Part shown: in pieces, positions 1 to 33,940 of the stretch
Numbering within the stretch: position 1 is the first letter of the stretch
Layout: each line of letters opens with the position of its first letter
Translations under genes and position numbers: made by a program
Assembly (NCBI GenBank): GCA_019686135.1
Contig: JADGHL010000046.1
Location: 1 to 33,940 of the forward strand
Length of the DNA stretch: 33,940 nucleotides
DNA from: Myxococcaceae bacterium
Lineage (GTDB): Bacteria > Myxococcota > Myxococcia > Myxococcales > Myxococcaceae
Reading direction: 5' to 3'
The notes under the pieces: generated by a model
The model's database searches: none
What the model was told of the DNA's origin: nothing
The model's input: only the letters and a program-made list of their open reading frames with translations

Positions 1-542
1 TGATATGTGAGCTCGGAGCCTGCGACGCGGTGCGCTCGGAGCTGCCGCTCTTCGACCCGATGAACTCTGAGCTGGAGGTCTGCGAGGCGAAGCGCTCAAG
101 AGCGCTGCTCTCCGAGGCGGCGTGCTGTGAGCTGGCGTTCTGTGAGGTGATGCGCTCGGAGCCCGCGCTCTGCGACGCGATGATATGTGAGCTCGCAGCC
201 TGCGACGCGGTGCGCTCGGAGCTGCCGCTCTGCGACCCGATGAACTCTGAGCTGGAGGTCTGCGAGGCGACGCGCTCAAGAGCGCTGCTCTCCGAGGTGG
301 CGTGCTGTGAGCTGGAGGTCTGGGAGGTGATGCGCTCATGAGCGGCGCTCTCCGAGGCAGCGTGCCGTGAGCCGGTGGCTTGTGAGGTGATGCGCTCGGA
401 GCCGGCGCTCTGCGACGCGATGAACTGTGAGCCGCTGGCCCGCGAGGCGGTGCGCTCGGAGCTGCCGCTCTGCGACCCGATGAACTCTGAGCTGGAGGTC
501 TGCGAGGTGATGCGCTCGGAACCGCCGCTCTGTGAGGTGCTC
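1..542 (-). repeat. 30-bp coding tandem repeats with 180-bp higher-order period
   Basis: About 18 units of 30 bp lie end to end. On the minus strand, in the topoisomerase frame, each unit encodes a decapeptide; the two alternating types resemble IGSQSGSSER and TASQAASSHI. Units are grouped into a 180-bp (60-residue) higher-order repeat: positions 1-120 differ from 181-300 at only 4 sites by eye, while 121-180 versus 301-360 and the copies in 361-540 have diverged further. Because the unit is a multiple of three, several frames stay open, which creates spurious ORFs on both strands. Confidence 0.9.
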
Positions 543-2590
543 TGCGGCGACCGTGCACTCTCCGAACCGGCACGCTGCGGACAGGGCGCGTGGTGTGCCG
601 GTGGCGCATGCTCGGTTGTGCGCGACGCTCCGGGCGGATCCCACGCGCGCGCTCGCCGGTCGTCGGTGCTGGGTCGTTCCGACTCCGATGGATCGAACAA
701 CGTGCGCTGCCGCGGATCGCCCCTCGGTACTTTGGGCGGCGGCGGGCTCATCCGGCCGATCACCTCGCGCACGTACGCTTCGATGCCGCGGAGGAACGGC
801 TCCAGCTCGGCCTCGCCGCGTTCGATGCGCTGCAGCCGGGCCTCCCACTGGCCGGTCATCACCGGGCTCTTCACGGTCGGATCCACCGCGGCGATCAGCT
901 CGATCCCTTTCTCGGTGGCCTCCAGCGTCTTCCCGCGCCGCACGATGTACTCGCGCGCGAGCAGGGTCTCGATCATCGCGGCGCGCGTGGCCGGCGTCCC
1001 CAGTCCGCACTCGCGCATGGCGTCGGAGAGCTCCTTCTCGTCCAGCGTCCTCCCGGCGGTCTCCATCGCGGTCAGGAGCGTCGCGTCGGTGAATCGCCGC
1101 GGCGGCTGGGTGCGCTTCTTCATGGTCTTCGTATCCAGCACCTTCACGGGCAGCCCGCGCTTCAGCCCCTCGGGCAACAGCTGTTGTGGCGGCTCGGGTT
1201 CGCCCGGGTCCTCCTCCTTCTTCTTCTCCGCCGCCGGGGCTCGCAGCGGCCCGACCTCCAGCGCCTTCCAGCCCTTCTCGCGGATCGCGCTGCCGCTGCT
1301 CGCGAAGAGGTCCTCCACCCCGCCTTCGGAACGCACCACCGTCACTACCCGCGTGGCGTCCCACACGAAGTCGCCCTGCCAGGCGGCGAGGAACCGCCGG
1401 CAGACGAGGTCGTAGATCCGCTGCTCGTCGAGACTGAGGCGCTTCCCCTCGGGAGACGCCGCGGTGGGGATGAGCGCGTGGTGGTCGGTCACCTTCACGT
1501 CGTCGACGAAGCGCCGCGACAGCGGCCGTTCCCCGGTGCCGGGAGACAGCAATGACTCGTAGGGGCCGCGCACGGTGCGGACGATTGCCGGCAGCGTGGC
1601 GGCGACCTCGGTGGACAGGTGCCGGCTGCTCGTGCGCGGATAGCTCAGCAGCTTGTGCTGTTCGTACAGCGCCTGCGCCAATTCCAGCGTCTTCTGCGCG
1701 GAGAAGCCGTAGAGCCGGTTGGCGTGCCGCTGCAGATCGGTGAGGTCGTAGAGCAGCGGCGGGGGCATCCGCTTCGTCTCGCAATCGTGCGACCGCACCT
1801 GTGCTTCGCCCGCCTTCACCCGCGAAACGATCGCGTTCGCCTCGACACCGTCGATGGGCAGCCGCTGCACCCGTTCGCCCTTCACGTCCCGGAACCATGT
1901 TCCGTCGTACGTCTGGCCCTCGCCGGGCGAGAACGTCGCGACGACCTCGAGGTAGTCCTCGGGGACGAAGCGGCGGATCGCCAGCTCGCGCTCGACGACC
2001 ATCGCCAGCGTCGGCGTCTGCACGCGTCCGACAGAGAGCGGCTGGTCCCGCTGCAGCCCGTACGCGCGGGAGAGGTTCATCCCCACGAGCCAATCCGCCC
2101 GGCTCCGCCCGACCGCCGCCGCCGCGAGCGAGTCGTACGCCTGCGCGTCCTTCAGCTTCTGGAAGCCGTCGCGGATCGCCTCCTCGGTCAACGAAGAGAT
2201 CCACAGCCGCTTCACCGGCTTGCGACAGCCAGCGGCCTCATAGAGGTGGCGGAAGATCAGCTCGCCCTCGCGGCCGGCGTCAGTGGCGCAGACGACTTCG
2301 TGTACGTCCGGATCGTTCAGCACGCGCCGGACCACCTCGAACTGGGCGCGCGTCTTCTCCAGGACCACCAGGGGCCACCGGTCCGGCAGCATGGGCAGCT
2401 GCGACCAGCGCCAGGTCTTCCACTCCGGCCGGATCTGATGAGGTTCCGCCAGCCCGACCAGATGGCCGATGGCCCAGGTCACGCGGTAGCCGTTTCCTTC
2501 ATAGAAGCCGTCCCGCCGGGCGCGCGCGCCGAGCACCGCCGCGATGTCCCGCGCCACCGACGGCTTCTCTGCCACCACCGCGATCCCCAC
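1..2590 (-). CDS. topB: Type IA DNA topoisomerase (topoisomerase III-like) with Ser/Gln-rich repeat tail, partial
   Basis: Relaxes or decatenates DNA by single-strand passage. The start is GTG at 2590, with a GGGCGGGAGG Shine-Dalgarno stretch just upstream; no ATG gives the full protein. The TOPRIM domain is at the N-terminus (AEKPSVARDI around residues 7-16, TDAGREGELI at 103-112 with acidic residues D104 and E108). The active-site tyrosine is Y317 in LLSYPRTSSRHL. The conserved core ends near residue 620 (about position 720). No stop codon follows. The same frame continues through a linker and then 18 decapeptides of the type ITSQTSSSEF / IGSQSGSSER to position 2, so the protein is at least 863 residues and its C-terminus lies outside the window. 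Usual TopB proteins are about 600-750 residues and often end in zinc-finger or basic tails; no Cys motif is visible here. The call to TopB rather than a generic type IA enzyme rests on the N-terminal TOPRIM layout and the active-site context. Confidence 0.88.
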   Translation of the reverse strand, partial: MGIAVVAEKPSVARDIAAVLGARARRDGFYEGNGYRVTWAIGHLVGLAEPHQIRPEWKTWRWSQLPMLPDRWPLVVLEKTRAQFEVVRRVLNDPDVHEVVCATDAGREGELIFRHLYEAAGCRKPVKRLWISSLTEEAIRDGFQKLKDAQAYDSLAAAAVGRSRADWLVGMNLSRAYGLQRDQPLSVGRVQTPTLAMVVERELAIRRFVPEDYLEVVATFSPGEGQTYDGTWFRDVKGERVQRLPIDGVEANAIVSRVKAGEAQVRSHDCETKRMPPPLLYDLTDLQRHANRLYGFSAQKTLELAQALYEQHKLLSYPRTSSRHLSTEVAATLPAIVRTVRGPYESLLSPGTGERPLSRRFVDDVKVTDHHALIPTAASPEGKRLSLDEQRIYDLVCRRFLAAWQGDFVWDATRVVTVVRSEGGVEDLFASSGSAIREKGWKALEVGPLRAPAAEKKKEEDPGEPEPPQQLLPEGLKRGLPVKVLDTKTMKKRTQPPRRFTDATLLTAMETAGRTLDEKELSDAMRECGLGTPATRAAMIETLLAREYIVRRGKTLEATEKGIELIAAVDPTVKSPVMTGQWEARLQRIERGEAELEPFLRGIEAYVREVIGRMSPPPPKVPRGDPRQRTLFDPSESERPSTDDRRARAWDPPGASRTTEHAPPAHHAPCPQRAGSESARSPQSTSQSGGSERITSQTSSSEFIGSQSGSSERTASRASGSQFIASQSAGSERITSQATGSRHAASESAAHERITSQTSSSQHATSESSALERVASQTSSSEFIGSQSGSSERTASQAASSHIIASQSAGSERITSQNASSQHAASESSALERFASQTSSSEFIGSKSGSSERTASQAPSSHI

Positions 2591-2768
2591 CGGACGCCTC
2601 CCGCCCTGTCGTCTGCGGAGCGGATCTACCTCGCGGATCTGACATCACCTGCCGCGTCCTCGTGCCGAGCGGGTGCGGCGATCGTCCGAGCCGACCTGAG
2701 CCGACAGGCATCTGCCGCAACTCCCCGGCTCGTCAGGAGCCCGCAGATTCACTGGATCGGCGGAATGG

Positions 2769-2784
2769 GATGATGAGTATCATC
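2769..2784. promoter_or_regulatory. Palindromic operator candidate upstream of tetR
   Basis: GATGATGAGTATCATC is an inverted repeat with 6-bp arms and a 4-bp centre, ending 5 bp before the GTG start of the TetR gene. TetR regulators commonly bind such palindromes next to their own gene, so autorepression is the natural inference. A similar sequence recurs at 3381-3402. The rest of the 199-bp gap between the divergent topoisomerase and tetR genes shows no other clear element. Confidence 0.5.
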
Positions 2785-2789
2785 TCTTC

Positions 2790-3374
2790 GTGCGTTACCC
2801 ACCCGAGCACAAGGACCGCGTCCGCGAGAAGATCGTCCACGCCGCGTCACGGCGATTCCGTGGCCACGGCAGGGCGGTGGGGATCGCGCAGCTGATGCGC
2901 GAGCTGAAGCTCACGCACGGAGGCTTCTACCGGCACTTCTCGAGCAAGGACGAGCTCTTTAACGAGGCCTTGATGGCCAGCATCAAGCACATGAAGGGCC
3001 GGATGCTGGAGGCAGCCGAGAAGGCCAGCCCCGACCGCGCGCTCGAGCAGATCGTCTCCACGTATCTGAGCATCGAGCACTGCAATCACCCCGCCGATGG
3101 CTGCCCGCTGGCGGCGCTCACCACCGAGATCGCCCGGCAGCCGATGGCCACCCGTCGCACCTTCGAACGCCTGCTGCGTATCTACTCGGCTACGTTCGCG
3201 CCCTGGATGCCCGGTAGGACGCGCGCGCAGCGCGAACACGCGGCGATGGTGCTCTTCTCCGGGATGGCCGGAGTGCTCAACGCGGCCCGGGCCGTGCCCG
3301 ACGAAGCGTTGCGTAGGGCGCTGCTCGAGCAGGGCCGGGACTTCTTTCTCCGATCTCTGCGCGTGGCTCCCTGA
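2790..3374 (+). CDS. TetR/AcrR family transcriptional regulator
   Basis: A one-component repressor of 194 residues, the usual TetR size. The N-terminal helix-turn-helix lies at about residues 10-60: an initial helix (VREKIVHAASRRFRGHG), then IAQLMRELKLTHGGFYRHFSSKDELF, the recognition region typical of TetR_N. The C-terminal ligand-binding half contains CNHPADGCPLAAL, a cysteine-containing segment seen in many AcrR-like members. The start is GTG at 2790. No Shine-Dalgarno sequence is visible, and the palindrome at 2769-2784 sits immediately upstream. The genes downstream on the same strand, which would be its expected targets, look damaged. The ligand cannot be predicted. Confidence 0.85.
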   Translation: MRYPPEHKDRVREKIVHAASRRFRGHGRAVGIAQLMRELKLTHGGFYRHFSSKDELFNEALMASIKHMKGRMLEAAEKASPDRALEQIVSTYLSIEHCNHPADGCPLAALTTEIARQPMATRRTFERLLRIYSATFAPWMPGRTRAQREHAAMVLFSGMAGVLNAARAVPDEALRRALLEQGRDFFLRSLRVAP

Positions 3375-3380
3375 TGCGCG

Positions 3381-3402
3381 ATGGGATGATGACCAACATC
3401 TC
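3381..3402. promoter_or_regulatory. Second operator-like copy downstream of tetR
   Basis: This 22-bp stretch matches 18 of 22 positions of 2765-2786, the sequence around the tetR-proximal palindrome. ATGGGATGATGA and CATCTC are identical in both; only the central four bases differ. It retains GATG and CATC half-sites in inverted orientation. It begins 6 bp after the tetR stop codon, where a promoter for the next genes would be expected. Inference: a second TetR binding site. Confidence 0.4.
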
Positions 3403-3656
3403 AAAGGGCTCACCGCTCGAAGAATCGCCCCTTCCACGGGCACGGCGCGGTGCTGATCCTCCTGTCGATCGTCCTCTACCTCTGCCTCGACTGGACCTCG
3501 CTGTCGCTCCGCACCAAGCGGGCGGCGTGCGTTGCGCTGGTGCTAGGGATTGGCGCGCACGCCAGTGGAATCATGGTCCACGCGCTGGTCCGTCAGCCGC
3601 ACCGGGCGTCCGCGGGGACCGTGATGTCCCTGGCCCGCGCCGCGCGCACGAAGTGA
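3393..3656 (+). pseudogene. Membrane-protein remnant, N-terminus apparently lost
   Basis: The frame is open from 3393 to the TGA at 3654-3656. The only usual start codon in it is GTG at 3450, giving about 68 residues (starting MLILLSIVLYLCL). Two hydrophobic helices are visible: LILLSIVLYLCLDW and AACVALVLGIGAHASGIMVHAL. The residues just before the GTG (KNRPFHGHGAV) look like real protein sequence continuous with the ORF, which suggests the true start lay further upstream. In another frame, ATGATGACC at 3386 would give a plausible start (MMTNISKGS), so a deletion or frameshift between 3386 and 3430 may have broken the gene. The family is not recognised. It lies between tetR and the damaged methyltransferase gene, with AAAGGAAG for the next gene directly after it. 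It could alternatively be a genuine short GTG-started gene. Confidence 0.45.
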
Positions 3657-3678
3657 TCCACCCGAAAGGAAGACCCGC

Positions 3679-4249
3679 ATGCCTGCCGCCACGCATTCCC
3701 ACGCTCACACCTTCATCCCCGCGTTCGGACACCACGGCCCGCTCTCGCTGTACGACCCGTTCACGCGGCTGATCGGAATCCATCGCTTGCGAGAGCAGCT
3801 GCTCGACCAAGCGGCGCTCGCGTCCGGGCAGCGCGTGCTGGACGTGGGGTGCGGCACCGGGACGCTCGCGGTCCGCATCCAGCAGCGCGACGCGACGATC
3901 GAAGTGTTCGGCGTCGATCCGGATCGACGCGTGCTCGAGCGTGCGCGGCGCAAGGCGGCACGCGCGGGCGTGAAGGTCCGGTTCGACGAGGGGTTCGCGG
4001 ACGCGCTGTCGTACGACGACGCGTCCTTCGACCGGGTCTTCTCGTCATTCATGTTCCACCACCTCGATCGCGCCAATAAGGAGAAAATGCTGCGCGAGGT
4101 GTTCCGCGTGCTCAGGCCCGGTGGCCGCCTGGAGTTGCTCGACGTTGCCGGGCCAGATCGCGCCGGGGTTCTCCGAAGCCGCCCAAGTCGGGGAGGACGG
4201 CTTCGCTTTCGGGAAGGTCGTCTACTTCCAGGCGTCACGCCCACACTGA
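3679..4249 (+). pseudogene. Class I SAM-dependent methyltransferase, internally deleted and frameshifted
   Basis: Starts at ATG 3679, about 6 bp after the Shine-Dalgarno sequence AAAGGAAG. Residues 1-150 are a normal Rossmann methyltransferase: motif I LDVGCGTGTL (residues 54-63), the acidic end of strand 2 in VFGVDPDRRV, SFDRVFSSFMFHHL, and LRPGGRLELLDVAG. After about position 4150 the frame stops making sense. The typical C-terminal segment (GFSEAAQVGE, then FAFGKVVYFQASRPH and a stop at 4247-4249) is found in the +1 frame. Compared with this family, roughly 30 residues before GFSEA also seem missing, so a deletion with frameshift is inferred. The original frame stays open far beyond, but only as an antisense shadow of the enzyme gene on the other strand. 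The 3' end overlaps that convergent gene by 28 bp. A sequencing error would explain the shift but not the missing residues. Confidence 0.65.
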
Positions 4250-6936
4250 TCGCGGTTCGTCCATCCCGATTTCTGTCGGGTTGGTTGCGCCGCCTCCGGG
4301 GCGCGACCGGTCTCCGCGCCGTTGTCGAGCACCGTCACCCAGCCGCGGTCCCCGTCCACGCGCACCCGCTGACCGCTGCGGAGCTTCTGCGTCGCGCCGT
4401 CCACCGCGACCACCGCTGGGATGCCGAGCTCGCGGGCGATGACCGAGCCGTGGGTCATGGTCCCGCCGACCTCCATCACCAGCGCGCTCGCGTGCATGAA
4501 CAGCGGCGTCCAGCCGGGATCGGCAAACGGCGCTACCAGCACCTCGCCGGGCGCGAGCGTGGAACGCGCGGCATCCTGCACCACCCGCACCACGCCCTCG
4601 ACCACGCCGCTGGAGACCGCGGTGCCCACCAGCGTGCCTGCCGGCGCTTCCGCCTCGGGCGCGGGCGCGATGGCCTCACCGTCGCTGGTGAGTACCGGCG
4701 GTGGCGACCAGCGCTGCCACCGGGCCTGTTCGCGCGCGCGTGTCTCGACCAGCGCGCGGAGCCGGGCGAGCGTATCCGTGCGGGCCGGTTTCTGCTCCAG
4801 CGCGCGGACCGCCTCCCTCAACTCGGCCATCCGCAGCATCCACACGTCATCCGCCCGCGCCAGCACACCCGCCGCCGCGAGGCGCTCGCCCGCCGCGTAG
4901 CTCTCCTCGCGGACGAGCTCGAGCAGCTCCATCACCGTGCTCTTGTGGTGTTCGCGGAGCGCCAGGTAGGTGCGCAGCCGCCGCGCCATCTTCGCCACGA
5001 ACGGACCGCGCACGAACCCGAGCGGCCCTCTTCGCGCGCCGGTCATGACCTGGGCCAGCGCGTCCTCCGCCTGCCGGTGGGCGAGCTGCTGCTGCGCGCG
5101 GTGCGAACCGGGCGCGTTCCCCAGCAGGGCGGCGATGGTCTTCAGCGGCGCGGTCGGATCGTCCCCCCACCGCGGCACGCCGACGTCGATCTCCCCGGCG
5201 CCGCGGTGGCCGAAGCGTGTCAGGAAGTCGTCCCACGCGGCGAAGAACGGTTCGGTCCCTTCGGCGCCGCGCTGCGCCTTCAACGCCGCCACCGGATCCG
5301 CAGCGGTGAGCGCGTCCCGGAGCGCCGGCACGGGCCGCGCGAGATCGGCGAGGTCGCCGAGCGTCAGATCCATCTCCGTGACGATGTTGCCCTCCAGCCC
5401 CCGGAGCAGCGCGTCCTCCGGGAGCTGCGGCGCGTACGCCCGCGTCCACCGGCGCAACAGCCGTTCGCCCACCAGCATCATGGCGGTCAGCGGCGCCGCG
5501 AACGGGAGGAGGATCTGTTCGAACGCCCTCCGCACGATCCGATCGACCGCGTCCAGCCTCGCGCTGCCCGTCTCGCGGTTCACCTCGGCGGTCGCAGCTG
5601 CCACCATCGCATCGAGCCCGGCGAGGTAGCGCCGTCTCACGCGTTCGGGCGAACGCAGCAGCACGCCGGGAATGCGCCGGACGATCCGGCCCACTCCGCG
5701 CAAGAGATCGATCCGCCGCACCGCGGCGCCCGCCCGCGCCGCCTCCGCCAGCTCCGGCCGCTCGCGCGCGCGCCGTATCCGGGACGCCATCTGCGGGCTC
5801 ATCGACTGCATCGCCGCGTTGAAGCGCGCGGCCAGCTTCGGCGCCGCCAGCACCGGCGTGGCGTCCACGTACATCCGCGCGCCCGCCTCCTTCACGACGC
5901 CCGAATCGCCGGTCCCAGGATCGCGCAGGAACGGCACCAGCTGACGCACCAGCGAGATCCCGAACGGCGTGAGCGGCGCGGTGTTCACTTGGATGTGGCC
6001 GAAGCTGACGTAGACGTGCCAGCGGCCATCGTCCGGCGCGGGCGAGGGGATCGGATTCAGCGTGGTGATCGCCCGCGCCTGGAGCAGCCAGCAGCGTCCC
6101 TCCGCCACCGCCCACTCGATGTCCTGCGGCGCGCCGCGGCCGGCCTCCACGCGCGCCCCCAGGGCCACAAGCTCCTGCAGCTGCGCGGAAGTGAGCAGGG
6201 GCTGCGTGCGCCCCGCGCCGAGCTTCTCCTCGAGCACCTCGCCCGTCGCCTTGCGGATCCGCCACGCGTCCGGCAGCGCGTGCCCCGAGACCAGCGCCTC
6301 GCCAAGCCCCTCCACCGCCTCGATGGTGCAGACCGCGCGGCTGCCGGTGGAGGGATCCGCGGTGAACAGAACGCCCGCGCGCTCCGCCTCCACCATCCGC
6401 TGCACCACCACGCCCATCGACGCGGTGACGGAGCGGATGCCCCGGTCCAGCCGGTAGGTGAGGGCGCGATCGCTGAACAGCGACGCCCAGCACCGGCGCA
6501 CCGCGTCCAGGAGCGCCGCCTCGTCGCGCACGCCGAGCACGGTGTCCTGCTGCCCGGCGAACGACGCGTCCTCCAGGTCCTCCGCGGTGGCGCTGGAGCG
6601 GACCGCCACCGGCGCGCCGCCGAGCCCGTCGCGCCACTGCGCCCGGATCTCTCCCTCCAGCCCGGGGGACATCCTGAGCGCGAGGATCGCCTCGCGGATC
6701 GCCGCGGCCTGCGCGCGCACCGCGTCGCCGTCGCCCGGGTCGAGCTCGTCCGCGCGGGCGATCAGCGGCAGGAGCCCGGCGCCTTCGAGCGCGGCCCGGA
6801 AGGCGCCGGCGGCAATGCAGAAGCCGGGCGGGACGGGGAGCTGAAGAGCGAAGAGCGCGTGGAGGCCGACCCCCTTGCCTCCGGCCCGGGAAAGTTGCCC
6901 GGCATCGGGCGAATCCAGTGGGAAGATGTCGTTCAT
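4222..6936 (-). CDS. Rifampicin phosphotransferase-like PEP-utilising enzyme
   Basis: A 904-residue dikinase of the PEP synthase/rifampicin phosphotransferase group. ATP-grasp domain, residues 1-295: GGKGVGLHALF (19-29, K21), AVRSSATAEDLEDASFAGQQDT (from residue 111), AGVLFTADPSTG and LLQARAITTLNP. A variable helical middle domain follows, and then a C-terminal swivelling phosphohistidine domain, GGTMTHGSVIARELGIPAVV, with the catalytic His at 829. There is no PEP/pyruvate TIM-barrel after it. This order and length fit rifampicin phosphotransferases, which move the ATP beta-phosphate to the antibiotic through the histidine; true PEP synthases carry the extra barrel. The start is ATG 6936, overlapping the TetR stop as ATGA, so translation is probably coupled. 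The last ~33 residues are an unusual extension running into the methyltransferase remnant. The substrate is inferred from architecture only. Confidence 0.78.
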   Translation of the reverse strand: MNDIFPLDSPDAGQLSRAGGKGVGLHALFALQLPVPPGFCIAAGAFRAALEGAGLLPLIARADELDPGDGDAVRAQAAAIREAILALRMSPGLEGEIRAQWRDGLGGAPVAVRSSATAEDLEDASFAGQQDTVLGVRDEAALLDAVRRCWASLFSDRALTYRLDRGIRSVTASMGVVVQRMVEAERAGVLFTADPSTGSRAVCTIEAVEGLGEALVSGHALPDAWRIRKATGEVLEEKLGAGRTQPLLTSAQLQELVALGARVEAGRGAPQDIEWAVAEGRCWLLQARAITTLNPIPSPAPDDGRWHVYVSFGHIQVNTAPLTPFGISLVRQLVPFLRDPGTGDSGVVKEAGARMYVDATPVLAAPKLAARFNAAMQSMSPQMASRIRRARERPELAEAARAGAAVRRIDLLRGVGRIVRRIPGVLLRSPERVRRRYLAGLDAMVAAATAEVNRETGSARLDAVDRIVRRAFEQILLPFAAPLTAMMLVGERLLRRWTRAYAPQLPEDALLRGLEGNIVTEMDLTLGDLADLARPVPALRDALTAADPVAALKAQRGAEGTEPFFAAWDDFLTRFGHRGAGEIDVGVPRWGDDPTAPLKTIAALLGNAPGSHRAQQQLAHRQAEDALAQVMTGARRGPLGFVRGPFVAKMARRLRTYLALREHHKSTVMELLELVREESYAAGERLAAAGVLARADDVWMLRMAELREAVRALEQKPARTDTLARLRALVETRAREQARWQRWSPPPVLTSDGEAIAPAPEAEAPAGTLVGTAVSSGVVEGVVRVVQDAARSTLAPGEVLVAPFADPGWTPLFMHASALVMEVGGTMTHGSVIARELGIPAVVAVDGATQKLRSGQRVRVDGDRGWVTVLDNGAETGRAPEAAQPTRQKSGWTNRDQCGRDAWK

Positions 6937-7712
6937 CGGGACCTCGACCGCCCTCGAACGGCTGCGCCGTGCAGAAAGAGTGTCACGAGCGCGGTGGCGC
7001 GCTCCCGAAGCGTTCCGGGCGCGGCGAGCTCGCCGCCGATCCGGCCGGCCAGGACGAGGCTCAGCACCTGGCCGATCAGCGCCTGGGTCAGCACCTCGAC
7101 CGGTTGCGGCACCAGCCGGCCACGCTTCATCTGCGCCGCCAGGTACCGCCGCAGCGCCGCCGACACGCTCTCCTCCGCCCGCCGCAGCGCGCGCAGCTCG
7201 CGCAGAGGGCCCGGCGTCCGGTGCATGAGCAGCGTGAGGATGAACGGGTTCGACTCGATGCGCTGGCACATCGCCTCGACGAGCTGGACGAGCGCCGTCT
7301 CCAGCGGCGCCTCGGGATCGTCGAGCAGGCGGATCAGCGTCACCGGCGGGCCGACTCGGCGGATGACCTCCCTGAGCAGTCCGTCGCGGTCGTTGAACTC
7401 GCGGTACACGGTGGAGGGCGACACCTTCGCCCGGCCCGCGAGCATCTCCAGCGAAAACCCGCCGGGGCCGTGCTCGGCGATCAGCGCCATCGCCTGTTCG
7501 ATGAGCCGCTCGCGGGTGGAGGCCTCCCTGGCGATCCCCTGCTTCAAGAGCAGCGCGTCGAGCTCCTCCCTCCCACCCACCTGCCGGTACAGCGAGGCGC
7601 GCGACACCCCCGCCGCGTGCGCCAGCTCCTTCATCGACAGCGGCCGGCCCTGGCGGCGGAAGGCGGCGGCGGTGTCGACGATCCGCTGGCGGATCGTAGG
7701 GCCGGGAGACAT
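6933..7712 (-). CDS. TetR-family regulator with two N-terminal HTH modules
   Basis: A 259-residue putative repressor. Residues 9-58 (IRQRIVDTAAAFRRQG, then LSMKELAHAAGVSRASLYRQVGGREEL) form a first TetR-like helix-turn-helix. Residues 66-118 (RERLIEQAMALIAEHG, then FSLEMLAGRAKVSPSTVYREFNDRDGLL) form a second, more canonical one, followed by a TetR C-terminal ligand domain (about 120-259). A single HTH is the norm for the family. ATG 7712 was chosen because the residues upstream in the open frame look non-coding. The stop overlaps the start of the phosphotransferase-like gene (ATGA), so the regulator probably heads a two-gene operon and controls it. An aldo/keto reductase gene is divergent across 148 bp. 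Confidence 0.85.
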   Translation of the reverse strand: MSPGPTIRQRIVDTAAAFRRQGRPLSMKELAHAAGVSRASLYRQVGGREELDALLLKQGIAREASTRERLIEQAMALIAEHGPGGFSLEMLAGRAKVSPSTVYREFNDRDGLLREVIRRVGPPVTLIRLLDDPEAPLETALVQLVEAMCQRIESNPFILTLLMHRTPGPLRELRALRRAEESVSAALRRYLAAQMKRGRLVPQPVEVLTQALIGQVLSLVLAGRIGGELAAPGTLRERATALVTLFLHGAAVRGRSRSR

Positions 7713-7823
7713 GCCGGAGTCATAACTTCCAGCGTGTCTCAGCGTCACTGTCACGGTGTCTCGACCCGGCGGGCGGGCGCAGAGGCCCCCGCGCGTTCTG
7801 CTGGGCGAATCGCCGCGGGGGGG

Positions 7824-7837
7824 CCGTACCTTTACGG
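7824..7837. promoter_or_regulatory. Palindrome between tetR-like and aldo/keto reductase genes
   Basis: CCGTACCTTTACGG has perfect 5-bp inverted arms around a 4-bp centre. It lies 23 bp before the aldo/keto reductase ATG, in the 148-bp divergent intergenic region. Its position suits an operator for the neighbouring regulator. No experimental or comparative support is available. Confidence 0.3.
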
Positions 7838-7860
7838 TGAACCTGCGAAGGAGTCGCGCG

Positions 7861-8694
7861 ATGGCCACCCCTTTCGATCGAGGCAACGTCTCCGCCGTCG
7901 GGCAGGGGACCTGGCGGATGGAGCAGGACGATCGCGCCGAGGCCATCCGGGCGATTCAGCGCGGGCTGGACCTTGGCCTGACCCACCTCGACACGGCGGA
8001 GATGTACGGCGGCGGCGCGGCGGAGGAGCTGCTCGGCGAGGCGATCGCCGGGCGGCGCGCCGAGGTGTTCCTCGTCTCCAAGGTGCTGCCCTCGAACGCC
8101 ACGCGCGAGGGCACCGTGCGGGCCTGCGAGCGGAGCCTCAGGCGCCTGGGGACGGACTACCTCGACGGCTACCTGCTCCACTGGCGCGAGGACACACCGC
8201 TCGAGGAGACCTTCGCCGGCTTCGACGATCTGATGCGCCGCGGCCTCATCCGCTCGTGGGGCGTGAGCAACTTCGACGAACGCGACATCGACGACGCCAT
8301 CGCGCTGGTCGGGCGCAACGTCATCGCCTGCAACCAGGTCTATCTCAGCCTCACCGAGCGCCACGCCGAGGCGACGGTGTTGCCCTGGTGCCGTCGGTAC
8401 GGCATTCCCATCGTCGCGTACAGCCCGCTCGGTGCGGGGAGCTTCCCGTCACCGCGCGGACCGGGCGGAAGGGTGTTGCAGCAGATTGCGAATCTCTACG
8501 AGGTCTCTCCGCGCGCGGTGGCGCTGGCCTTCCTCACCCGGCACGACGACGTGTTCGCCATTCCCAAGGCGGCGAAGGTCGCGCACGTGGAGGAGAACGC
8601 GCGGGCACTGGAGCTGCACCTGGGCCCCGAGGAGATCGCCGCCATCGACGCTGCCTTCCCCATCCGGACCCAGACCCACCTGCCCGTGCTGTAG
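7861..8694 (+). CDS. YeaE-like aldo/keto reductase
   Basis: An NADPH-dependent oxidoreductase of 277 residues, cytosolic, with a TIM-barrel fold. The catalytic tetrad is visible: D44 and Y49 in HLDTAEMYGGG, K74 in VSKV and H107 in YLLHW. The sequence VGQGTWRM near the start, WGVSNFDERD and IPKAAKVAHVEENA near the end resemble E. coli YeaE, which acts on methylglyoxal and related aldehydes. The start is ATG 7861, preceded by GAAGGAG; the frame is open further upstream but that part looks non-coding. It is divergent from the two-HTH TetR gene and convergent with the DUF4340 gene, separated from it by 18 bp. The specific substrate is unknown. Confidence 0.88.
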   Translation: MATPFDRGNVSAVGQGTWRMEQDDRAEAIRAIQRGLDLGLTHLDTAEMYGGGAAEELLGEAIAGRRAEVFLVSKVLPSNATREGTVRACERSLRRLGTDYLDGYLLHWREDTPLEETFAGFDDLMRRGLIRSWGVSNFDERDIDDAIALVGRNVIACNQVYLSLTERHAEATVLPWCRRYGIPIVAYSPLGAGSFPSPRGPGGRVLQQIANLYEVSPRAVALAFLTRHDDVFAIPKAAKVAHVEENARALELHLGPEEIAAIDAAFPIRTQTHLPVL

Positions 8695-8712
8695 CGAACG
8701 GCGAGCCGCCGC

Positions 8713-10386
8713 TCAGTGCGCCTGCTGCTTCAGACTGGCCTCCAGCTTCGCGCGCAGATCCGGCGGAAGTTGGTCGAACCCGCTCCCGGCGAAGGACGGA
8801 GGCGGCCGCTTCTTGAACAGCTCGACCCCGCGTTCGATTCGGGACTTCTCCGAGGTGCTGACCACGTAGATCGCCTCATCCACCGCGCCGCGCGCGTACA
8901 GGCCGCCCTCGGTGGTCTTGCCCAGCTTCACCGCCTGCTTCACGCCGCCCTCCAGCGTCACCTCGATCGTCGCGACCGGGCGGGTGAGGCCCGCCTGCGC
9001 GTCGTTGGTCACCGACGCTTCGGCCAGCTTCAGCGCGCGCAGCGCCCGGAACGAGGCCAGCTGCATGGACACGGTGGAGGGGTCGAACTCGAAGCCGTCC
9101 GGGAGCTTCTTCGGTTCGGTCAGCTTCCAGCTCGTGCCGTCCTTCTCCACCACCACGTGGGTGGCGCCGCTGTGCAGCTCCAGCTTCGTGACCTTGTCCG
9201 CGTCGAAGTTGAACAGCGACAGATCGCGCAGGTCGCTCAGCTTCTTCGTCACCGCGGCCACCGAGTAGCCCGGCACCAGGTACACCTGCGCGTCGCCGTC
9301 CATCCGCACCGGCACCAGTGAGGCGGTGCGGTTGGCGCCGTCGAGGTCGCCGCGGGTCACCGCGTCGTCCTTCGGCGTGGCGGCGTAGACGCCCACGTCC
9401 AGTCGCGCGAACGCCTTCGGATCGTTGGCCAGGCGCTCGGCGATCTTCCGCAGCGATTCCGGCTTCGCCGTGTCCGCCGCCACCTTCTTCAGATCCTCCA
9501 CGGTGACGCGGTCGTCCTTCTTCTCCGCGGCGTCGACCGTGTCGAATTGCGTGCGCAGCTCCCGCGCCGCCGTCTGCTCGTCGTTGTCCGGCCGGCGGCC
9601 GAAGTGCAGCGTGACCTTCTTGCCGCCGGACAGCTCCGCCTCGACCACGTCGTGCGCGCCGGCGAGCCCGAACCATTCGTCGTCGACGTGATCGGCGAAC
9701 GCCTGCGCGGTCAAGTAGGACAGCTGCGAGGGGATGGACGAGGCGGCGCGCGCGTCGAAGCGGAACCCGGCCGGGGGCGTCACCCCATCGCCCAGCTTCC
9801 ACTCCGTCCCGTCCTTCTTCAGCGAGTACGCCGCGTCGGCGACCGGCTTGACGGTGAGCGCGGTCACATCATCCGCCTTGAACGAGACGAACCGCTTGTT
9901 CCGCCACTCGTCGGCGTTGCGGTGGAGCTGCCACGAGAGCGTGCCGGGCACCACGAAGACGGCGTCGGAGTCGGGCAGCCGCGCGTACAGCCCGCCGTTG
10001 CGCGCGTTCTTGCCGAACCACACCTCCACCGGCGCGCCGCCTTCGCTCTCCACCTTCACCTTGAGCGCCTTGTCCGCGGTCAGCTCGTACTCGGCGTGCT
10101 TCTCCGCGCGCAGGGTCACCACTTCGGTGGTCTTCACCTTCGCCAGCGCCTCGAGCGCGTTGCGCACCTGCTGCGTGTCCGCCGGCTTGCCGGCCACCGT
10201 CCAGTCCGACCCGTTCTTCTTCAGCGTGAAGCCGCCCAGCTCGACCGCCGTCACCTTCGCGGGGTCGATCCGTCGGGTGAGGTCCAGCGTCCGGGTCCCC
10301 TCGCTCACCCTGGTCTCGCGGGTGGCGAAGTACACCGCGAGCAGCGCGACGAAGACTCCCGCGGCGATCAGGGGCATGCGTTTCAT
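8713..10386 (-). CDS. DUF4340 domain-containing protein
   Basis: A 557-residue protein with an N-terminal membrane anchor (MPLIAAGVFVALLAVYFATR, residues 4-23) and a large periplasmic part. The repeated beta-rich modules read like DUF4340: VTAVELGGFTLKKNGSDWTVAG near residues 50-70, then RFVSFKADDVTALTV, and later VTKLELHSGATHVVVEKDGTSWKLTEPKKLP. DUF4340 proteins are typically encoded next to GldG-like and ABC-2 transporter genes, as here. It is the last gene of the apparent four-gene operon, 44 bp after the GldG-like gene. The function of the family is not known; a periplasmic partner of the transporter is inferred from conserved gene order. Confidence 0.85.
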   Translation of the reverse strand: MKRMPLIAAGVFVALLAVYFATRETRVSEGTRTLDLTRRIDPAKVTAVELGGFTLKKNGSDWTVAGKPADTQQVRNALEALAKVKTTEVVTLRAEKHAEYELTADKALKVKVESEGGAPVEVWFGKNARNGGLYARLPDSDAVFVVPGTLSWQLHRNADEWRNKRFVSFKADDVTALTVKPVADAAYSLKKDGTEWKLGDGVTPPAGFRFDARAASSIPSQLSYLTAQAFADHVDDEWFGLAGAHDVVEAELSGGKKVTLHFGRRPDNDEQTAARELRTQFDTVDAAEKKDDRVTVEDLKKVAADTAKPESLRKIAERLANDPKAFARLDVGVYAATPKDDAVTRGDLDGANRTASLVPVRMDGDAQVYLVPGYSVAAVTKKLSDLRDLSLFNFDADKVTKLELHSGATHVVVEKDGTSWKLTEPKKLPDGFEFDPSTVSMQLASFRALRALKLAEASVTNDAQAGLTRPVATIEVTLEGGVKQAVKLGKTTEGGLYARGAVDEAIYVVSTSEKSRIERGVELFKKRPPPSFAGSGFDQLPPDLRAKLEASLKQQAH

Positions 10387-10430
10387 CGAAGGTGCTCCTT
10401 GTCGAAGTCGAAGGGGTCAGGCGTGCCGGA

Positions 10431-12068
10431 CTAGACGTTGGCGGCGGTCTTGCGGCGGCGTTCGCGCATCCGCCAGCGGAACACCCCCACCGCCGCCAGC
10501 AGCACCGGCACCCCGAGCGCGTTGCCGAACTTGGCCGCGTTGCGGGTCGCATCCGAGAGGTCGGGCTTGATGAGCGCGTCGTTGAAGCCGCGCGTCCGCA
10601 TCGCCAGCAGCGACGGATCCAGCAGCAGCCAGTCCGCCACGTTCAGCGCCAGCGCCTGGTTCGGCGGCGAGGCGAAGTCGTCCCACAGGAACGACGAGCC
10701 CCCGGCCACGATGATCCGCGCGTCCCCGGTGCTCTCCGCCAGGACCGGCGTGCCGCTGGCGGAGGACGTGTTGGCCTCGGCGGCGAAGTGGCTCTTCAGC
10801 TTGCCGCTGACCTGCACCATCAGGTCGTAGGGGCCGGTGGGGACGATGGTCTCGGACCGCCAGTCACGCCGTGGATCGATGTTGTAGGGCCTGCTCTCCA
10901 GCCAGCTCTTCTCCGAGGACCGGGCGAGCACCGTCACCGTGCGGCCGTCCCCCGGGGTGGCGCTCACCTGCGTGGCGAAGGGGAAGGTGATGCCCGTCAG
11001 ACCCTGGCTCACCGGGCTGTCGCCCTCCAGCTTCTGCAACAGCGCGATGAACGGGTACGGCACCGGCATGCTCACCACCATGAAGCCGCGGCGCTCCTGC
11101 ACGTTGAGGTGCCCGCTGCGCGCGTCCGCCACCAGCTTGTCCGAGACGGTGATGCCCCAGGTCGACAACAGATCGGAGAGCCCGTGCTGGGTCTCGGTGG
11201 GCTGGAAGGTGCGGGTGTCCACCTGCACCGAGTCGAGGAAGAAGGCGGCGCTCTTGCCCTTCATCAGGAACTGGTCCACCGCCTTGAGCTCGTTCGTCTT
11301 GAACGCGGTCTTCGGGCCGATGATCCAGAGCGCGTCGACGTCGTCGTCCACCTTCTCCTTCGAGGAGAGGTCGATCGGCCGCACCTCGTACATCTCGGAG
11401 AGCGACGCCTGGAGCGTGCGCAGCTTCTCGTCCAGCGCGGGCTCGCCGTGCCCCTGGACGATGCCGATCACCGGCATCTTCGGACGGGTGAGCTTGCGGA
11501 TGAGGGAAGTGAGGTCGTACTCGAGCGTGGCCACGTTCTGCACCACCGGGATGACCTCCTTCTTCTCCTGGTGGCGGATCACCAGCCCCATGTAGGCGCG
11601 CTTGGTCTGCATCTGGTCGTCTTCGACGACGCGGATCTCCACCGGCGCCACGCCGAGGCTGGCCAGCTCCTTTTCGACCGAGGTGGGCTCGCGGTAGGCG
11701 CGGCCGAAGATGTCGCGCTTGATCTCGTTCTTCGTCGCCTTGTCGTCCTCGGTCTCCTCCTGCGAGGGATCGATGAACTCGAAGGAGAGCTTGCCCTTCG
11801 ATGCGGAGCGGTACTCGGTGAGCAGGTCGCGCACGTAGCGCGCGTTGCCGGAGTAGGGCGCAGGCAGCTGGCCGGTGAAGTACGCGGTGATGGTCACCGG
11901 GTCCTCCAGCTTCTCCAGCGTCTCCTTCGTCCCCTGGGACAGCGTGTACGCGTGGTCGCGGGTGACGTCGACGCGCCAGAAGGTCTTCAGAGCGATCAGG
12001 TTGAGGAGGATGAGGGAGCCGACGACCGCGGCCACCAGCACGTTGGCGTTCTTGAGATCGGCACGCAT
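10431..12068 (-). CDS. GldG-like ABC transporter auxiliary protein
   Basis: A 545-residue protein. It has an N-terminal transmembrane helix (NVLVAAVVGSLILLNLIAL, residues 8-26), a large extracytoplasmic region and a C-terminal helix (ALGVPVLLAAVGVFRWRMRERRRK). The extracytoplasmic region contains DVTRDHAYTLSQGTKETLEKLEDPVTITAYFT and IGIVQGHGEPALD, typical of the GldG/ABC_transp_aux family (Pfam ABC_transp_aux). The arrangement with the ATPase and permease upstream and DUF4340 downstream is a common cluster in several phyla. In Bacteroidota, GldG belongs to a transporter needed for gliding; that role is not established for myxobacterial homologues. It lies 10 bp after the permease gene. Confidence 0.87.
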   Translation of the reverse strand: MRADLKNANVLVAAVVGSLILLNLIALKTFWRVDVTRDHAYTLSQGTKETLEKLEDPVTITAYFTGQLPAPYSGNARYVRDLLTEYRSASKGKLSFEFIDPSQEETEDDKATKNEIKRDIFGRAYREPTSVEKELASLGVAPVEIRVVEDDQMQTKRAYMGLVIRHQEKKEVIPVVQNVATLEYDLTSLIRKLTRPKMPVIGIVQGHGEPALDEKLRTLQASLSEMYEVRPIDLSSKEKVDDDVDALWIIGPKTAFKTNELKAVDQFLMKGKSAAFFLDSVQVDTRTFQPTETQHGLSDLLSTWGITVSDKLVADARSGHLNVQERRGFMVVSMPVPYPFIALLQKLEGDSPVSQGLTGITFPFATQVSATPGDGRTVTVLARSSEKSWLESRPYNIDPRRDWRSETIVPTGPYDLMVQVSGKLKSHFAAEANTSSASGTPVLAESTGDARIIVAGGSSFLWDDFASPPNQALALNVADWLLLDPSLLAMRTRGFNDALIKPDLSDATRNAAKFGNALGVPVLLAAVGVFRWRMRERRRKTAANV

Positions 12069-12078
12069 CTACGTCACC

Positions 12079-12798
12079 TCACTGGCGGGTCGCGGCGAGC
12101 GACCGCGTGGTGAGAAGGAGGCCGGCGGCGGTGAGCGACACGTAGAAGAGGAGGTCACGCGTGTCGAACACGCCACGGGCGATGTTGTCGAAGTGGTAGT
12201 CGACGGACAGCCAGGTGAGCGCCTCCGCCGCCGCGTCGGGTAGAAGCACCGCCACCTTGTCCACCAGGTAGAAGCCGAGGCAGATGAGCAGCGCGAGGAT
12301 GAAGCCGACGATCTGGTTCCGGCTCACCGTCGACGCCCACAGCCCGAGCGCGAGGAAGCTGGACGCCATCAGCAGAAGGCCCAGGTAGCCGGCGATCGCC
12401 GGGCCCCAGTCGAAGCTCGAACCCGGGGCGGTGAGCGCCGCCACCGTGAACGGATACGGCAGGGTGAAGACCAGCCCCACCGCGACCATCCCCAGAGCCG
12501 CGAGGAACTTGCCCGCCACCACCTCCCACTCGCGCAGCGGCATGCTCAACAGAAGCTCGATGGTGCCGCTCTTCCGTTCCTCGGCGACCAGCCGCATCGT
12601 CACCGCCGGCGCGAACACCACGAAGAGCACCGGGGCGATGCTGAAGAAGCCTCGGAGCGAGGCCTGGCCGCTCAGGAACAGCGTGCCGAAGTAGAGCCAA
12701 CCGGCGACCAGCAGGAACGCGCCGATCACCACGTAGGCGATGGGGGAGTTGAAATAGGTACGGAACTCTCGTCTGGCGATGGCCAGGGCTGTGTTCAT
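12079..12798 (-). CDS. ABC-2 type permease (GldF-like)
   Basis: A 239-residue membrane permease with about six hydrophobic helices. It starts MNTALAIARREFRTYFNSPIAYVVIG, the amphipathic entry and first helix usual for ABC-2 permeases of the GldF/NosY type. VTMRLVAEERKSGTIELLLSMP is the conserved cytoplasmic coupling segment after the second helix. It sits between the ATPase gene (39 bp upstream) and the GldG-like gene (10 bp downstream), so it most likely forms the membrane part of that transporter. The substrate is unknown. Confidence 0.87.
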   Translation of the reverse strand: MNTALAIARREFRTYFNSPIAYVVIGAFLLVAGWLYFGTLFLSGQASLRGFFSIAPVLFVVFAPAVTMRLVAEERKSGTIELLLSMPLREWEVVAGKFLAALGMVAVGLVFTLPYPFTVAALTAPGSSFDWGPAIAGYLGLLLMASSFLALGLWASTVSRNQIVGFILALLICLGFYLVDKVAVLLPDAAAEALTWLSVDYHFDNIARGVFDTRDLLFYVSLTAAGLLLTTRSLAATRQ

Positions 12799-12837
12799 GG
12801 TGTCGTCCGGGGCGAGAGGAGGAGTTCAGCGACGGCG

Positions 12838-13809
12838 CTACGCCGCCTGAGCGAGCGGCGCGACGGTGAGCTTGCGGAACGTCTCTTCGAGGCTGACGTG
12901 CTGGCGGTGCACCTCGAGCAGCGCCAGGTCGTGCTTCACCGCGGCTTCGAACAGCGAACGGCGGATGTCCTCCGCGCCGTAGCGGAGCACGAAGCCGAGC
13001 GTCCCTTCGCCTTCGGCTTCGCCCGTCTCGACGCCGAGCACGCCGGGCACGGCCGAGAGCGCCTCGCGTACCGCCGCCGGATCGAGCGTGGCGCCGGTGC
13101 GGCTGGCCAGGACCACGTGCACGCGCCCGCCTTCGGACTGGGTGAGGTGGTCCGGCGCGTCGTCCGCCACCAGCTTGCCGGCGCTGATGATCAGCACGCG
13201 GTCGCAGGTGGTCTGGACCTCGGAGAGGATGTGCGTGGAGAGGATGACCGTCTTCTCACGGCCGAGCTCCTTGATCAGGCTGCGGATCTCGACGATCTGG
13301 TTCGGGTCCAGGCCGCTGGTGGGTTCGTCGAGGATGAGCAGATCCGGATCGTGGAGGATCGCCTGGGCGAGGCCGACGCGCTGACGGTAGCCCTTGGAGA
13401 GCTGGCCGATGTCCTTGCCCATCACCTCCAGAAGGCCGCAGCGCTCGGCGACGTGGCGGATGCGGGCGGCGCGGTTCGCGCGCGGGAGGTTGCGGATGTC
13501 CGCGATGAACTCCAGGTACTCGCGGACCATCATGTCTTCGTAGAGCGGGTTGTTCTCCGGCAGGTAGCCGACCTTGCGGCGCGCCGCCACCGGGTCAGCG
13601 GAGAGGTCGATTCCTCCGACGAAGGACTTGCCCGAGGTGGGGGTCACGTACCCCGAGAGGATGCGCATCGTCGTCGACTTGCCGGCGCCGTTCGGGCCGA
13701 GCAGGCCGACCACCTGCCCGCGAGGGACCTCGAAGCTCACCCCGCGAAGCGCTTCGGTCTCTCCGTACCGCTTGGTGAGACCCTCGATTCGAATCATCGG
13801 CTGCGTCAC
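12838..13809 (-). CDS. ABC transporter ATP-binding protein (GldA-like)
   Basis: A 323-residue ATPase that powers the adjacent permease. It has Walker A GPNGAGKST (residues 38-46), the Q-loop region VGYLPENNPLY, signature LSKGYRQRVGLAQA, Walker B LLILDEPTSGLD and the switch histidine in ILSTHIL. The C-terminal ~90 residues form an accessory domain as in GldA/CcmA-type proteins. The chosen start is GTG 13809 (GTGACGCAGCCG), preceded by CGGAG; an in-frame ATG at 13797 is an alternative. It is the first gene of the operon, with a promoter candidate 50-80 bp upstream. Confidence 0.9.
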   Translation of the reverse strand: MTQPMIRIEGLTKRYGETEALRGVSFEVPRGQVVGLLGPNGAGKSTTMRILSGYVTPTSGKSFVGGIDLSADPVAARRKVGYLPENNPLYEDMMVREYLEFIADIRNLPRANRAARIRHVAERCGLLEVMGKDIGQLSKGYRQRVGLAQAILHDPDLLILDEPTSGLDPNQIVEIRSLIKELGREKTVILSTHILSEVQTTCDRVLIISAGKLVADDAPDHLTQSEGGRVHVVLASRTGATLDPAAVREALSAVPGVLGVETGEAEGEGTLGFVLRYGAEDIRRSLFEAAVKHDLALLEVHRQHVSLEETFRKLTVAPLAQAA

Positions 13810-13861
13810 GCTGACACTCCGGATGGAAGGTCCTGGTTTGTGCGTGGTGGGTCGTCGCGCC

Positions 13862-13889
13862 CATCTAAGTCGGGCGGAGGGCCTGTCAA
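13862..13889 (-). promoter_or_regulatory. Sigma70-type promoter candidate for the ABC operon
   Basis: On the minus strand a perfect -35 hexamer TTGACA (13889-13884) is followed, 16 bp later, by TAGATG (13867-13862); the overlapping TTAGAT with a 15-bp gap is an alternative. Either would put transcription start near 13855, giving a leader of about 45 nt before the GTG at 13809. Confidence 0.45.
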
Positions 13890-14296
13890 ATGCGGGGAGT
13901 GAAACACCCGGCGGGACGGGCGATTCCCGACATCCGTACGGGGGCGGAATGCCCCGGGGCGGACGGGTCCTGGCTGTAGGAATGGGAGCCCGGGGCCGGA
14001 ACCGCCGGATGTGGCCAGCGGGGGCCGTTCGACCGCGGCGACGGCGACGGCGCCCGGTAGCACATCAACCCGAGCAACGAGGTCGTGTTGGTCACACCGA
14101 ACGGCTCTCGCTCCCGGATGCGCAGCCCTCGTCAACGACGACAACAGCCATCTTGGTGCGAAAGCTCAGGGCAACCTCACGACTGAGGGGTGCGACCGGA
14201 CCTCAGCCAGCCGGCGACACGGACCGCGAAGACCTGCGGACCACCGTACGGGACCGCGCCGGGCACTTTCACCCCATTCGGGCGCCATCGCCTGCC

Positions 14297-14313
14297 CGGA
14301 GGGCCGGCCTCCG
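14297..14313 (-). terminator. GC-rich hairpin after kinase gene
   Basis: CGGAGG-GCCGG-CCTCCG forms a 6-bp perfect stem with a 5-nt loop, starting 4 bp beyond the kinase stop codon. No U-rich tract follows on the minus strand, so it may act in Rho-dependent termination or mRNA protection rather than as a classic terminator. Confidence 0.3.
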
Positions 14314-14317
14314 TCGC

Positions 14318-15967
14318 TCAGCGCCGCGGCTTCAGCCGTTCGCCGTCGCGTTCCAGTCGGAGCGGTGTGCGCTGGTCGTCCCGGATGGTGACGGTCGTGC
14401 GGTATGGCTGGATGGGGTTCTCGTCGCCAGGCAGCGCGCGCAGCTCCACGCGGTGGCGCCCGGCGGAGACCTGCAGCGACTTCTCCCACGGCGTCTGCCC
14501 GCGCACCTTGCCGTCGATGAGGATCTCCACGTACGCGCCCTTCACGTCGACCGCGAGCGTGCCGGAGCCCATGGGCGTATGCCTCGGAGAGGCGGCCACC
14601 TCCGCGGCGTTGTGCCCGGTGTCGGGCTCCTTGTTCTCCTCCGGCGGCGACTCGTCTTCCGGCTGCAACAGGACGGGCGTGGTGTCCGGGTCGACCGCGG
14701 GCGCCTCGGGGTCGGACCGCGCCTCGGGGGAAGCTCCGGGCGCGTTGGGCCGCGCGTCGATGGGCGTTCCCCGCGCGCCGCCGGAGGTGAACGCGGAACG
14801 GAACGCGAACGCACCGATCGCCACCACCACGCCCACCAGCGCGAGCGGGATCCACAGCGGTGAACGCTTCGGCAGTGGAATCTCCGGGACGTCGTCGTGG
14901 TCCGTCGCGGCGCGCGCACGCCTGGGCGCGGGGCGATCCTCGGCCGATTTTCCTCCGCGCGCGGACGGCGTCGTCAGTCGCGGGGCCATCTTCGTCGCCG
15001 GATCCGCGAGCTCCCGGGCGATCTGCTGCAGCTCGGTCCTCACCTCGCGCGCGGAGGCGGGCCGGTCCGCGGGATCCTTCTCCAGGAGCCGGTGCACCAG
15101 CTCCGCCAGCCGCGGCGGGACGTGCGGCGCGCGCTCGAGCAGGTCCGGCACCTCGTCCACCACGTGCGAGGTGGCCACCGCCATCCCCTCTCCGGTGAAG
15201 GGCGGCTTGCCGGCCAGCAGCTCATAAAGGATGCAGCCCAGCGCGTAGAGATCGCTGGGCGGCCCCACCGCGAGACCCTGCGCCTGCTCCGGGGACATGT
15301 ACTCGGGCGTGCCCACCACGCGCTCGACGCGCGTCTGTTCCTTCCCCGGGGGTACGCGCTTGGCGATCCCGAAGTCGAGCACCTTCACGTAGCGGCCACC
15401 GCCGGGCTCTACGACCTGGAAGATGTTGGAGGGCTTGAGGTCGCGGTGCACCAGGTGCGCCTCGTGCGCGGCCCCGAGCGCGTCCGCCACCTGTATGCAG
15501 ATCTGCACCGCCTCCAGCGGCGGCAGCGGTCCCTGCTCCAGCGCGTCCTCGAGCGACTTGCCCTCGAGGTACTCCATCACGAGGTAGTGGCCCACGCCCG
15601 GCAGGCTGCCGAAGTCGTAGATGTCGATGATCGCCCGATGGCGGACGGCGTTGGCGCTTCGGGCCTCCTCCAGCAGGGATTCGACCTGCTTTGGATCGCG
15701 CGCCAACGAGGGGCGCAGCACCTTGATCGCCACCCGACGGCCGATCTTCGAGTGCACGCCCTCGTAGACGATCCCCATCCCGCCCGCGCCGAGCCGCCGC
15801 ACCACCTTGTAGTCCCCGAGCGACTGCCCGACGACGATGTCGCGCGCCACCGTCCGCTCCCAGCCCGGTTCGGGTTCGAGCGTGCGGGGCCCGCCGACGA
15901 CGGTGGGCTCGACGGGCGCGGACACGCGTGGGACGCGCCGGGGTCTGGGCTTTCCCTTCGGGGGCAT
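14318..15967 (-). CDS. Transmembrane Ser/Thr protein kinase with C-terminal PEGA domain
   Basis: A 549-residue Hanks-type kinase. Kinase domain, about residues 53-310: glycine loop LGAGGMGIVYEG, VAIKVL with K82, catalytic loop HRDLKPSN (D176, N181), DFG (198-200) and activation segment GTPEYMSPEQ. A basic/acidic linker is followed by one membrane helix (about 370-389, LWIPLALVGVVVAIGAFAF). The external part has a Pro/Glu-rich stretch and a PEGA domain (GTLAVDVKGAYVEILIDGKVRG, from about residue 469). This layout is very common in Myxococcota. Substrates cannot be inferred. The start ATG 15967 has no strong Shine-Dalgarno sequence. The YbaK-type gene lies 72 bp upstream on the same strand. Confidence 0.93.
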   Translation of the reverse strand: MPPKGKPRPRRVPRVSAPVEPTVVGGPRTLEPEPGWERTVARDIVVGQSLGDYKVVRRLGAGGMGIVYEGVHSKIGRRVAIKVLRPSLARDPKQVESLLEEARSANAVRHRAIIDIYDFGSLPGVGHYLVMEYLEGKSLEDALEQGPLPPLEAVQICIQVADALGAAHEAHLVHRDLKPSNIFQVVEPGGGRYVKVLDFGIAKRVPPGKEQTRVERVVGTPEYMSPEQAQGLAVGPPSDLYALGCILYELLAGKPPFTGEGMAVATSHVVDEVPDLLERAPHVPPRLAELVHRLLEKDPADRPASAREVRTELQQIARELADPATKMAPRLTTPSARGGKSAEDRPAPRRARAATDHDDVPEIPLPKRSPLWIPLALVGVVVAIGAFAFRSAFTSGGARGTPIDARPNAPGASPEARSDPEAPAVDPDTTPVLLQPEDESPPEENKEPDTGHNAAEVAASPRHTPMGSGTLAVDVKGAYVEILIDGKVRGQTPWEKSLQVSAGRHRVELRALPGDENPIQPYRTTVTIRDDQRTPLRLERDGERLKPRR

Positions 15968-16039
15968 CGGGTGGTGGGAGACTAGCGCAGAGCTTCTTTT
16001 GTCTGCCGTCTTCCGACTTCCGTCTGCAGCAGGCGGTGC

Positions 16040-16540
16040 TCAGGGGGACGTCGGGGATTGAGGCTCGCCGGTCTCGCGGAGGACGGCGATCGATGCCCAC
16101 TTGGGCGCCTCCATGTTGGCGAGATCTTCGGCCGTCATCAGCAGCGAGTCGGTGTGCGTGCCGGCGCGCACCACGACCTCCCGGTGGCGGCGGAAGCCGT
16201 CGTCCACCAGCATCGGCACGCCGAAGAGATGTCCGAAGGGCGGCTCGGCGCCGACCTCGCAGTGGTGGAACACCCGGCCGAACTCGTCCTCCCGCAACAG
16301 CCGCACGCGCACGGTGCCGAGCGCCTGTTGGACGCGTCCGAGGTCGAGGCGTTCGTTCGCGGGGATCACCGCCAGCCAGATCTGGCCGTCCGCTTCGAAG
16401 GCGACGGTCTTCGCCACCGCCTTGCCGGAGACGTGCAGCGCCTCCGCGAGCTTTTGGGCGGTCACCGCCTTCGGGTGCTGGAGCACGCGCGCGTGCACGC
16501 CGTGCTCGTCGAGGTAGTCGAGGATCGGTCGGGGAATCAT
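16040..16540 (-). CDS. YbaK/EbsC-type aminoacyl-tRNA deacylase
   Basis: A 166-residue protein of the YbaK/ProX editing family, which hydrolyses mischarged aminoacyl-tRNAs in the cytosol. Visible family features are an N-terminal module ILDYLDEHGVHARVLQHPKAVTAQKLAEAL, GKAVAKTVAFEADG with the conserved lysine, CEVGAEPPFGHLFGVPMLVDDG, and VVRAGTHTDSLLMTAEDL near the end. The length matches free-standing deacylases. It lies downstream of the outer-membrane protein gene, separated by a terminator, and upstream of the kinase gene. The tRNA specificity (Pro, Cys or other) cannot be read from the sequence. Confidence 0.85.
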   Translation of the reverse strand: MIPRPILDYLDEHGVHARVLQHPKAVTAQKLAEALHVSGKAVAKTVAFEADGQIWLAVIPANERLDLGRVQQALGTVRVRLLREDEFGRVFHHCEVGAEPPFGHLFGVPMLVDDGFRRHREVVVRAGTHTDSLLMTAEDLANMEAPKWASIAVLRETGEPQSPTSP

Positions 16541-16573
16541 CGCGCGCTCCAGCGGAGGATCGGCGCGAAAACG

Positions 16574-16612
16574 CGGCGGGCCCGCGGGGAGGGAAGATCC
16601 CGGGGCCCGCCG
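16574..16612 (-). terminator. Rho-independent terminator of the beta-barrel gene
   Basis: Arms CGGCGGGCCC (16574-16583) and GGGCCCGCCG (16603-16612) pair perfectly, extended inward by CGGG/CCCG with one bulged G. The transcript from the minus strand then reads CGTTTTCG, a short U tract. It starts 22 bp after the stop codon of the upstream gene. Confidence 0.7.
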
Positions 16613-16634
16613 AATCCGCGCGGACGGCGCTGCG

Positions 16635-17456
16635 TCAGAAGGTGCCGCCCACGTTGAGGACCGCGCCGTAACGGCCGGCGGTCACGTTGTTGCTCCGCGT
16701 CGGCGAGAACTGGTCGGCGAAGAGGTAGTTGTACTGCCCGCGCAGATCCGCGGTGAAGTGACCCGCCGTGGTCCGAAGGCCGATGCCCACCGGGACGTTC
16801 CCGTTGGTGTCGTCCTGGTACCCGAACAGCCCGTCCGGCGCGCGGTAGTTGTAGTGGTCGAGCCCGATCCCGCCCAGGACGTAGGGCGCGATCTTCGTCG
16901 GCGCGCTGAGGATCACCGAGGCCGTACCGCCGTTGCGGACGAAGTCCGCGCCGTTGGTGGCGCCCTCACCGGAAGCCACCCGGTTGCTCACCTCCGCCGT
17001 CGCGCCCGAGTAGCCCAGCTCGAAACCCAGCGCCTTCCACGGCCTCACGCCCACCGTGGCGTCCCACTGCGGCCCGGCGCGCAGCGAGTGGTTCAGCTTG
17101 CCGGTGTACGCCTCGAAGCCGGCACCGACCCCGATGTTCACGCCCTTGAGGTCCGGGTTGTTCCACGCGCCCTGCTTGTTCTCGCTCCGGTAGACGCGGG
17201 TCGTGGACTCCTCATAGGTCGGCTCCGTGAGGCTGGGCTGCGTCGCCTCGGGGCTGATCTGTGGCTCGCCCATCTCCTCCTGATCGAGCGGCTGCGCGCC
17301 CTGCTCCTGCTGCTCGATGCCGATCTCGCTGCTGCCTCCCGTGCCCATCTGCCCCGGCTTGCACGACTCATCGCCGCCGGGGCAGTTGTCCATCGCATAC
17401 GCGCCGGTCGCTCCCAACAGCGCCGCCGCCGCCGCGATCACCTTCCAGCTCTTCAT
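16635..17456 (-). CDS. Outer-membrane beta-barrel protein
   Basis: A 273-residue exported protein. The signal peptide is MKSWKVIAAAAALLGATGAYA, followed by a Gln/Glu-rich low-complexity linker (about residues 25-90). A C-terminal region of alternating amphipathic beta strands follows: GVNIGVGAGFEAYTG, ALGFELGYSGATAEV, APYVLGGIGLDHYNY, FTADLRGQYNYLF. The last residue is Phe, as in many proteins assembled by BAM. The size fits an eight-stranded OmpA-like or OmpW-like barrel (Pfam OMP_b-brl type). AGGAGGGT precedes the ATG. Its role may be structural or porin-like; nothing more specific can be said. Confidence 0.8.
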   Translation of the reverse strand: MKSWKVIAAAAALLGATGAYAMDNCPGGDESCKPGQMGTGGSSEIGIEQQEQGAQPLDQEEMGEPQISPEATQPSLTEPTYEESTTRVYRSENKQGAWNNPDLKGVNIGVGAGFEAYTGKLNHSLRAGPQWDATVGVRPWKALGFELGYSGATAEVSNRVASGEGATNGADFVRNGGTASVILSAPTKIAPYVLGGIGLDHYNYRAPDGLFGYQDDTNGNVPVGIGLRTTAGHFTADLRGQYNYLFADQFSPTRSNNVTAGRYGAVLNVGGTF

Positions 17457-17579
17457 GCGAACCCTCCTGTCGCTTTCGCGAAAAAACTAGAGGCGCCTGG
17501 TGCAGGGCGCGTCGTTCTGCAGTCGGAGGCTCGCGGTCGTCCGCCCGGCGGGCGCCACGGCTTGCGCCCGGAAACACGA

Positions 17580-17614
17580 CGCCCCTCGCCGGGCTTGACG
17601 ACCCGGGAGGGGCG
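17580..17614 (-). terminator. Hairpin terminator after the thioredoxin-like lipoprotein gene
   Basis: Arms CGCCCCTC (17580-17587) and GAGGGGCG (17607-17614), with inner arms CCGGG/CCCGG around an 8-nt loop and one bulged base. It lies 28 bp past the stop codon at 17643. The minus-strand transcript continues GTCGTGTTT, a weak U-rich stretch. Confidence 0.55.
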
Positions 17615-17642
17615 GTGGAATTGCTGGAGATGGGGAAAGGTC

Positions 17643-18368
17643 TCAGTCGCCGTCGAGCACCGGCTGGTCGTCGAGCACCTTCTCGAAGAGATCCCAGAAC
17701 GCCGCATCCGGCCCGCCCGCCGTCCACTCGATGATCTTCATGTCTTTGGTGCGGACGATCACATTGCCCGGCCACGCGTCCTTGCCGACCACTTCGGAGA
17801 TGGTGCCGTTGGGATCGATCGCTGCCGGATAGTCGAGGTCGTACTTCGTCGCCCACCGTTCGAGATCCGTCTGCGTCGCCGGCTCACCGCCTGTCGGCCC
17901 CTCGCCGAGCAGCAGGATGAACTCGCCACCCATGGGCTCGTATCGGGCGTGCGCAGAAGGCAGGGTGACGCGTGCCTCGAAATTGCAGGGCTCGCACCAC
18001 ACCGCGGAGCGATCCAGCATCAGAGCCTTCGGCTTGGGCAGGCCCGCACCGAAGGGCGAGCCCTCCGGGAACACCTCGTGGCCGGTCGGGTTGTACAAGT
18101 CGGCCAGGCTCATCTTCACCATCTCGGTCGGGCCGTCCTCCCAGCGCGGGAAGCCGTAGAAGGTGTAGTTCTTGACCACGGACCCGATGCCGACGCCGTA
18201 GGGGCCGGGATAGACGTCCTCACCGACGTCGGTGCCGTCCTGGCCGCCTCCCTCGAACTCGGGTGCCTTCGTGTCGATCGGCTGCTTGTTGCCGCTCGAC
18301 GGTGCGCCGCACGCCGCGAGCGCGGCGACGGCGACGGGAACCAAAAAGCGCATCAATCTGGAAACCAT
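17643..18368 (-). CDS. Thioredoxin-like lipoprotein (TlpA/AhpC-TSA fold)
   Basis: A 241-residue lipoprotein. ATG 18368 was chosen over an upstream in-frame ATG because it gives a clean lipoprotein signal (RFLVPVAVAALAAC, lipid Cys20) and has AGGAG at good spacing. The thioredoxin-like domain carries a CxxC in SAVWCEPCNFEA (C125, C128), preceded by strand ALMLD and followed by FILLLGEGP and a substrate-facing region LDYPAAIDPNG. It therefore probably performs thiol-disulphide chemistry at the membrane on the periplasmic side. It lies 35 bp after the 43-cysteine lipoprotein gene in the same direction, which makes that protein an obvious candidate partner. Confidence 0.82.
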   Translation of the reverse strand: MVSRLMRFLVPVAVAALAACGAPSSGNKQPIDTKAPEFEGGGQDGTDVGEDVYPGPYGVGIGSVVKNYTFYGFPRWEDGPTEMVKMSLADLYNPTGHEVFPEGSPFGAGLPKPKALMLDRSAVWCEPCNFEARVTLPSAHARYEPMGGEFILLLGEGPTGGEPATQTDLERWATKYDLDYPAAIDPNGTISEVVGKDAWPGNVIVRTKDMKIIEWTAGGPDAAFWDLFEKVLDDQPVLDGD

Positions 18369-18403
18369 AGGGGGAGCTCCTGCCGGCCTGGGGGGTGAGG
18401 GGT

Positions 18404-19438
18404 TCAATAGCACGTGTAGATCATCCCGTCGTACGGGAGGAAGCAGCCACCGACGACGCCGCCATCAGGAAGGGTGAATGGCTGGCACTCCGCATGGCGG
18501 CCGGCGGGCGAAACCGGACAGTCGGCCGCCCGCGTGCAGGCGATCGAAGCGCTCGCGTCGACGCAGGCCTTCTCCGAGCCGTGGAGGCTGTAGCAGGCGT
18601 AGGGCGGCGTGCAGTCCACGTCGGACTTGCACGGCGAACAGAACTCGCCGTTTCCCTTGCAGGTGTCTCCGTACGGGAAACAGAAGCCGCCTTCGCAGCT
18701 GGCCCCGGCGGCGCAGTCCGAGTCCTGCGAGCACCGGTGAAGGCAGACGCGCTCGCTCTCGTTGATGTACCGGCACGTGAGGTTCGGATCGTACGAGCAG
18801 TCGACATCGCTCTGGCACGGCGAGCACTGGGTCTTCTTCATGCAGACGCCGCGCTCCAGGCAGTACGTGCCGATTTTGAAGGTGGAGCCCGGCGCGTCCA
18901 CCTGGGCCTTCGGGACGCAGGGTTCGTCGGTCTCGCCGCAGAAGGGGTTGTTGCCGAAGCCCTCCTCCTCGCAGAGCGCGTGCGGGTCACGCCGGTAGAT
19001 GCACTCGTAGCCACCCGGGCAGTCGGCGTCTTCGGAGCAGTAGATCGAGCAGTACGCGTCGGTGTCTGCGGGGCCGTCCCACGCGGCGCAGGTTTCGGTG
19101 CACTCGTTTCCGTTGGGGCACGGATCGCCGATCTCCACCGGCGGGGTGTTGGTGCAGACGAAGATGTCGCGTCCGGTGTCGTCCTCCTTCGCCGGCAGGC
19201 ACTGCTGGATGTATGGCTTGCACTGCGAGTGGGCCGTGCACTCCAGCACGCACTTGTTGTTCACGCAGGTGTTGTTGGCCTTGCACTTCGACGGGTCGCA
19301 CTTCGCGACGCACTCGCCGGCGTCGGTGAGGATGCCGCCGACGCAGGGGTTCCCCGGGCCGGCGTCCGGCGTGTCGGGCGTGGGAGGACAGGCCGCGAGG
19401 AAGCCGGCGGCGACGAGGAGGAGGGGAAGCGATCGCAT
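18404..19438 (-). CDS. Cysteine-rich lipoprotein (43 Cys in 344 residues)
   Basis: Lipoprotein signal MRSLPLLLVAAGFLAAC (lipid Cys17); the open frame extends upstream but that part is not credible coding. The mature protein has 42 further cysteines, an even number, in repeated short modules such as CKSDVDC, CQSDVDC, CSQDSDCAAGASCEGGFC and CSEDADCPGGYEC. These resemble the disulphide-rich small domains common in myxobacterial surface lipoproteins. No catalytic motif is visible. It heads a likely two-gene operon with the thioredoxin-like lipoprotein and is divergent, across 63 bp, from a TlpA-like lipoprotein gene. Surface adhesion or binding is possible but not shown. Confidence 0.85.
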   Translation of the reverse strand: MRSLPLLLVAAGFLAACPPTPDTPDAGPGNPCVGGILTDAGECVAKCDPSKCKANNTCVNNKCVLECTAHSQCKPYIQQCLPAKEDDTGRDIFVCTNTPPVEIGDPCPNGNECTETCAAWDGPADTDAYCSIYCSEDADCPGGYECIYRRDPHALCEEEGFGNNPFCGETDEPCVPKAQVDAPGSTFKIGTYCLERGVCMKKTQCSPCQSDVDCSYDPNLTCRYINESERVCLHRCSQDSDCAAGASCEGGFCFPYGDTCKGNGEFCSPCKSDVDCTPPYACYSLHGSEKACVDASASIACTRAADCPVSPAGRHAECQPFTLPDGGVVGGCFLPYDGMIYTCY

Positions 19439-19501
19439 GCGCGGGCGGAACCAATCAGTTTCTGCTGATGTAATCCAGAGCGAACCTGCGAAGATGCCCG
19501 C
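19439..19501. promoter_or_regulatory. Divergent promoter region between two thiol-related operons
   Basis: This 63-bp gap must hold the promoters of both the Cys-rich lipoprotein (minus) and the TlpA-like gene (plus). TGTAAT at 19469-19474 is a five-of-six match to a -10 box for the plus strand. The inverted repeat ATCAG/CTGAT at 19454-19469 overlaps it and could bind a shared regulator. No convincing -35 box was found. Confidence 0.3.
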
Positions 19502-20062
19502 ATGCGCTTCTCTGTCGGATGTGTGTGTTGTGCGCTCGTTGTGTTCCTCTCCTGTGCGCCGAAGTCGGTCTCCGGAGGCGAGCAGACGGCCGTGAAGGAG
19601 ACGAAGGGTCCTGCCCGGGCCACCGACTTCTCGCTGCGATCGCTGGACGGAAAGACGGTGCGCCTCTCCGACCACCTCGGAAAAGACGTGGTGATGCTGA
19701 CCTTTTGGGCGACGTGGTGCCTGCCCTGCCTCGGCGAGATGCCAAAGCTCGAGGCGCTGCATCAGAAGTACAAGGACCAGGGCTTCACCGTGCTGGGGAT
19801 CTCGATGGACGGCCCCGAGTCGATCGCCAACGTCGATCCCACCGTGCGCCGCTACGGGGTGACCTATCCGATCCTGCTGGACGAGGAGACGCGCGTCGCG
19901 TCGATCTACAACCCCACGCGGGACGCGCCGTTCGCGGTGCTGATCGACCGCAGCGGGAAGATCGTCGAGACGCGGCTGGGCTACGCGCCCGGTGACGAAG
20001 TCCAGCTCGAGAAGACCATCGTCTCCTTGCTCAACCCGCAGCCTTCGGCCGGCACGCCGTGA
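19502..20062 (+). CDS. TlpA-like thioredoxin lipoprotein
   Basis: A 186-residue periplasmic thiol-disulphide oxidoreductase. The signal is hydrophobic and ends VFLSC (lipid Cys18). The thioredoxin domain has ATDFSLRSLDGKTVRLSDHLGK, VVMLTFWATWCLPCLGEMP (C73, C76), FTVLGISMDG and, near the end, APFAVLIDRSGKIV, where a proline precedes the strand as expected for cis-Pro. This is the pattern of TlpA/ResA proteins, which reduce disulphides in cytochrome maturation or other exported substrates. The stop overlaps the start of the downstream outer-membrane protein gene (TGATG), so the two are translationally coupled and probably act together. Confidence 0.88.
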   Translation: MRFSVGCVCCALVVFLSCAPKSVSGGEQTAVKETKGPARATDFSLRSLDGKTVRLSDHLGKDVVMLTFWATWCLPCLGEMPKLEALHQKYKDQGFTVLGISMDGPESIANVDPTVRRYGVTYPILLDEETRVASIYNPTRDAPFAVLIDRSGKIVETRLGYAPGDEVQLEKTIVSLLNPQPSAGTP

Positions 20063-21696
20063 TGCGCGCCACAGTCCTGCCGGTTCTGCTGTGGGCGCCG
20101 CTGGCGCTCGCGGTGGAGATCCCCACCGGGGACACCCCGGTGCGCGTGAACGTCACCAACACGTCGATCGCCTCGTGGCACGCGTCGAACGGGAACTCCA
20201 CGCTCTGCGACGATGACTACGCGGAGGGGCTGGAGCGGTTGAACCTCACCGGTTCCTGGGAGGGCTTCGAGGTCGGGCTGCGGCTCGATGGATCGCTGTA
20301 CCTCTCCGATCCCGAACCGGCGCCATTCAACGCCGCGCGCCAGCGCTGCCTGCAGGTGGAGCTGTCGGACCGCCTGGGGAACCGCAACCGCTACCTCGAC
20401 ACGCTGATCCCCGAGAAGATCTGGGCGGGGTGGAGCGGCGAGCACGTGGAGATCACGCTCGGCGACAGCTACGTCTCCTTCGGGCGCGGGCTGACGCTGT
20501 CGTTGCGCAAGACCGACGAGCTGGGTCTCGACACCACCAACCGCGGCCTGCGCGCGCGGATCCGGACCGGCCTGTTCGATGCCACGCTGGTCAGCGGCTT
20601 CACCAACATCAACAACGTCGACGAGGCCTCCGGCCGCTATGAGGCCGATCCCAACGACGGCGTGCTCGGCGCCACCGCGGACGTGCGGCTGTTCGACCGG
20701 ATCCGCGTGGGTGGCAGCGTGGCCGGGTTCTTCTTCCACCAGCCGGTGAGCTCGAGGGCGCCGCGGGGCGAGGACCAGTCCTTCCAGGAACGGTGGATCC
20801 AGGGCGGTCCGAAGATCGACGCGCCGCGGCTGTTGCCGTGGCTGGGCGTGTACCTCGAAGGCATCGCCCAGCGGCGCAACGAGGTGGATGACGATCACAC
20901 CACCGGCTACGGCCTCTACGGCACCGCCACCGCATACTTCGGGCCGGTGACGCTGCTCGTCGAAGGCAAGGCGTACGGCGACCTCCAGGTCGTGCAGCCG
21001 GACTTCGAGAACCTGGACTTCGATGCGGTGCAGTACAACGCGCTGCCCACGGTGGAGCGGGTGCTGCAGCCCATCACCCACCCGCAGCGGAACATCTACG
21101 GCGGGCGGCTCAGGGCGGACTGGGCGCTTTCGCCGGAGCTGGTGGTCTACGCCAACCACGGCTTCTTCCGCGACTTCGAGGGCTACCTCGATCCGGTGAG
21201 CTTCGACCTGTTCCCGGGAACCATCAACGATCCGTACGTGGGCGTGGACTGGCGCTGGAACGAGTGGCGCGCCACCGCGGAGGTCGGCTACCGCTGGGTC
21301 CAGGTGGTGGGCCACACCGTGGAGAGCGACGGGCACCTCGACGTGAACGTGTCGCGCGCGCTGCCGTGGAGCTCGTCGATCGAAGCGCACCTCATCCACC
21401 TCGAGCGGATGCACAAGGTCAGCGAGGAGGATCTGCCGTGGCGGGAGGGCACGTTGCAGGTGGGCTTCCGCATGCGGCCGCGTTTCGCTGTGGGGGCCAT
21501 CCTCGACTACACGACCGAATCGGGGCAGCCGAACGTGTGGTACCCGGCCGGCACCGCCGAGTACGACTTCACCGAGTCCTCCAACATCCGGCTCTTCGTG
21601 GGCTCGTCGCGCGGCGGGCTGCGCTGCGTGTCGGGCGTGTGCCGGATCTTCCCGCCGTTCACCGGCGTGAAGGGCACGCTGACGCTCCGGTACTGA
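20062..21696 (+). CDS. DUF6029-type outer-membrane beta-barrel protein
   Basis: A 544-residue exported protein. Signal peptide MRATVLPVLLWAPLALA, then a long beta-rich sequence with many amphipathic strands (VEITLGDSYVSFGRGLTLSLRK, VTLLVEGKAYGDLQV, EWRATAEVGYRWVQVVGHTV, VKGTLTLRY). It ends in an aromatic residue (Tyr), as outer-membrane proteins do. The FGRGLTLSLRK region and overall length resemble DUF6029 proteins, though I am judging from memory. ATG 20062 is preferred to GTG 20059 because it overlaps the TlpA stop. The pairing with TlpA suggests a barrel whose assembly or cysteine state depends on that oxidoreductase; two Cys occur near the C-terminus (GLRCVSGVCRIF). Confidence 0.75.
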   Translation: MRATVLPVLLWAPLALAVEIPTGDTPVRVNVTNTSIASWHASNGNSTLCDDDYAEGLERLNLTGSWEGFEVGLRLDGSLYLSDPEPAPFNAARQRCLQVELSDRLGNRNRYLDTLIPEKIWAGWSGEHVEITLGDSYVSFGRGLTLSLRKTDELGLDTTNRGLRARIRTGLFDATLVSGFTNINNVDEASGRYEADPNDGVLGATADVRLFDRIRVGGSVAGFFFHQPVSSRAPRGEDQSFQERWIQGGPKIDAPRLLPWLGVYLEGIAQRRNEVDDDHTTGYGLYGTATAYFGPVTLLVEGKAYGDLQVVQPDFENLDFDAVQYNALPTVERVLQPITHPQRNIYGGRLRADWALSPELVVYANHGFFRDFEGYLDPVSFDLFPGTINDPYVGVDWRWNEWRATAEVGYRWVQVVGHTVESDGHLDVNVSRALPWSSSIEAHLIHLERMHKVSEEDLPWREGTLQVGFRMRPRFAVGAILDYTTESGQPNVWYPAGTAEYDFTESSNIRLFVGSSRGGLRCVSGVCRIFPPFTGVKGTLTLRY

Positions 21697-21697
21697 G

Positions 21698-21747
21698 GTC
21701 ACCGTCCGGGCGCGCAGCGCCGCGCGGCCCGCCCCGCGTTCGGTGAC
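21698..21747 (+). terminator. Long GC-rich hairpin after the DUF6029-type gene
   Basis: Outer arms GTCACCG (21698-21704) and CGGTGAC (21741-21747) enclose a second GC-rich inverted repeat (GGGCGCGC with GCGCGGCCC, one bulge). It begins 1 bp after the stop codon. No U tract follows, so termination is plausible but not certain. Confidence 0.4.
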
Positions 21748-21759
21748 TACAACCAGATC

Positions 21760-22695
21760 ATGGAATGGCAGACCCCGGACACCGGGCCCGGGCAGCAGCC
21801 CCGTGAGCCGGTGGAGGCGGTGATCGTCCCGCGCGTGCGCGATCTGGGCGACGGGTTCCGTGTGCGCCGCGCGCTGCCTTCGGCGCGGCGTCTGATGGTG
21901 GGCCCGTTCATCTTCTTCGACCAGATGGGGCCCGCGACGTTCAAGAACGGACAGGGGCTCGACGTCCGGCCGCACCCGCACATCAACCTCGCCACCATCA
22001 CCTGGCTCTTCGCCGGCGAGCTGCTCCACCGCGACAGCCTGCGCAGCGTGCAGTCGATCGTCCCCGGCGAGGTGAACTGGATGACCGCAGGCCGTGGGAT
22101 CGTCCACTCCGAGCGCACCCCGCCCGACAAGCGCCGCGCGCGCGAGCGACTCTTCGGAATCCAGGTCTGGGTGGCGTTGCCGCGCCGCTACGAAGAGACG
22201 CGGCCGCAGTTCGTGCACCTCGGCGAGGACCGGGTGCCGGTGCTGGAGGACCGCGGCTTCTCGCTCCGGCTCATCGCAGGGACGCTGCACGGCGTGAAGA
22301 CGCGCGTGCCGGCGCTCTCTCCACTCTTCTATGGAGAGCTGCAACTGGAGCGCAGCGGCCGCTTCGGCCTGGGCAACGACTACCCCGAGCGCGCGGCGTA
22401 TGTGGTGGAGGGCGAGGTGGAGGTGGACGGCGACACCTTCGAGGCCGGGCAGCTGGTGATGTTCCGTCCCGGCGCACCGGTCGTGCTGCACGCGGATGCG
22501 CCTGCGCGCGTGATGTTGATCGGCGGCGAGCTGCTCGATGGTCCACGGTACATCTGGTGGAACTTCGTTTCGTCCTCGCGTGACCGGATCGAGCACGCGA
22601 AACACGCGTGGAAGAACCGCCGCTTCCTCCCGATCCCCGACGAGACGGAATACATCCCGCTGCCTGCCGACGACGAAGTCGCGTCCTATCCGTAG
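21760..22695 (+). CDS. Pirin family protein
   Basis: A 311-residue bicupin. The N-terminal cupin holds the pirin metal site: RPHPHINLATITWLF (H72, H74) and MTAGRGIVHSE (H116, E118), which match the four iron ligands of human pirin and bacterial YhhW. The C-terminal cupin is visible as AAYVVEGEVEVDGDTFEAGQLVMFRPGAPVVLHADAPARVMLIGG, followed by the conserved WWNFVSSS segment. Some bacterial pirins have quercetinase activity; others are regulators of unknown target. The 3' end converges on the hypothetical gene on the other strand with only 3 bp between the stop codons. Confidence 0.92.
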   Translation: MEWQTPDTGPGQQPREPVEAVIVPRVRDLGDGFRVRRALPSARRLMVGPFIFFDQMGPATFKNGQGLDVRPHPHINLATITWLFAGELLHRDSLRSVQSIVPGEVNWMTAGRGIVHSERTPPDKRRARERLFGIQVWVALPRRYEETRPQFVHLGEDRVPVLEDRGFSLRLIAGTLHGVKTRVPALSPLFYGELQLERSGRFGLGNDYPERAAYVVEGEVEVDGDTFEAGQLVMFRPGAPVVLHADAPARVMLIGGELLDGPRYIWWNFVSSSRDRIEHAKHAWKNRRFLPIPDETEYIPLPADDEVASYP

Positions 22696-22698
22696 TCC

Positions 22699-23307
22699 TC
22701 AGGGCGCCTGTCCGGGGCTGATGAGGATCCACCCGGGAGGGTCGCTCGCCGGGAACGATTCGATGGAGGCCTGTTCCACCGGATCGCGCAGCGGGCGGAT
22801 TTCGGGCACTACCTCGCGGCGGAACTTCCGCTTCTCCGCCCAGCGGTGGCGTTCGTGGAGCCGCTCGGCGACGTCGGCGTCCTGGCCCGTTTCCGGGAGC
22901 GCGCCGATCTGTTCACGCAGGCGGGCGTGCGCCACCACCACGTCCGGATCCAGTTGCATCAGCTCGCGGTAGCGCGCGGTGAAACCGGGGCGGCCGGTGC
23001 TGCCGGGGAGCATCCCGAACAGGTCCTGGAGCTCCTCGCGCAGCGCTGCCGCCAGCGCGTCCGGTGCACTGCCGCCCTGCTCGAGCTCGTCGTCAAGGTC
23101 GACCAACAGCTCCGAGAGCGGCCTGAGGAAGGCGAACGAGGCGTGGCTCGTGGCGAGGTGGAGCAGCTGCGCGACGGAGGGGATCCGTCCGTGCGCCTGC
23201 TCGTACTCGGACCGCGCCGCCTTCAGCAGTGCGCGGTGGACCACCCGCAGCGCTTCGGCGAGGCGCTCGAGCGGGCTGCTCGTGGGGGCGTAAACGGTCG
23301 GTTCCAT
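22699..23307 (-). CDS. Hypothetical protein with C-terminal SDPPGW motif
   Basis: A 202-residue soluble protein, mostly helical by composition (VVHRALLKAARSEYEQAHG, PSVAQLLHLATSHASFAFLRPLSELLVDLDDELE). It ends with VEQASIESFPASDPPGW, a short motif found at the end of several otherwise unrelated small bacterial proteins. No signal peptide, metal site or catalytic motif is recognised. It starts at ATG 23307, 49 bp after the sensor kinase gene on the same strand, and may be co-transcribed with it. Function unknown. Confidence 0.7.
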   Translation of the reverse strand: MEPTVYAPTSSPLERLAEALRVVHRALLKAARSEYEQAHGRIPSVAQLLHLATSHASFAFLRPLSELLVDLDDELEQGGSAPDALAAALREELQDLFGMLPGSTGRPGFTARYRELMQLDPDVVVAHARLREQIGALPETGQDADVAERLHERHRWAEKRKFRREVVPEIRPLRDPVEQASIESFPASDPPGWILISPGQAP

Positions 23308-23356
23308 GATTTGAAAGTAGAGATGGCCCGCGGACGGCGCAGAGCCGGTCGCCCGG

Positions 23357-25579
23357 TCAGGCGTGTGGTGGCTCGCCTCCCAGCGGCGTCGTGCCGGGGT
23401 GGCGCTCGGTGGGAACGGCGTCGCTCAGCGGGATGGTGACGTAGAAGGTGCTGCCCCGGCCGGGTTGGCTCTCCACCCAGATGCGACCGCCATGCGCGTC
23501 CACGATGTTGCGCGCGATGGCGAGGCCCAGCCCGGTGCCCTGGCGGCGCGAGGCGTCCGGCTGCCAGTAGCGATCGAAGATGTGGGGCAGATCCTCCGGG
23601 AGGATCCCCGGCCCCTCGTCCCGCACAGAGAAGAGCGCGTACCCCTCCGGGTCCCGGCGCGCACGCACCGTCACCGTCCCGCCCCGCGCCTGGAACTTGA
23701 TGGCGTTGCTCACCAGGTTCCCGAGAACCTGCACCACCCGCGCGCGCTCGCAGCGCACCACCAGGTCCTCGTCGATGGAGAGGTCCAGGTACATCGACGC
23801 GTCGGCGGCCTGAGGGCGCATCATATCGCCCAGCTCCTCCAGAAGCTCCGCGGCGTGCTCGGGCTGGGGCGTGATGGTCCAGCTGCCCGCCTCGTACTTG
23901 GCGAAGTCCAGAAGGTCGGCGATGAGCTTGAGGGCGCGGTCCGCGGACCGCTGGAGCGTGCCCACCGTGCGCAAGAGGTGACTGCGGAAGGCGTGGCTCG
24001 CGCCCGGTTCGGTCTCGATCTTCTTCGCCAGCACGCCCGTGCCAAGCCGGATGGCGTTGAGCGGGTTCTGCAGGTCGTGCGAGACGATCGCCAGCACTTC
24101 CTCGCGGGTCCCCACCGCCCGCTGCGAGTCCTCGTACAGCCGCGCGTTGTCCGCGAACATCGCCGCCAGCCGGGCGATCTCCCGGCCGAAGGCGAACTCG
24201 TTGTCGGTGAAGTTCCGCTGCGAGGCGATCAGGTTCAGCGTCCCCACCAGCCGCCCGCGAGCGCGCAGCGGGAAGACGATGTACGAACGCATCCCGAGCG
24301 TCCGGTAGCGGGCGAGCCGCTCCGGATCGACCACCCGCGCGGCGAGCGCGGCGTCGTCGAGATCGCGCACCATGACGGGCGCGTCGTTGCGCAGCGCGCG
24401 CACGAACGTCGCCGGCAACCCGGCCGGGCCGGTCACCGACGCGAGGAGCGCCCGGGTGACCGGTCGCAGCGCCGGGTCGCGGTGGCGGATCTCCGCGTGC
24501 TTCAACTCGCCCTCGGGACCGACCAGCTCCACCGCGCACCAGTCGGCGATGGCGGGGACGATCCGTCGCGTGAGCGTCTCGAGCATTTGCTGGAGCGTGA
24601 GGGATTCGGAGAGCTCGCGGGCCAGCCCGGCGAGGAAACGCTGCTGTTCGTCGTGCGTGCGCAGCTCCCGGAGCGCGCGCCGGCGTTCGGCGTCGGCCTC
24701 GTTCAGCTCCCAGCCCACCCGGACGATCAACGCGGTGGCGATGGCCGCGCCCAGCGCGGCGAGCAGGGACTCGGCCAACACCTCGTCGAACCAGCGGAAG
24801 CGCACGCCGAGCGAGACGATGAACCCCGCGATCGGCAGCGAGGCTGCGCCCAGAAGGAAGCGGCGGGCCATGAAGCCGCCCGAGTCGTTGCTGGTGAGGA
24901 CGGCCATCATTCCCAGTTGAGGGCGGGCGGCGACGAGCCCCACGCTGAGCAACAGCAGCAGCACGGCGCTGTGCAGCGCCAGCCCGGTCGTCGGGACGAA
25001 GCCGGGGATCGCGAACCGCGGCGCGGCGCCGTACAGATAGGTCGCCAGCGAGACCACGGCGGAGAACGCGCTGAACATGGCCAACAGCGACGTGGGCCGT
25101 GGACAGCGCCGCGGGGTGTAGTCGACGAGAAGGAACGCCAGCGAGAGGAGGATCCACACCACCGCCGCGTTGAGGGAGGATCGCAGTTCGGGGTTGTGCT
25201 CGAACTCGGCGTTCGGGATGAGCAGGCGATCGATGCCGAAGTTGCGCACGGTCAGGTATTCCACCGCGGTGACCAGCCCGAGGATGCCCGCGGACACGGC
25301 GAGCAGCGCCACGGCTGCGCGCCGCGCTCCCCGGAGCGGCTGACGGTTCACCAGCACGAGCGCGATGCCCCCGGCGATGAACGCCGCGGCGGAGTTGGGG
25401 GCCATCACCAGGAACCCGGGGCGGATCCGGTAGAGTTCGGCGAGGCCGAACTGCCAGCCCAGCAGCACCAGCGCGCCGCCGAGCGCGCACAGCACCCCCA
25501 CCGCCTTCGCGAAGCGATGCGCGCGAAGGTGCCATGCCTGCACGGCGGGGAGGCTCTCCTGGCTGGGTCGAGGCGGCAT
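23357..25579 (-). CDS. Membrane sensor histidine kinase with 8 TM helices and GAF domain
   Basis: A 740-residue two-component sensor. About eight hydrophobic helices fill residues 25-290, followed by a linker and a GAF-like domain (about 325-485, with YRTLGMRSYIVFPLRARGRLVGTLNLI). The HisKA domain has the phospho-accepting H501 in IVSHDLQNPLNAI. The ATPase domain has N-box NLVSNAIKF (621-629), DEGPGI (654-659) and GTGLGL (681-686). It is complete and looks functional. No response regulator gene is in the window, so its partner is encoded elsewhere. The membrane part has no periplasmic loop large enough for a classical sensor domain, suggesting sensing within the membrane or by the GAF domain. 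Confidence 0.92.
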   Translation of the reverse strand: MPPRPSQESLPAVQAWHLRAHRFAKAVGVLCALGGALVLLGWQFGLAELYRIRPGFLVMAPNSAAAFIAGGIALVLVNRQPLRGARRAAVALLAVSAGILGLVTAVEYLTVRNFGIDRLLIPNAEFEHNPELRSSLNAAVVWILLSLAFLLVDYTPRRCPRPTSLLAMFSAFSAVVSLATYLYGAAPRFAIPGFVPTTGLALHSAVLLLLLSVGLVAARPQLGMMAVLTSNDSGGFMARRFLLGAASLPIAGFIVSLGVRFRWFDEVLAESLLAALGAAIATALIVRVGWELNEADAERRRALRELRTHDEQQRFLAGLARELSESLTLQQMLETLTRRIVPAIADWCAVELVGPEGELKHAEIRHRDPALRPVTRALLASVTGPAGLPATFVRALRNDAPVMVRDLDDAALAARVVDPERLARYRTLGMRSYIVFPLRARGRLVGTLNLIASQRNFTDNEFAFGREIARLAAMFADNARLYEDSQRAVGTREEVLAIVSHDLQNPLNAIRLGTGVLAKKIETEPGASHAFRSHLLRTVGTLQRSADRALKLIADLLDFAKYEAGSWTITPQPEHAAELLEELGDMMRPQAADASMYLDLSIDEDLVVRCERARVVQVLGNLVSNAIKFQARGGTVTVRARRDPEGYALFSVRDEGPGILPEDLPHIFDRYWQPDASRRQGTGLGLAIARNIVDAHGGRIWVESQPGRGSTFYVTIPLSDAVPTERHPGTTPLGGEPPHA

Positions 25580-25671
25580 CGATGGGGTCTCCGGCCGCTT
25601 CGTCTAAGCCTGTGCACGGGGGCCGGAGTTGGCACCTCCGCCGGCCGGATGAACCCTCCGGGACCAGGATG

Positions 25672-26250
25672 TCAGCGCACCGCGTGCGGCTCTCCGCCGG
25701 GGCGCTCGTCCCGCCGAAGTCGGATCGCCTCGCGCAGCCGGCGCTCGTCGAGGATGAGCGCGTCGTCGAGCGTGTAGACGCCGTGACGTCCCTCGCCGAG
25801 CGACGCGAGGTGCTCTGCGTACCAGGCGGACGCCTCCCGGGTCCGCCCGCGCGCCTCGTCGAGCAGCGCGAGCCGGTGGAAGCAGTCCGACATCAATCCT
25901 TCGGCGAGCGTCCGTCCCAGTCCGCACTCGCCGGCGGCGAGGCCGTCCACGCCCTGCTCCAGAAGGAGCAGGTACGTCACCCGCGCGGTGTCGTCCTGTC
26001 CGAGGAGCTCGAAGACGCCGGCGCGGTACCACAGGAGCATCGGACAGGTCGGCGCGAGCAGGAGGGCGCGATCGAGCACCTTGGCGGCGTGCTCCGGGGT
26101 GTGGGCCTCCACCCAGTTGAGCGCAAGCCGCGCCCAAAGGCGGTGATCGTCCGGAGCCTCGAGCGCGTGCGCCATCAGCGCCCAGCGGATGCGGCGGTTC
26201 GGCTCGCTCCCGGAGAACGGCTGGGCGGATTGGAATGCGCGCGGAGGCAT
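25672..26250 (-). CDS. Small TPR-like protein
   Basis: A 192-residue soluble protein with helical repeat character: DDHRLWARLALNWVEAHTPEHAAKVLDRALLLAPTCPMLLWYRAGVFELLGQDDTARVTYLLLLEQG reads as two to three TPR-like helix pairs, and a third region (CFHRLALLDEARGRTREASAWYAEHLASL) resembles another. ATG 26250 was preferred; a GTG at 26262 is possible. It is divergent from the large exported-protein operon across about 150 bp and upstream of the sensor kinase gene on the same strand. Probably a protein-protein interaction module; no partner is evident. Confidence 0.65.
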   Translation of the reverse strand: MPPRAFQSAQPFSGSEPNRRIRWALMAHALEAPDDHRLWARLALNWVEAHTPEHAAKVLDRALLLAPTCPMLLWYRAGVFELLGQDDTARVTYLLLLEQGVDGLAAGECGLGRTLAEGLMSDCFHRLALLDEARGRTREASAWYAEHLASLGEGRHGVYTLDDALILDERRLREAIRLRRDERPGGEPHAVR

Positions 26251-26399
26251 CGGGGTTGTCACGGCGCGCCAGCATCTACCAGCGCGTCGACGCGTGTCGC
26301 CCCGGAATTCCCGGCGTGCGCTGCGCCCGGCCGGGGTGCAGGCAGGCTCCGGTGACGATCCGCAGGCGCCGCTCGCGGGCCCGGGCGTATGCTCGCGCG

Positions 26400-29300
26400 G
26401 TGCGCTGCGCGGTCCTCTCAGCATCGGTGTTCCTGGTGTGCGCGCTCCCGGGCCCGGATGCGCGGGCGCACGACGGCCCGCCCGAGCCGCTGTCCCTCCA
26501 CGAGCGCGGGGACGACGGCGACGGCGGCCGGGTGATGGGAACGTCGTTCGGGCTGCTCCAGTCGGTGAACGGCGTGGCCTGGGACATCATCTGCGCGGAG
26601 GCGATCGGCTACACCGAACAGTACGACCCGGTGGTGCACTGGAGCGCAGGCGGGACGCTCTTCGTCGGATCTCCGAAGGGGCTGTTCATCTCCCGCGACG
26701 GCGGCTGCAACTGGAGCCCCCACAGCTTCTTCACCACGCGCGGTGCCTCGGACGTGCGCGGCGCGCCCGGTCAGCCGAACGTGGTGTTCGCCACCTCCAG
26801 CCGCATCGCCGCGCAGAACGGGCTGTTCCGCTCCGACGACGACGGCTTCAACTGGACCACGCTCGCCGCCCGCGCCGACACCCAGTACACGGCGATCCGC
26901 TTCGCCCCCTCCAACCCGATGCGTGCGTACGCGTCCGCGTGGTCGCTCGACGACAGCGCGCCGCTCGTATACCGCTCGGACGACGCCGGACAGTCCTTCG
27001 TCGAGAGCACGGCGATCGCTCCGTGGTTCTCCGGGTTCACGCTGGTGGCGGTGTCGCCCACGGATCCGGAGGTGCTGTTCGCCAGCGTCTACGACGGGAG
27101 CGAGTACGTGCTGCTCGCCAGCAACGACGCCGGCGCCACCTTCGCCGAGGTCGCCCGCGACGCGCGCGCCTTCCGCGCGATGGTCTTCGAACCGGACACC
27201 GGGATCGTCTGGGCCACCGCCAACCGACTGTTCCGGTCCAGCGACGGCGGGAAGACCTTCGTGAAGCACGTCGCGCCGAAACGGCCCGCCTGCATCACCC
27301 GCGCCCGCGGAGAGACGGAGCTGTGCGGGTCGTCCTTGGACGAGTTCGCCATCGCCGTGCTCGAGCTCGACGGCGGCATCACCCCGACCTTCCGCTTCGA
27401 CCAGAGCCGGGGCCTGCTCTCCTGCGCGCCGGGCTCGTCCGTCCACGACATCTGCACGCCGATTTGGGGCGCGATCGCCGCGCTGCTCGGGTTGCCGTCG
27501 GAGGACGGCGGCATGGTCACGCCGGACGGCGGGGCCGATGGCGGGCCGGCCGGAAGCGACGGCGGCGATGCGGGCGCGTCGATCGCAGCAGATGGTGGCC
27601 CGAACGAGGGCAAGTCACCCGGAGGGTGCGGGTGTGCGGAGAGTGGAGGACCGGAGCGGGTGGGGTGGATCGCCATCCTCGGGCTGCGGGCGGCGATGCG
27701 GAGATCGCGGCGGAAACGCGCGAAGCGAGCCGGCAGGAGCAACCTATCGGCGGGGACCGCCGGAGTCCCGCGCGCGCGCGGTGGGGCGACAGCCGCCGCG
27801 CTGGTCTCCATCCTGTGCGGGGTGGTTGCGCTCGTCGTCGCCTGCTCGCCGACGCCACCGCCGGGCCCGCCGGACGCTGGCGCGGCAGATCCGTGCACTC
27901 CGAACCCGTGCGGTGAGGCGCACCGCACCGTCTGCACCACCGATGCTTCCGGCGCGCCGTCGTGCGCGTGCGATCCCGGCTTCCACGACGTCGCGGGTGC
28001 CTGCATCGCGGACTCGCCGTGCGATCCGAACCCGTGCATCCAGCCGCACAAGACCGTCTGCTCGCTGGTGGGCAGCGTCGCCGCGTGCGGGTGCGATCCC
28101 GGCTTCGTCGAGGACGACCACGGTGATTGCGTTCCGTCGCCGGACGACTGCAGCGCGCAACACGTGACCGGTGACGCCTTCGAGCCCGACGAATGTCCGA
28201 CGCTCGCTCGCGACATCGGCGGCAGCGGCACCCAGCGCGAGTCCCACACGCTCGACCCACAGGACGACGTCGACTGGTTCCGCGTGGACGTCGGAAAGGG
28301 GCGGATCATCCGCGTTCAGGCCGAGTCCTCGTCCTCGATGCCGCTGCGCGCGGATGCGTGGATGGGCTCGCCGCTCGCGCCCGTGGGACGCGCGCACGGC
28401 GGAAGCGTGGGCGTGGACGCGGCGTGGCGGGCGCCTGCCGCCGGGACGTTCTACTTCCGCGTCGCTGCCGGAGAACCGACGAGCGTACCGATCCCGTACA
28501 CGATCAGCCTTGGCGATCTCGGCCTGGACGACACCGGCGACTCGGTGTCCGAGGCGCGAGCGGGATCGCTGGGCGAGCCGGAGCTCGGGACGCTGCAGTT
28601 CAACGGGGACGTCGACGTGCTCTCGTTCATGCTCGAGGCCGGGCACACCTGGCGCTTCGAGTGGTCGACCTCCGCGCCAACGCCGCTTCTGGCGGACTGG
28701 CTGGATGGCGCGGGCACGGTGATCCGCTCGGGAGCCACCACCGGCGGCACGGGCGAGCTCGTCACGCGAACCGAGAGCACCGGGGATGTCTTCATCGCGT
28801 TGCACGCGGATCCGGAGGTCGCCGAGATGCCGTGGTCCGTGACCGTCACGGATCTGGGGCCGGACGATCACGGCGACGCACCGGCCGAAGCGACGGCGAT
28901 CGCTCCGGGTGCGCCGCAGCAGGCGGGGACGCTGGAGCGTGACGGGGATGTGGACGTCTTCTCCTTCACCGCGATCGCCGGACACATCTACGACTTCATC
29001 TGCACGCCGGTCTCGGTCTCCGACTGCCTCGTCACGCTCGTCGATCCGTCGGGCACCCTGGTGGCCGAGGACCTCGATGGCCTCGAGGGCCGCGTGACCA
29101 CCGAAGTCGGCGTCGCGGGCACCTGGACGGTGCAGGTCACGGCGCCGCCCGGCCAGACCGGCGGCTACACGTACGCGCTCTTCGATCTCGGCGTGGACGA
29201 CTTTGGGGACGATTCCATGACCGCCGCCGCGCTGGGGATGCCGCCCGTGGGCGGCACCGTCTCCGGCGTGGGAAACATCGAGACCGCGGGCGATCGCGAC

Positions 29301-30185
29301 TACCTCCAGTTCGAGGCCGACATCGACCACATCTACGACATCACCTGCACCCGCAACACGCTGGGCGCCTGCAACATGCGCGTGTTCGACGTGAACGGAT
29401 TGCCCGTGGCCCAGGACACCAACGGCGGGGATGCACGGACGCTTCACCTCTACAAAGGAGGCGGCACGTACTACGTGGAGATCTCCGGCGCCGGGACCGC
29501 GACCGGCACCTACAGCTGGAAGATCGAAGACCACCAGCACGACGACCACGGGGACGACCTGTTCGCCGCCACCCCGATGCTCGCCAACGGCGCGTGGGTC
29601 AATGGTGAGATCCAGACCTTCACGGACCAGGATTGGCTGAGCTTCGCCGCGGTGGCGGATCACGCGTACCGGATCGTCTGCCAGCGCGTGTCGCTGGGGG
29701 ACTGCCTGCTCACCGTGGAGGACGCCGCCGAAAACGTGCTTGCACAGGACACCAACGGACAGGACGCTGAGGTGGTCGTGAAGATGCTCTCGTCCGCCGA
29801 CGACTACCTCCAGATCTCAGCGCCGATGGGACAGCTGGGCACGTACTGGGTCAAGATCGAGGATCTCGGTCAGGACGATTGCCCGGAGACCCAAGCGGGC
29901 GCGCCGGCGATGTTCGTCAACGGCATCGCCGCGAACGGCGTGTTCGAGTACCCCGGTGACATCGACGTCCGAGAGGCGTCGCTGGTCGCGAACACCGTGT
30001 ACCACCTGACCGCGACGGGTGTTCCGCTGCGCTTTACGGTCTACGCGAGCGACGGGGTGACGGTCATCGCCTCCGGTGCGCCGCCCGCGAGCTTCAGCGA
30101 TCCGGTGGCCGGGCCGCACTACCTCGAGGTCCGCGCGCTCTCGCCCATGGCGACGGGCGCCTATTCGATCGCGGTGTCGCCATGA
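26400..30185 (+). CDS. BNR propeller with internal MYXO-CTERM-like signal fused to EGF/PPC-repeat lipoprotein
   Basis: A 1261-residue open frame combining what look like two proteins. Part 1, residues 1 to about 443: signal peptide (GTG 26400, ending PGPDARA), an Asp-box beta-propeller (SRDGGCNW, SDDDGFNW, SDDAGQSF, SNDAGATF, SSDGGKTF), an Asp/Gly-rich linker and a MYXO-CTERM-like tail (GGCGC at Cys410/412, VGWIAILGLRAAM, RRSRRKR). The paralogue just downstream stops at this point; here no stop occurs. Part 2: a lipoprotein-like signal (ALVSILCGVVALVVAC, Cys482), two EGF-like modules (CTPNPCGEAHRTVC..., CDPNPCIQPHKTVC...) and about six ~105-residue PPC-like repeats (DDHGDAPAEAT, GDVDVFSFTAIAGHIYDF). 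Part 2 could start separately at ATG 27696, giving 829 residues, although its Shine-Dalgarno sequence is poor. The longer upstream frame (from 26235) overlaps the divergent gene and is rejected. Confidence 0.7.
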   Translation: MRCAVLSASVFLVCALPGPDARAHDGPPEPLSLHERGDDGDGGRVMGTSFGLLQSVNGVAWDIICAEAIGYTEQYDPVVHWSAGGTLFVGSPKGLFISRDGGCNWSPHSFFTTRGASDVRGAPGQPNVVFATSSRIAAQNGLFRSDDDGFNWTTLAARADTQYTAIRFAPSNPMRAYASAWSLDDSAPLVYRSDDAGQSFVESTAIAPWFSGFTLVAVSPTDPEVLFASVYDGSEYVLLASNDAGATFAEVARDARAFRAMVFEPDTGIVWATANRLFRSSDGGKTFVKHVAPKRPACITRARGETELCGSSLDEFAIAVLELDGGITPTFRFDQSRGLLSCAPGSSVHDICTPIWGAIAALLGLPSEDGGMVTPDGGADGGPAGSDGGDAGASIAADGGPNEGKSPGGCGCAESGGPERVGWIAILGLRAAMRRSRRKRAKRAGRSNLSAGTAGVPRARGGATAAALVSILCGVVALVVACSPTPPPGPPDAGAADPCTPNPCGEAHRTVCTTDASGAPSCACDPGFHDVAGACIADSPCDPNPCIQPHKTVCSLVGSVAACGCDPGFVEDDHGDCVPSPDDCSAQHVTGDAFEPDECPTLARDIGGSGTQRESHTLDPQDDVDWFRVDVGKGRIIRVQAESSSSMPLRADAWMGSPLAPVGRAHGGSVGVDAAWRAPAAGTFYFRVAAGEPTSVPIPYTISLGDLGLDDTGDSVSEARAGSLGEPELGTLQFNGDVDVLSFMLEAGHTWRFEWSTSAPTPLLADWLDGAGTVIRSGATTGGTGELVTRTESTGDVFIALHADPEVAEMPWSVTVTDLGPDDHGDAPAEATAIAPGAPQQAGTLERDGDVDVFSFTAIAGHIYDFICTPVSVSDCLVTLVDPSGTLVAEDLDGLEGRVTTEVGVAGTWTVQVTAPPGQTGGYTYALFDLGVDDFGDDSMTAAALGMPPVGGTVSGVGNIETAGDRDYLQFEADIDHIYDITCTRNTLGACNMRVFDVNGLPVAQDTNGGDARTLHLYKGGGTYYVEISGAGTATGTYSWKIEDHQHDDHGDDLFAATPMLANGAWVNGEIQTFTDQDWLSFAAVADHAYRIVCQRVSLGDCLLTVEDAAENVLAQDTNGQDAEVVVKMLSSADDYLQISAPMGQLGTYWVKIEDLGQDDCPETQAGAPAMFVNGIAANGVFEYPGDIDVREASLVANTVYHLTATGVPLRFTVYASDGVTVIASGAPPASFSDPVAGPHYLEVRALSPMATGAYSIAVSP
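27621..27725 (+). other. Internal MYXO-CTERM-like sorting signal at gene fusion point
   Basis: Encodes GGCGCAES, a short hydrophobic stretch VGWIAILGLRAAM and the basic cluster RRSRRKRAKR. These are the three parts of the MYXO-CTERM signal normally found at the extreme C-terminus. All three frames are open through here. A single C-to-T change at the CGA codon at 27727-27729 would restore a stop. ATG 27696 inside it is the only usual start codon for the lipoprotein half. Confidence 0.5.
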
Positions 30186-31474
30186 GCAGGGCAGGTTGGC
30201 TCCGCGCCGTCGTGCTCGTGACCTGCGCGCTGTTCGGCGTCCCGGCGGCGCACGCGCACGGCGCCTTGCCGAATGCGCACACCATCACCGCGCGGATCGG
30301 CGCGCCCGGGGAGCTGTGGATCGAAACCAACTTCGGGCTGGTGGTGTCGCACGACGACGGGGCCACCTGGGACTGGATCTGCGAGGAGGCCCCCGGGTTC
30401 ACCGGCCACGTCGACGTGCTGGTGACACAGGACGGGCGCGTGCTCGCCGCCGGGTTCGACGGGCTCATTGTCTCCGACGACGGTGGCTGCAGCTGGTCGA
30501 AGGATCCGCTCTTCGCGGATCTCAGCCCCACGGAGATCGAAGCCTCGCCGGCGGATCCCGCGCGCCTGTTCGTCACCACCGCCCGCTACCAGAACACCAA
30601 CGGGCTCTTCCGTTCCGACGACGGCGGCTACACTTGGACGTTCACCCACCTGCGGAACGCAGGGCTGCTCTTCTCGTCGATCCGCATCGCACCTTCGAAC
30701 GCGAGCCGCGTGTACGTCTCCGCGTGGTGGGCGGTGGGCACGCCGGAGGTGGTGCTCTTCCGCAGCGACGATGGCGGGGACTCGTTCACCGAGATTCGCC
30801 TCACCTCGGCGCTCCCTGCCGGCGCCTTCACCGTGTGGGCGGTCGATCCGTCGGACCCCGACGTGGTGTACGCCTCGCTGGTGGAGAGCTCCGGCGAAGG
30901 GAACACCCGGCTGCTCCGCAGCGGGGACGCCGGCGCCACCTTCCAGACCGTGTTCACCGGGCCCGCGCCGCTCAACGGCCTCTCCGTCTCCGAGGACGGG
31001 AGCACCGTGTTCCTCGGCACCGACACCGGATTCTATCGATCGATCGACGGCGGACGGACGTTCTCCCAGCTGCCCGCGCCGACGGCCAATGCCTCGCCGC
31101 TCCTCGACGAAGGGACGCTGTACGCGTGCGCGTCGCAGCTCAAGGACGGCTTCGCGCTCGCGCGCAGCGCCGACCGCGGCGACACGCTGACGACCGTGCT
31201 GCGCCTGTCGGACATCCGCGGACCGCTCGACTGCCCGGCCGGATCGTCCACCGCCGACGTCTGCCCGAAGTTCTGGCCGGTGGTGAAAGACTCGTTCCCC
31301 AAAGGACCTGTTGCCGACGGTGGCACTCCGGCAGATGGCGGCGAACCGCCTCCGCCGCCCCCTCCCCAGGGCTGCGGCTGTTCCGACGTGGCCGGCGCGC
31401 CGCTGTGGCTCATGTCTCTCCTCGTTCTCGGCGTGGCCGGGCGCCGCGATTCCCGAAGAAGGTTCCTCCGATGA
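30182..31474 (+). CDS. BNR/Asp-box propeller protein with MYXO-CTERM tail
   Basis: A 430-residue exported protein. Signal peptide MSRAGWLRAVVLVTCALFGVPAAHA; the mature part begins HGALPNAHT. Asp-box motifs (SHDDGATW, SDDGGCSW, SDDGGYTW, SDDGGDSF, SGDAGATF, SIDGGRTF) mark the blades of a beta-propeller of the sialidase/Vps10-like kind, without visible catalytic sialidase residues. Near the end a two-Cys segment (LDCPAGSSTADVC) is shared with the preceding paralogue (LLSCAPGSSVHDIC). A Pro-rich linker leads to the MYXO-CTERM signal: QGCGCSDV, LWLMSLLVLGVAG, RRDSRRR. That signal predicts cleavage and attachment at the cell surface. The start overlaps the previous stop (ATGA). It is a tandem paralogue of the first half of the preceding gene. 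Confidence 0.85.
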   Translation: MSRAGWLRAVVLVTCALFGVPAAHAHGALPNAHTITARIGAPGELWIETNFGLVVSHDDGATWDWICEEAPGFTGHVDVLVTQDGRVLAAGFDGLIVSDDGGCSWSKDPLFADLSPTEIEASPADPARLFVTTARYQNTNGLFRSDDGGYTWTFTHLRNAGLLFSSIRIAPSNASRVYVSAWWAVGTPEVVLFRSDDGGDSFTEIRLTSALPAGAFTVWAVDPSDPDVVYASLVESSGEGNTRLLRSGDAGATFQTVFTGPAPLNGLSVSEDGSTVFLGTDTGFYRSIDGGRTFSQLPAPTANASPLLDEGTLYACASQLKDGFALARSADRGDTLTTVLRLSDIRGPLDCPAGSSTADVCPKFWPVVKDSFPKGPVADGGTPADGGEPPPPPPPQGCGCSDVAGAPLWLMSLLVLGVAGRRDSRRRFLR

Positions 31475-32085
31475 AGCGCATGTTCCTCACCGCTGCCCTG
31501 GTGCTCGTCGCGCCGCTCGTCGCGGGCTGCCCCGGCGGCGACACCTGCGGCGAACCCATCTACGGGCCCGGCTCCACCGATGAAGCGTGGCTCACGATGG
31601 TAGACGGCGAGAAGTCCGTGAAGGTGGACGACGACAACGCCGCGACGATCACCCAGCCCACCGAAGGCGCGCAGATCCCCGCGGACGGCCCGGCGCCGTT
31701 GATCCAATGGACCTCGCCGCTCAGCGCGGCGCGCGAGCATCCTGTGCTCGATGGCGCGAGGTACGCCGTGGCGCCCCGGAAGGCGCGGACGCCATCCGTG
31801 GGAGAGTGGATCCTCGAAGCGATCCTCCCGACCGCGCACGCCCACCTGCCGCCCATTACCGGGCCGATCCACGTGCTGGAGATCTCGGTCACCGGCGAGG
31901 ACTGCCCGGTTCGCGTGCTCACCACGAAGGACGAGTGGCAGGTGGGCTCCGAGACCTGGGCGCTGTTGAAGGCGCACCGCGGGGAGACCATCCGCTTGAC
32001 CGTCACCTCGGCCTATCTGACCGAGAACCGGATCACCGAGGGGCCGTACCGCGCGTCCACGCCCCGGACCTTCACCGTCCAATGA
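31471..32085 (+). CDS. Hypothetical lipoprotein
   Basis: A 204-residue lipoprotein with signal MKRMFLTAALVLVAPLVAGC (lipid Cys20). The mature part contains a second and third Cys close by (GDTCGEPIYG) and one later (GEDCPVRVL), a His-containing segment (ILPTAHAHLPPITGPIHVLEI) and beta-rich sequence, but no domain I recognise. Both ends overlap neighbours as ATGA, and GAAGAAGG precedes the start. Its tight coupling between the propeller gene and the YncE-like gene indicates a role in the same envelope complex or pathway. ATG 31471 was chosen because the longer upstream frame is antisense-like shadow of the previous gene. Confidence 0.8.
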   Translation: MKRMFLTAALVLVAPLVAGCPGGDTCGEPIYGPGSTDEAWLTMVDGEKSVKVDDDNAATITQPTEGAQIPADGPAPLIQWTSPLSAAREHPVLDGARYAVAPRKARTPSVGEWILEAILPTAHAHLPPITGPIHVLEISVTGEDCPVRVLTTKDEWQVGSETWALLKAHRGETIRLTVTSAYLTENRITEGPYRASTPRTFTVQ

Positions 32086-33302
32086 GAACGCGCCCCGTCC
32101 TCGCTGCGCTGTGCTGCGCGATCCTCTCCGCGTGCCCGTCCGACACGCTGGAGACGCCCGAGCTCGTCTATGAGCTCGACACGCACTGGCCGTCGCGTTC
32201 CTCCTATCCGGGGGTCGGCGACGGGCGGATCCTCGTCACCAACAGCGGGGAGGATTCGGTCAGCCTTTTCGATATCACGCGGGTCGGCCAATCGGAGGTA
32301 CCGGAGCTGGCGCGCGTGCCGATCGGGCTGCTCCCTCCCGAGCTGGAGGGCGTCCACCACGCGGCGATCGCCCCGTCCGGCGACGTCTATTTCATCGGGA
32401 TCTCCAACTACGCGCCCGGGAGCGGGTCGGGACCGCACGGCGCGCACGGGACGGGGACCGCGGATGGCCACGTGTTGGAGATCCGCGCCGAGGACAACGT
32501 GCGCATCGGGGAGGTGCGCGTGGACCGCAACCCGGGCGACCTCGTGGTCACGCCCGACGGGAAGCGCCTCCTCGTCACGCACTACGACCAGCTGTTGATC
32601 AACGAGGTGCAGGCGGCGGGCGGGACGGTCCGGGAGATGGACTCGCGGCTGGCGATCATCGACGTCGCCACGCTGACGCGGGAGGCGATGGTGCCCGCCT
32701 GTCCCGCCGCGCACGGCGTGGTGGTCACCGCCGACAACGCGCGCGCCTTCATGGCCTGTTCTTCGGACGAGGTGGCGGTGGTGGATCTGCTTTCCGGAGA
32801 TCATCCGGTGGTGCGGATCCCGCTCACCGCCAACGCGGGCGATCCGACCGTCAGCACGCACCTGCCGTATGCGGTGGCGCTCTCGCCGGACGAAGAGACG
32901 CTCTGGGTGTCGTGCCTCGACGGCAAGGACGTCCACGCGGTAGACGTGGCCACGCTGAAGGCGGATGCCAATCGCCGCGTGGCGGTGCCGGGCGCGGCCG
33001 GGTTCGCGCTGTTCAGCACCGACGGCACGCTGCTCTACGTCCCCCACCAGTCGCCCGATGGAATTGCCGTGGTGGAGACCGCGACCGGAACGCTTTTGCG
33101 CGACCTGCCCCTGGCTGGCTGCGTGCGGCCGCATCAGATCGCCCCGGCGAAAGACGAACGCCACGCGCTGGTCGTGTGCGAGGGCGATCACGTGGGCCCC
33201 GGCGCGCTGGTCGTGCTCGACCTGTCGGACGAGAGCGTGGTGAGCACGACTTCGGTGGGCGTGTTCCCGGACTTCGCCGGCGTCATCCGGAGGGCGCCAT
33301 GA
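32082..33302 (+). CDS. YncE-like beta-propeller lipoprotein
   Basis: A 406-residue lipoprotein with signal MRTRPVLAALCCAILSAC (lipid Cys18). The rest is a repeated YVTN/YncE-type propeller: RILVTNSGEDSVSLFDI, HHAAIAPSGDVYFIGISNY, GDLVVTPDGKRLLVTHYDQ, HGVVVTADNARAFMACSSDEVAVVDL, YAVALSPDEETLWVSCLDGKDVHAVDV, HQIAPAKDERHALVVCEGD. Such lipoproteins are often found beside c-type cytochromes, as here. The start has no Shine-Dalgarno sequence but overlaps the preceding stop (ATGA), and its own stop overlaps the cytochrome start in the same way. Ligand or enzymatic role unknown. Confidence 0.87.
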   Translation: MRTRPVLAALCCAILSACPSDTLETPELVYELDTHWPSRSSYPGVGDGRILVTNSGEDSVSLFDITRVGQSEVPELARVPIGLLPPELEGVHHAAIAPSGDVYFIGISNYAPGSGSGPHGAHGTGTADGHVLEIRAEDNVRIGEVRVDRNPGDLVVTPDGKRLLVTHYDQLLINEVQAAGGTVREMDSRLAIIDVATLTREAMVPACPAAHGVVVTADNARAFMACSSDEVAVVDLLSGDHPVVRIPLTANAGDPTVSTHLPYAVALSPDEETLWVSCLDGKDVHAVDVATLKADANRRVAVPGAAGFALFSTDGTLLYVPHQSPDGIAVVETATGTLLRDLPLAGCVRPHQIAPAKDERHALVVCEGDHVGPGALVVLDLSDESVVSTTSVGVFPDFAGVIRRAP

Positions 33303-33940
33303 GGAGAGAGACGCGCGCGCTCGGGCTCCTCTGCGCTGCGGCCGCCGTGTTGTGCGGCTGCCCGGGCGGACCGGTGCCGGCGAAGGAGTTCGGCGAGCAG
33401 CTCTTCAACGACGCGCGCTTCGCCGACAGCCAGTTCAACGCCTTCTCCTGCGCGACCTGTCACTCGGTCCGCCCCGAGGGCGATCCGGATCGGATCCTCT
33501 CCGGGCACACGCTCTACGACGTCACCGCGCGGCCGTCGTTCTGGGGCGGCCAGGAGACACGGCTCATCGACGCCGCCAGCTTCTGCTTCGTGTACTTCAT
33601 GCGCGGGCGCGGGCCGCTGGATCCGGACGATCCGAAGAGCAAGGCGCTCTATGAGTATCTGCACTCGATCAGCCCGGACGAGGAGGCCGGCGCTCCGGCG
33701 CTTCCGTTCACGGTGGTGACGGACATCGTGGATGTGCCGAAAGGAGACGCCGCGCGTGGCGCGACTGTGTACGCGCAGGCCTGCCGGTCGTGTCACGGCG
33801 AGCTGCACAGCGCGAACGGGCGGCTCACCGATCGCGCGTCGCGGCTGCCGGAGATCACCGAGACCTATCCGACGACCTTCCCCGGTGTGAACCCGCGGCT
33901 GGTGATCATCGAGAAGATCCGCCACGGGCAGTTCTTCGGG
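33299..33940 (+). CDS. Di-haem cytochrome c lipoprotein, partial
   Basis: The first 214 residues are in the window; the gene runs off the right edge. Signal and lipobox end AVLCGC (lipid Cys21). Two covalent haem sites are visible: CATCH (C51, C54, H55) and CRSCH (C162, C165, H166). The region between them (GHTLYDVTARPSFWGGQETRLIDA) resembles di-haem peroxidase/MauG-type or di-haem oxidoreductase proteins, in which the two haems sit in separate domains. Electron transfer at the outer side of the membrane is expected. GGAGGG precedes the ATG, which also overlaps the previous stop codon. Confidence 0.85.
   Translation, partial: MRRETRALGLLCAAAAVLCGCPGGPVPAKEFGEQLFNDARFADSQFNAFSCATCHSVRPEGDPDRILSGHTLYDVTARPSFWGGQETRLIDAASFCFVYFMRGRGPLDPDDPKSKALYEYLHSISPDEEAGAPALPFTVVTDIVDVPKGDAARGATVYAQACRSCHGELHSANGRLTDRASRLPEITETYPTTFPGVNPRLVIIEKIRHGQFFG

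Follow-up and report, generated by a model that had tools for sequence, protein, structure and literature searches.

The locus and its topoisomerase half

The window analyzed here, a stretch of 33,940 nucleotides of Myxococcaceae DNA, is the entire contig C170 of its genome assembly (G000; 245 contigs, 5.5 Mb). A minus-strand frame begins at a GTG at position 2590 and stays open down to position 2, confirming the lack of a stop that the initial annotation had described; it spans 863 codons. The frame encodes a topoisomerase III (TopB) core (746..2590, minus strand; fusion residues 1–615), a non-repeat first part of a linker, reaching from where TopB similarity stops to where the decapeptides begin (542..745, minus strand; residues 616–683), and a run of decapeptide repeats with no predicted fold (541..2, minus strand; residues 684–863). 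The decapeptides, previously counted as at least 18 following the core, are exactly 18 in register, and TRF reports arrays of 30, 60 and 180 bp over positions 1–532 with scores of 197, 474 and 675, well beyond chance. No stop appears in the window because contig C170 ends inside the repeat array, and openness of the frame is by itself little proof of coding because a second frame across the array is also stop-free. Elsewhere the window encodes a DUF4340 protein (8713–10386), an ABC transporter ATPase (12838–13809) and a Ser/Thr protein kinase (14318–15967), all on the minus strand, as well as two adjacent plus-strand ORFs (26235–30185 and 30182–31474) that both match Sortilin-Vps10/BNR-type propeller models.

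We assigned the TopB core using NCBIfam models NF005829 and TIGR01056, the Pfam domains Topoisom_bac and Toprim, and an alignment with Topo III from the PDB. Both NCBIfam models score above their curated cut-offs (NF005829 670.3 bits, cut-off 597; TIGR01056 557.2 bits, cut-off 515.75), and similarity to TopB stops at residue ~615, near window position 746. In the PDB alignment, Tyr317 (window 1640–1642) aligns with the catalytic Tyr328 of E. coli Topo III, and the tyrosine of the TopB SYPRT block is invariant. Among the acidic residues of the TOPRIM domain (Glu and DxDxE), Glu8, Asp104 and Glu108 are kept and the second Asp is Gly106; Gly in place of the second Asp of the DxDxE motif (residues 104–108, within TDAGREGE) is present in all ten aligned fused and unfused TopBs, unlike E. 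coli Topo III. This subfamily-wide Asp-to-Gly replacement weighs against taking topoisomerase activity of the TopB half for granted. This TopB is the only one in the window's genome; the other type IA match, on contig C215, is TopA-like and ~32% identical. We rejected the C215 match from the DNA search as a related array or TopB, as it belongs to this different type IA topoisomerase. A plasmid search for close TopBs returned only unrelated TopBs at 38–40% identity.

Continuation of the array on a second contig

A DNA search of the genome located the array elsewhere only at the end of contig C169. The terminal 42 bases of the window (1..42, minus strand) are identical to the start of C169 (locus L007, 9462..9421, minus strand); neither contig holds a second copy of this 42-mer, and the two share no other end-to-end overlap. 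On C169 the frame (L007 6617–9460, minus strand) runs through 18 more decapeptides, an 88-residue non-repeat stretch and a RecQ helicase, and then reaches a stop. The merged ORF of C170 and C169 comprises 1797 codons, with TopB at residues 1–615, a linker of 36 decapeptides and flanking sequence at residues 616–1131, and RecQ at residues 1132–1797. No read spans the junction, and because the assembly breaks within the array, the unit count is uncertain and probably a minimum. Extension leftward from the window, which had been proposed as a way to find the end of the topoisomerase, does lead to a stop codon, but one that lies past a RecQ helicase on C169. The frameshift between 560 and 720 that might have ended the topoisomerase earlier is not seen: the frame is unbroken and resumes into RecQ on the other contig. 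The opposite end of C169 (L007 1–468) likewise stops in a tandem repeat, with a 135-bp unit, 3.5 copies and 90% matches.

The RecQ half on C169 is composed of DEAD, Helicase_C, four-cysteine zinc and HRDC domains followed by the stop. It scores above the cut-off of the RecQ family model TIGR00614 (384.5 versus 219.8) and below that of the RecQ equivalog TIGR01389 (481.6 versus 640.2). Models PF16124 (zinc domain) and PF00570 (HRDC) both exceed their cut-offs, the zinc cysteines align to a solved RecQ structure, and the RecQ motifs are kept in the alignment. Judged from these models and alignments, the RecQ half is a diverged RecQ, distinct from orthologues of the E. coli type. The segment that connects Helicase_C to the zinc domain has ~65–70 extra residues (L007 6617–9460 minus, residues ~603–695) that appear winged-helix-like by eye and include an ALEKLWIHGG stretch well conserved across the fused clade. 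A second, stand-alone RecQ is encoded on contig C60 of the same genome.

Distribution and inheritance of the fusion

Besides the merged window sequence, RecQ lies directly behind TopB in 44 loci of Myxococcota and Acidobacteriota. When relatives were searched with the TopB core, most members of this family yielded ORFs of 1273–1723 aa, with RecQ behind TopB on inspection. In a search across 195 genomes from the phylum, the best hit reached ~58% identity or more in 85 cases, 79 of them in ORFs 1216 aa or longer; five of the remaining six (the window, G002, G013, G016 and G087) stop at or beside a contig end, and the sixth (G154) is 1081 aa long. A scan of named genomes with a distant query returned 80 loci, the 12 closest of which (at least 54% identity) were all fused, versus none of the 68 weaker ones (39–50%). 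The 12 fused loci belong to Bryobacterales and other Acidobacteriota, Nannocystis poenicansa, and Corallococcus and other Myxococcota. Two contigs titled as Klebsiella pneumoniae and Bordetella parapertussis MAGs (L136 and L151) carry TopBs 46% and 42% identical to the query; the L136 TopB groups with a Myxococcota TopB, suggesting that its label may be wrong.

Phylogenetic analysis places the fused proteins together for each half. In a tree of 87 TopBs, the 45 fused members form one side of a branch with SH-aLRT support of 100, and in a RecQ tree 41 fused sequences separate from 18 stand-alone sequences as one fully supported clade; both are quick, non-bootstrapped trees with several long outgroup branches. 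Pairwise divergences among the TopB halves correlate with those among the RecQ halves (Spearman 0.82, a value reached in 0 of 999 permutations). Among relatives, full-length RecQs with at least 56% identity to the query are found in fused ORFs, and stand-alone RecQs have at most 48%. The TopB–RecQ fusion is inherited in myxobacteria and some Acidobacteria and is not an accident of assembly.

These data bear on two other readings of the contig ends. If the C170–C169 join were a chimera, the contigs would not be adjacent and would merely share a repeat; both do end in a repeat within a 245-contig assembly, and their overlap is just 42 bp. Synteny lends the join no support, as in five relatives the tested neighbor genes lie away from the fusion. 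The array is nevertheless present solely at these two contig ends, 44 fused relatives have the frame and domain order of the merged sequence, and its TopB half and its RecQ half each group within the fused clade, leaving a chimera extremely improbable. The reading closest to the initial annotation, in which TopB truly ends in or soon after the array with a real C-terminal tail and RecQ is a separate gene, is in keeping with a window that by itself shows just TopB and repeats, with the lack of a junction-spanning read, and with a TTG within the C169 frame that could start a separate RecQ. We consider it very remote given the shared array, the shared frame and the 42 exact bases that lead into RecQ, and given that the examined intact relatives in the TopB clade are all fused. 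The array is thus very probably the interdomain linker of one TopB–linker–RecQ polypeptide, split by the assembly at the repeat, in which we infer that RecQ, held to TopB by a flexible tether, hands it strands for unlinking. What had been taken for an unusual C-terminal tail of the topoisomerase is on this evidence a linker that resumes on C169, and the case carries a warning that a contig end within a repeat can mimic an exotic tail.

The merged linker comprises 516 residues rich in Ser, Ala and Gln and holds at least 36 decapeptides in exact register, with the consensus IASQSAGSER and hexads of 60 residues. All 36 units hold the 30-bp register without stops or indels. The disorder suggested earlier for this region is supported by its residue composition and by an AlphaFold2 model of the window's array part, which has a mean pLDDT of 41 and no secondary structure (a single-sequence prediction, and hence weak). 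The array has a pN/pS of ~1.0 at the 30-, 60- and 180-bp levels, a near-neutral value that argues against a sequence-specific role at most positions. We set aside the lack of stop codons as an argument for selection on the frame, since it is weak: ~1.8 stops are expected from 53 distinct variants and none is seen, and the higher figure obtained by counting all 251 differences was not used, as the repeats copy one another.

Linkers of the 45 fusions range from 23 to 516 aa (median 94), with that of the window the longest, and consist of 72–96% disorder-promoting residues and 4–28% hydrophobics. TRF arrays occur in 14 of the 45, and their units are unrelated, measuring 63 bp in L041, 51 bp in L091, 75 bp in L092, 99 bp in L097, 90 bp in L098 and 96 bp in the Nannocystis locus L112, compared to 30, 60 and 180 bp in the window. 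The linkers of relatives share no sequence. A PLPLGEGxGEG stretch is common to the linkers of L042, L044, L045, L051 and L106, as if a dispersed repeat had been inserted in frame repeatedly. The array is most likely a disordered spacer that is kept in frame so that RecQ is made, with its sequence little constrained.

A further possibility is that the fusion is real and the linker is active, with Ser/Gln-rich repeats that undergo phosphorylation, adopt a fold, promote condensation or contain replisome-docking motifs. The best-kept residues of the array are Ser at position 3 (34 of 36 units) and Ser at position 8 (30 of 36), which create a loose five-residue beat; the linker has 119 Ser and 32 SQ, and a Ser/Thr kinase gene lies within the window. 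The non-repeat part of the linker also contains QRTLF (residues 628–632; 695..709, minus strand), a candidate motif of the form QxxLF that resembles the beta-clamp-binding motif, and QxxLF is found again in the otherwise unalignable linkers of L044 (QPGLF) and L102 (QEPLF). Q..LF occurs in 3 of 45 linkers versus a shuffled mean of 0.1, a comparison to be read in light of the motif having been picked after it was seen, and we treat this putative motif as a lead only. An active linker appears unlikely against a pN/pS of ~1 across the array, no predicted fold, relatives' linkers that have no common sequence and are as short as 23 aa, and a post hoc motif present in just 3 of the 45.

Proposed coupling of the two enzymes and comparison with known systems

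RecQ helicases unwind DNA in the 3′ to 5′ direction, and Topo III opens a transient gate for the passage of single strands. Joined in one chain, the two probably act as a single unlinking machine, in which the RecQ half would unwind DNA or migrate junctions and hand single strands to the TopB gate, where strand passage would unlink merging forks, hemicatenanes or double Holliday junctions. Such coupling should promote the unlinking of these structures in the way known for the eukaryotic BLM–Topo IIIα–RMI1 complex (PMC4109787). The linker would act as a flexible tether that keeps both engines at high local concentration and allows them to reach different parts of a substrate. Slippage or unequal exchange may lengthen or shorten its repeat array, with maintenance of the reading frame as the main constraint. 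An AlphaFold2 model of the short-linker fusion L109 (pTM 0.29, from 11 sequences) is too poor to judge docking between TopB and RecQ.

Fusion might instead only co-express the two enzymes, with no mechanistic coupling between them. The very variable linker, the second stand-alone RecQ in the genome and the absence of docking evidence from the poor L109 model (pTM 0.29) would all fit this explanation, which we judge improbable because across two phyla every intact locus examined keeps the pair fused. At the other extreme, myxobacteria and Bryobacterales-type Acidobacteria might possess a covalent, single-chain machine for RecQ–Topo III unlinking, with a reach set by a disordered repeat linker that can expand and that also bears replisome-docking motifs; selection would then act on the length and repeat content of the linker as a control of engine cooperation, and we regard this extended proposal as doubtful. 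Inheritance of the fusion in two phyla constitutes gene-fusion evidence that RecQ and Topo III share a substrate in these bacteria. Such persistence is informative because the E. coli RecQ–Topo III partnership is disputed, and it does not by itself prove cooperation. Fusions with linkers of 23–516 residues also offer a natural single-chain system to relate tether length to cooperation, with the array described here as an extreme case of a hypervariable linker.

Among the open-access papers searched we found no description of a TopB–RecQ fusion, and an earlier notice is possible. E. coli has the same two enzyme families, and in vitro its Topo III can be modulated by RecQ (Harmon et al. 1999 and Suski and Marians 2008, as cited in PMC8185306 and PMC13244152). 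In that species a physical RecQ–Topo III interaction has not been observed, cooperation in vivo is disputed and seems to be lacking, and genetic data favor RecG as the Topo III partner (PMC13244152). The E. coli enzymes are separate chains, whereas the fusion is one chain. In the eukaryotic BLM/Sgs1–Topo IIIα–RMI1 complex, a RecQ-family helicase and a type IA topoisomerase act together (PMC4109787), a pairing like that of the fusion; the eukaryotic complex is held by protein contacts and RMI1, and the fusion by a covalent linker. Physical joining of a RecQ helicase to Topo III, as expected of a RecQ–Topo III–RMI1 dissolvasome, is seen here in the single ORF of the merged sequence and likewise in those of 44 relatives.

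Reverse gyrase resembles the fusion in combining an SF2 helicase-like module and a type IA topoisomerase in one chain, but its helicase is N-terminal and that of the fusion is C-terminal. We rejected an identity as reverse gyrase on this reversed domain order and on an rgy model score of 107.8 versus a cut-off of 471.7. The TopB subfamily PRK07726/NF005829 (for example in Clostridia and Bacilli) has the same topoisomerase core, including TDAGREGE in TOPRIM, and its unfused homologues lack the linker and RecQ. The TopB–RecQ fusion joins a known functional pair covalently through an extreme repeat linker, an architecture that any listing of domain orders would reveal.
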